Below, one piece after another: positions 1 to 64,000 of a stretch of 64,000 nucleotides of DNA; the first letter of the stretch is position 1; every line of letters begins with the position of its first letter. Origin of the DNA: Fereydounia khargensis (Eukaryota; Basidiomycota; Ustilaginomycetes; Urocystidales; Fereydouniaceae); assembly GCA_026413255.1 (NCBI GenBank), contig JAOCZO010000008.1, positions 422,084 to 486,083 on the forward strand. The letters are read 5' to 3'. The notes under the pieces were generated by a model. The model worked only from the letters and a program-made list of their open reading frames with translations. It did not search any database and had not been told where the DNA came from. The translations under genes were made by a program, and so were the position numbers.

Positions 1-148
1 GCTGGCATCGAAGGTGGAGTTGGGCCTCGAGTGTTTTGGCAAAGGTAGTGAGGGCTTCGGGAGCAACGCTGACCGCCTGGGCCTGGGAATCGCGCTCCTT
101 GATGAGCGTGGTGAGGTGCTTGACCGCAGCCTGAATCTCAACGAGCAT
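1..148 (-). CDS. BTG/Tob-type anti-proliferative domain protein, 5' part only
   Basis: The first 49 codons of a minus-strand gene read from the ATG at 146-148 and leave the window at base 1. They begin MLVEIQAAVKHLTTLI and continue to FAKTLEAQLHLRCQ. This fits the start of the BTG/Tob (APRO) fold: an acidic-hydrophobic first helix carrying the EI-x-A-V pattern, then a second helix with F-x-x-x-LE-x-x-L, which in the family leads into a GHWYP motif lying beyond the edge here. Known family members bind the Caf1/Pop2 deadenylase of CCR4-NOT and promote mRNA turnover. The decisive GHWYP box is outside the window, so the assignment rests on about 49 residues. The gene is preceded by an unusually long, repeat-rich gene-free stretch. 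Confidence 0.5.
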   Translation of the reverse strand, partial: MLVEIQAAVKHLTTLIKERDSQAQAVSVAPEALTTFAKTLEAQLHLRCQ

Positions 149-362
149 GTTGGGATGAGGGAGGGTGCCGGGGAGGGGCAAAGGGTAGCAAGGAAAAGCA
201 GAGGACCACCTAGCCCGTCAAGGAAGTGGTGGAGTGATGAGAGCAGAGCGAGGATGCGGAGCGCCTTGCTTTAAAGTGCTGGTCTCTCGAGTCTGGCTCA
301 GCTCAGTAAGCGAGAGGTGGCTGGAAGAGAAGAGACTGTGGCGGGTTCGCCGATTGGTCTGA

Positions 363-400
363 GCAAGGGCAAGGGCAAGGGCAGGGGCAGGGGCAAGGGC
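363..400. repeat. (GGGCAA)n imperfect hexanucleotide repeat
   Basis: Six imperfect units of GGGCAA/GGGCAG are read directly from the sequence in the intergenic region upstream of the BTG-type gene. Confidence 0.85.
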
Positions 401-791
401 GGGTTTGCGCGGCTCGGAGGCTGAGGAAGGGCTGATCTCGGGGAGTAAGGGAGGTGCTTGAGCCAAGTCGCCAAGTGAATGCCCCGAGCGGAAAGAGGCA
501 ACAGAAACGGGAGTTGTCGGTGGGAGAGGTGAAATTAAGGTGGGCAGCGAGTGCCAGACAATGCTGAGGCTGATGGCTTGCGAGCTTGTGGCCTTGAGGC
601 AGATGCAGATAGGACAGAGAGGCGAGGATGCCGGACTGTTGAGCTTGTGAGAGACGATCGGAGCGAAACAAGGAGTCCAATCGGTCCATCCAAGGTTAGC
701 TTGCTGTCGCAAAAATGCGGCGGTAAGGCAAGTCCGAGACGGGATGCGATGCGAGAGTGCCCTTGGCTTGAGGATGCAGAATCTTGTAGGA

Positions 792-860
792 AGAGAGAGA
801 GAGAGAGAGACAGAGAGTGTGTGTGTGTGTGTGTGTGCGGATACGAATACGGATACGGGT
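792..860. repeat. (GA)n-(GT)n compound microsatellite with ATACGG units
   Basis: A GA run at 792-810 is followed by a GT run at about 817-837 and then three imperfect ATACGR hexamers. It lies in intergenic DNA and is likely length-variable. Confidence 0.9.
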
Positions 861-1293
861 ACAATCGCAGAGGTGCCGAGTGGTGCCTGTCGGGTTGCTT
901 CCGCCGCTTGATGCAACAGGGGTTGGGGACGAAAGGAAGGCTGGGTATCCAGGGTGACTTTGCCTAGCCGCAAGAAGGACAGGCAACAGGCTGAGAAGCT
1001 GAGAAGAGCTCAGCCGATCGTTCGGGGCCAAGCGCTTTGGAGTTGCGGCGAGTGTGGGCGCTCAAGGAGGGGAGGGGTCGCTGTTGCAAGCAACAACAAC
1101 AGGGGCGAGGCGGACGAGCTAGGCAGGAGCGTCGAGGCGACAACGATTACAGCCAAAGGCAAATGAAAAAGAGAGATGCCGAAATTAGAAGGTCGACTCG
1201 GCGGGCGAACAATAGTAGTAGTAGAGGGGGGCAAGGAGGGTGATATGAGGCGCGGAATGGAGATATGAGGTGGGTGGCGGTGCGACAAGGATA

Positions 1294-1312
1294 TTACAGT
1301 ACTGTACTGTAA
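1294..1312. repeat. TACTGTAC palindrome (19 nt)
   Basis: The sequence is two 9-nt arms, TTACAGTAC and GTACTGTAA, around one central base; the arms are perfectly inverted. It is the most symmetrical member of the dispersed TACTGTA family discussed in the findings. A regulatory role is inference only. Confidence 0.75.
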
Positions 1313-2500
1313 CGTGGTGCAAGGCCGTTGGGAAGAAAGATGCCGAGGAGTGGGCGTGAAGGGGAGGGGTCGGGGGAATGAAGGGGGACGGGATGAAGGG
1401 GGAGTGGAAACGATAGATGGGAAGAAGGAAGTGTAGTTCGAGCGAGAGGGTCAGACTGATATGTGAATTTCGAGGGAGAAGAGGATGGGCTAGGCTAGGA
1501 GCAAGGTCGAGTGGCCGTCTAGCGGACGGGTGACATACGGTAATTGAACAGCAGGATAGGAGGGAGCATGATGGTGGACCGCACCCAGGAAAGGGACGAC
1601 GGAGGAAGGGAAGGGAGGGGGATGTCCATGTTCATGGGTGGTGGGCTGTTGGGCTGGTGGGCCCCCATCCCATCCCATCCCATACGGGGTCAGGAAGCAG
1701 CAGCAGCATGGGATCGACGCCCCAGCCAGGCGTGAGACATATGGCTTGGCTGCACGCAAATTGGTGTGCCGTGCGGCACAGTGCTGCAAACTCGCCCGTC
1801 AGCCTGCCTCTTTCACTCTCTCTCTTTTGGTGGGCACACTTTCGGGGCTGGTCTCCCTTGTTCGGGCACGCCCAAGAGCATGCTTTGGTTTGGAGTCCTT
1901 TCTTTATTTAGTGCAGGGTACGGTGCTGTTCTGTGGATGTGGGAGACGACAGCTCGTCTGACATGGTGTGAGGGTCATCTCGCACAAGAAATGCTCGGCT
2001 ACTGGTATTCGTTGCTGTAATGCTGTCAAAATGGCGCTTAGCGAGGGTCCCCTCCCAGCTGGATCGAGCTTCTGGGTCACGTCAGTCTCTCTGCTTGGGT
2101 AGATCTGCTCTGCCGGGCGCGTCAGCATACATTCTGCACGGAGTTGGTGGATTATTACAGTAGAAAATGGCACACCTCACTTTGCTCGACAGTACGGTAC
2201 TGGGACTTGCGAGCCCCTGTCCTGTCGATGGATGGGGAGGGGCCGCACTGCAGTGGATGTTGGATGTGGCGACCAACTGTTACACATACGCACTCCTGAC
2301 TAGACAGACCTTCTATTTCAGGTAGGGGCGTGAGGCTGGTCGCAAGAGCTTCTACCTTGCGTATGCTGACGCAGCGCTGGGCATGACCATTGCGGCAGCT
2401 CTGCTTGTTTGGTCGTAAAGCCCCGCTTGCAACAGTGCTGTACTGTACGGTAGTGTAGTGGGGATTAGGAAAGAAAAATTCAGTGGTGCAGTACTGCACT

Positions 2501-2520
2501 GTACAGTACTGTACTGTACA
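2501..2520. repeat. TACTG pentamer/palindromic cluster
   Basis: GTACAGTACTGTACTGTACA is a run of the TACTG pentamer with internal dyad symmetry. Related partial copies lie close by at about 2441-2456 and 2489-2500. Confidence 0.7.
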
Positions 2521-3134
2521 TCGGAGCCACAATGGATCTGCAATTGACCCTGGCTGACCTTTAAAGCGGTAATGGCCAACTGGACCAACGACGAACGCGG
2601 TCAAGCCGCTCGCTGCTGGGACTCGTCGAGCAACTGTTGTAAGCGTACTGCTGCTACTGGCCATGGCCCCTGCCTGCGTATGTCTCGCAACTCGCTCGCG
2701 TCGACGATCTGGATCTGCAGTCGATTTTCGGATTCGGCCAAGACCCAGACCCCCAGGTTGACATGTCGCGCATGGCAGGCACTACTCGCCGCTCGTCAGC
2801 GTCAGCTGCTCAATCACTTCCACTTGCTACGTGTCTTTCCATATCCAGCTACATGATGTTCTCCACAGCCAGATAGAAGAGCGCTGAACCATCTCTGACG
2901 TTACCCAGTCGAGCAAGCGCTGATGGTGGCATTGCGGTGGCACACGGGTTGGGTGCCCTGTAGTCAGTCAGTCGGCTGCCGGTCATCCATCCATCCTGCT
3001 CTGATCTAGCAGGCAAATGTCGCGTAAGGAGGCTCGACAGTACAATACTTTACAGTGCCGGTGGTTTGTTGAGAAAGGCCGAAATGTCAAATCTTGCCTG
3101 GGTTTTCCCAATTCGGCTGTGGGTGACTGCGGGT

Positions 3135-3200
3135 GACTGCGACTGCGACTGCGACTGCGACTGCGACTGCGACTGCGACTGCGACTGCGACTGCGACTGC
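3135..3200. repeat. (GACTGC)11 hexanucleotide repeat
   Basis: Eleven uninterrupted copies of GACTGC occupy 66 nt. A translated minus-strand frame would give a Ser-Arg or Ser-Gln dipeptide tract, but it is not attached to any recognisable protein. Confidence 0.95.
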
Positions 3201-3368
3201 GCTGCACGCAAGGCCGCGCGAGTCGGGGTGTAAGGGGCAAAAGAAGGTCGCCATCCCAATTTGAACGCAGTCGGGCTCGCTCGGTCCCGTTTCCCAGCTC
3301 GGTCAGCCTAGCCCAGCTTGGGCTCGCATCGCGTTGCATTGCCCTCCAACCCCGCCCGCCCGATTCAA

Positions 3369-3410
3369 TGAAAAATGAAAAATGAAAAATGAAAAATGAA
3401 AAATGAAAAA
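3369..3410. repeat. (TGAAAAA)6 heptanucleotide repeat
   Basis: Six perfect tandem copies of the A-rich heptamer TGAAAAA form an AT-rich island in otherwise GC-rich DNA. Confidence 0.95.
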
Positions 3411-4220
3411 TCAACGCAGGCGCCATGGCATGACTTGCACACGACGCCGAATGTTGTGCGCCGAGGTGGGCGCCAAGTCGTAACCCGACCGACTATGTCC
3501 AGGTTTGCGTTGCTTGTCGAGCGAGGGACGATGGACAACAGGAGACTTGCTATAGCTAGAGCTATGCGGTAGTAGTGGTGCCTGAATCGCCGCGCCACTC
3601 ATTCCCCCATGCAAGGAGATGCGCGAGACTGCGAATCTCGGTTCGAGGCGCGTCCAGCCACCCCCGCCCGCCATTGATCCTTCTCGCAAAGCCACAGTGC
3701 AGTGCAGTACGATACATACAGTTACTCGTTCATCCGTGTCTTGCTTGCCTTAGTGCTCTGCCTGCGTGTGTCGTGCGAGACAGACAGGCCCTCCAGTTCG
3801 GTGCGGTGCGGTGAGGTGAGGTGCAGGGCAGCGTTCGGAACACGGACGAGTCTGCCTACTACCGTGCAGTACTTTCCTTGCAGCGTGGTGGCTGTCATCC
3901 TCGACGTCGTGCTGAGTGGGTTTATATCTCGAACTCCGGTATATTTAGTCGTCTGGTCACCGTGGCGATTTTTCTTCCTATTTTTTTGTCCAGCAAGAGG
4001 GAGTTTTTCACCTCTCGCCGTGCAGAAAGCATCGACCGTCAGTGCTCAAGGTGGTGGTGGGATGACTGACGGCCTATCGTGCGAGAGTGGCCGACGCGCC
4101 TATGGAGCAAAGAGGTGTGGCTCGTGCCATGTCGGGATGCAACAATGCAGACCGAGGCACTCCGTGTCTCTCGTTCGCCACCACCTGCCCCACGGCACAG
4201 TACTGCTTTACATCACAACC

Positions 4221-4962
4221 ATGGCGTCACTTACGCCGCTGTGCTACGCGGCGTCCGCTGTATCCAAGTAAGCCTTTCCCGCCTCTGCCCTCTGCCCTCT
4301 GCCCCCTGCCCCCTGCCCCCGGCGCCAGCGTGTCTGACGGGACTCGAATGTGCAGGTCGAAAGCGACGGACGTGCCCAACCCGCCTGGGTATGTCGACCC
4401 GTCCACGGTGAGCCGAAAGGCGTCCAAGAAAGCCTCGGCCTCGGCTTCGGCCTCGGCGCCTGATCCGTCGGCGCTCAAGATGGCCAAGGCGTGGGAACTG
4501 GCCTACTCGCCGGCCAAGTCGCTGCCGATGAACGCCATCATGCTCTACATGAGCGGCAGCAGCGTCCAGATATTCAGCATGATGGCCGTCAGCATGCTCA
4601 TCACGGGCCCCGTGCGGGGCATTAGCGGAATGCAGAACGGTACGTCCCCCCCTCCCCCGCGCGCTGTAGTGCGTGGTACTGAACTGCTGGCGAGACAGCG
4701 TTCTCCCGATTCGCATCGCCAAACCACTCGCTCGCACTACCCAAGATGGTGTTCGTCCTGTGCCAGCTGGCCGGCATCGCGCTCGGTCTGTACAAGTGCT
4801 GGAGCATGGGCCTGCTCCCGACAGAAAGCAGCGACTGGCTCGCCTGGCGAGAACCGCGCGTGGTACGTGGGAATGGTTCCCCACCTTGTTCTTGCGCATC
4901 CTCTGACCGCATGTTCTTTGCAATCTGCTCTACAGCCGCTCGAGTACTCGCCGATCCGCTAG
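4221..4962 (+). CDS. EMC4: ER membrane protein complex subunit 4
   Basis: Four exons join to 173 residues: 4221-4267, 4356-4639, 4699-4862 and 4936-4962, all with GT..AG introns and a consistent frame. EMC4 is a core membrane subunit of the ER membrane complex, which inserts tail-anchored and multipass proteins. The product has a variable Ala/Ser-rich cytosolic N-terminus (including an ASASASAS run), then the family core with PMNAIMLYMSGSSVQIFSMM, a second hydrophobic helix (MVFVLCQLAGIALGLYKCW) and a short tail ending EYSPIR. Length and motif order match fungal EMC4. The start is the first ATG giving this frame. Intron 1 carries a pyrimidine-rich minisatellite. The gene converges on the mitochondrial carrier with 97 bp between stops. 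Confidence 0.9.
4281..4320 (+). repeat. CCCTCTG-type minisatellite in EMC4 intron 1
   Basis: Tandem GCCCTCT/GCCCCCT units of 6-7 nt fill most of the 88-nt intron and replace the usual polypyrimidine tract. A closely similar array lies in NAA30 intron 3. Confidence 0.85.
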
Positions 4963-5059
4963 CACAGCGCAAGTAAACGTCTATTGGACTGTAATGAATA
5001 ACGAAAATCGAGATGGTATACAGATGCTCATAAGTATGATGGCACAAGGGCAAGGGGTT

Positions 5060-6172
5060 CTAGAGGCCATAGGCGACCAGAGAGTCACGCACGCTCTCAA
5101 ATACGATAAACATGACAGCATTGACAGGCAGGGCGCGGAGGACAGTGGGTCCGACGCCTGCAAAGAAGGCCGCGATGCCGCCCTCGGCGTAGGTGGACGC
5201 AGCTGTGCGGAGGAAGAGGGACCTGTGCCAGAAGGGAGAGCCCGGGGCGCGTCTGTCGTCCAAGTGGGAGGTGGCCTGTACGCGTGTCTTGACGACGTCG
5301 GCCCAGAAAGTCGAGAGCCATGCGAGGACGCCTGCGATGCCACCAGAGACGGCGAGTTGGGCGTTGCTCAGAGGACGCGCGCGGGCGGGGGCGGGGGCGT
5401 CTGGGTCGAGGCCGATGCGAGAGACCAAGCGGTTCAGCAGCTCGTAGCTCCAAAAGTAGGGGCCATACCCCAGGTCGCGGATCGCAGTGGCTCCCCAGCC
5501 GCGGAAGAGGCCGCGGAAAAGACCCTCGTTGGCGAGAATAGACAGGAGGAGGCGGTAGGTGGAGGTGCGGGGGTGGGAGACGTCCATCTGCTGTCGGATC
5601 TTGACGAGATCGATGGGCGCAGTGATGAGGGACGAGCCTAGGCCGGACAGCATGCCAGCAACCATGATCTGGGAGAGGGTGGGTGATGGGTCGCCGAGGA
5701 TGTTGTGGTGCTGCTGGTAGCGGAGGGCCAAGCCGTAGAGGCCAAAGATGGAGGCATTCATGATGGCGACGCCGAGGAGCGGGGAGGTGACACCCTTGTA
5801 GAGGCCAATGAAGCGCTCCTGGCGCACAATGACATGGAACGCATGCGTGGCGTTGCGGTAGATGGGTGTGCTGGCATGGGTGAGGGCGCGCGACGAGACT
5901 GGCTTGATGGTGTGGGCGTGGGCGAGGGCGTGTTTGGGGAGCAGGGGACGGGTGTCAGCCAGTCTACTGGACGAGGCAGAGGCAGAGGCAGAGGGAGAGG
6001 GAGAGGGAGAGGGAGAGGGAGAGGGAGAGGAGGGACTGTGGGAGTGAGACTGGGCCTGAAGGCGTGTCTTGATCGTGTCAAAGGGGTGGCCGGCAAGGAG
6101 ACTGGCGACGCCCGCAGCTGTGCCGGCGATAAAGTCGACGAGCGCCGAGGGCGGCGGGGGCTCGGAGGCCAT
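5060..6172 (-). CDS. mitochondrial carrier family (SLC25) protein
   Basis: One exon encodes 370 residues; the start at 6172 puts the first repeat directly at the N-terminus. Mitochondrial carriers exchange small metabolites across the inner membrane. Three repeats are visible: HPFDTIKTR (residues 29-37), APIDLVKIR, and a third where the family PxDxxK becomes WADVVK. The C-terminus shows the conserved LPVNAVMFIVFE helix. The first repeat resembles the carnitine/ornithine (CRC1/ORT1) branch, but the substrate cannot be assigned. Oddities are a Ser-Pro/Ser-Ala insertion of microsatellite origin after the first signature (residues about 42-70) and the Trp for Pro change in repeat 3. An in-frame frame extends upstream to 6616 but looks like 5' UTR. 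Confidence 0.85.
   Translation of the reverse strand: MASEPPPPSALVDFIAGTAAGVASLLAGHPFDTIKTRLQAQSHSHSPSSPSPSPSPSPSPSASASASSSRLADTRPLLPKHALAHAHTIKPVSSRALTHASTPIYRNATHAFHVIVRQERFIGLYKGVTSPLLGVAIMNASIFGLYGLALRYQQHHNILGDPSPTLSQIMVAGMLSGLGSSLITAPIDLVKIRQQMDVSHPRTSTYRLLLSILANEGLFRGLFRGWGATAIRDLGYGPYFWSYELLNRLVSRIGLDPDAPAPARARPLSNAQLAVSGGIAGVLAWLSTFWADVVKTRVQATSHLDDRRAPGSPFWHRSLFLRTAASTYAEGGIAAFFAGVGPTVLRALPVNAVMFIVFESVRDSLVAYGL
5975..6030 (-). repeat. (GAGAGG)n/(GAGGCA)n coding microsatellite
   Basis: Hexamer repeats inside the mitochondrial carrier gene encode alternating Ser-Pro and Ser-Ala. Length change here would keep the frame, so this is a likely polymorphic loop. Confidence 0.9.
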
Positions 6173-6683
6173 ATTAGGGGTAGGTGAGGATGCGTCTATG
6201 GCGCGTGTGCTGTACGGGCTGACTCTTTTTCTATGGTATGGTATGGTATGGTGTGGCAGGGTTGCGAAGGAAGCAAGCGCTTGGCTGTGCTTGGCTATGC
6301 TGGGTTGGGATGGGGTGGGATTCAGGGTCCGCCTTGTCCTGTCCTGTCGTGTTCCCGTCGTGACCTGTCGTGTCGTATCGGCCGGGTGGGGCTCCTCTCC
6401 ACCACGTCCCGACGTCCCGACGTCCCCACGTCCCCACGTGCCCACACGCCCACGCCCAGGCCCACGCCCACGCCCACGCCAACGCCAACGCCAACGCCAA
6501 CGCTCTTTTCCTCCACTCGAAGCGTGAGCGTGCACGAGCCACAGGACTGGGCAGCGCAGCCAAAGGCGACTCAAAAAAGCACTTTTGGTCTGCTTCGGTT
6601 CACATCCGCACCGCACTCTCGAGTTGGGCTCAGTCTTTTCCTTTCCTTCCCTTTACACCACCACCACCACCACCACCACCCAC
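6173..6683. promoter_or_regulatory. shared divergent promoter region (carrier / peroxiredoxin-SDR fusion)
   Basis: 511 bp separate two head-to-head start codons. The stretch contains TATGG repeats (6235-6252), GT/CC-rich blocks, a (CCCACG)/(CCAACG) array at 6443-6503 and a (CCA)n tract at 6656-6682 running up to the ATG of the plus-strand gene. No specific factor site is identified. Confidence 0.5.
6443..6503. repeat. (CCCACG)n-(CCAACG)n array
   Basis: Imperfect hexamers GCCCAC followed by four GCCAAC units lie in the divergent promoter region. Confidence 0.85.
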
Positions 6684-8434
6684 ATGACAGACACAGCTAC
6701 GACTGACGACGCCCTCCCCGCAGCCGCCGAGCTCGCGCATGCCGACACCCTCACCCTGCGTGACCAGTCGGGCGGCACCACCCTCTTTTCTTCCCTCCGC
6801 CACCCACCCCAAGGCCAGGGCCAGGGCCAGCCCAAGGCCGTCCTCCTCGTCCTCACACGCCACTTTCACTGCGGCATGTGCATGGAGTACGTACGCGCAC
6901 TCGCACAGTCACACCTCCTCACCCAAAACCCAAACATCACCACCATCATCGTCGGTCCAGGACTGCACCAAGCCCTCCCCCGCTACATCCAGCAGACCGG
7001 CAACCCCCCCTTCCAGTTCTATGCAGACCCAGACCTCGCCCTCTACAAGGCACTCCGTGTCACCCGACGAAGCCTAGACATGGGCGACCCCGCAAAGGGC
7101 CACGTCCCCTCACACCACACCAAGACCTCCTCCACCGTCCTCAAGAGCGTCGTCGAAACCATCTCCTCAGGCTCACTCATCTCAAAGGGCGGCGACTTTA
7201 AACAGCTCGGCGCAGAATTTCTATTCGACACACACGGCAACCCCGTATTTGCGCACCGCATGCGACACACACGCGATCATAGCGAAGTACTGGCTATTGA
7301 ACACGCTATCCAAAAGGCCTGTCTTCTTCCTCCTCCTCCTCCTGCTGCTGCTGCTGCTGCTGCTTCTACCTCTTTTGCTCCCCGTGACACCCTCCCTGCC
7401 ACAGCAACCAGCACCAGCACCAGCACCAGCACATCACCCGCTCCAGCTCTGCCCCCCACCACCACATCTGCCCCCGGAGTGGCTGGCTCAAACCTGCTTC
7501 CAGGCAAGGTCGTAGCCATCACCGGAGCCTCGCGCGGAATCGGACGCGCCATCGCGCTCGCCTGTGCCGCCCACGGCGCACGCGGCATCCTAGTCCACTA
7601 CCTCGGCGACGCCGCGACTACCTCCGAAGCTCAGTCGCTGCAGGACGAGCTGGCTGCTCTCGGCGCCACCTCACACCTTGTGCCGGGCGACATTTCCGAC
7701 GCTGCCGTGGGACAGAGCATCTCCGACGCCGCACAGACGCACTATGGACGCCTGGACGTGTTTGTGTCCAACGCAGGCATCTGCCCCTTCCAGGGCTTCC
7801 TCGACATGCCACACCAGACGTGGAAACGCACCCAGGACGTCAACCTCAACGGCGCCTTTTATGCCATCCAGGCCGCCGCCAGACTCATGAGCTCCCAGCC
7901 CAACCCGGGCGGAAGCATCGTGGCCGTCAGCTCCATCTCGGCCCTCGTCGGCGGCGCGATGCAGAGGTAAGCCGAGCCCCCCCCCTCTCCCTGAACCAAG
8001 AATACGCACTGACTCACTTGTCCCTCACACAGCCACTATACCCCCACAAAGGCAGGCATCAAGTCTATGATGGAGAGCGCGGCCATCAGCCTAGGCCCAC
8101 TTGGCATCCGCTGCAACTGCGTCCTCCCGGGTACCATCGAGACCGCCATCAACCAGGACGACCTGGCCGACGTCCAGAAACGCGAGTACATGGTCTCGCG
8201 CTCGCCTCTCCGCCGTCTCGGTAAGCCCGAGTAAGTCTGCCCCGCCCCGCTTCGCCTGGATTCTTGCCACCGTTCTGTCGTGCATTCCCGTGCTGACTGA
8301 CACACTTTCCTGTGCTGTGCTGTGCTGTTAGTGACATTGCGGGCCCAGTCGTGTTCCTTGCGTCCGACCTGGCCAAGTACATGACGGGCTCTTCGGTGCT
8401 TGTGGACGGCGGTTGTTTCGTCAATCTGCAGTGA
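6684..8434 (+). CDS. fusion: peroxiredoxin-like (AhpC/TSA_2) domain + L-rhamnose-1-dehydrogenase-type SDR
   Basis: Three exons (6684-7966, 8033-8230, 8332-8434) give 527 residues. Residues about 20-220 match the AhpC/TSA_2 peroxiredoxin-like family: a thioredoxin-like strand before HFHCGMCMEY (Cys63, Cys66), then YADPDLALYKAL and KGGDFKQLGAEFLF, ending RMRHTRDHSE. A low-complexity Pro/Ala/Ser/Thr linker (about 222-268) leads into a complete short-chain dehydrogenase: TGASRGIG at 280-287, NAG, catalytic Ser417, Tyr430 and Lys434. NAGICPFQGFLDMP and LVDGGCFVNLQ at the C-terminus are typical of fungal and bacterial NAD(P)-dependent L-rhamnose-1-dehydrogenases. There is no in-frame stop and no Met between the domains, so the SDR has no start of its own. 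Substrate and redox role are inferred. Only 18 bp separate its stop from that of the convergent esterase. Confidence 0.85.
7329..7437 (+). repeat. (CCT)n-(CTG)n and (ACCAGC)n coding repeats in the fusion linker
   Basis: Trinucleotide runs at 7329-7363 encode poly-Pro then poly-Ala, and an ACCAGC array at about 7404-7432 encodes Thr-Ser repeats. Together they form the linker between the two enzyme domains. Confidence 0.85.
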
Positions 8435-8452
8435 CGCAAGGCAATGTAATGT

Positions 8453-10462
8453 TTAAGTGTGCCGACCCCATCCATTCCAGGTGGGCAGGGCGTCGTGGTA
8501 TCCGTAGTACATGAGCAGGTTGCGTGTGACGCCGGCGTCGTTTATGGGGTGTGTCCAGAATGCGAGGCGGGTTTCGTAGCTCGCGGGGACGGGGGAGGTG
8601 CGGGCGTGCGCGTGCTCGGCGAGCGGGGCTGTGTGGACCTTGATCTCCGTGTCGCCGCGGTCGGGGACGGGGTCGGGTGCGGCCACGCCGAGCTGGGGGG
8701 CGTCGCCAAAGGCGAGGAGGGGGATCGCGGCGTCCAAGCGTGTCCATGTGCCCGGGCGGTCGTGTGCGACAGCTGCCCAGGCCCGCATCACACGCGCACT
8801 GAGCCCCCGCTCCGCCGGCGTCATCGTCCCCCCCTCCAGCGACGGCGGCTCCCCGTCCCACGTGTGCCCGAGCCCCGCGTCAAACCCAAACACATAGAAC
8901 ACGTCCGCCGTGTGGAATACGCCCAGATCGTCCCCCAGGCCCGGCAGGAAACTCACCCCCTCCATGTGCGTCCCAGACGGCCGGTGCGCAAACACATACC
9001 CGTACACCGGCACTCCAGAACCATCACCCGGGGCCGGGGCCGGGCCTGCGTTGGCGCGCAGCACATCCGTAATCGGACCGTGGAACATCGAGTCGCCGCT
9101 GTACGTGGCACAGGCAACGAATGCCTCCCGCTCGCGCACCCCGTGCGTGCCGTAGGTGCGTGCCACATCCGTAGCGATGCGGTCCGTAAAGTTGGACAGG
9201 TGCGCAGCGAGCGCAGACGGCGTGCGTACAAGCATGTTAAACATGCTCCCCTCGTCCACGACGTAGCCGACCACGATGCCGCGCGCCCCGTTCCGCAGGT
9301 CGCAGGCACGGAAGGGGGCCTTGTTGCGTGCGAAAAAGTCGCGCGGGACCATGACGCCGTCCCACACGGGGCCCCACTTGTCCTGCACGGGGAGGCTGTG
9401 CGTGCCCGGGCGCAAGTCCTCGCGCCGCTGTGGGCGGAGTCGTTTGTCGCTGGCATCGGCAATGTACTCGGAGCGCGGGCGGGTGCCGAGACAGGCTTGC
9501 ATGGCGGCGTGGATGGCGTCGGCTGATACGCGCGTCTGGAGATAGTGGAGCTGCGCGGCCGGGTCGGTGATGGAGGACGGGACGAGCGTGTGGACGAGGT
9601 AGTCGTACGTGGCCTGTGAGGCAGCCGTGGTCTTGGGAGGAATGGTGAGCGCGACGCCAGATTGGAGGATGGCCTTGTGGAACAGGTCAGAGGGGACAGA
9701 GGGCGAAAGAAGGAGGTAGTGAATGGCCACCGAGCCAGCCGACTCGCCAAAGACAGTCACGTTGTTGCTGTCACCGCCAAAGACGGAGATCGAGTGCTGC
9801 ACCCAAAGCAGGCCAGCGACGAGATCCCAGAGGGCCCAGTTTCCCGATGTGTTGGCTGATGCTGCAGAGGACTGCTGTTCAGGAGAGGGAGGGGATGCGA
9901 ATGCCTCGAATGCCTCGCGTGAGATGAGCGGATAGTCGCCCAACGCTTGTAAAGCCATCTGGCGACTGCCGAGGAAGCCGAGTGCGCCTACCCGGTAGGG
10001 CAAGGAGACGATGATGGCATTGGCCTCGAGAGCAAGCCGCGCGCCGTCGTACATGGGGCGTGATGTGTTTCCGACGGCAAAAGCGCCGCCATAGATCCAG
10101 ACCATGACAGGCAATGGGTGGCTTGATGCGGATGTAGATTGGGGCACCCAGACGTTGAGGTAGAAACAGTCCTCGTCGCGTTTGATGCGGCGCTTGTGGT
10201 CGCGGCGGGAGTAGTAAAAGCCCTGCATGGCATCAAAGGGTTGGTGTGGGTCGTTTCCCCACTGGCTGGTGCGCAGGTCGGACCATGATGGCAGCGGACC
10301 CTGGGGCACCTTCCAGCGGTTGGTGAGTGTGGGCGGCTGGGCAAAGGGGACGCCGAGGTAGGCGAGTACGGTTCCCGGCGACGACGAGGGCGTAAAAGCT
10401 GGCAGGTCGATGCGCTTTGGCTGCAGGCGACCCTGGGAGGGAAGGCTGACAATGCCCGCCAT
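8453..10462 (-). CDS. type-B carboxylesterase/lipase
   Basis: A single exon of 669 residues from the ATG at 10462. Type-B carboxylesterases are alpha/beta hydrolases acting on carboxylic esters. Visible features are the N-terminal YLGVPFAQPPTLTNRWKVP block, EDCFYLNVWVP, the oxyanion-hole WIYGGAFAVGN, the nucleophile elbow GESAGS (Ser241), an acidic DEGSMF segment and the C-terminal FHTADVFYVFG supplying the catalytic His. No signal peptide follows this start, which suggests an intracellular enzyme. The substrate is unknown. Its frame stays open upstream to 10906 and contains a hydrophobic stretch, but that part overlaps the ARP1 start region and looks non-coding. Confidence 0.85.
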   Translation of the reverse strand: MAGIVSLPSQGRLQPKRIDLPAFTPSSSPGTVLAYLGVPFAQPPTLTNRWKVPQGPLPSWSDLRTSQWGNDPHQPFDAMQGFYYSRRDHKRRIKRDEDCFYLNVWVPQSTSASSHPLPVMVWIYGGAFAVGNTSRPMYDGARLALEANAIIVSLPYRVGALGFLGSRQMALQALGDYPLISREAFEAFASPPSPEQQSSAASANTSGNWALWDLVAGLLWVQHSISVFGGDSNNVTVFGESAGSVAIHYLLLSPSVPSDLFHKAILQSGVALTIPPKTTAASQATYDYLVHTLVPSSITDPAAQLHYLQTRVSADAIHAAMQACLGTRPRSEYIADASDKRLRPQRREDLRPGTHSLPVQDKWGPVWDGVMVPRDFFARNKAPFRACDLRNGARGIVVGYVVDEGSMFNMLVRTPSALAAHLSNFTDRIATDVARTYGTHGVREREAFVACATYSGDSMFHGPITDVLRANAGPAPAPGDGSGVPVYGYVFAHRPSGTHMEGVSFLPGLGDDLGVFHTADVFYVFGFDAGLGHTWDGEPPSLEGGTMTPAERGLSARVMRAWAAVAHDRPGTWTRLDAAIPLLAFGDAPQLGVAAPDPVPDRGDTEIKVHTAPLAEHAHARTSPVPASYETRLAFWTHPINDAGVTRNLLMYYGYHDALPTWNGWGRHT

Positions 10463-10850
10463 GGTAGTGTGGAGGGAAAGAGATAGAGAGGGGGAGAGAG
10501 AGAGAGAGATATCGGGATCCTGTGGCTCCTTACTTGACAGCCGTGAGCCGGAAGCCGGAGCCGAAGCCAGAGCCGGAGCCGGAGCAGCTGGAGCCGTGTC
10601 TTCTCGGGCGGGAAAGACAGGCGCGGCGCGACGTTGGCTGTAACCTGTGTCACTTTCAGAGGGCGAGGCGAGGCGCGTGCGTGTGTGTTGGCAACGCGCG
10701 AACGGACCGCACAGCACGGCCGAGAGGGAAAGACACACACCGACACAGGCACTGTTCCAAAGGAAAGAAATGACCACAGTCAGTGCGCAGCAGACAGCAG
10801 ACCCGCATTGCATTCCCAACACCATCTCACCCACATCATCCAACACCGTC
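10463..10850. promoter_or_regulatory. shared divergent promoter (esterase / ARP1)
   Basis: 388 bp lie between two head-to-head start codons. A GA-rich tract (10480-10510) and a GAAGCCGGAGCC-type repeat (about 10548-10585) are visible; nothing else is recognised. Confidence 0.5.
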
Positions 10851-12150
10851 ATGCCCAGCAACGAGTTTGACGACGTGCTCACAAACCAGCCTGTCGTCAT
10901 TGACAATGTGAGCCTTTTCCTTTTCTGCGCTCGCTCCCTCCCTCCCGCTCACTGACTCTGACTCTCGTCCCCTCTCTCCTCCCACCTTGTGCAGGGCTCG
11001 GGCACGATCAAGGCCGGCTTTGCGGGGCAGGACACACCCAAGTGCTTCTTCCCCAGCTTTGTCGGGCGCCCCAAGCACCCGCGTGTCATGGCCGGTGCGA
11101 TCGAGGGCGACCTCTTCATCGGGCCCAAGGCCCAGCAGCTCCGTGGCCTCCTCAAGATCAAGTACCCCATGGAGCACGGTATTGTCACGGACTGGGAGGA
11201 CATGGAGCGCATCTGGAACCACGTCTACAGCGACCAGCTCGAGACGCTCAGCGAAGAGCACCCCGTCCTCCTCACAGAAGCACCCCTCAACCCAAGAGCC
11301 AACAGGGACATGGCCGCCCAAATCTTTTTCGAAACCTTCAACGTACCTGCCCTCTTCACCAGCGTACAGGCCGTACTCAGCCTCTACTCGTCCGGGCGCA
11401 CAACCGGCATCGTTCTCGACTCGGGAGACGGCGTCACACATGCCGTCCCCGTGTACGAGGGCTTCTCCATGCCCAACGCCATCCGCCGCATAGACCTCGC
11501 CGGCAGAGACGTCACCGAGAACCTCCAGCTACACCTCCGCAAAGCCGGTTACCATCTCCACACCTCGGCTGAAAAGGAGATCGTACGTGTCATCAAGGAA
11601 CAGTGCTGCTACCTCGCCGCCAACCCCACAAAGGAAGAAAAGGAGCTCAAGCAGTCCGACGAGTTCAAACTCCCAGATGGAAACACCATCAAACTTGGCC
11701 CAGAACGATTCCGCGCACCCGAAATCCTCTTCAACCCCGAACTCGTCGGCCTAGAGTACCCAGCAGTCCACCAACTCATCGTCGACTCGATCAACCGCGC
11801 AGACCTCGACCTCCGCAAGAACCTGTTTGCCAACGTTGTACTCTCAGGCGGAACAACATTAACCAAAGGTAGCTCAACTCTCTTGCCATCCCTCACCGTC
11901 ACTCGTGTGCTGACTCCTGACTCGCGCCCTTTTGTCCTGTCTCTTAGGCTTTGGTGACCGCCTGCTGACCGAAGTAAAGCGCCTCGCCCTTCGAGACATG
12001 AAGATCAAGATATTTGCGCCCCCAGAACGCAAGTACGCCACATGGATCGGTGGCTCCATTCTCGCAGGACTCAGCACATTCAAAAAGATGTGGGTCTCTG
12101 CGGAAGAGTACAACGAGGATCCAGATGTAATCCACCGCAAGTCGTTCTAA
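10851..12150 (+). CDS. ARP1: actin-related protein 1 (dynactin filament subunit)
   Basis: Three exons (10851-10907, 10995-11868, 11948-12150) give 377 residues, the usual length of centractin. ARP1 forms the short actin-like filament of dynactin, the dynein cofactor for nuclear and vesicle transport. Visible signatures are [19 protein letters not shown] (nucleotide loop 1), [50 protein letters not shown] and [14 protein letters not shown], ending HRKSF. The insertion [19 protein letters not shown] and the [18 protein letters not shown] segment favour ARP1 over conventional actin. Introns are phase 0 and phase 1. The gene converges on IML1 with 90 bp between stops. Confidence 0.95.
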
Positions 12151-12240
12151 TCTCAATCCAATATACCACGCTGCACACCCTCTCCTGCCTCTCCTTGCTT
12201 TCCATTCCGGCCTGCTCCTGCATCTCTCGCACCTCTCTAT

Positions 12241-15200
12241 CTACTTTGCCTCTGACCCCCCACCGCCGCTCGACTCGGCGCTGTGCGCGGGATGAGTGCG
12301 TTCCTCGAACAGCGACGCCAGGATCTGCCGGTAAAAGCGTTCCAGCTCCACCGCGTTGCCGCACAGCTCACTAAACTCGCGCCGCACCCGGTCCGCGTCG
12401 ACGTTCGTCTTGCGCAGGTGCGACGTGGTGAACAGACGATTGTTGAGCCACAAGAAGCCGTCGCGCCCACCGAGGACCTGGACGAACGCCACGCCCGAGC
12501 GGTGGACAAACTGCGAGTACTCAAACGACGACGGCCGCGACGAGTAGACAATCTCCACGTCCTTCGGATAGCGCGAGCTCGCTTCCTGGTCCAGAACAAA
12601 GCCCCAGCGCCGCAGCAGCGCGTACTCAAAGTACTGGTCCGCAATCGTGTTCGCCGGCAGACGGTGCGCGTACGTCGACGGGTGCGGCGGCGGAAGGGAT
12701 AGCTCGATCTGGACGGGCGCTTGGAATGGATTGTGCTGCGTCACATCCTTGATCTGCCCGATGGGCGCTTCAATCAAACGCAGCCCATACTTTTCCACCG
12801 TGCGCGTCCAGTTCTGCACCAGGTCCTCAATGAACCGCGCCGTCGTGCCCAGCCAGTGTATCTGAAAGTTGAACCCGTTGGCTGCCAGTTTCCCAACGTC
12901 AGTACATCTCCCGGCGCGCACAAGTTTCCTTCGTCAGACTCACCAGGATTATGCGCCACGTCGTGATGCAGGAACGCTACTTCAGCACGGTCGCTGCGGC
13001 GGCCAGGGTCCACGTCAATCACCATTGAGCGACTCAGCTGGATCCGTTTCTTGCGTCGAGTCATTGTCAGTGACGGCTGACGACTGTGCGTCACGGCTGG
13101 ACGTGAGTCCGCCGAGTCACCAGACGCACGACGGCGCAAGCTTGCTGCCTGAGGTCGCTTGGGTCCATCCTTTTCGCCGAACGAGCTGCGCGCATCGTCG
13201 CCACCGTCTTCCGACTTTCCAGATCGGAACCAGCCCTTACCATGGCGGTGTTCTCCAAACTCGCCCTTGAGCCGGTACTGATTGCAGAGAAAGAACAAAT
13301 ACGTCCAGTCAGCGCTACACATGAACTTGAACAAGAGGTGCTTGTTCCACTTACAAAGTAGTGTCCATCCATGAGTCCGTGTGATCCATGAACGTGCTCA
13401 AACAGCCCAGTCTCCATCAGGCCGATACCAGCCTCGACCGCATCCTCACGCGTGCGCACATCCGCGTACTCCTGGCAGAGCCATGTGACAAAATCTGTGC
13501 CGGTGAACGTGTCCGGGTACATGATCCGGTTCCACAGACGGTCGTTGATCACGAGGCCGCTGCGCATGTCTTTGGCAACCGCCTCGAGTGCGCGTCCCTC
13601 GAGCTGCTTCTGCGGCCGTTTCTTGACAGAGCCCGATACGTACTGATGCGCTGCGCGTTGCGCAGCCAGCTCATCAGCAGCAGCAAGTTGCTTCATAAAC
13701 TCCTCATCGTGCATGCTCATCGCAGGGTCGAGCGAGGTCGGTAGGAAGCGCGTCGCGAGCGTCGGATCGCGCTCCTCTTTGCTCTTCGCGTAACGGGCGC
13801 GGTGGAACAGCTCGGCGAGCTTGTCCGTGCCCAGGATACGGATCTCCTCGTCGTCCAGGTCTTCGCCCGTGGGAGCCTTGATGGGTGGCGGCGATCCCTC
13901 AGAAGGCACGAGCACGAAGCGGGTCCGCCAGTATCGAAGCGACTCTACAAAACGCTCATCCACATAGCCGGCAATCAAAGAGTCGAGGTATGTCCAGTTG
14001 TAGCTAGCCGAGTCTGGATAGTGGAACTTGGCCTCGACAGTCTGGTAGCCAGGCAGGTGGCGTGGCCAAACACAGCAGCTGTACTCGATAGGGTCGGTAG
14101 AGTAGTTGGTCTTTCGAACGTATCTCTTGACGTTGATGGCTCCCGCAGACCGGTCGTACGAGATTCGGTGGATCTGGTTGGTCATGCTCAAGAAGATCGG
14201 ATTGCCCGTCGACAAATTGCCTGGCTGAAGGAGCTCAGAGGGCCATCGTAGTGTAAAGTGCTTGGGGTCATTTAACTTGCGGCTCGACGCTGTATGGGTA
14301 CTCTTGCTAGCCGGGACGATGAACTGATACCCCTGCGCAAGACGGTGGAACGTCATTTCACGCAAAACAGCCAACGCCGGGTGTGTTGATGCCGACTTCT
14401 TCAGCATGAACGAGGTGGTTTCGGACGTGATGGAAGTAGTGTGCGGGTGCTCATGCCACATGGCGGCCAGGTCAAGTTCTGTTGGCAAGTAAAGGGTGGT
14501 GAGGGGAAGACACGCCGGTGTCGTCATGGAGCGCCACTTGACGGCGTGATGGTTGAGCCTTCGCGGGAAGAGATGCTGCCACCGGAGAAGCTGACTTGTT
14601 TGGCTCTGGAGATTCTTGGTCGGATTGGACGGGTTGACCAGCGTCTGCTTCTCAACTTGAGCTCGTTGAGCAAAGCGCTGTCGCGCCTCTTCCTCTTCGA
14701 GCTGCTGCTCGTACGCATCCTGATCACGGAAGATGCGTTCTTCCGCCTCGGCCTCTTGGCGCGTACGCGCAGTGAGCTGCGAGGGAATCTTGATGGGTGC
14801 CGGGCCAGCTGCTTCGTGCACGGATAGGAGGGAAGAGGATCGACTGAGAATGCCAGGCGAATTGAAGCCCCTGCCGATCGAGCCACGGTTGCTCTTTCCG
14901 CCCGCGTTGCTACGCAGCTGGGAGGCAAGGACCTCTTGAATGCGTCGAGCAGCTGGTGTTGAAAGCGTGTCCTTGGCTTCTGAGGTGGAGGCCATGTCTG
15001 ACGACGAGGAATGTGGCCGTGAGTTGGGCGCAGAGCCTGTGAGCGAATTCCACAGCCAACTGGCCGTAGAGGCGTAGCCTTTGCCCTTCTTGTTGCTGGA
15101 GCTGGAGGCTTTGCCAAGGCTGGCGCTGCCACCAGCCTGATTCAAACCCGGTTTCTGACCAGTTTTGATGGCACTAGTGCCTGTTCCGGTCGTACTTGCT

Positions 15201-17833
15201 TCTTTGTTCTCGCCGTTGGGGTCCTCAACCAGTGGGGTAGAGGTGGCTGACAGAATGGCATCCGTGGAAGCAACCAGAGGCTTGGCCTTTCCAATTGGCT
15301 CTAGCAGACGCACACCTCGCGTGAAAGTGCTTGTGGATCTGACGGAACCTGGCCGTGATGAAGGGAAGACCTGAGATAGGGGCCGGCTGCGGGCAGGAGC
15401 TATCGACCTGTCGTCCTCAGGGCTCGTGCCCGTGGATCGGAGGTTGAAGCGCGCCTGACTGGGAGAGACAGGGCGCGAAGACTCAGTATCCTGCGGCAAA
15501 TCAGCAGCATTCGGGGACGAGCCCTCGCGGCCAAGGCGGGAGGCGCGAACACCGGGTGGAGGACCGACCTTGGGTGCCCCTTGCTTGACCGGTGAGAGCG
15601 AGGAGCCTGGCGTACTCTGCTTCCCATAGCCGGAGCTTTGGGCACGCTTCAGTTCGGGACGCTCAAAGGGGCGCTGGAACTCGCTTGTTACTGGGCTCTC
15701 AATCATCTTTGTAGGTGGAGGCTTGAGGATGGAGCGCACCGTAGGATCCACATCCATGAACACCTGCCGATCGAAGCGCTCACGTGCTAGTCGACGCTGT
15801 TCTTTTGGTGCAAGATCAGCAAGCGCAAGGTCGGAGATGGCGCTGGCGTTTGGTTCCGAGACGAATGCCGATGCAGAGGGCGTGACGTGTCGAGGAAGAT
15901 AGAAGGAGGACTGCACCGATGAGACCTTGGCGGCGGGTTTGAGGTCCAGAAAGGGGATGGCAATGTCTGAAATCTGATTTTCCATGATGCCCATCATCTG
16001 AACCTCGTACATCTTGCATCGGGGTACGAACCGATCTGCTCGGAAGGGCTTGTCCTGCTGCAGGTTGTAGAAACTGCAGTCGATCCAGTGAGGCATGGAG
16101 TAAAAGTCTTCCTCCTGCTGTTCACGGGGTCTCTTGGTGTCAAAGTAGAGGGGATCTGGTGGTGCTGAGGTGGAGTGTGACGCACCACCACCCAGACGCT
16201 GTGAGCTCTGGCGGTGGACCAGTGTATGGCGGCCTGAGCCTGAAGGATTGGCGGAGGATGATGATGAGTTGGCAGCCCTGCGAGAGACTGGCCCCTGTGT
16301 CGGTGTCTGTGGATGGAGGTCGCGATGGTCCGGATAGTGGGACGTGAAATGGAACAGAGGCACCGAATGCAGGGGCATCTTGGTCAGACAGACGAGATCA
16401 AGGCCCGTGCCGTTTTCAATCATTCGTTCGGTGGTGATCCTGAGGAGACGCTTGTCGACGTCAAAGTGACCGGTACCGGCGGTGAGGAACACCATGGAGA
16501 GACCGGTGCGATGAAGGTCTCGGTCAATGTAGTGTTCATCGAACGGGTTGAGAGCGAGATTGATTGCCTCGAGAAGATTGCCCTCGTGCGAGTAGGAGAG
16601 GCGTCCGGCGAGATGGACACGATCGCGGATGAGGTCGGCGTGCAGCTCCTCCTTGCGTGCGGCGGGGCCAGAGACTGGTCTTCGGAGAAGGAGGATGTCG
16701 TGCTGGAAGCGGAAGAACTCCTCCTTGAGGGTGGTCATGACGCTCGTCCAGTCGCAGTTGGACTCGAGATCGACAACGACCTTGTAGTAGTCAATGTAGT
16801 GTCTGCCCTTTGCATCGACACGTATAGGGCCTTCAAGCATGTGGAGCTCAGAGGGCTCGTAGAGGACGCGGGTGAAGAGGACGATGGAGATGACGTGGTT
16901 GGTGGGAACGGATCGCCATCGCTTGAGGAGCTGGGGGATGAAGCCCTGAAGCGCCTTTTCGTAGTAGATCTCGCCGTCCTCGTCAAACTGCCACATTTCC
17001 CTGGCGAGCTGGATGAAGAGATTGTACTTTGCCGACTCGCTGCGGAAGATGGCCTTGGTTGAAGGAGCGAGGTAGCCACTAGCGACCTTTTTCTGGTTGA
17101 TGAAGATGCGGCCGATGGTTGCGCGAATGGGGACACTGCCGGCCAAGGAGATCTTTTGTCCACAGTATACGCACGTGTCCTGAAGGCTCTGGAAGAAGCG
17201 CCACATGTCTGCGCGGCCAATGTACTGGTCACGAAAGTAGAGCTCGACATGGTCAATGGTATGCTCATCACGAGGGACGCGAGAGAGAATGGCGTCTGCG
17301 CGGTTGTAAAAGCCAAAGACGGAGGCGATGCCGGCGGAGAGACTGAGCTGGAGGTTGGGCTGGCGAGCAGCAAAGTCTGGGGGTGCGAGGGCATGAGCGG
17401 GGTTGAAGACGAAGGAGAGCTTGGACAGGTTCCTGTAGGAAGGAAGGTATTGGTTGGCGTGAGACTGGGATTGGGACTGTGACTGTGACTGAGAGTGGTG
17501 CTGCTGGTCGCGGGAATGTTGTTGCTGTTGCGTCTGGGACTGGGAGTGATGCTGCTGTTTTGTGTTGACGCGGGACTTGGGGGCGAGCGTGACTTTGAGA
17601 AGAGTGGATTGATTGAGACCAGGAAGAGAGTGGTCGGGACTGAGGACAATCTCGTTGGTAGAAAAGTTTGGTGGCTGGTGTGTCCAGAGGGTGATGGGAC
17701 GGTTGTCGATCAGGGGCCGGTGGGATGCCGAGGATGAGGAGGATGAGGGCCTTCGACGTGAGTTGCTGGCGCTGAAACGGTCGAGGCTGAGTGAGGTGGA
17801 GCGGGATGCCGCGGGGGTGTAGGAGGTGTTCAT
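12241..17833 (-). CDS. IML1: vacuolar-membrane-associated protein IML1 (DEPDC5 homologue, GATOR1/SEACIT)
   Basis: Three exons (17833-13355, 13277-12944, 12881-12241) encode 1817 residues. IML1 is the Rag-GAP subunit of the SEACIT/GATOR1 complex that restrains TORC1 when amino acids are scarce. The N-terminal half has the IML1 core ([53 protein letters not shown]). A Ser/Pro-rich disordered middle (about residues 520-1090) follows, then the [10 protein letters not shown]-like central block and a DEP domain (about 1420-1493; [26 protein letters not shown]). The second intron falls inside the C-terminal domain, which continues [20 protein letters not shown]. Introns are 77 and 62 nt. The joined sequence HYF-YRLKGEF supports the first splice. 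Length is close to family size. Confidence 0.92.
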
Positions 17834-18185
17834 GATGGGGGCGGGTGTGAGCGACTGGTCATGATGTGGTGGGAGGGTGGGAAGGCGGTGGTGAGAGGAG
17901 AGGAGTGTGGATTGCGAGTGTGGCTGAGTCGATTCAAGTCGAGTCGAGTCGACCTGCTAGAAGCTCAATCTCTAGCTCGAGTGTCAGGAAACGGGGTCCA
18001 TGGAAAGGTCACTCGGATAGCATCCGTGCGTGCTCTTTCTCTGGCTTTGATGTGACGGTGTCGAAGGGGACTCTCCCAGTGCAGTTCTGTACCGTAACTG
18101 AGCCGCCTGCATGCATGGACCACACACGCGCTACAGTCACTCACTCACTCACTCGCTCACGCTCTCCACAGCAACAGCAGCAGCA

Positions 18186-18225
<40 letters not shown>

Positions 18226-18496
18226 GGACGCAGACAGACAGCTTTCTACGCGAAGAGCACTTTGCTTGCTCAATTTTGCTTCTCGACACTGACACGGAGC
18301 CTGCACTGCCTATTTGTGATCGCGCATACAACTGCGAACCCCAACTGTGGGCGAAAAATCAGAGCTTCGCTGCTGCTGCTGCTATTGCTGTTGGTTGCAA
18401 CTGCCCACTGCCCTGACGTGTGTGTGTCACATTTTCTCTTTCTTCCACACACACACACCCACCCACACTACCACCATCACCTCGAGCGCTTCCGAC
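17834..18496. promoter_or_regulatory. shared divergent promoter (IML1 / AUR1)
   Basis: 663 bp separate the two start codons. The stretch includes GAGTCGAGTC repeats (about 17928-17952), TCAC repeats (18137-18160), the (CAG)n tract below and a C/A-rich pre-ATG leader. No gene content is seen. Confidence 0.5.
18172..18222. repeat. (CAG)n trinucleotide repeat
   Basis: About 16 CAG/CAA units, interrupted once by AAAAG, lie upstream of AUR1 in non-coding DNA. Confidence 0.9.
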
Positions 18497-19924
18497 ATGG
18501 CGGCGCCAGCGTATCCATCTGGCGGCGGCGCGGGTCCACGCGTGGTACCGACCGCGCCATCCTCTGCCTCTCCCCTAGGGCCGAGCCATGTGTTCCAGCT
18601 CTCACCCAAGGCGCAGCGCCTCCTCCCCGCCTGGCTCTCCTATCTCCTCTCACGCATACTCACCGCAGCATCTCGACTGGACCGCTCCACCTCGATCCAG
18701 CGCAACCTCGACCGCTTCCGCGCCTGGCAGCCGTCCAAGGGCGAAAAGTTCAAGTACGCCTTTCTCCTCTCGATAGCCCTCTTCAGTCTCTTCATCCTCG
18801 AAAAGCCCGGCTTCCCCTACAAGCTGCTCATCCCCGCTCTCTACACCCTCACCCTCCTCATCCCACTCACTTCCCAGTTCTTCCTCCCAGCCGCACCCAT
18901 CTTCGCCTGGCTCATACTCTTCGTGTCCTGCCGCTTCATCCCGCCAGACATGCGCCCCCACATCTGGGTCTCGGTCCTCCCCACGCTAGAGACCATCTGG
19001 TACGGCGCCAACATCTCGGACATTCTCACCCAGTTTGGTCACCCCATCCTCGACGTGCTCGCTTGGATCCCGTACGGCATCGTCCACTTTGGCGCGCCCT
19101 TCTTCGTCGCCGCCTTCCTCTTCGTCTTTGCCCCTCCGGGCTCCGTCAAGGTGTTCGCCAACGCATTCGGGTTCATGATGCTCCTCGGCGTCATGATCCA
19201 GATCGTCTTCCCATGCGCTCCGCCGTGGTACGAGCTGCGAGAGGGTCTGACTCCCGCCAACTACGGCATGCGTGGCTCGCCAGCCGGTCTGGCTCGCATC
19301 GATGCCCTCTTCCACTCCTATGGGTACACCATGACATTCACAGGCGCACCCATGGTCTTTGGCGCCTTCCCCTCGCTGCACGCGGGCAATGCTACGCTCA
19401 AGGCACTCTTTTGCTCCTACTTCTTCCCTCTCGCCATCCGTATTGGCCGCCTCCGAATCGACGCTCGCATCCTCTACTGGTTCTACTGCTTCTGGCTCTA
19501 CTGGTGCACCATGTACCTCATGCACCACTACCTCATCGATCTCGTCGCCGGTGCCTGTCTGGCCACCGCAAGCTTCTACTTTTTCCTCACCGACGACATG
19601 CGCACTGCCATGGAACAAAACTACCCGTATCGCAACTCGGCACCCGCTCCTAGCTCGGCCGCCCCGGCTCCAAACCAGCCCGACTCGGCCTTTGCCTCGG
19701 TCCCCAACTCTCAGCGACAGCCCGAGGCTCTCCCGCTCACCACCATCACTACTGCTGGTGCTCCTTTCATCATTGACGAGGAGGCCAACCTCGCACCTCC
19801 CTCTAATCCTACCGCTGCCAGTACTGCCAACCGGTCTCCCGTACCGCGTGCCCGCAGCCCAGCACCACCAAAGCTGGACAAGCGCGACAGCTTTGACGAC
19901 TGGGGCAACGAGAGCGACGCCTAA
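18497..19924 (+). CDS. AUR1: inositol phosphorylceramide synthase catalytic subunit
   Basis: An uninterrupted 475-residue frame. AUR1 transfers phosphoinositol from phosphatidylinositol to ceramide in the Golgi, an essential step of fungal sphingolipid synthesis and the target of aureobasidin A. Several hydrophobic helices are visible (for example FAWLILFVSCRFI, IPYGIVHFGAPFFVAAFLFVF). The lipid-phosphatase (PAP2) motifs FGAFPSLHAGNA (His295) and HHYLIDLVAG (His344, Asp348) match the His-His-Asp catalytic set known from yeast Aur1. The APPWYELREGLTPANYGMRGSPAGL lumenal loop is also characteristic. The C-terminal 90 residues are a disordered Ser/Pro/Ala tail ending DDWGNESDA. Start chosen at the ATG before AAPAYPSGGG; earlier in-frame codons are promoter sequence. 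Confidence 0.93.
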   Translation: MAAPAYPSGGGAGPRVVPTAPSSASPLGPSHVFQLSPKAQRLLPAWLSYLLSRILTAASRLDRSTSIQRNLDRFRAWQPSKGEKFKYAFLLSIALFSLFILEKPGFPYKLLIPALYTLTLLIPLTSQFFLPAAPIFAWLILFVSCRFIPPDMRPHIWVSVLPTLETIWYGANISDILTQFGHPILDVLAWIPYGIVHFGAPFFVAAFLFVFAPPGSVKVFANAFGFMMLLGVMIQIVFPCAPPWYELREGLTPANYGMRGSPAGLARIDALFHSYGYTMTFTGAPMVFGAFPSLHAGNATLKALFCSYFFPLAIRIGRLRIDARILYWFYCFWLYWCTMYLMHHYLIDLVAGACLATASFYFFLTDDMRTAMEQNYPYRNSAPAPSSAAPAPNQPDSAFASVPNSQRQPEALPLTTITTAGAPFIIDEEANLAPPSNPTAASTANRSPVPRARSPAPPKLDKRDSFDDWGNESDA

Positions 19925-20285
19925 ACCCAGGATCACGGGGCCTAGTTTTTCTCCATCCCATCATCCATGCATGTACATTCTATTCATATACATAGCAAGC
20001 ACCCTCGCCTTATCACACACACACACACACACACATCCCTTGTCCTCACGCCACCTTCGTATACTGTCACCAGCTTTGTTCCAAGACTTCATGTACATAC
20101 AAATTCACGACACGCCCCACGAAACTGGGGCCCTACAGGAACAGGGGAAGGGAAAGCAAGACGACGAGACCGGTAATGATAGAAAAAACAAAAGGAACCA
20201 AAGAGTCACAAAGGATCAAGTGTTAGTGTCATGTGTTATGAGCCTCGTGCGTGCGCCATGCTTTGCAAAAGAAATGCCTGCTTGA
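19925..20285. other. convergent 3' spacer with (CA)n repeat
   Basis: 361 bp between the convergent stop codons of AUR1 and the HAM1-like gene. A (CA)11 microsatellite lies at about 20014-20035; no gene is seen. Confidence 0.7.
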
Positions 20286-23018
20286 TCACTCGTCGTGCTG
20301 CCCCTCCTGGACGTCAAACACATTCGACTGCCAGCCATTCTGTCGTCGAGAGCGTCTCTCCTCCCGATCCGCCTCCCGCTCTGCCTTCTTGGCCTCCTTC
20401 TTGACTTGCTTGGCACCCTTCTTTGCTTCCTCGGCAGCCTCCTTGGCACCCTGGCGCACCTCCTCGACCGCCTCCTTGGCACCCTCGCGCGCCTCCTCAA
20501 CGCTTTCCTTGACCTGGCGCACGCCTTCTCGGACGGACCGCTCCAGCTCTTCGTACTCGCGCATCCTCCTCTGTGCGTAGCTGAAGGGGCCACCACGTCC
20601 TGGCAGAAGCTGCTTCGAGTACGAAGCTCCGATCGCAAGCTTAAAGCCCTCATCCACGCCCTCGACAACGACTCCCTCGGCAAGCCCAACTTCCGTGTGA
20701 GTCGCTCCGCGTCGGCTGCTGCTGCCATAAGGAGAGAAGGCGTCCGAGTCGGGCGAAAAGATCGCCTTGGTATATGCCTTGGCCGAGATTCCCTTGCCTT
20801 CGGCCACAGCCAACTTGCTGTAGCTGTTGATCACCTTGGCCCTTTGCTGCACACCCCACAGCCAGCGGTCCGAGTTCTGCAGCCAGCCGGCAATCTGCTT
20901 CTCCAGCAATTGCTGCACCACCTTGCGCAGCGTGGGGCGCACAAACGGCATGAGGAAAAAGTTGAGCAACCAGTGCTTGGTTTGGCGCACCTTGCACTTG
21001 AAGCTCGACATGTCGACGCTGACTTGCTCCACCTTGAAGAACGACTCCGAGTCCTCCTCATCTGCGGTCGAGAGCTTGACCACAAACTTGGTTCCGTCGC
21101 GTCCACCGAGATCAAGGTCTAGCAGGCCGTAGTCCTCCCAACCGACCCAGCCCGTCTTCTTGTGAATGTAGTAGGCAACGTCCGCGGCCTTGACGCGGAG
21201 GCCGTCCACCTCGAGGTACACGTGTGCATCCATCTGGCTGCCGAACGACGAGCGGCGCTGCTCTAGCGTAAGCTCGTTCCGGTTCACGACACGGACACGG
21301 TCTGGCAGCAGCGAAATGGTCGAGCCTCGGAGCGACAAGTCGTCAATGACAATGTCGGCCTCGCGAGAGACCCACTCCATTCTCGGGAATGGAACCTCCT
21401 CAATCTCCTCGAGCACACGTGGCACCATAACCTCTACGAGATCGCGGATAAGTGCACCTCCCTCCTGGCGCAAGCTGCTCAGGAAGCCGGGAAGACCACC
21501 GCCACCGGCACTGAAAGAGGCGCGCAAGTCGATCACCTTGAGGTCGTCGCCAAGCTTCTCGACGCGTCGGCCGAGCTCGTTCAGCTCGCTGTCCTCCTCA
21601 AAGCCCTCAAAGAAGGTGGTGACCTCGTCCATGCACTCGTCAAAGTCCTTCTTGAGCTTGTTGAGCTCCTTGTTGGCGTCCTTGCCGCTGGCCTTGAGCA
21701 TCGACTGAGCGCGGTCGTAGAGCTCGCTCGCCTGGCGACTGGCTCGGTTGGACTGTATGAAGCCATCTTGGTTCAGAGCACGGTCAATGTACGACTGGAC
21801 ATCCTCAATGAACTCGCGCAGCTCCTTGGTCTCCTTGGATGCCTCTCCCTCGTAGATTGCGCGCACGTGCTCCGAGATCTTTCCGAACGAGTCCTTGACC
21901 GGGTTGAGCGAGCGGCCCGAGAACGTCTCTAGGATCTCGGTCAGTAGGTCGACAGCCTCGCGCAGGTTGGCGTTGGCCTCCACCTCGGGGGCTTCGACAT
22001 CGACATCAGTCTTCTCCTTGGCCTTCTCGGCCACGCTCTGGACAATGTCAATCCATTTGTTGCCAATGCTGTAAATGGCGTTGAGAGCGTCCTTAAAGTC
22101 AGAGTCTTGCTGAACTCGGGCAATCACATCGCGAACACGCTCGACAAACTCGTCCTTGGCATCGTCGGGAGTGTGCTCGTCGAGCCATTTAGCGGCACCT
22201 TCGCCGGCAGTACCAGCCTCACGCACGGCGCCCTTAGCACGCTCAGCGGCAGCCTTGACGTCCTTCTTGGTAGGGGCACGAATCTCGATCTCCTCGCCGC
22301 GGGATTTGCGCTCGCGCTCAGAGGGACGAATCTTGCCCTCGGCCTGTCCGGCCTTGCGTGCGGCCTCCGAGGCTGCATCGGCAGTTAGGTCGCGGAGGAG
22401 GAACTGAATGTCGGCCAGGAGGTTTCGGAACTCGGAGGAGGTTAGCATCAGCTGTCCCATTTGCTTGACATTGTTGAGAATACGACGGGCATCCTGCTGC
22501 GCCTCTGCACCAAGGCCATCGGCACCGAGGGTAGAGCTGGAAGGGAGGTCAATAGAGAGGCGTCCCTCGGAGGTGACATCGGCAGAGGCCTGGGTGGTCT
22601 GCCAGATGAACTTTTGGATCTTGTTGTCGCTATTCTTGCTCTCGCCAATCCTCTCGACGCAGGCGAGGAGGCCCTTGAGGTCTTGGATGACCTTTGCACC
22701 CTGCTGGCTGAGGCGAGTGGAGCCCGCGACGGAGCGCTCGTCGAGGACGGGGCTGGATAGGATGAGCTCGATCCATCCACTGATCTGCTGCTGGCTAGGC
22801 AGCTTGCCTGCCTTTACGGCACCGATCAGCTGGGCAATGTGGAAGAGCTTCTCGCGCGAAGGAGCGGCCTCACGAATCGAGGCGACGGGGTCCTCGGGGT
22901 CGATTCCATACCTGGCCGAGGTACGCTTGGCATCGCGCTTGAGTTGGCTGCCATACTGGGCCGCCTCCTTGCGGAGGTTCTTGGCGTGGGTGGGGAGGAG
23001 AGGCTCACGCTCCGACAT
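20286..23018 (-). CDS. HAM1-like protein (BPI/SMP-like lipid-binding fold) with amphipathic C-terminal repeats
   Basis: A single exon encodes 910 residues. The layout matches the fungal HAM1-like family: an N-terminal helical domain with FRNLLADIQFLLRDLTADAA, long helices to about residue 560, then a beta-rich C-terminal domain (about 560-760) with PRMEWVSREADIVIDDLSL, VYLEVDGLRVKAADVAYYIH and HWLLNFFLMPFVRPTLRKV, thought to be a lipid-binding fold of BPI/SMP type. Biochemical function is not established. Residues 829-883 form five tandem 11-residue amphipathic units (VEEAREGAKEA, VEEVRQGAKEA, AEEAKKGAKQV and flanking variants), followed by a basic EERRSRRQ patch. No signal peptide or membrane span is visible. 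The start is the first ATG of the frame after a stop-containing leader. Confidence 0.8.
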   Translation of the reverse strand: MSEREPLLPTHAKNLRKEAAQYGSQLKRDAKRTSARYGIDPEDPVASIREAAPSREKLFHIAQLIGAVKAGKLPSQQQISGWIELILSSPVLDERSVAGSTRLSQQGAKVIQDLKGLLACVERIGESKNSDNKIQKFIWQTTQASADVTSEGRLSIDLPSSSTLGADGLGAEAQQDARRILNNVKQMGQLMLTSSEFRNLLADIQFLLRDLTADAASEAARKAGQAEGKIRPSERERKSRGEEIEIRAPTKKDVKAAAERAKGAVREAGTAGEGAAKWLDEHTPDDAKDEFVERVRDVIARVQQDSDFKDALNAIYSIGNKWIDIVQSVAEKAKEKTDVDVEAPEVEANANLREAVDLLTEILETFSGRSLNPVKDSFGKISEHVRAIYEGEASKETKELREFIEDVQSYIDRALNQDGFIQSNRASRQASELYDRAQSMLKASGKDANKELNKLKKDFDECMDEVTTFFEGFEEDSELNELGRRVEKLGDDLKVIDLRASFSAGGGGLPGFLSSLRQEGGALIRDLVEVMVPRVLEEIEEVPFPRMEWVSREADIVIDDLSLRGSTISLLPDRVRVVNRNELTLEQRRSSFGSQMDAHVYLEVDGLRVKAADVAYYIHKKTGWVGWEDYGLLDLDLGGRDGTKFVVKLSTADEEDSESFFKVEQVSVDMSSFKCKVRQTKHWLLNFFLMPFVRPTLRKVVQQLLEKQIAGWLQNSDRWLWGVQQRAKVINSYSKLAVAEGKGISAKAYTKAIFSPDSDAFSPYGSSSRRGATHTEVGLAEGVVVEGVDEGFKLAIGASYSKQLLPGRGGPFSYAQRRMREYEELERSVREGVRQVKESVEEAREGAKEAVEEVRQGAKEAAEEAKKGAKQVKKEAKKAEREADREERRSRRQNGWQSNVFDVQEGQHDE

Positions 23019-24136
23019 GGCGGCGAGTGGCTGGGTTGGAAAGAAGAGGAGGGGAAAAAGTGCGCGTTACTGGTACCAGCAAGAAGGAAGGCAAAGAAAA
23101 TGACCAAAGCTCGAGAACAAAAGTCAGAAATGGGAGAGAGCGAGACCGAGATTGGGTGACTGTTTTGGGACCGTTACAGCTGTTAGAAAAAAGACGATGG
23201 AGGAGCAGGATGGGAAAGAGAGAGGGGAAGAGGGGGTCTCGCTCTTTATGGGAAAGCAGCAAGAAATGAATAGAGTGACTGATGGAGGATGACTTTGGAC
23301 TCTGGAGCCTCGCTGCTCTGGCACGACTTGGACTGGGTCTTGGTTTCGGATTGCCAGACTAGAGCTCGGTGACGCGTGCGGCGGGACGGCTACTGGCTAC
23401 TGGCTACTGGCTCCTGGACTGCTGGCCACGATGGCGGCTGACTAGGGCTGCCGGTTTGAGCTTACTCTGTCGGTAGCCGAGCGTGAGAGACGGACGAGCA
23501 AAGAGGGTAAGAGGTCTTGGACTGAGCCTGGGCCAGCTAAAAATGAACATTGCGATGCGTTGCGATGCGATGCAGTGGGAAGGGATGCGGGGTTGGTCAG
23601 GGTTCTGTGCTCATCTGAGGACGCCATGCTTGTGGACCACAGCACAGGCGAGGCTAGGAGAGACAAGACATGGAACAGCTGATGGGGCACACGGTAGGCA
23701 GGCATTCCGTCATCAGAGTGACTGGATGGAAAGGCAAGAAAGAAGAGAGGGTGTGCAGGGTTGAGTCAGAATGGAAGGGGGCCAGAGAGGGAGCAAGAGC
23801 GAGAGCAAGAGCAAGGAGTGGGAAGGGTCTGGTCTGGTCCCCATGGATCGGCAAGGGATCGAAAAAGGCACACGGACGTCATCGTTAGGGTCGGGATCTT
23901 GGAACTGGCTTGTCCGTCTGGGACTGGGTCTGCGTCTTGGCCTGCGTCTTGGACTGCGGCTGCTTGTGCTCGGCTGCGGGATGGAAGGTGGGACCCGTCC
24001 CGTCCGATGCAGCGCTGCGTGGTGAGCAATAAAACTGTGCAGGGAGAGCCAAGAAAGAAGAGAGCGCGCGGAGACAGAGAGAGGAATGAGAATGAGCGTG
24101 TCTGCTGTGGTCTGTCCAGCAGTGCCACCCTGCCTT

Positions 24137-24192
24137 AGCCAGCCAGCCAGCCAGCCCAGCACGCCCAGCACGCCCAGCACGCCCAGCACGCC
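24137..24192. repeat. (AGCC)5 and (CCAGCACGC)4 tandem repeats
   Basis: Two adjacent short arrays are read directly in the intergenic DNA upstream of NAA30. Confidence 0.9.
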
Positions 24193-24372
24193 TAGCAGCG
24201 GGGCAAGATGCCTTCCTTGCAAATCCAAAAATGGACTCAGAGAACTCAGCTCGGCTCGATGGGCTCGAGTGCAGCTGCGCGTCTGTCTCGCTTTCAGCCA
24301 ACTCGAATCGGAGCGAATCGACTCGAATCGGGCGCTCTTCCTTGCCTCCACTCGGACCAGTCTGTCACCAAC

Positions 24373-24395
24373 TACTGTACTGTACTGTACTGTAA
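24373..24395. repeat. (TACTG)4 run
   Basis: Four perfect TACTG pentamers followed by TAA lie 93 bp upstream of the NAA30 start. This is the cleanest tandem version of the dispersed motif. Confidence 0.9.
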
Positions 24396-24487
24396 ATTAG
24401 TTCGTTCTTCGCGCATCAGCACTAGCCTCTTCTTTTGCCCATCGTCCAGCTCTGACCGCTGTTCTTTCGTCCTGCTTGACACACATC

Positions 24488-25418
24488 ATGCAAGACACGG
24501 ACACCACTGATCAGGCTCAAGAGCAAGCACAAGCACAAGCACAAGCACCACCACCATGCACGCCACAAGACCAACACGAGCTCATTCTCGAGTCCTACCA
24601 GGGCGAGCACCAGCTGCCCATCATCAACGCGCTCATTGAAAAGCAGCTCTCAGAGCCATACATCATCTACACCTACCGCTACTTTGTCAACCAGTGGCCC
24701 GATCTCTCCTTTATTGTGCGTTACCAACAAACATCCTTCACTACAGCTCAACCTCTTGACCTTCACCGCGTACTGACAGCAAGCCCCCATCACGATCAAA
24801 GGCGTATGCCAAGCATGCACAAGGCTCTTACCCAGTCGGCGTCATTGTCAGCAAGCTCGACCGTCATCTCAAGGGATCACGCCTCATGCGTGGATACATT
24901 GCCATGCTTAGCGTCCGCGACGAATGGCGGGGCAGAGGCATAGGTGCGTTGAGTCACAAATCCTCTCATCCAACATCCTCCACCAACCCCTCTAACCTCA
25001 TCCCTTCCTACCGCGTGTGTAGCCAAGAAACTCGTCAAAGTGTCCCTCGAGCACATGGTCCAGCGTCAGGCACAGGAAGTCGTCCTCGAGACCGAAGTCG
25101 ACAACACTGCCGCCCTTCATCTATACGAGAGCCTCGGCTTTATTCGCGAGAAGCGTCTCCATCGCTACTACCTCAACGGTGAGCATACTCTTTCCTCAGC
25201 CCCACTGCCCCTCTGCCCCTCTGCCCCTCTGCCCCTCTGCCCCTCTGCCCCTCTGCCCCTCTGCCCCTCCTTACTCTGACACCCATCCAGGGAACGACTC
25301 GTTCCGTCTTGTGCTCCCGATACCACCTCAAGAGTCGAGCCAACGGCCTCCGACACCACCCGCCCGTCCTCAACCACCGTCTACACGCCCACCTCTCTCT
25401 GATACCGCTATAATCTAA
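24488..25418 (+). CDS. NAA30: N-alpha-acetyltransferase 30, NatC catalytic subunit
   Basis: Four exons (24488-24715, 24784-24943, 25023-25178, 25291-25418) give 223 residues. NAA30/Mak3 acetylates nascent N-termini starting Met-hydrophobic. A Gln/Ala-rich N-terminal extension is followed by EPYIIYTYRYFVNQWPDLSFI, typical of this subunit, then VGVIVSKLDRHL, GYIAMLSVRDEWRGRGIAKKL (acetyl-CoA loop R-G-R-G-I-A) and ETEVDNTAALHLYESLGFIREKRLHRYYLNG. The C-terminus is a Pro-rich tail. The exon 2 acceptor is an AAG rather than the nearby CAG, because only this keeps the frame. Intron 3 is almost entirely a CTGCCCCT array. Confidence 0.9.
25205..25269 (+). repeat. (CTGCCCCT)8 minisatellite in NAA30 intron 3
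   Basis: Eight octamers fill the 112-nt intron between donor GTGAGC and acceptor ATCCAG. Similar in sequence to the array in EMC4 intron 1. Confidence 0.93.
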
Positions 25419-25594
25419 CATGCCAAACCCAAATAGATCAGCTCAACACCATACCATTCTCGCATCGCGCATCGACCTTTTGCTGCATCATGTACTGTAC
25501 ATCCTATACAAGCTTCTTTAATCACCTTGCCAAGCATCGCTTCCAGAACGATCGGGACCATGACCCAGATCTCCTTCCGACTGCCGCCAGTCTC

Positions 25595-28096
25595 CTACTC
25601 ATCTCTCTTGTCTGCCATGATCCGCTTGCTTGGTTTCAGACTGATCGCCCTCCGATTCCACCAATGGCCCCTGCCAGCCGATGTGGTCGAAAACCTGTTC
25701 CCAGATTCGCCGGGCCTCGGAAAGGCACTAACTTCCGTCTCAATTCCGAACGTCGCCCGTCGTCTCCCTCGCTCAAAATCCCACTCTTCTGTTGAGCGCG
25801 TCTTTGGGCCTGACATGATCCCTGCTACTCGTGCCGTCTCGGCCGCTGTCAGCCTGTCATAAGTTGTGCCGAGGGCTTTGCCAAGTTCGCCCTGTTGGCT
25901 TCGACGTGAGCTCAGAATCGGCCAGCGCTTGAGCTCGTTGAACTCTTTTTCATGCAGCTCAGATCCGTATGTATCGGGCGTTGCCCAGCCATCCGCTTCA
26001 TCCTCTGGCTCGACTCTGGTCCACTTTTCTGTGGTTGTCACCATTACCCGGACCTCACTTCTGGCCCGCAGCCTGGGACCAGACGTGCTCGACTTCCGAA
26101 CAACCATCTTTGCCAAGTCCAGCGGGCGACCTCTGTGGGCCGAACAAGTCGTATTTCCCCTTTCCAACTTGACTCTCGTACCGTCTTGGCCACTGGCCAA
26201 GAGATTCTCCAGCTCGACGCACAGAGCACTCGGTGTGCCAGGCTCTCCAAGAGGTAGGCTGATTCGCGAGTCGTTACCCGACAGAATTGTCGTGGTGAAG
26301 CCTTCCGTATCCGGTGTGACGTACACCGGACGGTCAGGCTCGGTCGACTCACCCCGGAGACCAAACGCTCTTTTTCGGAGCTCATCTACGCTGGCCATGG
26401 CCTCCCCAACCGATAGCCTCCGTAGCCTGGGTGCATCCTGCGCTACTGGCGGCAAGTGCAGATGGCTTTCCGATCGAGTGGCAGCGGCGGCCAATCCGCT
26501 TTTCGGCTCTCCCGCGTGGCGCACATCCATGTGGCTTCTTCGAGCTTCTGTGTACCTCAGATTTGTGACGGGACTTGTATGCTGATGGTTGGTGACTTCG
26601 TGCTCGCTGTCAGCCAAGCTCATACATTCCGAGCACGAGTCAGAGACTGGATCGGGTAAGGGCAAAGGGGCTTGATGGAAGAGCTCGTTGACGGGCACGA
26701 TCTCTCCGAAGAACTTGTCCAGCTTCTTGATTTTCTTGAGTCCGGTCGGCGTGCGACGCTCTTTGCGCAGCCATGTTGGCAGCCGGCTATCGACCTCTAC
26801 GTCTTCTTCACCATCCTTTTTGACTTTCCTCGCTCCGCTCTTGCCTTCGATGCCAGTTCTGACGGCCTTCAGGTCTTGGTAAGATTGCTGGTGCTCCGCT
26901 CGACTTGCGATATTCTGCTCGATCGTGTCGTTATGTGTCCGATTGTCCTCGGGCTTATGGCGACGGAAAGCAGCGGGATCGACAGTCGTGTCTGAGCAGG
27001 ACATGTATCCAGAGTCATGGTTCGAGAGTTGCCGCTCTTCATGAAAGGTAGGAGACAAGCAACCTCCTGCAGCTCCTTGGTACTCTGAAGAGGCACTCTG
27101 AGTCCAGATCGTGGATTTTTGGTCGAGGCCTTCAGGACATTGACAGCCCTCTGTCTTATGCCCGGGGCTCTTCGGCGAAATCAGCTTCGGTGTACTGGAG
27201 CTGATACACTCCCTCCTGGCAGCGACTACAACATCGACACTCTCAATGCTGTAGCATGAAATTGGCCTTTCCTCATCTTCCTCTTGTACTGGCTGTAATT
27301 GTGTCGGCAAATTAGCCTGAGTACGTTGAGGGTTTTCTGAGGCCATTGAAGAGCTGGCACGAGTTCCAGACCTCGCAGTGTGGTCACCGCGGTCATCAGC
27401 TCGACTGAGTGTGGGAATGCGGTTCGTCGAAAATCCACCGGCTTCTTCCGAGCGGTTTGGTGGCGCAGGAGACGTTGCTTTGACCTTGTCCCAAAAAGGG
27501 TGCTCCAACGCAAGGTTGCTCTCGCCTTCTGGGAAGGCGCTCTCTAGCGATTCGTGCATGGCCTGTTCCAGGACAGCAAGACAGTTGTCGATCTTGTGCA
27601 TCACCGTCTCCTTGCGAGAAAGCGTCGATTCGCCATTGCGCTTGAGTGAAAGACCATATTCAGAGATCCATTCACCTGAACGTGGCGCGTTTCCGTCGCA
27701 CAGTTCGTCGCCATATGGGACGAAAACTGGTGTAACCGCCGGAATATCCAGGAGACGTGGGCTTTTTGCCGGATCTGACTTTACCAAGCCGGGCATAGTA
27801 TCTGGTCGAAGCAGAGAGCCTTTGTCTGAACACGTACACTCGAGGCTGTGCGGACAAGATCGGCCGTGAGGTATACCACTGAGGAGTCCCCAACGAGTGT
27901 GGTTTGACGGCTGAGTTGCGGGCTCAGCGGAATTTTGCAGAAGCGAGATTGAATCAGAAGCTGGCCTTCGTATTCTTGGTGTATCTAGCTGCTCCTGTTC
28001 CCCCTCCAGGCCAGCTGATATAGAGTTCGCAGAGGTCAGCGTCGCAGGAATGCTACTGTGCTTGAGGACGAGTGGTGTGGGCCGTTGGCGGCGCAT
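25595..28096 (-). CDS. large disordered protein of unknown function
   Basis: An open frame of 833 codons from the ATG at 28096. I recognise no domain. The protein is rich in Ser, Arg, Glu and Pro with no membrane span or signal peptide, and looks largely disordered. Short segments that might be conserved include HPFWDKVKATSP, LPTWLRKERRTPTGLKKIKKLDKFFGEIVP and the basic C-terminal GHWWNRRAISLKPSKR. Several Arg/Ser-rich patches with Pro could be phosphorylation or 14-3-3-type sites, which is speculation. The reality of the gene rests on the 2.5 kb uninterrupted frame and non-repetitive composition. It converges on NAA30 with 176 bp between stops. A 5' exon further upstream cannot be excluded. 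Confidence 0.7.
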   Translation of the reverse strand: MRRQRPTPLVLKHSSIPATLTSANSISAGLEGEQEQLDTPRIRRPASDSISLLQNSAEPATQPSNHTRWGLLSGIPHGRSCPHSLECTCSDKGSLLRPDTMPGLVKSDPAKSPRLLDIPAVTPVFVPYGDELCDGNAPRSGEWISEYGLSLKRNGESTLSRKETVMHKIDNCLAVLEQAMHESLESAFPEGESNLALEHPFWDKVKATSPAPPNRSEEAGGFSTNRIPTLSRADDRGDHTARSGTRASSSMASENPQRTQANLPTQLQPVQEEDEERPISCYSIESVDVVVAARRECISSSTPKLISPKSPGHKTEGCQCPEGLDQKSTIWTQSASSEYQGAAGGCLSPTFHEERQLSNHDSGYMSCSDTTVDPAAFRRHKPEDNRTHNDTIEQNIASRAEHQQSYQDLKAVRTGIEGKSGARKVKKDGEEDVEVDSRLPTWLRKERRTPTGLKKIKKLDKFFGEIVPVNELFHQAPLPLPDPVSDSCSECMSLADSEHEVTNHQHTSPVTNLRYTEARRSHMDVRHAGEPKSGLAAAATRSESHLHLPPVAQDAPRLRRLSVGEAMASVDELRKRAFGLRGESTEPDRPVYVTPDTEGFTTTILSGNDSRISLPLGEPGTPSALCVELENLLASGQDGTRVKLERGNTTCSAHRGRPLDLAKMVVRKSSTSGPRLRARSEVRVMVTTTEKWTRVEPEDEADGWATPDTYGSELHEKEFNELKRWPILSSRRSQQGELGKALGTTYDRLTAAETARVAGIMSGPKTRSTEEWDFERGRRRATFGIETEVSAFPRPGESGNRFSTTSAGRGHWWNRRAISLKPSKRIMADKRDE

Positions 28097-30045
28097 CTCG
28101 TTTTGATGAGCTAGGAGGTAGCAGAGGCAAGCCCGTCAGCTGCAGAAAGAGACATTGTCTTTCTCAATGAGAGGCGGGGGGTTTTATCTTACCCCTTCAA
28201 AGGAATAGCTTGCCGCTCTTCATGGCTTGGATGAAGGAAAGGAGACGAGGGGTAATCTGGGACAGTGGGGCTCACATATAAAGTATGGGAACATAGCCTC
28301 CAAGCCAGCCACGATTGCGAGGTGCTGTTGATGTCAGAATGTATTCACAACAGTTCCGCTGATGCCCTGCCGCAGAAGCGAAAATAGGGCGGAAGCGGGA
28401 CAATCCCGGAGCAGAGGCATACAGTTCATTTCGGTCATCTTAACATGACGCAAGGAAGCTCTGACCTGAACCGTACTTTCTTGCCTCAAAGCAAATGAAA
28501 CGGGAGGTGTCAGGAGCGTCCGCGCTTCTTCACATACGGTATTGAGCAGGAAGCCACGATGCGCGCAATGGCTTCTCACGTGGAGAGCGAGAAAGAAGAA
28601 GAAATCGGCACCGAAGCAAAAGTAACGGGGGAACAAGAGGCTGGACACGAAGTTAAAGCATCTCGAGAAAGAAGAGAGATACTGTAATAGCTTACGCTAC
28701 ATTGCCACTGCATTTCAGCCATCGCTGGGTGATCGAAGCTACACTGACACTCCCAGTGAATTTCACCCCCAAAGGCTCCACCGATGCTCATAAGAGAGAG
28801 GCCCGTCCCTCGTCAGTGCTTCGATGCCGCCGGCCAAAGATTCGGCACCTTTTTAACTGGAACGGGCATCGCCGTGCGGTCCAGGCACAAGCTCATGAAG
28901 CTGTTCTGAAATGAGACTGAGGCAAACGCGGACGCAGCAACCAGCACGGCGTCCTGCTGCTCTGTGTTTGCTGTGTCTTCGGCCCTATCGTGCGGCTCGT
29001 TGAGACCGTGTGCTCAACTACCTTTGGGGCCGGCCGTTGCTCGGCAGAGGCAGAAGATTGAGCTTGCCTAGTCGGTGGAAGATTTGGGGTGTTTCGTCAA
29101 TCTCCTCTTGCCACAATCGCGACGGGCATCGGGGGACTTCCGATGTCCCCTCGAAGCTTGTGAGCGGTACGGCAGCAACGATGAATTGGCTCGAGCTCAG
29201 TCATGGTCGCTCCTCGGCAATCCCGGTTGACATGTTCTAAAGAGCACAACGTGACAACCCCTTTTTGATATGGCTGCACCCTGTCTCTCATACACGCGAA
29301 CCAGCCCCGTTCCAGTCCGCGGTCATTTGGCTGGGTGTTGGCCTCTGCGACGATGATGAAGTCTGCTCGTATCAAGCAACCAAAATTCAACAAAAAAACC
29401 TCTCCTGCATTGACGACACGCCTGTGATACGGTTGCGGCTACGATTTTGCAGCAATGAATACGATCCTCTTCGCCTGCTTGGGCTGAGTTGGGGTTCCGC
29501 GTTTTCCTTTTGTTCTTATTGTCATCAACCCGACCAATTGTTTCCACCTTCATTCATACTGAGACCCACCGAGAGATGACGAGAAGTACAGCATTACTTT
29601 ATCATCAGACCATCAACAATCAAGACCATGATTGCGACAATGAAGCACTCAATATTGAATGAGGCCGGCATGGGAGTTGCTCTCCCTTTTCGACCTTTCT
29701 GACATGTCAACAGGCCTTCGAACGTTCCAGAGACAACCTTACGCCGAAGTTCAATTTGGCACCCTGAAAATTTATCGCTCCGTGCCGGCGTGCGGGCCCG
29801 CGCCGTAAAGCTTCCATACGCTACCATACACTGCGCACGTGTGGCGGCACCAACACGCTTGGCGGAAGGAACGCAGCACCGATTTGCCAATTTGCGGCCT
29901 TCATGTCGTTCTTATCCCCGTCCCGATATCAACTGATTCGCGAGAGCTAAACCAAGGCACTTTGGAGAGCAGGATTGTCGACAATCGATCGAATTACAAA
30001 GAGGAGAGACAGAGAACCTAGGGCATTGAGTGTCATGCTTGTCTT
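28097..30045. other. 1.9 kb intergenic region, no gene recognised
   Basis: Several short frames exist on both strands but none has family-like content. The region is less GC-rich than its neighbours and lacks the dense microsatellites seen elsewhere. It should hold the promoter of the unknown protein on its left and the 3' end of the aminotransferase on its right. Confidence 0.55.
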
Positions 30046-31742
30046 TCAGACACCCCATCCTTGACCCCGTTCCGCCCATAGCTCGCTCAGGATCGCAAGT
30101 CGCTCTGGCAGAAGTGCTAGCCTTTCTGACGAGACATTGGCGATCGAGATGCGCAGACGGGTGCCCGAGACATCCGCCTGAGCTTTGCTCGAGTCCGCAT
30201 CCGCTTGACATGCCACAGCGCCAGGAGGCATGAAGAAAGTGCCTGGCAGAGTTACCACGCCAACCAGAGATGCCAAGGCCTCTGCAACCTTTTCTGAGGG
30301 TACGCCGTCGAAAGGATGCTTGACGTACGCATAGTAGGCTCCGGCGCTTTCCAGCTTCCAGCCCCATTCTTCGGGACTTTTCCCTTCCGAACCATTCCCC
30401 GTCCCGTCTACGCCTTCATCTCCATGCAGCTTGCCGTCTGAACCGACTCGGAATCTGACCCTGCGGCCGAGGCCGTGCGCAAAAGCTTTGCGCCTTTCTC
30501 GAAGCTCCCTTGCAACGCCCAGCCGCCAGTCGACCTGGCTTGGTTCTTCGATTGCCCATGCAACGGCTCTCTGCGTATCGGTACGAGGGGGAGCTACCTG
30601 CAGGTTGTCCAACGCCTTGGCCATGGGTCCGAATTCGAGGCGGCTAGCTCCATTTGCGTCAGTGGTGATCTGCTGCAGGAAGGCGGGATGTGCAATGACG
30701 CCGCCGAGACGATGCCCTGGGATTGCATAGCTCTTGGAAAAGCTGAAAAGCTGAATCACTGTCTTACGCCAGTCCCAGGAAGCGTCCGAGTCGAGACTCT
30801 CTTGGAACAGGTCGTGGGGACGGCCGAAGGGGAGTGAGTCTGACGAGGTGGCCTGCACGCCACGAGATCCGCGCGCTGAGCCAATCTCAGGATGGTCCTC
30901 GTCTTCAGCGAGAACAAAATCTCGATAACTGGCAAGCGAATGAAGGAATCAGCGCTGGGCGAAAACGTTGGATCGAATCTGCTCAACACTCACGTCTCGT
31001 CCATCAGGAGGGCTACCTTGAACTCGTGGCAGAGCCTGGCAACTTGATGAATCAAGGCTGGTGGGTAGATCGCGCCGGTTGGGTTGTTGGGAGTGACAAG
31101 GATGATAGCCTTGATCTTTGGCGTCTTGCCCTGCTGACTCTCCTCAAACAAGTTGCGGATCACAGCAGGCGAAGGCAGAAAGCTGGGGCCGTCCGTGGAG
31201 AGTGGAATGGTCTCGATACCCAGTGATGCGAGGGTCATGAAATGGTTAAAGTACCAGGGCGTGGGGACGACAATGGCTTCACCGGGCGCGGCGAGCGACA
31301 TGGCGGTGGCAGAGAAAGCCAGGTTGCAGCCTGCCGTGATGGCTACATTGTCAGCATTGACCTGGTTCCGTGCGCCCTTCTGGGCCGACTCATCCTTGGA
31401 CCGGTAAAAATGGTTGACTTCCCTCGCGACTGCCTCTCGGATCTTGTCGTCACCGAACACGGGTCCGTAACCATGGCTGTGACCTGCAGGCTTGGGGCTG
31501 TTCTCAGCCAGAGTCTGGTGGGCCACCTGTTCGAGCAAGGCACGTGTTGGCGGATGACCGGGCACACCTTGGGCGAGGTTGAGCAAGGGGTACTTGTCCG
31601 ACGCATCGGCTGGACTGAAGGGCGAATTGGAACTAGGATATGATTGAGCCCATTTGGCGCCGATCTGGACTGGTGGGTCAATAGTTCGCAGATGAAGATT
31701 CGGGTTGAAGGAGAACAGAGGAGCTGCGGTGTTGGAGGACAT
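30046..31742 (-). CDS. class I/II aminotransferase (PLP fold type I)
   Basis: Two exons (31742-30994, 30928-30046; 65-nt intron) give 543 residues. These enzymes move amino groups with pyridoxal phosphate. Visible motifs are LNLAQGVPGHPP, GYGPVFGDDKIREAV, AGCNLAFSATAMSL, VPTPWYFNHF, VTPNNPTGAIYPP, LLMDETYRDF and the PLP lysine in FSFSKSYAIPGHRLGG. The joined ET-YRDF junction supports the splice. The exact substrate is unclear; the sequence is nearest aspartate/kynurenine-type enzymes. Loops before the C-terminal domain are longer than usual (Gly/Glu-rich about residue 400). An in-frame upstream ATG at 31835 would add 31 residues with a mitochondrial-presequence look (MKRTVISGSLLKLFSPSSR); the 31742 ATG has an A at -3 and is preferred here. 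Confidence 0.85.
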
Positions 31743-31902
31743 TTTGGTCGACACTAAGGGTATGGTACGATTCTGGATCCGAGACGATGGCGAGAAGAGC
31801 TTGAGGAGAGAGCCACTGATCACAGTGCGCTTCATGGATTGCGTCGAGCGAGCTTCCGACGTTGGTGCTGTGCCCCGCGTTGAAGTTTGGAGGGTATCAG
31901 GG

Positions 31903-31930
31903 CGTTGCTCGTTGCTCGTTGCTCGTTGCT
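31903..31930. repeat. (GTTGCTC)4 heptamer repeat
   Basis: Four perfect 7-nt units are read directly, upstream of both possible aminotransferase start codons. Confidence 0.9.
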
Positions 31931-32075
31931 CGCTCTGTCTTGAGGATGTTCTGGAGTAGGCCTGAGATTGAGCCTGATGTCGGTGGTAGTATGCGGAGAA
32001 GGCGGGAGAAGACCTACCTGGCAGCATCCAACCATTCTCTCCGGCCTGATTCCCGAGTCGGTCACTTTCGCGGCG

Positions 32076-32077
32076 GG

Positions 32078-32112
<35 letters not shown>
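32076..32112. repeat. (GGCA)9 microsatellite
   Basis: Nine tetramer units in intergenic DNA. A shorter array of the same unit occurs in the sugar-transporter intron at 55242-55263. Confidence 0.92.
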
Positions 32113-32113
<1 letters not shown>

Positions 32114-32325
32114 CGGGCAGACAAGCAGGGCATGACGAAATTCCAACCCACTCGCACCGGCCAAAAGCGACCGGTTGTCCACCGAACACAGCCAGCCCGC
32201 CTTTTGCATGACTCGCAATACGGCCCCCGTCATCCACCCCACTGCTCTTGCTCAAGACCGCGAATCCATGTGACGGCTCTTGTTCAGGACCGCAACCACA
32301 GGAAGGAAGGGAAGGGAAGGGAAGG

Positions 32326-32787
32326 ATGCGAGCGCCACCACAGCGAGCGCTGATGACTTTCCACCACATCCTGTCGAGCCGAAAGATTGCGAGTCTGCAG
32401 TCCTGGTCTCGCGAGCTGGGGCTCTGTGGACTCATCAAGACGGGCTACCCTGGCATCGTGCTTGTCGCGGGCAACCAAGAGGTGCCGGAGTACGTGCGCC
32501 GCGTCAAGCGACTGCGATGGCAGACATGTAGCCTCAAGGCGCTAGAGGACGTCGATGGACCAGCTTCGATGGCGCACTTGCACAAGGCTCTAGGTACAGG
32601 CGAGGCCCGGAACGGTCACGGTCTGCTGCAGCTTGATGACATGAAGAGCATCACAGCGCTCCTTCGGCGAGCTGATGCTGCTGCTGCAGGCACATGTACA
32701 CCCACGCCTCCTCCGAGCGCACAGAAGGCGTCAACTGGTCCGGGAGAGTGGGAACGCTTCTACAGCGCCGGTATGAAGGCTCCTTGA
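32326..32787 (+). CDS. small Prp3_C/DUF1115 domain protein, RWDD2-like
   Basis: One exon gives 153 residues from the ATG at 32326. Residues 6-70 (RALMTFHHILSSRKIASLQ, then ELGLCGLIKTGYPGIVLVAG, then VRRVKRLRWQ) match the C-terminal domain shared by RWDD2 proteins and Prp3. In those proteins an RWD domain normally precedes it; I can find none in the short interval upstream, so this is either a stand-alone domain or a 5'-truncated gene. The frame is open upstream to about 32248 without another ATG; a later ATG exists at 32353. The C-terminal part (LDDMKSITALLRRADAA, EWERFYSAGMKAP) resembles the helical tail of fungal relatives. Function is not known. Confidence 0.65.
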   Translation: MRAPPQRALMTFHHILSSRKIASLQSWSRELGLCGLIKTGYPGIVLVAGNQEVPEYVRRVKRLRWQTCSLKALEDVDGPASMAHLHKALGTGEARNGHGLLQLDDMKSITALLRRADAAAAGTCTPTPPPSAQKASTGPGEWERFYSAGMKAP

Positions 32788-33124
32788 TCCCTCTGCATTT
32801 GCACTCTTTATTCCTAGTCATTCTTCTCCCAGTTCAGTCATATCATCAAGATGATACGGTACCGCCTTGTAGCAAGTGTGGTCATGGTCAAATGGTTGGT
32901 CGGTTGGAGGGGAAATCCGACTCGTACGAAAGTCGCGTCGCTCCTCTGAGTTGAGCTGAGCTGAGCCGAGCCAGGCGGGGTCGTTTCGGATCCGAGGGAG
33001 GGAGGGAGGGCTATGGAATTTTTTTCGAGAGCGGTAGAAGTCGGGGGATCAAGCGAGCGGCGCGACATGACGGGAGTCATGCGGTCATCGTGTCCACACA
33101 GCGTACCACCACATACCATATACG
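32788..33124. other. 337 bp spacer before PAM18
   Basis: No coding content. GAGCTGAGCTGAGCCGAGCC and GGAGGGAGGGAGGG short repeats are present (32949-33010). It should hold the PAM18 promoter. Confidence 0.5.
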
Positions 33125-33693
33125 ATGTACGGACGGGCGGTTACACGCACGACACTACGGGTGCCAGCGACTGCGGGTACACATGGGCTTCTGCGCGCGG
33201 CTGTTCCTGCCGTCGTTCCTTCGCGAGCACTGCTGCACCAGACGGCACGACGCGAGATCGCCACACCGATCCTCGTGGGCGCTGGAATCGTCGGCGCCGG
33301 TCTGCTCGCACAGGTCCTCCTCAAGCCCAAGGGCGCTGGGCCCGCCGGCGGCAAGTGGATAAAGGGCGGCTTCAACGCTAAAATGGACAAGAAGGAAGCC
33401 GCTCAGATCCTTGGTCTCAGGTACGTCATACACCCCCCTCCCCCCCTCAACACGGTGCAGTATAAGCTGATCCACAATCACAGAGAGACCGCACTCACCA
33501 AGGCCAAGGTCAAGGAGGCTCACAGGCGCATGATGATCGCTAACCACCCCGACCGCGGTGGCGCCCCTTATCTCGCTAGTAGTACGTACCCAACCCTCTC
33601 CCTCATCCTCTTGCTCATACGGCCCGCTGACCCCCTTCTCTCACAGAGATCAACGAGGCAAAAGACCTCCTCGATAAGCAGGTGTCCCGATAG
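33125..33693 (+). CDS. PAM18: mitochondrial import motor J-protein Pam18/Tim14
   Basis: Three exons (33125-33420, 33484-33581, 33647-33693) give 146 residues. PAM18 is the inner-membrane J-protein that stimulates mtHsp70 in the TIM23 import motor. The N-terminus is Arg/Ala-rich and presequence-like, followed by one membrane span (ATPILVGAGIVGAGLLAQVL), the linker GGFNAKMDKKEAAQILGLR and a degenerate J domain with the essential HPD motif in IANHPDRGG, ending YLASKINEAKDLLDKQVSR. All splice junctions restore the family sequence. The gene converges on SEC23 with 262 bp between stops. Confidence 0.93.
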
Positions 33694-33955
33694 AATACAC
33701 CCCTCCATCTCTCTGCTCTTGTACATATCACTCATCGCAGCAACACCATCCACCCATCTTACTCTCAACCGCGTTATGCTACCGCACACATCGATCCGCT
33801 GACAGGGATACAGGAAAGACCAGTTTCTGACATTTCTTCGTTAGCAAAGGGGGGGAACAAGCAGAGGAGGAGAGAGGGTAACAAGGGGAGGAAATCAGAA
33901 TAAGGACGATGCTTCTGTCGTTCTTGCTGCTGCTGCTCGCGCGTGCGCACAATTC

Positions 33956-37655
<3,700 letters not shown>

Positions 37656-39270
37656 ATGCCCGTGGAATCGGAGCAAGAGAGGGTAAGCACTTCTGTTCGC
37701 CATGCCAGCGATAATGTGCCCATAATTGACGCTGTCCATCATCGCAGGCCGAACGCCAGGCACGCTTGTCACAGGCGATGGGAGCCATGTTTCTCCAGGA
37801 CAAGGTAGAAAAACTCGAGAAGCATGTCGAAAACATGAGCTACACCCGTGATACCCGCAGACCCAAGCCCGCAGTCACAAAGCTCCCTGGTCGCTTTGGT
37901 CTGACGCCAAGCGGTCCGCCGGGCCAGATCCGGATCATGGCTAGGACGCAATCCCAACCCGAGGCAGGTTCCAGCTCCAGTCGTCAGCTCAGCATGACCC
38001 ACAAACGAAGCCCATCGCAGGGATCCAACTCGAATGTTCGCCAGATTCGTCTGATCGACGCTAGCGTGCTAATCTTCTCGCTTCGGACCGTACACAATTG
38101 GCTTAAGGATCCCCATTTTCGAGCGATAGTCCCCCTGGAAGGTGCGTTGGTGGCAAAGAGCATCTTGATGCCCAAACCAAAGTGCTGACGTTTCTTCACT
38201 TACTTCTAGCCATCAACACGCTTGATCTTCTGAAGAAGGGCGACCATGCTGTCAATGTCGCAGCGAGAAAGGCTACAAGGTTCCTTGAAGAGAATCTCAA
38301 GGCAGATCCTCAATGCGGACCTTCACAAGCATCGGACGGCAGTTCGCTACTGGCGCATGGTCTCGCGCCCCAGCGAGATTCTGAGCGGGTCAGCCTCGAT
38401 GATCTCGAAGCCCTGCGCCAGGTAGTGCGCCGGGCGCACAACGACCGGGGATCGGCACCAACTGGCTCTGACGTGGAGCACGACGAAGAGGATGGTCATG
38501 ACCACGACCGTATGGATCCGAAGACTGCACCGCTATTCGCGCGAGAGGTACTCAGTGCAGCAGCTTTTCTGCACCGGGCCACAGATGCGCTCACGCCGGA
38601 CAACACCCGGTTTGCGGTCGCCGTTGCGCACCCACCACCGGCCGACACGGATGGAAACAGTCGTCATCTTGAGCTTGACTTTGGAGAACGGGTCGATGGC
38701 AAGGTCATGGAGGCTAGAGTACTTGCACTGGGCTTGCCAGTCCAGGTTGTTGGAACCGCCAAGTCTTGGATTGCGGGCTCCAAGTCGCCAGCTGACAACT
38801 TCGATTCGACCAAGACCTATCGAACGAATCAGGGCTCGAGTGACGCGCCTGTTGTTCTCCAAAGGTCTCCATCAAGGTCGCATGACCGACAGGATAAGAC
38901 GTTCGTTCCGCCTCTCGGTTTTGTCAAAGGGACAGGGCCGAACTCTGCCGATCCAGAGCGTGCCATCAAGGTCGCACCTTATGGCTCGATTGCGATCCTC
39001 AAATCGAGATCCACAAGCTCGGTAAACACCAGCCAAGAGTCGTTCCAGACCTTTGGCACCGAGGCGTCCTCTCCAAGAATGCTCGCTGTGGACCGACTTG
39101 GCCCACCCTCGGAACGGGCGGAGAGCACCGGCGCAAGTGTGACTGACACGGAAAGCAGCGGTCGGAGTGTTGGACCCATAGGAATGAGCGGGCGACCTCT
39201 GGGGCCTCGCCGAAGACCGCCTCAGACGGCGGCTGAGAGAATGGAGGCATACGTGAAGAGCCTCTCATAG
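37656..39270 (+). CDS. PIN-domain protein of unknown role
   Basis: Three exons (37656-37682, 37748-38141, 38210-39270) give 493 residues. Residues about 100-170 read IRLIDASVLIFSLRTVHNWL, then FRAIVPLEAINTLDLLKKG and AARKATRFLEENL, the pattern of a PIN nuclease fold: an initial Asp in a strand, a VPL-x-A/V-x-x-LD-x-LK motif and a helix with A-x-x-A-x-x-FLE. PIN proteins are RNases in RNA decay and processing; no specific partner domain is seen. The N-terminal coiled-coil-like segment (FLQDKVEKLEKHVENM) may mediate contacts. The remainder is Ser/Pro/Arg-rich and disordered, ending RMEAYVKSLS. The first exon is only 27 nt. The second intron splits the PIN domain. Confidence 0.7.
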
Positions 39271-40300
39271 CGGCCGAGCCCGGCCGGGATGACGGCCATG
39301 CCTGAGCGACAATGCCAGGAAAGCGAACCTGGCTTGTATGTATGAACAACCCACCTTGTAGTTCTAATCTTTCAATCGATCACGCATTGGTGACACACCG
39401 AGCGGCGGCTGAAGGAGGCTGGCTTGCTCCGGGTGATCTGGAGGCCTATGGGAGATGGCTAGTCAGTTCCGGTATAACACGTGATGCTACGGTACTGCAC
39501 ATTGCTTTGAATGCCTTGGCGGGTCCAGCCCAGTGTGAGGGTAAATGTAAGTGTTCAGCTGAGTGTGAGCGTCGAATTGGTGCGGTACGTAAGCCTTTTC
39601 GTGGTTTCGAATACAGGAGACCGCGTCAACGCTCGCAACGCACACATCAAAAAGAGCACCGAGACGCGCGTCGCCCTCGGCCACATGAGCGAGCGAAGCA
39701 GCAACGGCGCAAGGTGGAGTGGAGGCTCGGCAGAAAGTGTACACGCAAGCTCTTCTTGGACAAAAAGCCGGCTTGCTGGGCAGCCGAATATGCGTCAAGG
39801 CAAGGGAGAGAGAGTGTTGGACTCACGCAACTTTAAGACGCAGCTTTCATCAATCTCAGCAAGTGACAGTCATTCACGCCTTCAAGCAAACCCATCTCTT
39901 TGCACGGTACTGCGCAGCAACGAGCTTGAACCGGGCTGCTAACATAGCCTTAGCCTCGTATTGCCTTTCGCTATCGACAAGCCTCACGACGAACGCTTCA
40001 CCACTCGCGGGCGGACGATTCACTTACGACGACAAAGCGTCACACTCGCTCCGCAAGCCACCGGAAGCCTATACCGGCCCTGAAGCTTATTTAGGCTGCC
40101 AGCTGGCACTACAGTCCCGGTCCCCTTCTTTTCCAGAGGGACTCAGCCCCGTCGAGGCGCAGGGATACAGTCTCCGCCCCAACGAATCCCACGCAGTCAT
40201 CCTTCGCTTGATCCGAACCTGCTTTGCCGTCGCGGATCAGCCACTTCTCTCCTCATATAACAGCGCTTCCTCGGCTTTCCCGTGATCATCTCTGGCTACC
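39271..40300. other. 1.0 kb intergenic region before BLM10
   Basis: Several open frames on the plus strand are present, but none resembles a protein family and none has convincing splice partners. It probably holds the 3' UTR of the PIN gene and the BLM10 promoter. Confidence 0.5.
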
Positions 40301-43300
40301 ATGGATGACGACGTGCTGGAAATCGACAGCCCAATGGAGGTGAGTATAAATCATCACCTGCTCAATTCTTTTTGCTGCTCACGTGCTGGCAGAGTCTGAA
40401 AAGCATCCTACTTTCTAACTCTGCCTGTATTAGCCTGCTGTCGAGATCGAAGAGGACGAGGAAATTGACGAGATCCCTGAGCTGACCCTCGATGGAGCGC
40501 CCACCAAAGCTAAGAAACCCAAATCCGAGGACCGCGAAAAGATGCTCGAATTCTTTAAAATGATGCCCTACGAGTGCGAGAGCCTCGACGAATATGACCG
40601 CCGACTCGATCTCATCATTCGCAGGCTGGTCGACTGTGTCACTACGAAGGACTATGAAGTCGGCTTCGTCCAGTGGAATCACCGTCTCCAGTGTCTCATC
40701 TCGCTCAAGTATCCCATGCTTCGCCAGACTCGAGCCCGCCTCGCACGCTTCTACTACGAGACGGCTGTGCTTCCGGGGCTAGAGGCACGCATCGTACAGC
40801 TGGCTGCCAGCATGTGCATGTCGCTCATTGAGCACAAGAAGTATATCAACATTAAGGACCTTGTTCTTCCTTGGAAGCCCTTGTACAACCTCCTTGAGAA
40901 GGAGCTCTTCCCCAAGCAGCGACGTACTGGCCTGACCAACGTTTCAGACACGCTTCTTGACCTAGCTGAGGCAGCCCAGCGCTTCTTTCCACCGAGCGAA
41001 ATCGACGAGATGCTTCGCACTTTCCTGCCAAAGATGGACGGCAGCAACCTCAACTCAGTTATCGCCACTCAAGCATTCCTCGTCCATTTCTTGCCACTCA
41101 GCCATCCACAACGCTGGCTCCCTGCCATGTTCCGCCTATGGGAGAGCTTCAACTCATCCCTATTCGACGATCAAATGCTCGACCTTCTCGCTCGGCTGGC
41201 CGAGATGCACGTCTCAGATCCGAGACTCTCCAGTGCAGAATCGGCCAGCAAAGCTGGATCTCGGCCAGATGCTCGTCTGCCAGATGAGACTGCTTCCGCT
41301 ACTGCGTCCGGCGAGTCCGAATCGTCAGCCACCGAGCCAGAGCAGGTGAACATGGGCCTATTCAGCGAAGTTGGCATTTTCACTGAACAGCACTTCTCGT
41401 TGATCATGACCAAGTGTCTCAAATCGGCAGGCTTGCCTGTTGGAGCGAGCAAGAGCGCCAATGCAGCTCTCATGGCGCAGTCTTCTTCCGTCCGAACAGG
41501 TCCCGATGCAGCTGCAACAAGGGTCACTCTTAAGATGAAGAAGCCCACGGATAGACTTCGATCGTTTGCAACTATCCTTGCCTACTCCATTTCCAAGGAC
41601 GGGCCTGTGGCAGGCGAGTCGAACGTGGCATCGGCGGGTGTGACCCCCTCCATCGGAACTCCCGTTCCTGGAGGCTCTCCCAAGTTGGGACCAGTGCCGT
41701 CGCTTCGGACGTACCCGGCAGGCTCCCGTGCCCTCGATCATCTAGCGAGATTCGTGCAGGCAACCGAGAGCTACTTCCACCCTTCTAACTGGGGCATGTG
41801 GCAAATGCAGCTTTCAGCGTTTGTGTCTTTCTTCCTCTTCGAATTTCTCAAGCGCGCCAAGGAGGAAGAACGACCAGAATGCAGGATCCCTGCCGAGTAT
41901 CGTCTTACCCCCCAGATCAAACGCGAGACGGTCTCGATCCTACGCACGGTCTGCTTGCTATCCATGTTCTCCAAGGATCCTCTGACCATGGCGTCTTCTC
42001 AGGCAAGTCTCAAACGAATGGCTCTCCTCGAGCCTGACCTCATCCTCCCCGCAGTTTTGGACCGCGCCGTCAACTCGCTCGAGGCACTCGAGACCACTCG
42101 CAGGACGAATGCGATCATTACGTCTCTCTCAACGCTCGCTCCCGTTCTCGTCTCTCGCGATCTTTATCGTGCTGGAGGCAAGCATCTCGTGATGCTTTTG
42201 CAACTCTGCATCCCTGGCATCGATCTCAATGACCCGATGAAGACAATGAGCACCTGCATGTTCATCATCATGTCAGTGATGCGCCTCCGCATTGATGATC
42301 TTACCCGCCCAGAAGTATACGTCAACGATGAAGAGGACGTGCTGGAGGCGGACGGTGCCCCACCTGCGATGCCAATTGAAGCACCCGAGGGAGAAGATCC
42401 ACCACCGACACCACAGCAAGAAGACTACCAGCTGCGGATGAGCACGGCCGATTTCGAGCCATGGGTGACAGCGTTCTTCCAGAAAGTATTTGCACTTTTT
42501 GAAACCCTTCCGGAGGAAGGAAAGGGCGGCAAGACTGGTGGCAAGAGTGAGGAGCAAGTCGTCAGCATGATTATGATGGCCTCAGACACAGTTTGCGGTG
42601 CTTTGAGCCCCTATCTACTGGAGAAGACCTTCAAGATGGTTACAGACTACTGCGCATCAACTGTCTCTGCCACCTCCGTCCGAGCGATTGGCTCGCTTGT
42701 CAGCTGCTTCGCCCGAGCGGACTCAAGACTCGTGCTCCGCAAACTCGTTCCTCTCTGCTCGGCGGGTATCAAGAGTGAGCTAGAGCACGGTGCTAGCTCA
42801 ATTCGTACGACAAGTACAAGTGTGCCCGTAGCGAGCGATGCCGCCCTTCACTGGCACCTTAGTGTCCTAATTGGTGCGATGAGCTACTCTGGAGATGCCT
42901 TGCTCGAACACAGGGATGAGCTGATCCCGTTGCTACAGCTGGTGACTCGCTCTTGCAAGACGGAACGAGGCTACACGTTTGCTGCCAAGCTGGTACAACG
43001 CGTCATCTTCTCCCTCATTTCCATCTACCCGAACGAGCAGCGTTTCGTGAACCCTGACCTCTGGGATAGCGACGAGTTTGCGAAGCGGTCGCATCTTTAC
43101 TGGGGTAAGCTCTACTCGGTCAAGGAAGTCAAGATTGATTGGCACCAGCCTTCCGGTGCTGAGATTGACTTTTGTCTCGAGGTATTTGGCAAGGTTGTGC
43201 AGCCCTGCCTCGACAATGTCGAGGAGCTCCTGCAAGATGGCGTTACTCGTGACAAGGTCTGGTCAAACGATTTCTGCCGAAATCTGACCACCGCCAGGCT

Positions 43301-46300
43301 GTCGCTTGCCGCTATCCCTAATCTCATCGAGCATGATGCTGAGGGCGGCGGAATCAAAGCCATGGACACGGGCGACGAAGTGCCTGAGTTCATCTCGGTG
43401 CCTCCGAGCTTCAGATCAGGATTCATTCTTACGGATCGCCAGGATGTTCGGTACCAGAAGGTTGCAGCGTTCAAAGACCACTTTGGTCGCGTGGTATTCC
43501 GTGCGTCCCAGACAACGCAGAATTCGGGTGCAGAAGACCAGATTGACTGTGTCAAACTCCTTATCCGCTCTGTCCGAACGTTCCTGACCAGCTACAGCTA
43601 CAATTCTGATGATTACAAGGCTCACGCCAAGTCGCTTGGGTTCTACCGCAACATGACCAAACTATACGCCAAGCAAAAATACTATCCAAGAATCCTTTGG
43701 ATCCGACGTGCATCATACTACATCACGTCTCGAGCTCGACTCAACAGCTTTCATCGCAAGCGCACCGAGTTGACTGATCAGCTCATTCTGCAAATGCTCG
43801 AGTTTTGCATGTCGAATTATGTTGGCATCCGCATCACGGCCCAGAATACCCTGGACTCAATCTGCTCGTTCTATGATGGAACTCGCAGCATCTGCTTCCC
43901 TCGTCTGCTGGAGGCGTTACAGCCAGGCGTGAGTGATGATCGCATGAAGGGTGCCTTGTATGTGCTCGGCAACAAGGGTTTTTCGAACCTCGCTATCGTA
44001 GATGCCCGGTTCAGCAAGCAGTACATCCTCGGCCTACTCACCGCCCAGCATCATTCGAAGCCTTCGATTCAGAAGCTTGTTCGTGGAATCATCAACGACT
44101 TTGTCGTCCGATTCGCTGAGCCCTCGACTCTCAAGGCCGAAATCGAGTCCTCCACTCTAACCGAAGCTGCCAATATGCTGGCTCGCGCCCTCCCCGACGA
44201 CATCCAGGCGCAGGATGACGACCTGCTCGACAGAGTCATTGCCAAGAGGAAAGAAAGGACTGGTCGTGTGGACGAGGTACACACTGAGCTGACGCAGAAG
44301 GTGATGGCAATCGCTCGGAACGAGAGTACACATTGGGCCTTTTCAATCTTTGCGGCCAGACTGCTCAGAGCTCTAGTCCGCAAGGACAAACCACTGGAGG
44401 AGGAGCCAGCGAAGTACTTGGCTGAGCAGGTCATTTCAGAGAATCCGAAGATGCGCCGATACGCACAGGCTGCAATGACCAAAGTGCTTTACTTCCTCAA
44501 GCTCCGCACCCTCAGCCAGTCTGACAAGGACCTTCTCTTGGGCCAGACCACCAACCCGCTGAAGCACAAGGTCAAACTCCCTGACCCGGTGACTCCCGAA
44601 TGGACCGAATCTTACATCAAAGGCTTTGTCGAGCCTATGCAGCCCGACACGAAGCTCAGAGACAAATCGTCGCAAGGCTGGCTGGTGTGGGGTGAGGAGG
44701 AAGAGTACTACGACCCAGCTCCGGAGGGCAAAGATCTGTTCGTATGGGATCCGGCATCACAGCCAGCCTTGAGCGCTGTATGGTCGATCGTCTCGCAGCC
44801 GAGTTGGTGGGAGAGTTTCTTCCGTCATCTTTCGCAGGAGAAGGACCGTAACTATCTTTCTTCCGAGACACTCAACCTCGTCAAGTCCTTGTTTGCCATT
44901 TTTGGTGTCAAGCTGCTGGATTTCGTCCAGCCGTTTGTCTCTTCGTACATCTCGGAGAAGAATCGTCACAAGCACCGTGCGGCTGCTGAGATGATCAGTG
45001 GCCTGTATCGAGGCTCCAAGCACTGGCCTTCGACCGACCAAGATTTGCTCTGGACTTGGCTCGGCTCTCTGCTACCGAGCATCTTCCGCGAGTGCACACC
45101 AGACAGCCAGCCTGCTTGGCAAATGTGTGTCGAGTACATGCTCCAGCATCGAGACCCAAGGCGGGCGATCCCGCTAGTCAAGTACATTGTCCAGTCTGCG
45201 AGGGAAACGATTGGCAAGGACGTGGTGGGCCATAGCCCGTGGGAACAGGCCAAGTGTCAGAATCTGCTGCGTGGAGCGCTCATCTCGCTGAACCTCAAGT
45301 TCACTGCATGGGGGGCGGACGAGTTTGTCAAACTCTACTCGGATGACTTTGACAATGACTTCCAGGAAGTACGCAGCGTCATCAGCGAGTGTCTGGCCGA
45401 CTTGGACTTGCTGAGGGTTCACCCTTCGTATGGCAACGTCGATCAATTCTTGCAAGCCTGCAAATCCGGCAAAGGCTCTCTGCTGGCCCGCCCGGAGCTG
45501 TACGCGGAGCGCTTTAACAAGCTTTCCGAAGATCTGGAACGGTGGCGCAAGGAGAGGACACCAACAGCACAGGGCACGTCGCAGTACGACAGAGCGGCCA
45601 CGACAGCGCTCTTGTGGATCTCGACAACGCTCGGCGATCACAGGAACAGCGCAATGGCAGGACAAGCAATCCGATTCCTGCCTCATATCTTTGCCATGCT
45701 CGAGCTTCACGACAATCGCGAGCTGTCCGCGCTGGCAAGAGCGGTTCTGACGAAGATTTCGACTTACTCTTTCACGTCAGAGGATGCAAGCACTTTGATC
45801 CATAAGCTGCTTACCGTCACTCGGAATGCGAGTGAATCCTGGCGAACACGACTGGATACGCTGCCGATTCTGCAGGTGGTCTTCTTCCAAAAGTGAGTTG
45901 AGCGGCCTTGTTGTGGGGCTTGTTGATTGTGAAGTTCTGACCTCCCCTTTCTCTCTCCGCAGCCTCTTCTACTTGGACTCTGGTCTAATCCAAAAGATTA
46001 TTGAGCTACTATTCCAGCTACTGCGCGACAAGCATCTCGAAGTAAGGGAGATGGCGGCTACGACGCTCAGCGGTATTGTGCGCTGCTCCCAGCGCCAACT
46101 GATCAAGACGCTCAAGGATCGCTTCACCAAGACGGTGGTGACCACCAAGCTTCCCAAGCGCGGTGCTGCCGACTTTGACGACAAGCTGCTGACGCTGCAC
46201 TCGGGTATTCTGGGCGCAGCTGCCCTGCTGGCAGCGTTCCCGTACGAAGTGCCGGAATGGATGCCGTCTCTGATTGTCGAGACAGTCTCGCAGCACACAG

Positions 46301-46531
46301 ACGACCCCGTGCCAATCTCAACGACGGTTAGGAGATGCGCGGCTGATTTCAAACGAACGTGAGTAACAACCACCCTCGCGCCAGGACGAGTATCTTTATA
46401 AACTTTGCATCGCTGACCTCTTTGGCAACACCAGCCATCAAGACACGTGGTCAGAAGACGAGCACAAGTTTGGAGAGTATCTGGCAGAGGTGAATGACTT
46501 TACCCTTGGCCGCTCTGACTACTTTGCATGA
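40301..46531 (+). CDS. BLM10: proteasome activator BLM10/PA200
   Basis: Four exons (40301-40339, 40434-45892, 45963-46358, 46435-46531) encode 1996 residues. BLM10/PA200 is a HEAT-repeat dome that caps the 20S proteasome and promotes ATP-independent degradation of peptides and acetylated histones. Visible family segments include PYECESLDEYDRRLDLIIRR near the start, LPWKPLYNLLEKELFPKQRR, the long alpha-solenoid, and near the end HLEVREMAATTLSGIVRC. The protein ends SDYFA, matching the Tyr-containing C-terminal tail that docks into the 20S alpha-ring pocket. The acidic leader (EIEEDEEIDEIPEL) is typical of low-complexity N-termini. The tiny 13-codon first exon is supported by phase and reading. 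Length is near other fungal homologues. Confidence 0.93.
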
Positions 46532-46551
46532 TGAATCACAGTGCCATTGCG

Positions 46552-46571
46552 CTGTACTGTACTTACTGTAG
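46552..46571. repeat. TACTGTAC/TTACTGTAG motif pair after BLM10
   Basis: Two members of the dispersed TACTGTA motif lie 20-40 nt after the BLM10 stop codon. Confidence 0.7.
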
Positions 46572-46703
46572 TTCCCTTCCATCCCTGCTTGCAATCACCC
46601 TTTGAAAGTTCGTTTCCTCATCTCACCGATTTTCCCAGTGATCCTAGCGCACAATCGAATGATGGTTTCTGTATAGTTGTGATTGTCCAAGAGTAAAGTG
46701 GGC

Positions 46704-46708
<5 letters not shown>

Positions 46709-46742
<34 letters not shown>
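46709..46742. repeat. (GA)17 microsatellite
   Basis: A 34-nt GA run begins three bases downstream (minus strand) of the stop codon of the Kelch gene, so it forms a (TC)n tract at the start of that gene's 3' UTR. Confidence 0.95.
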
Positions 46743-46745
<3 letters not shown>

Positions 46746-49007
46746 CTAACGACGGTTTCTCGAATCTACACCAGTCGCACCGAGGCCCGTAGCTGACTTG
46801 GACACCTTTTCGTTTTCGTCTAGACCAGCTTCGGCCTGGATGCGTTCGATTTCGTCTAGGATAGGTTTGTATTCGCTGAATCTGCGGTCGGCGAGAGCGA
46901 AGCCCTGCTTCCTCATCTCCTTTCCTCGGAGCTGGTTGCCGCTCTCTGCCATGGCCACGGAGGCCCAGTAGGCTTTTGTTCGTTCGTAGAAGGAACGGAG
47001 GACTTCGCCTGGAATAGGTGTGGAGAGCACCTCTTGCTCCGTGCGAGCAGTATCTTTCGCTACGCCCATAAAGGCTCTCGCTTTTTGTCGCAACTCGTCC
47101 TAGAACAGGGCGTAGCAGGCGCGGGTCAGTAAGGTACTGCAGTAGGGTGTCAAGGGGGGCAAGGGAAGAGTCATTTACTTTTTCTGCTTGAGTCATTCTA
47201 GACCGCTTCAACTCTTCGTCCTCCGAATCGTACTCGTCGAATTCGTAGCCTTCGGGGATCTCATCTCCCTCCTCGCCCTCACTCTCGCTCTCGCTCTGGC
47301 TCTCGTCGTCCTCATCTTCTCCATCACTGTCCTCTTCGTCTTCCGACTCGTTCCACTCGAGCTGCAGCACAGTACACCTAAGTTGTCAGTCACAGCACAA
47401 GCATCGGGGCGGCAGGGGAAACTCACAGCATCAATAGGGCACTCTTTGAGGCAGTTGAATCGATCCAACTTGGACAAGTCGAGTGTATAAAAGTCGTCCA
47501 AGGTGTACTCGCGGTTTCCTGCCTCAAAGATTCCTCCGTACACGTAGAGAGTATTTCGCTGTACGGCAATCATGGCATTGTACCGTTCCAGCGGGATAGA
47601 CTTGGCTGGGTCGTCGGGGTCGTCCTCTTCCTCTGGCTCTTCTGGCACAGCCTCTGCCTCTGGTTCGGGCTCAGGTTCTTGTTCCGGTTGTGGTAGGGGC
47701 TTATCGTTATCGTCGACCTCACTGTCATCGTTGCTGTCTTCTCCTTCTTCTTCCTCTTCTTCCTCTTCTTGGCGGCGCTGCTGTTCTTCTCGCTCGCGAC
47801 GTAGACGTTCCTGTTCCTGCTGCTGTTGTGCCTTTTTGCGTCTTCTTCCTTCACCTGCCTTCTTCTTTGGTCGCTTGAGGTTGAGGCTGATCCACCTACC
47901 GGTACCTGGAAGCTGGTAAGCAAAGAGATCCTTGTGGAACGTGCTTTCCATAGACTCTTCATCCGCCTCGGTGTCTGTGACACCGCCGAAGAGGACACCC
48001 ATGCTCTTTGTCTGCCAGAGGGCCATGGTGCATCCAGACCGGGCAGAGGGGACGTATCCAACCTTGCGTCGCTTGACCCAGTCTAGCTTGGTGAGGTCCT
48101 CATCCATCTTGAGCAGCCACGTATCTTCCAGGGCAACACCCTGGGTGCGTTGGCCCTTGACGTACTTTTTGCAGTACCCACCGTGGAGCACGATTCCCTC
48201 TGGACAGGAGAGGAAGGAGAAACCACTTCGTGGTGGGGGACGACGGAGATCGTTCTGCTTGATCTCAGTCCACTTGAATGTGTTGAGGGTATCAAAGACC
48301 CACAGGTCGCTGAGGTACTGTGTCTTTACGCCGGTATCGACGAATCCACCAAAGAGGACGAGGTAGTGTTTCCAGAAGGTCATGCGGTGTCCACTACGTG
48401 CGGAGGGCCGGACCTTGGTATCCACACGCTCCCAAGTCTTGGCTTCGACGCTGAAAGCCCACAGGTCGCGGTAGTGGTGGAAAGCGTTTTGGCGTGCGCC
48501 AGAGAACTCACCGCCAAAGAGCCAGAGCATGCCGCCCTGGGCCGGGGTGGCAGCGACCTGGTGGGCAGATCGAGGACCGGGCTGGTTCTGAGAAAAGTAG
48601 GAGCGCCACTCGTTGCGCTCCGGGATGTAGCGGTACATGTCCTGGTAGAAGGAGACACGCTCGCCGTCAAAGTATTCGCCGCCAAAGAGGTAGAGGTCGT
48701 TTCCGAGTGGACAAGGGGTGAAACTGGCATTCGCACGGCGGGTTGGCGGGCCGCCGATCTTCTCCTCGTTCACGGCGTGCTCGGCCTCCCACTGTTCTCG
48801 ATAGCGTGCGAGAAGGACATCGAGGTCTTCCTCATCGTCATCGGCCACGCCGTTTCCTTTGCCCCCTTTCCCTCCACCTCCTCCTGCTTGTTGCTTCTCC
48901 TTCTTGGCTTGCTTGCTAAGCTTTTTGGTCGCCAGCTTTTCTGCCTTTTCCTTCTTGGCAGCTTTTGCGGCGGCTTTGCCCGCACTCGCCTTGGCCTTCT
49001 TGCCCAT
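46746..49007 (-). CDS. Kelch-repeat protein, KLHDC4/KEL3 type
   Basis: Three exons (49007-47427, 47361-47179, 47099-46746) give 705 residues. A Lys/Ala-rich N-terminus precedes six Kelch-type blades, for example NDLYLFGGEYFDG, MLWLFGGEFSG, YLVLFGGFVDTG, EGIVLHGGYCKKY, SMGVLFGGVTDTE and NTLYVYGGIFEAG, with YLSDLWVFDT-style strand partners. Between blades lie a Glu-rich coiled-coil and a second Glu/Asp/Pro repeat region. The C-terminal helical segment (EVLRSFYERTKAYWASVAM, GKEMRKQGFALADRRF) is the conserved tail of this family (DUF4110-like). Function is poorly known; a nuclear/cytosolic scaffold is suggested by the acidic and basic tracts. The acidic block of exon 2 contains ESESEGEEGDE. Junctions keep phase 0. 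Confidence 0.9.
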
Positions 49008-49371
49008 GCTGACGGGGTTGTGGTGGTGTGGTGCAGACAGAATGGCAGCTGTCACCAAGGCCCGGGCCTGGCCTGAGCTGCGCTAGCTGCGCACTACCAG
49101 AAAGAACACTGTTCGAATGCACAGCTCCACTTTTCTCTCTCCTTTTTTTTTTCTGGATTTTTTCTTCTTCCTTTTCTTCCTGTGCGGGGATGACTTTTAT
49201 CGGCCGGCCGTCAGATGCACGGCCTCCACACTGACTGGGACCAAGCCAAGCGTGGCCTTGCCGTTCCTTGCCACAACGGCGACTTGCAATCAAACTCTAA
49301 TACAGTTCAGTACAGCAAAATTACTTGAGATTCAGCGCAGAAGAGACGTCAAATAGTATTATATAGAGACG
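49008..49371. other. 364 bp spacer, Kelch 5' side / ThuA-like 3' side
   Basis: No gene content; T-rich block (49130-49180) and one TACAGTTCAGTACAG motif copy at 49301-49315. It should hold the Kelch promoter. Confidence 0.5.
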
Positions 49372-50475
49372 TCAAATAAGAATATGGAGCAATGCAGCAG
49401 CGACAATGCTGTATTGCAGCAGGCTGATGGGCCATGATTGTGTGGCAGCACTCTCAGGCGTCGAAGCCGATCCTCCACCACCAGTATTGGTGTTGCTGGT
49501 GCCGGTGCTGGTACTGTTGCTCTGCGACTGTCCAACGGCAGCAGACGCATTATTCGACTTGACTGTGGGAGAGAGAAGTACCCATCCGATGCCGCCAGCA
49601 ATGTGGCTGCGCATTTCGTCTGTTGCCCAGGTGGCCGAGTCGTGTCCGAGACTAGTGTACCACGACCTTCCTGGTCCGCCTGTAGCCTGAATGTTGGCAC
49701 CGCCTCCCCCAGAGACGCTGGGGTCCGTGTCTGCGTCCGAGTCGAGAAGCCTTCCCTCGCGCCACCAGGCGAGAGGAAGCGGCGAGGGGCCATTGGTGCC
49801 GTTGCGGAAGCCCTGTGGGTTGACCCCCGGGTCCTGGTACGACGATGCGTTGGTGACGAGAACGTTGGCTGGCGAGGGAAGCTGGCGAGGGTCCGAGCGG
49901 AACTGGTACACTTCTTCAAAGATCTCGAACCCGCCCTCTGGAAGTGTGGACGTCGAGGGATGGTCGCGCGTCACGGGTCGGACTTGTACATTCTGGATCT
50001 GTGGGTGGTAGTCGAAGAAGGCTCCCACCAGGCGTCCATAGGGCGGAGCACCGAACAGGGTAGCCGAGGCCGAGTGGACACCAAAGAAGCCACCGCCTTG
50101 CTCGATGTACGCCACGAGGTTGGCAATGCCCTCGTCGTCGAGGACTGTAGTGGTAGCCGGCGGGTCTGCATCGGTAGTGCTCACGAATCCAATGGCGTCA
50201 AACTGGGCAAGGTAATCCGTGTCGCGGAAGCGCGAGTCATCCTCCGTGTTGACTGTTTCCCACCGCACGTCACGGACGGCCTCGTCGAGAGACGCGCTGA
50301 GCGTTCCGTTTCCGAGCGCGGTGATGGTATCGACGGCGGTGGGGATGGATTCGTGGCGGAATCCGGCGGTTCGCGTGTACACCAGGACACGGGGGATGGC
50401 GCCAACGGGTGTCGAGGCTGTGAGCACGCACACGAGTGCGAGGCAGGCGATGACTGAGCGAGATACTGACTGCAT
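49372..50475 (-). CDS. secreted, probably GPI-anchored ThuA-like protein
   Basis: A single exon encodes 367 residues from the ATG at 50475. The N-terminus is a clear signal peptide (SVIACLALVCVLTASTPVGA). The body is a ThuA-like (trehalose-utilisation, class I glutamine-amidotransferase-like) domain: VLVYTRTAGFRHESIPTAV, YLAQFDAIGFVSTT, EQGGGFFGVHSASATLF and GRSWYTSLGHDSATW. Its substrate in fungi is not established. A Ser/Asn/Thr/Gly-rich stretch follows (about 310-345), then a hydrophobic C-terminus (LLQYSIVAAALLHILI), the pattern of a GPI-anchor signal. Several N-glycosylation sequons (NGT, NAS, NGT) are visible. The start is chosen because it places the signal peptide at the N-terminus. 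Confidence 0.85.
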   Translation of the reverse strand: MQSVSRSVIACLALVCVLTASTPVGAIPRVLVYTRTAGFRHESIPTAVDTITALGNGTLSASLDEAVRDVRWETVNTEDDSRFRDTDYLAQFDAIGFVSTTDADPPATTTVLDDEGIANLVAYIEQGGGFFGVHSASATLFGAPPYGRLVGAFFDYHPQIQNVQVRPVTRDHPSTSTLPEGGFEIFEEVYQFRSDPRQLPSPANVLVTNASSYQDPGVNPQGFRNGTNGPSPLPLAWWREGRLLDSDADTDPSVSGGGGANIQATGGPGRSWYTSLGHDSATWATDEMRSHIAGGIGWVLLSPTVKSNNASAAVGQSQSNSTSTGTSNTNTGGGGSASTPESAATQSWPISLLQYSIVAAALLHILI

Positions 50476-51044
50476 GTCTACCTTGGGGAATAAATAATAA
50501 GTTAGTGGTGGTTGCGGCGAGGGTCGTTCCTGTAATGCTCCCAAGCGCTGAGAGGAGAACGTGCTGCAAGGGTATTTGGGTGCCAAGACACACGACATGC
50601 TCCATCCACCTCCTCCTCCTCCACATTCGTGTCTACGCGCTATGCAGTATATGACCTGTCTGTCGGTTGTGCAGCATCAAGGGTAACTTGGGACCAGAGC
50701 AACGCCGGACTGTATCTCGCACGGTAGAGACCGTGATCCGAAAAAGTGTCACGCGGCCAGTCCGGTGGGTGGACGCCAAAAGTTGCGCCGCGGGAAGCTG
50801 CGTTGTCGGGCATTTGCGGATTGTGCGGTGTGAAATTTCCGCAGCACACGCACTCGCAGCCCACCACCCGTCAGCAAGCAGCAACTGGTCGACGAGTAGC
50901 AGCAGGAAGAAGTCTCGTCTCGTCTCGTATCGTCTCGTGTTCAAGCCACAAATTACTGGATTTCCTTCTCTCGGGCACAAACTGCAGTACATGGCGTGAC
51001 TGTGTGACGAACCACCCGAGGTGAATGTTGACTTGGTGTTGTGT

Positions 51045-51062
51045 GTACAGTACTGTACAGTA
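51045..51062. repeat. GTACAGTACTGTACAGTA motif cluster
   Basis: Overlapping inverted and direct TACTGTA units, including the perfect palindrome GTACAGTACTGTAC. Confidence 0.75.
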
Positions 51063-51537
51063 GCTAGGGTGGAATTTAGTGTCATGTTTGTTTGTTCGAC
51101 TGGTCGTGCCTTGCTACATCTCATCTCATTGACTGAGCGGGAAGGAGATGGCGGTCAACTTTGTGTGAATGGATGACGAGTCTGCTAGCCAAGGGCTGAG
51201 GGCCGACTGAGTTTCGGTGTGGCCTGACCTGACGAGCTGATCTGACTAGACTCAGCTTGAGCTGGCCCACCGGTGATCCTTGGCTTGGCGTCTGAGTCTG
51301 CCTGCGTGACCGTAGGGGGAAGCAGGGTACAGGAGGGCGGCTGTGAGCAGAAGGCGCAGGCGACGGGTGGAGTTTTTTTTTCTTTTCTTCTCTGCTTCTT
51401 CCACAGCACTCTCTCCCTCCCGCCAGCCAGCCGGCTCGCGCTCGCTCGCGCCTCGCCACTCTGCCGCGAAGAAAACTGGCTCCCAAAAAAATTCGCGGAA
51501 GAGGAAAAAAAGAAAAGAAAAAATCCTCAGCCCACAC

Positions 51538-51571
51538 GTACAGTACAGCACAATACAGTACAGGACTGTAA
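51538..51571. repeat. GTACAGTACAG / ATACAGTACAG motif cluster
   Basis: Three related TACAG/ACTGTA units in 34 nt upstream of HAP2, in the transcribed or promoter region. Confidence 0.7.
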
Positions 51572-51793
51572 CGCACTCACACTCTTGTGCAGGCAACTTT
51601 GAGCGTCCCTTGTGTGAGTGTGGGCGAGGGCGAGATCAACATTTGCTCCGTTACCGTTACCCATCATCTCGACACACATACACGCCCACTCATCCACTAC
51701 AATACCGCAAGACCTAGCTGGCTTGTCTCGCCGTGCAACGTGGTAACCCTCTCCCGGGATTCGACTGGACAGCAGAGAGACACACACAGAGAG

Positions 51794-53125
51794 ATGAGCA
51801 GTCTCAAGGAGACAGCCTACCACGCACCCACCTTTGGTCTTGAGGACCACTCCTCCGTCTCATCTTCGTCCTTCCACCACAACCACAGCCACCCTTTCGC
51901 TGCTGCTGCTGCCGCCGCCATGCACGCACACTCGCATCCGCCCCACCATCTCTCCAGCTCCACCGCCCCACCCTCCTTCTCCCACCTCTATGACCATACT
52001 CCACAGCACTCGGCCTCGGCCTCTCCGCACCCCTCGTCCCCAGCGCCCGGTGGCATCACCATCCCTTACACTTCTGGCCACCACAGCCAGCACACCGACA
52101 GTCCTCAATCCACCCATGCACACCCTCCAAGTGCCTCCTCGCTCCCCTTTGGCGCCTTCTACATCCAACACGCCGCCGGTCCCACTGCCTCCTCCAACCA
52201 GGTCGGTACGCCCGGCTCGCAGCATTCATCACACCACCCTGCCGGCCACCACTTGGACCCGTACAGCAGCACGGGCACCAACACGCCCCATCAGCACCTT
52301 TCCCCCGGTGCTGACCACCACTCTTCCTCCAGCGCCTCCGTTGCTGCCCTCTCCAACAGCGGTCGCGTAAGCTGGGCTCCCTCTCCTGCCGACTCGTATC
52401 ACACCCTCCCAGCTGTCGGAAGCGCCTCCGCCTCCGCGGCCACCGGTGCCGGTGGTGCCGGTACCAACACCGACTTTGCCTCCACCTTTGGTCCCAACAG
52501 TCGTCTCGCATGGGAGTCGGCGCTCGGATCCACCTCGAGCGTCAACTACAGTCTGACCGGCTCGCCGAGTGCCATTTCGCACCTCACCGACCCCGTCAAC
52601 CTCCCATCTATCGAGGACGACTCCGGATCCGGTGGCAATGTCCGACCGCGACCCAAGAAGCGACAACGCGTCAAGTCCGAAGTAGAGAACCTCGCCGCCT
52701 CGCTCGTGTCCAACGGCGACTACGACATTACCGCCTGGATTCACTCCGGGGACGATGCCTCGCCCTCTCAGCGCACTTGGTCGCTCCCCACCGCGCAGAG
52801 GGAACCCACTCCCCCCTCTGCGTCCGAGGACGAACCCCTCTACGTCAACGCAAAACAGTACCAGCGTATCCTCAAACGCCGTGCTGCCCGCGCCCGGATC
52901 GACGAACAGCGCAAGCAAATCTGGCTCGCCCATATGCAAACTCTCCAGAATGACCCGCGAGAAGAAACCCGCAAGCCCTACCTACACGAGAGTCGCCACC
53001 GACACGCAGTACGCAGGCCCCGTGGTCCAGGTGGTCGCTTCTTACAACGAAGCCCGCCCACAGAGTCTCACCAACCTTCTGAACCCCAACCCCAAGCCCA
53101 GGCCCAGGCCCCAGCTCAGGCGTAG
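51794..53125 (+). CDS. HAP2: CCAAT-binding factor subunit HAP2 (NF-YA)
   Basis: A single exon encodes 443 residues. HAP2/NF-YA joins HAP3 and HAP5 to bind CCAAT boxes. The N-terminal 330 residues are a His/Ser/Pro/Ala-rich activation-type region. The conserved core follows: subunit-association helix [20 protein letters not shown] (about 347-370) and DNA-binding helix [19 protein letters not shown] (about 391-410) with GPGGRFL. The linker between the helices ([20 protein letters not shown], then REET) is about 14 residues longer than the compact linker usual in the family, and no GT..AG intron explains it. A basic [10 protein letters not shown] cluster upstream could be a nuclear signal. It ends in a Gln/Ala/Pro repeat. 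Confidence 0.92.
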
Positions 53126-53603
53126 GCGGCGTAGCTCAAACCCACCCAACAACCTATCGATCAACTACTCTCCATCTTTTCCCTACCCTTTTCATTGCCT
53201 ATCCCTTGCTATTACTAGTCTTTCACAACGCCCTCCTGTAACAACACGGAAATGTCACAACGTGTACAAGTAAAACTCTCCTTCTCCCGCTCCGGCTCCG
53301 TCTCTGGCCTGTGTGGTGTGAGCTAGGGAACACTACGGCCGAGTAAAGTGCAAAACAGAAAGAGTCACGTGCGAAACTCAGATGTCAAATGGCGACACTC
53401 AACACCTGCACAGTGATGTGCAGTAACAAAGAGAAAAGAGCAATCGATGGTATTTCGCAAGCACAAAAAAAGGGCAAGAAATTCGTTGCAGTTCAATATG
53501 AACAAACACATCAGTGGGTCGTTAAATAGGAAAACTCATGCATGTATGGAAACAGAGCAAAATGGAAAGAAATGGGGTCGTTTCGTTGCGCGGCGTTGCT
53601 TGC
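53126..53603. other. 478 bp convergent spacer (HAP2 / sugar transporter)
   Basis: No gene content. It contains the two 3' UTRs; the right part is AT-richer, with AAAAAAAGG and GAGAAAAGAG stretches. Confidence 0.6.
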
Positions 53604-55866
53604 TTAGCGAGACGAGTGGTCCGTGTCGCTGTTGGGAGAAGCGTCGCCAGTGCTGTGATGGATGGGCGCCGTCTTCTCTCCACCACCCTTGCGCTCGAGG
53701 TCGTCGGCAACGTCCTCGACGGTAAACTCCTCGTTGATGAGGTTGCCCTGCTTGTCGTAACGGCGAGGCGTCTTGCGCTCCTTGAGAACCACGTCGAAGG
53801 GGTTGATCTTGGACGAGTGCGCAAAGATGGTCGACATCTCCTCGAGCGAGCGACCCGCCGTCTCGGGGAAGATGAAGAAGGTTACCACGAGAATGACAAA
53901 GTTGAGCGCGGCAAACGTCGTGTACGTGTTGTAGCCAATGTTCTCCTGCATGAAGGGAGTGACCATGACGACCATAAAGTTGAAGAGCCAGTTGGCCGAA
54001 GTCGAGATACCGTTCGCAGCAGCTCGAATCGCAAGCGGGGTAATCTCGGCAGGGTAGAGCCAAGACATACCAAGCCAACCAAACGCGAAGAAGCTGTTGA
54101 ACATGAAGAAGAAGACCACCGAGATGATGGCCGGTGCATTTCCGTCGAGGGATCCCATGACAGCGAGGACAATCATTGAGACAGTCTGTCCTCCCGCACC
54201 CCAGAGCATGAGCTTACGACGACCCATCTTTTCGATGACAAAGACGGCGATCCACGAAGCGATAAAGTACTCGGTACCGTTGGCAGCAGCCAGGATACGC
54301 GAGTTGACGTCGCTGAAACCGAGCTCGATCTCCAGGGTCTGACCAATGTAGTACGTGATGAGGTTGATACCCGAGATCTGCTGGAACATCTGCGAGACGA
54401 AACCAAGCACGGTACGGTGAAAGTTGCGCTCGGGGCCGTTGGTGAAAATGTCCGTGATGCGCGCAGTACGGGCAGCGTCGAGAGATGCACGGATCTCGTT
54501 GAGCTTGAGGTCGACGAGAGGGTCGTTGATGGGCACATCGTCAAGGGCAGCAACGACAGCACGAGCGTCCTCTTCACGGTCCCTGAGCAGAAGCCAACGG
54601 GGCGACTCGGGAAGCCAGATGGTGACAAAGGTGGGAAGGACAAGGAGCAGCTGGAAAGCGACGGGCACTCGCCACGAGGCCTCTGACGGGGAGGTCCAGT
54701 AGAAAGCAAAGTCGATCCAGTAGCTGAGCGCAATGCCACCAGTAATCATGGCACCTTCGACCATGATAAGCATACCTCGCTTGTGAGGCGGAGAACACTC
54801 GCTCTGCCAGACGGGAATAGTTGCAGTGTGCATGCCGTTACCGATACCGAGAATGACACGGAAGACAAAGAGCTGAGCAAGGCTGTAGGAAGCGGTGCAG
54901 CCAATAGCGCCAATGGTCATGAAAATAGAGCCGATCCAAATGTTCTTGCGACGTCCGAGAAGGTTACCAAAGTAAAGCATGGCAATGGCACCGGCGAAGC
55001 ATCCCAGCTCGTAGACACCGGTTACGAGACCCTGAAGAATGGAGGCTGAGGAGCCGGCGCCGCTGTCCCTCTCGACAGTGTCGATCTCGGGGAACTGCTC
55101 CCTCCATGCTGGGAGCGTGTAGAGCGAACCAAGTACACCCTGGTCGTAACCGAAGAGTAGCTGGTGAAGGAACAGGATGTTGAGGTCAGCTACGAGCAGT
55201 TCATGTAGTGCGAAAAGGAAGTGTGGAGGCCCATGGGCAGGAGGCAGGCAGGCAGGCAGGCACGACACGCGTGGTCGGCCAAAATAGAAAAAATTCCACC
55301 GAGCAAAAAAAACAAGCCCGGCCAGCAGGCTTAGCAGGCAGAGCGCGTCTCGTGTGTGGAGAGATGCACTGCGGGACTGCGCCAAGCCGGACTAAAGCCC
55401 GTGGAACAGAAGGTGACTGCAGCAGCAGCAGCAGCAGCAGAAGCGGGGCGCAGGCAGCTTGGGCGACATCCGTTGGGTCCTGCCGCAGAGCAGCAGACAG
55501 CAGACCCGCGGTGTGTCCTCAGCCAGCCGCAGGCCGTCACCAATCCACACCATTCCGATCCACACTGGCTCTGGCTCTGTGGCGTGCCGCGCAGTGGCCA
55601 AATTCGAGCTGAGCTGAGCTGAGCTGAGTAGAGCCAGCAACAGCCACCCAGCCTAGTAACAACAAAGGCAATCCATCCATTGCACCAGGTGGCAGCCGCC
55701 ATATTGACCCGCAGTGCCCACTTAAATGAAACGAGGGGGATATACTCACGAAACCAGTACTGGCAGCAAAACCAATCGCCCAACTGAGCTTGATACCCTT
55801 CAAACCAAGGAAGGTGGGGACATTCCCGGTCTCGGGCGTCCCCGGCTTGAGGCCCATAAGAGTCAT
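53604..55866 (-). CDS. MFS sugar transporter
   Basis: Two exons (55866-55750, 55160-53604) encode 557 residues, split by a 589-nt intron that is long for this window. The protein has the usual 12 hydrophobic spans of the sugar-porter family and its signatures: FGYDQGVLG, GNLLGRRKNIWIGSIFM, FRVILGIGNGMHTATIPVW, PESPRWLLLRDREEDARAVV, QQISGINLITYYIG and PETAGRSLEEMSTIF. The GYDQGV motif is restored exactly at the splice (GF-LLFGYDQG). Substrate is not predictable; hexose or pentose uptake at the plasma membrane is likely. The Glu/Lys-rich cytosolic C-terminus ends TDHSSR. The intron contains GGCA and GCA repeats. Confidence 0.9.
55161..55749 (-). other. long intron of the sugar transporter
   Basis: 589 nt from donor GTGAGTAT to acceptor CACCAG. 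It contains (GGCA)5 at 55242-55263, (GCA)7 at about 55418-55440 and a GAGCTGAGCTGAGCTGAG repeat at 55609-55627. All other introns in the window are at most about 125 nt, so an embedded regulatory element or alternative promoter is possible. Confidence 0.8.
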
Positions 55867-58647
55867 GCTGCTAGAAAAAGCCCGCTAGCTCTCTATGCTA
55901 TCAACAAATAGCGTCTTGAGGGTAGGAGTAGTGTTGTTCTGCTGTCCTCGTCGACTCGAAGAGGGTCAGGAGGAATAAGTCGGATAGGAAGGTAGAGTAC
56001 AGGAGACAAGGGTGCATGAGGTTGTACGTGGACTTTTGACTCGTTCTTATATCACAAACAGCAACAGCAGTGTGGATGCGCAAGAAGTGCTGCTGTCGAT
56101 GACAGCCGACACTCCCGATGTCGGCGACTTGACTCGCCCCTGTACGGACGGACGGAGCAAGGAGCATGACCGGAGGAACAACGGGAGGCCACACCAAGCA
56201 GGCAGCCAGTCACCAAGCGCATCATCGTTCGAGCGGGGTTGGCCAACGTATCACAGCCGAGGGATGGACTACAGGCATAAATGTCTGCCAACATGCATGC
56301 TCTTTGCGATGCGAGGAGCCAGGGTTAGACAAGCTGGTTGGCTGGTTTGGTTGGTCAGGATGCGGGCGAGCGGGGGAGAAAGGGCAAGGGTAAGGGACCT
56401 GGCGGATCGAGTCGAGTTGCAGTCTGCGACACTCTGCTGATGGACCTGAGCAGCACACTCTAACACAACATGGCCAACATGTGGTTGCCAAGCCAGGAGG
56501 GCTCTTTCCCTCCCTTGGGGCTGGGGGAGAGGGGAGGGCTAAGCGAGCTCCATGTTGCAGATGGTGGTTTGCTCAAATCGAGACAAGGCACAGCATCGCT
56601 CATCGCTCTTCGCTCTCCACTGCAAATTTGTCGTGCGTGGAGAAGAGGGCTGATGGGAGATGCGTGGGGAAGCAAACCAGAGTCACCGCCACTTTGTCTC
56701 AATTTCTTTTTTCCTTTTTCTCCCCCAAACGGCGCGGCGCGCCTGCACCGACGATTCACACTGCTAGGCACGCAAATCATGCCTGCCATCTGCTACTGCA
56801 TTCGACCACCTCTACAGTTCAAATCAAGCAAAACAGGCCAGATACTGTAACGGTAAGCCCGCGAGCCTGTCTGCCCATGCCTCCCCTTCTGGTCTTCCCG
56901 CAAACGGCGACTCCCGATCCGCCCGCAGGCTGTCTTGTCTGTCTCCGCACACCACACACCTGCATACCGCATCGGTCTTGTTTCTTTCTTTCTTTCCCCA
57001 CGCTGTCAGTTCCTCCCTCTCCTCTGTCATACTGCCTTTCTTTGCCCCCCCCCCCCCCGCCGCCGCTCAACCATTGGGCCGCCGATGGGCTGAAACCGGT
57101 AAAAGCGCTCGGATTGCCGGTGAACTGACCATTCAAAGCAACCACTTGCTCTTTTCACACTCCGCTCGGACTATTTCATCATGCCGATCGTGACGGTTGG
57201 CATGACTACGGCTCCGTCCCGAAGGGTAAAGGGTGAAGGGTGGGGGCCGGATTGCGGAAGGGTCCTTCATGTCCTAACAGGCGGGCCCTTCCTTGCCAGC
57301 CAGGCAAGGCTAAGCTCGGCCAGCTCCAGCTTCAGCTCCACGAGCAGGAACACACTACAGTAGTTGCTACTTTGCATCCAAACCACGCTAGTGAGAGAAA
57401 GAGGGGGGACGCATGGCAGCCATTCAAGGGTCAGGTCGAGCGACTAAGGCACCAAACCGCGTCTACTGCTCAGCCAGCGACACGAACGGCGAGCCTGCTA
57501 TTTGTTGCTGGGACGAAAAAGGGGATGAGAAATAGACGTGTCCTGTAAATTGTTGACGCGTGGGCTGTAGGCGAGCTTGCCAAGCCTTAGGGGGGTTACA
57601 GCTTGCATGAGGGTAGGTCGCAGCCCAAGCCTTGTTTCCTCACGTCGACGTCATTTTCGAGTGCCAAGAAAACCAGCCTGCATACGACTCAGTTCGCCGC
57701 ACTCACATTACCAACTGGGCTTCTGCCATGAATCGGGCTTCGCCGATGCGCGCATGATTCGAGTGCTTCTTTCTCTCCGACATTTGACCGCTCAGTGAAG
57801 CAGGCAAGCCACTTACCGCTCTCGCTTGCTCGCCCCCTAATGTACAGTACAGCGTCTGCTTGCACGCCCGCTCAGTGTTGTCCGCTTTCTCCGTTCCTGT
57901 AACCAGGGCGGGCGGCATTATTCCTGTATTACCTACTTATTTTCCTTGCGAAGAAGGAAAAATACTGTGCCTACCAAAGCAAAAGACGCCGAGGCGATAG
58001 GTGTTTCGGCGTCTAAGACACCACCAACGCCCTCTTCTCACACAACAGCAAGGTGAACCCCACCTGGCTCGTGTGCTCTTCTCGCTAATGAAACATGGTC
58101 AACGAATGAAATGGGAGAGAGGAACATGAGGCTGCTGTACGTACTGCGTTGTGAGCTCAGGGGGAGTGCGCTTGGCGCTGCTCTGCTTTGTTTCGCTTGT
58201 TCGGTGACTTGACACCTCCAACCCCGTACGGAGCCCCTCGCTCAGCTGATCACGGTAAATACAGCATCCCCACACATGCGACCAGGCTCGCTTGACTCGT
58301 GTCTTTCCGAGTTCCCGGATTCAGAGTCCTTCTGTCCACCAACTACGGAGCAGCTTCAAGGAGAGACAGATTGAGTGATTGCGATTCATTGTCCCGCCCG
58401 ACCAGTGGCGGAGAAACTCTAATTACTGTAGCTACATACATGAGGGGTACCATCACAAGTACGGTACTGTGCTTGGTGAGAGTAGGGGAAAAAGGGGAAG
58501 AAATGCACAGCGTCAAGCTGGTTGGTAAGGAGAAGAAGGCAAATGTCCACGTGAGCAAAGGGTCGTTCAACCGTTCAGCATTGAACCGGAGACGCAGGAA
58601 CCCAGCCTGCGACTCCTGACTCAAGCCACGGATGCTGTCGCTTCAGA
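55867..58647. other. 2.8 kb intergenic region, no gene recognised
   Basis: The stretch lies between the sugar transporter 5' end and the lipase 3' end. Frames exist but are not protein-like. It contains a C14 run at 57045-57058, TTGGTTGG-type repeats near 56335-56355, scattered TACTGTA motif copies (56843-56850, 57354-57361, 57842-57850, 58465-58480) and a strong hairpin at 58588-58616. The left part must include the transporter promoter. Confidence 0.55.
58588..58616 (-). terminator. strong hairpin in the lipase 3' flank
   Basis: GGAGACGCAGG and CCTGCGACTCC pair over 10 of 11 positions around a 7-nt loop. On the minus strand the stem starts 32 nt after the lipase stop codon. A second small stem (GTTCA/TGAAC, 58573-58586) adjoins it. 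Eukaryotic genes do not need such terminators; it may be an mRNA 3' UTR structure. Role is unknown. Confidence 0.35.
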
Positions 58648-60243
58648 TCAGGTAAACCACTTGCGCCCGGGCAGCTGGTACTTTTGCTCGAGCAGCAGCA
58701 AGAGTTCCCTTTGCCTGTCCGGTCCGACTGTGCATCACAGGTACGGCCATTTAGGGGGGGGGGGTAATTGGATGGTCAGTTTAGTCACCGAGCAGTACAA
58801 AAGGGCAGAGTAGGGAATTATACTCACGAATCTTTGCGGCGTCCTCATTGTCGAGCGTGGTAAACACGGTGCGGACGTTGGGCTTGCCTGGCGAAGCGGT
58901 CAACGCAGCGCCGTCGAAGCGTGCCTGAATCCAGTCGATTGCAGCCGCACACCCAGTAAAGGAGAGCACGACATGCTCGCTAGCCGTGTCACGAGTGTAG
59001 TCAATAGTAGCACCATTGCTAGCCCAGGCTGTGACCAGGTTGTCGTTCACCTTGATTGGCACGACCTCATCGTTGAGACTGTGGTAGATATGCATGGGCA
59101 TCAGTGGTGTCTGACCGTTGTTGCCCAGTCGGTTATCCGCCAAAATCTGCTGTGGAAGCTGTTGTGTGAGCGGTGATCCGACCGCAGGATCAAAGTAGGA
59201 CCCGAGAACGTCCTTGCTAAAGTTGCTCGACATGACTGAGCCAAAGCACGTTTTCTTAGCATCCGAAAGCGCTTTCCTACCCGTGTCATTTGCGTTGGCA
59301 TCTAGCCATTCCTGCAGTTCGGGATAGGCGTTGGCGAGACCCTGCATCACGCCGATGATGAGACCGGCTGCAATAGTCTTGTTGACTCTCTCAGCGATAG
59401 CGGTAAGGTCGCTGGGCAGGCCTCCGATGCTAGTACCGAGGATTTTGAGTTCAGGCGCATAGCTCGGCTGAAGCTGAGCGGCCCAGCCACCTGCCAGTGC
59501 GCCACCCGAGTAGCCCCACATGGCAAGTTTGGCGTTGACGCTTCCATCAGGCCTTATCGATAGGCCGAGTTGGTCGAAAGCCAGCACGGCTCGGATTCCG
59601 TCCAGGGTAGCATAAGCGGACTGGGCGCCAGCGCCAAACGCATCCGTCTCGCCCTGGTAGTCTGGCACAGCCAGAATCCAGCCCCTGTCAAGACAGGGCT
59701 CCATGAACACCTGTTCGGACAGCGCACCCAGACGGTAATCGTTGCCGGCACGCAGGGCGTAGCTGGTGCGACAGTTGGGCGCCGCACTGTCCGTCTTGCT
59801 CAGGTACGACAGGACCCGGTAGTCCCCGTCCTTGTCAGGGACAGCGTTCGACGGCTTGAAAACCGTAGTCACCGTGACCTGCGGCGTCATACCGTCCTGA
59901 GACTTGGACTTGTACGCCACATGCCAAGCCTTGAGCGGGGGGTCGTCAAAGCCAGGAAAGTAGACCACGTCCACCTCTCTCCATCGGAGGATGGCGCCGT
60001 TGCTCAGCGCCGCAAAGTTGGACGGCCGGTCGTGGTAGAATGGATCCTCGGCCGGAGGCTTGATTTTGGGCACTCCGACACCGAACAGTCTGCAAAGCAT
60101 TTTAAGAGGTAATCAGAGGGTACTCGCAAGATACCCGTGAGGTGGGTTGGGACGGGTCTCTCGAGCGAGCTGGATTCATGTACTTACGAGAGGAATCCGG
60201 CGATGCAGGAGGGGTTCACGGTCTTGGTGACTGTTGTGCTCAT
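58648..60243 (-). CDS. CalA-type (secretory lipase family) lipase
   Basis: Three exons (60243-60188, 60089-58828, 58727-58648) give 465 residues. The family includes Candida antarctica lipase A and Candida LIP enzymes, which hydrolyse triacylglycerols and esters. Features: PPAEDPFYHDRPSNF near the N-terminus, VLSYLSKTDSAAPNCRTSY, GWILAVPDYQGETDAFGAG, LDGIRAVLAF, nucleophile elbow GYSGGALAG (Ser213), YHSLNDEVVP supplying Asp and SEHVVLSF supplying His. The first exon reads MSTTVTKTVNPSCIAGFLS and does not look like a classical signal peptide although the family is usually secreted. The last exon gives a helical tail ending LPGRKWFT; it is inferred from splice sites and frame. Intron 2 contains an 11-nt poly-G run. 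Confidence 0.85.
58754..58764. repeat. G11 homopolymer in lipase intron 2
   Basis: Eleven consecutive G in the 100-nt intron between the second and third lipase exons; on the transcribed strand this is a C tract before the acceptor. Confidence 0.9.
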
Positions 60244-61772
60244 TTTAGATCTTTGAGTTTAGAGTAAAGAGAGATTTGTTGAGAAAGTGAGAGTGAGCCT
60301 CAAAGTAGAAGAGATAGTGAAAGCAAGGCAAAGCAAAGCAAAGCAAAAAAAAAAAAATTGAACTGAAGCTAGACTAGGCCAGCGACGTAGAGGCAAAAGG
60401 TTGAAAGACTGAAGAAGAAGCAAGAGTGTATCGGTTGGAATGTGTTGAGCTGGGTGGTAAAGACAGAGGCCGATAGAAAGAATGATGCTGGAGCAGCAAA
60501 GTAGAAAGAGCAGCAAGAAGACAAGGAAAGAATGAACGAAAGACGGCGCGACAAGAGGCAATTGTTTGGGACATTCGATATCTTTATAAGATTTGATCCA
60601 TTGTACAGTAGAGCACTTACCCAGGATGATGGTCCAGCGACCTAGCCATTTTGAGCGAGTAGACTTTGACAATGGCGATGGTGACCAACTCTACTTTGCA
60701 GGGTAGGAGGGTGGTAAGTGGCCGAAGGTTGAATGTCCGCTGCCGGCCCGTTTGCTGGAGCCATGTTTCTTTCCGAGCACATCGTGTAATAGTGCAGCGA
60801 ATCAGTCGACGGGGCCCAACCAGACACCGAACCAGGCTAGAAGACAGGGGCACCCGCAACGAAACGAAACGAAGCGCAAGTGTTGTTTGCAGTCGCTCGG
60901 AGCAGCTACTGTAGCTGCACTTGCCGAAATTGGCAGGTGCAGCCTTTTTTGACATGCGCGTTGGAAAATCCCCCCTCTTTTTGCCGCTAATCCGAGCCGA
61001 GGTGTGGACCCTGCCTGGCTCTGGTCTGACTTGACCATGCTCGATATGCGCGTCCGAGCAAGAGCCAGAGCGATAGGAGGCGAGATGATAAAATACGGGA
61101 TGTTTGCTAAAGAGAGTCACGCTGGCTGCACTGTCTTTTTGAAGATTGTCTCGTCTTGTGACGCTCTCCCCACCGGAACTGTCGCGGTTGGGCACCGTCC
61201 GCGCGGCTTGGTGGTGTGCTTCCCCTTTCCTGCTCCGACAAACATCTACGTCCATGACCATGTGGGAAGCCAATGGTGCGGATAAAGTGAGCCGAGCTGG
61301 ATTCTAAATCCAAGAGACTGTAATGTACTGCTACAAAAACGCTTTAGAAGTGGAAATGTCTGCTGTTGGGGTTGTGCTTGCGATCATTGCTTCTGCCGTA
61401 GTTGAAGGGTCGGGCCTGTGTCGGCCGAGATAAGGAGGACACGTTAGGTGATCGAAAGATGCGTTGTTGCGGTCATGCACGATGGCGAAATTCAACCGCG
61501 AGCGAGGATGAGCGTGGGCCAGCGAGTGGGCCCGTGTGTCTGTGTCGGTCCGGTTCGATGGGCGAGGCTGCATGTGTTTGGTGGGATTGGGGGCTCACGA
61601 TGGCCTCGCTCGCTATCGATCGAATGAGTGAGTGAGTGAGGGTGTTTTCCAGCACGCCAGGCAGGCAGGGTGCATTGGCGTTGAAATTCCCGAGAGACCA
61701 TTCACTTCCCTTCCATCACCCACCACCACCACATTCCCGCTCACATCCACCTCCCACTCTCTGCATCACACA
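60244..61772. promoter_or_regulatory. 1.5 kb divergent intergenic region (lipase / small Tudor-like gene)
   Basis: No recognisable coding sequence. It includes (AAAGC)n with an A13 run at 60320-60357, TACTGTA-type motif copies at 60602-60610 and 61320-61334, and TGAGTGAG repeats at 61624-61640. Confidence 0.5.
60320..60357. repeat. (AAAGC)n and A13 tract
   Basis: Imperfect AAAGC pentamers end in thirteen A residues, upstream of the lipase start. Confidence 0.9.
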
Positions 61773-62124
61773 ATGGTTCTTTACGTTGAAGGCGACGTTG
61801 TCGAATGTAAGTGTCTGGTCAGGTCTGGGCTACCTTGACCACATTGCATATCTTTGCTAGGCTCAGCGCTAATCTTGGATTGCAACCAACCCCTTGATCT
61901 CTGACTCTTGCAGACCGACCTTTCGGCGGTGAGGTCCAGACGGGCAAGATCGACAAGATTGAGGTCAAGACTGGTGGCCACGTAAGTCATGCTCACCAAA
62001 CCATTCTGTTTAGCAAGCGAGCGGATGGCTAAACAAACTTTGGTTTGCATTCCAGGTCGACATCAAGTACCACATCAACGGCGAGACCTACATTAGCACC
62101 CAGATCATCGGCAAGACCAAGTAG
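61773..62124 (+). CDS. 56-residue Tudor/SH3-like protein (Hva1-type)
   Basis: Three exons (61773-61806, 61914-61981, 62056-62124) encode 56 residues. The whole protein is a small beta-rich unit: YVEGDVVEYRPFGGEVQTG, then KIDKIEVKTGGH, then VDIKYHINGETYISTQIIGK. The opening G-D-x-V pattern, the strand order and the size resemble the hypervirulence-associated TUDOR (Hva1) small-protein family found in fungi and bacteria, whose role is not known. All three junctions keep frame and consensus splice sites, which argues that this is a real gene despite its size. It converges on the MTC1-like gene with 121 bp between stops. Confidence 0.7.
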
Positions 62125-62245
62125 ACTCTTGCGCTCGAGATGCTGTCTGCGTTGACGTTATAATGCCAGTCCGCTTTTCCAACAAAGCTAAAGATTATTT
62201 TGATTCATTGTTCAGGTATCGCAGCGTTTGGAGAGATAAGTACGA

Positions 62246-63659
62246 TTACTCGGAAGGTTTGGTGGGCGTGGAAGCGAGACCATCCTTTGAAGAGACAGTA
62301 CGGCCAGACATGCGCCCCTGAACATAGTCTTGGCCAATCACGTTGAGTGCGTTGGAAAGTACGTCGACCATGGCGTCTTCGACCCAAAGGTTCTCCTCGA
62401 AAGGAACCTGGACTGGACGGAGCGAGGCGTGTCAGGAGTTAGAGTCGGTCAAAGAGCATTAGACCGAGGAAGGGAGGGACTAGTACTCACGCCAAGAGTT
62501 GGGAATAGCCTGGCTGATGGTCTTGTGGCTCAGACCGTGCACGGGGTCCTGCAGCAAAATGAGGAAGAACAGCTGCTTATCCTTTTCCGGGTCGTCCTGG
62601 TCCTCGAGCACGAGACCGGGGAGGGTAGAGATGCAGGCCTGGATGCGGACAAAGACGGGGCTGGTTGTGATCGGGAGCTGGGTTGCGCTGGGAGCAGCAG
62701 GTGGTGGCTGGGCTTCGTGTGTCTTGACAATCTCGTCGAGGTTGACTTTGGCAAGACGGAAGGCGGTATCAAAGCCTTCGACGGCGTTTAGGTCACGATC
62801 TTGCCCCTCCACCTGCTTGGGGCGTGAGGCGGAGGTCTCAACAGGCGCCTTGTTGACCACGAGCTGTTGTTCGGACTGGGAAGAGTCGACTTGCTCCATG
62901 ACCTTGGCGAGTACGCGGTAGGTGACATCCTCGATGCCGTCGTACCCAATCATGTCTTGTGACAAGGCGAATGAATGAGTTGAAATGAAATGACAAAAGT
63001 GTGCAGAGGGCAGACTTACCATGACTGAGGGTGACTTGAAGAACTTCGTGAGCAGCAATGGGAGGCGCAACGGCATTCACGATATCCGTCCATCCGCGCT
63101 TACCCACCTCTCCCCACTTTTCAAGACCAGCATCCTTGACAAAGCCTCTGACGCCTTTCGCGAGGTCCCAGCCGCGATTGGAGAGCTCACGAGCCTGTTC
63201 GGCAGCCTGAGCGGGGGCACGCTTTTCGAGTTCGGCCCTTGCCTGATCAGCCAGCTTGGTTGCCTGGGAGAAGAGGGAGCTACCCCAGCCAGACCAGCCT
63301 GCGGAAGCTGAGGTGGTGGCGGTGGCCGCCGGTGGCGAGGGCTCAGCGGGAGTAGCAGGCTGAGGTTCTGGTTCCGCGGTCACAGCGGATGGCGGCTGTT
63401 TGGACGGGGTGGCGGGCTGTGAGGGGGCAGGAGTAGACTGTCGTGAGGGCTGGTCTGTATCCCTCTTGGGCAAACTGGTTCTGCTGCTGGTCGAGGTGCG
63501 GCTCTGGACTAGACTGTCGAGGTCATCGAGCAAACTCTGGGCATCATGGGCAGCCTTGTTGGAGGACGAGTCGGCAGACTTGCGGGGTGGGTTGGCACCG
63601 AGGTTGTCGAGGTCGGCGAGCAGCTCGTCGACTTCGTTTCTGCTCTTCTTGACGGACAT
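62246..63659 (-). CDS. MTC1-like (maintenance of telomere capping 1) protein
   Basis: Three exons (63659-63020, 62955-62491, 62412-62246) encode 423 residues. The order of features matches the fungal MTC1 family: an acidic N-terminal DELLADLDNLG and SLLDDLDSLV pair, a Ser/Pro/Ala linker, the aromatic-glycine motif AGWSGWGSSLFSQATKLADQ, then a globular C-terminal half with GWTDIVNAVAPPIAAHEVLQ, MIGYDGIEDVTYRVL and LFFLILLQDPVHGL. Despite the name, molecular function is uncertain; yeast MTC1 interacts genetically with telomere capping and the protein associates with early Golgi/COPI. The last exon (VPFEENLWVEDAMVDVLSNA) ends TKPSE. Joined phases are consistent. Confidence 0.82.
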
Positions 63660-63926
63660 GGCTGTTGGAAGAAGGGGTGAGGAGAAGGCAGCGAAAAATG
63701 ATCTGAGCTGCGCGGAACACGGCAACGAACGAGGCGCAGTAACTGCATGGCGAACGCGTCGTGTGGTCCGACGCCTGAGCTGTGAAGCCGTTTAGTTACT
63801 GCAATTGGACTGTGCGTTGGCCTGCCGCCTGTCTGTCCAGCTCTGCCCGCACTCGCACTCGCACTCGCACTCACACTCACAATCACAGCTCTGCTCGACT
63901 GCTCGGCTGCTCAGTGGCCCCGCTGT
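63660..63926. other. upstream flank of the MTC1-like gene
   Basis: 267 bp with a (GCACTC)n array at about 63849-63872 and no gene content; presumably promoter sequence of the MTC1-like gene. Confidence 0.5.

Positions 63927-64000
<74 letters not shown>
63927..64000. repeat. poly-G run of 74 nt at the window end
   Basis: Every base from 63927 to the end is G. Natural runs elsewhere in the window reach 11-14. The length and edge position point to an assembly or two-colour sequencing artefact rather than a telomere, since no TTAGGG-type unit is present. Confidence 0.9.

Follow-up and report, generated by a model that had tools for sequence, protein, structure and literature searches.

A three-exon gene on the forward strand of Fereydounia khargensis contig JAOCZO010000008.1 is predicted to encode, once spliced, a protein of 527 residues in which a thioredoxin-like redox domain is joined through a low-complexity linker to an SDR domain (Table 1; positions are those of the window, that is, the whole stretch of 64,000 nucleotides that was analysed). 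The limits of the gene proposed in the earlier note, an ATG at 6684 and a TGA at 8432–8434, are correct, and the residue numbers given there for the CxxC motif (63/66), Ser417, Tyr430 and Lys434 agree with the spliced protein, in which the cofactor motif TGASRGIG starts at residue 280. The coding sequence had also been described as one continuous frame; this description is accurate for the first exon, which is open throughout, but the catalytic residues Tyr430 and Lys434 and the C-terminus are reached in frame only once two introns are spliced out.

Table 1. Features of the fusion gene and its product (window coordinates).
Feature	Position	Strand	Evidence
AhpC/TSA_2 (PF13911), SelL-related-type thioredoxin-like domain	6684–7325	+	Residues 1–214; PF13911 and NF040769 matches, Cys63/Cys66 motif
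Linker, 53 residues, Pro/Ala/Ser/Thr-rich	7326–7484	+	Translation; tandem repeats; without ATG or frame-0 stop
SDR domain, exon 1 part (Rossmann motif TGASRGIG, Ser417)	7485–7966	+	Pfam matches and motifs
Exon 1	6684–7966	+	Open frame
Intron 1, 66 bp, GTAAGC...CACACAG	7967–8032	+	GT..AG ends; CTGAC branch-point-like motif
Exon 2, SDR domain with Tyr430 and Lys434	8033–8230	+	Translation; motifs
Intron 2, 101 bp, GTAAGT...CTGTTAG	8231–8331	+	GT..AG ends; CTGAC branch-point-like motif
Exon 3, SDR C-terminus FVNLQ and stop	8332–8434	+	Translation; VNLQ end common to four LRA1-type sequences

The neighbours of the fusion gene encode a mitochondrial carrier, a carboxylesterase and an actin-family protein, and there is no sugar cluster around it. 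The carboxylesterase gene, on the minus strand, converges with the fusion gene and leaves 18 bases between the two stop codons (8432–8455), so the 3′ untranslated regions probably overlap. Upstream, about 0.5 kb (6173–6683) separates the fusion gene from the likely start (6172) of the divergently transcribed mitochondrial carrier gene, and this interval contains several short tandem repeats (CCACGTCC, CACGCC and CAC units). The frame of the carrier (5063–6652, minus strand) has an internal Ser/Pro/Ala low-complexity insert of its own; repeat-encoded inserts are thus not peculiar to the linker of the fusion.

The N-terminal part of the protein matches PF13911 over residues 81–195 with 53.8 bits (3.1e-14), above the Pfam gathering score of 27, and the model for SelL-related redox proteins (NF040769) over residues 47–206 with 66.8 bits, below the curated cut-off of 120. 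The Cys63-x-x-Cys66 motif lies upstream of the PF13911 match and within that to NF040769. The domain therefore resembles AhpC-TSA_2 proteins in its PF13911 score and in its CxxC redox site, and differs from these and from the SelL-related proteins in being joined to an SDR and in missing the NF040769 cut-off; it is presumably related to the mammalian PRXL2/AAED1 proteins. No PDB chain was similar in sequence to this part up to an E-value of 10, and a single-sequence structure model, which addressed the question of a thioredoxin fold, had a mean pLDDT of 36.1, too low for use. When the genome (10,464,240 bases in 40 contigs) was searched with the PF13911 profile, the single match was the fusion gene itself. 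The string "PF13911" was absent from the literature searched by that word; "pfam13911" appears in a table of PMC9312934.

The C-terminal half is covered by PF13561 (residues 281–521, 206.8 bits, 4.6e-61) and PF00106 (residues 275–471, 151.1 bits), and the cofactor motif and the Ser417-Tyr430-Lys434 triad are intact, as befits an SDR fold. The proposal that this half is nearest to L-rhamnose 1-dehydrogenases is borne out by the best NCBIfam model, by structural relatives and by sequence identity. Among NCBIfam models, L-rhamnose 1-dehydrogenase Lra1 (NF053807) fits best, although the score of 367.5 bits is below the equivalog cut-off of 400, which the SDR of Mesorhizobium L018, included as a control, exceeds with 434 bits. 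The best solved relative is a chain of the 7b81/7do5-7 group (E 8.1e-93; 59.2% identity to 7b81), structures that we take to be L-rhamnose 1-dehydrogenase. Identity is 54.7% to the Mesorhizobium L018 SDR and 55.3% and 49.4% to two further bacterial SDRs, L022 and L024; the controls, a FabG and two genomic SDRs, are 39.7%, 30.8% and 33.9% identical. The fusion keeps 98 of the 121 residues that are invariant in 7b81, L018, L022 and L024, and 27 of the 36 that may be called LRA1-specific (invariant in these four and absent from FabG and the two genomic SDRs), in a reference set that is small, with four sequences of which one was checked against NF053807. Structures of the A. vinelandii L-rhamnose 1-dehydrogenase are mentioned in a passage of PMC9795676.

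Like LRA1 enzymes (NF053807; 7b81), then, the fusion SDR has the Rossmann motif, the triad, 27 of the 36 group-specific residues and a VNLQ C-terminus at 59% identity; it differs from them in a 267-residue N-terminal extension that carries the redox domain, in its sub-cut-off NF053807 score and in the pathway partners, which were not found in its genome (see below). From its sequence it is best described as LRA1-like, akin to an aldose 1-dehydrogenase of the LRA1 group, with the substrate left open. The genome gave 17 matches to the SDR, three of which belong to the fusion gene; the two that follow in E-value have 32% and 35% identity, while short fragments of further matches reach 38% across 118 query residues and 49% across 41. 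Neither half turned up as a separate gene when the genome was searched with the PF13911 profile and with the SDR.

Matches to PF13911 and PF13561 in one spliced frame uphold the earlier view that domains of two separate families share a gene. Frame 0 contains no stop codon from 6684 to 7966, and the linker indeed lacks Met: the interval 7250–7820 has just three ATGs, two in frame (7260, which is Met193, and 7806) and one out of frame (7744), and none occurs in any frame from 7261 to 7743, so an SDR made alone would need to start at Met193 or in an unseen exon. Openness of the linker was rejected as proof of fusion and counts as weak evidence, because simulated 168-base stretches stayed open in 17% (window composition), 35% (upstream intergenic composition) and 63% (linker composition) of cases; what carries the case is consequently the lack of a start and of an exit, together with the frame that both halves share. 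The GC3 of the two halves (0.72 and 0.80) is similar to that of the neighbours (carrier 0.79, esterase 0.79, actin-family 0.75), and that of the linker is 0.43, unlike both halves. Short tandem repeats (TCC, CTG and CAGCAC units at 7328–7343, 7342–7364 and 7402–7447) make up much of the coding sequence of the linker and may explain its deviant GC3.

The same features bear on the opposite reading, in which there are two genes or products, the SDR is made also or only from the internal Met193 or from an unseen transcript, and the fusion is an artefact of reading. The in-frame ATG at 7260 falls near where the first domain ends, the linker has many repeats and a deviant composition, and one splice exit to a stop exists on paper: when all GT..AG introns of 40–200 bases with donors in 7150–7479 were enumerated, a single one reached a stop before 7490 (donor at 7152, intron of 131 bases, stop at 7298). 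That exit, however, has GTCGAA as its donor, a poor one, and would take away some of the PF13911 match, the first domain has no stop in its own frame, and two genes would have to fit a terminator and a promoter into the 159 bases of the linker. With no ATG available from 7261 to 7743 either, separate products appear improbable, and on sequence the reading of the locus as a fusion holds, as a well-formed two-domain gene.

The substrate of the SDR half was approached through relatives in other genomes and through partner enzymes in the same genome. The scan of genome contigs, which reaches close relatives only, gave one locus, Mesorhizobium L018, from 32 pattern matches. Here, the SDR gene has as its same-strand neighbour a gene for L-rhamnonate dehydratase (447.3 bits; cut-off 393), and an HpaI/GarL-type aldolase gene (338.2 bits, short of its 368.8 cut-off) is found at a greater distance on the opposite strand. 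Among 150 genomes of the order to which this Mesorhizobium belongs, three have a match at E ≤ 1e-55, including the starting genome, which has no PF13911 match. No relative of either half was found in the viral contigs that were scanned.

Partners in the F. khargensis genome were sought exon by exon over one assembly, which is possibly incomplete, so that a gene split into small exons could be missed; the search used Pfam families that we took to stand for fungal LRA2/LRA4. PF13378 gave two matches genome-wide, one of L-fuconate-dehydratase/ENOSF1 type and the other weak and read as an enolase from its sequence, and L-rhamnonate dehydratase was not found. PF03328 (HpcH aldolase) and PF17389 (Bac_rhamnosid6H, rhamnosidase) had no match in the genome, and the single match to the Amidohydro_2 lactonase family (PF04909) is sub-threshold, its frame encoding an Amidohydro_1 protein that is presumably dihydroorotase-like. 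The canonical rhamnose pathway was accordingly rejected as the setting of the fusion, since these four exon-by-exon searches gave no L-rhamnonate dehydratase, HpcH aldolase or rhamnosidase and no Amidohydro_2 lactonase above threshold. Other contigs carry an SGL lactonase-type protein, a DHDPS-family protein and FAA hydrolases. The L-fuconate-dehydratase/ENOSF1-type gene also lies on another contig than the fusion (L010, 1471–2718, minus strand), and its protein has six PDB matches at E ≤ 1e-50, namely 4ip4, 4a35 and four chains of L-fuconate dehydratase; it occurs in a genome in which neither an Amidohydro_2 lactonase over the cut-off nor an HpcH aldolase was found.

These results weigh directly on the idea that the protein is the L-rhamnose 1-dehydrogenase of rhamnose catabolism. 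The choice of Lra1 as the best NCBIfam model (367.5 bits) speaks for it, as does the L018 SDR gene beside an L-rhamnonate dehydratase gene, with an aldolase more distant and on the other strand. The score nevertheless falls short of the cut-off of 400 that the Mesorhizobium protein passes, PF13378 detects only the L-fuconate-dehydratase/ENOSF1 type and the presumed enolase, and the aldolase and rhamnosidase families are without a match, with the sole PF04909 match below threshold. The place in the non-phosphorylative rhamnose pathway that the earlier note suggested was therefore not sustained; as the rhamnose partners were not found in the exon-by-exon search, the label "rhamnose catabolism" is unsupported, and we regard this reading as unlikely. 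L-rhamnose serving as a carbon source is probably not what the SDR oxidises.

A somewhat better, if still tentative, alternative treats the SDR half as an orphan paralogue of LRA1 type that acts on another substrate, like A. niger NRRL3_8837 or A. nidulans AN7580, and the redox domain as a support for that reaction. Section 3.1 of PMC12028159, one part of that source, describes an Aspergillus group of LraA paralogues with no function assigned, which lies between LraA and the bacterial LRAs; expression of NRRL3_8837 is described there as not rhamnose-specific. The fusion resembles the NRRL3_8837/AN7580 group in having an SDR of LRA1 type for which no role in rhamnose use is evident, a likeness drawn from the description in that part of the source, and the rhamnose partners that were not found fit the same picture. 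This reading overlaps the one that we prefer and differs from it in leaving the substrate wholly open.

The most concrete alternative substrate suggested by the gene content would be an L-fucose-type or related sugar that feeds an L-fuconate-dehydratase-type enzyme; counting against this idea, the proposed sugar-acid partner genes sit on other contigs. A portion of PMC10481521 describes L-fuconate dehydratase in several fungal groups in which no L-fucose dehydrogenase homologue was found, and Ustilagomycotina are absent from the list of holders in that portion; the genome studied here therefore either falls outside that group or departs from the list. A more far-reaching version would be a long shot: here the fusion would act as an aldose dehydrogenase, bifunctional or gated by redox state, and provide the absent initial reaction (sugar to sugar lactone) of a fungal oxidative pathway of L-fucose type that ends in the L-fuconate-dehydratase-type enzyme, and its CxxC domain would sense or repair oxidised thiols of the dehydrogenase.

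The reading that we prefer, with a probability of roughly 0.6, is that a single gene gives rise to a 527-residue protein in which an aldose 1-dehydrogenase is tethered to a thiol-disulfide domain. The SDR would form the usual SDR oligomer and oxidise a deoxyaldose or aldose at C1 to the lactone with NAD(P)+, and the CxxC domain would act as a separate thiol-disulfide reductase/peroxidase-like module that is re-reduced by thioredoxin or glutathione. The linker would hold both domains together, giving them common expression and location, with no direct electron transfer between them. To our knowledge, SDRs as a family have no flavin or redox dithiol able to reduce a disulfide, and for this reason the CxxC domain would carry out thiol-disulfide chemistry of its own. 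The gain might lie in co-location or in protection of the dehydrogenase, the cysteines of which (294, 367, 455, 457 and 522; two of them, Cys367 and Cys455, count as LRA1-specific) could be targets.

Both parts belong to known families, and what appears unusual, judged from the genome, is their combination without the usual rhamnose-pathway partners being found. Among the matches listed for literature on peroxiredoxin/SDR domain fusion in basidiomycetes, none concerned this fusion by its title or the start of its abstract, and "rhamnose dehydrogenase" was absent among the matches listed for rhamnose dehydrogenase/Malassezia/Ustilago/peroxiredoxin literature. A fixed fusion hints that two proteins work together; in this case, the link would be between sugar oxidation and a redox domain of PF13911 type. 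The fusion bears on what LraA-like paralogues do apart from rhamnose catabolism, as raised in the section of PMC12028159 cited above, and on the missing L-fucose dehydrogenase of those fungi that have L-fuconate dehydratase, as outlined in the same portion of PMC10481521.
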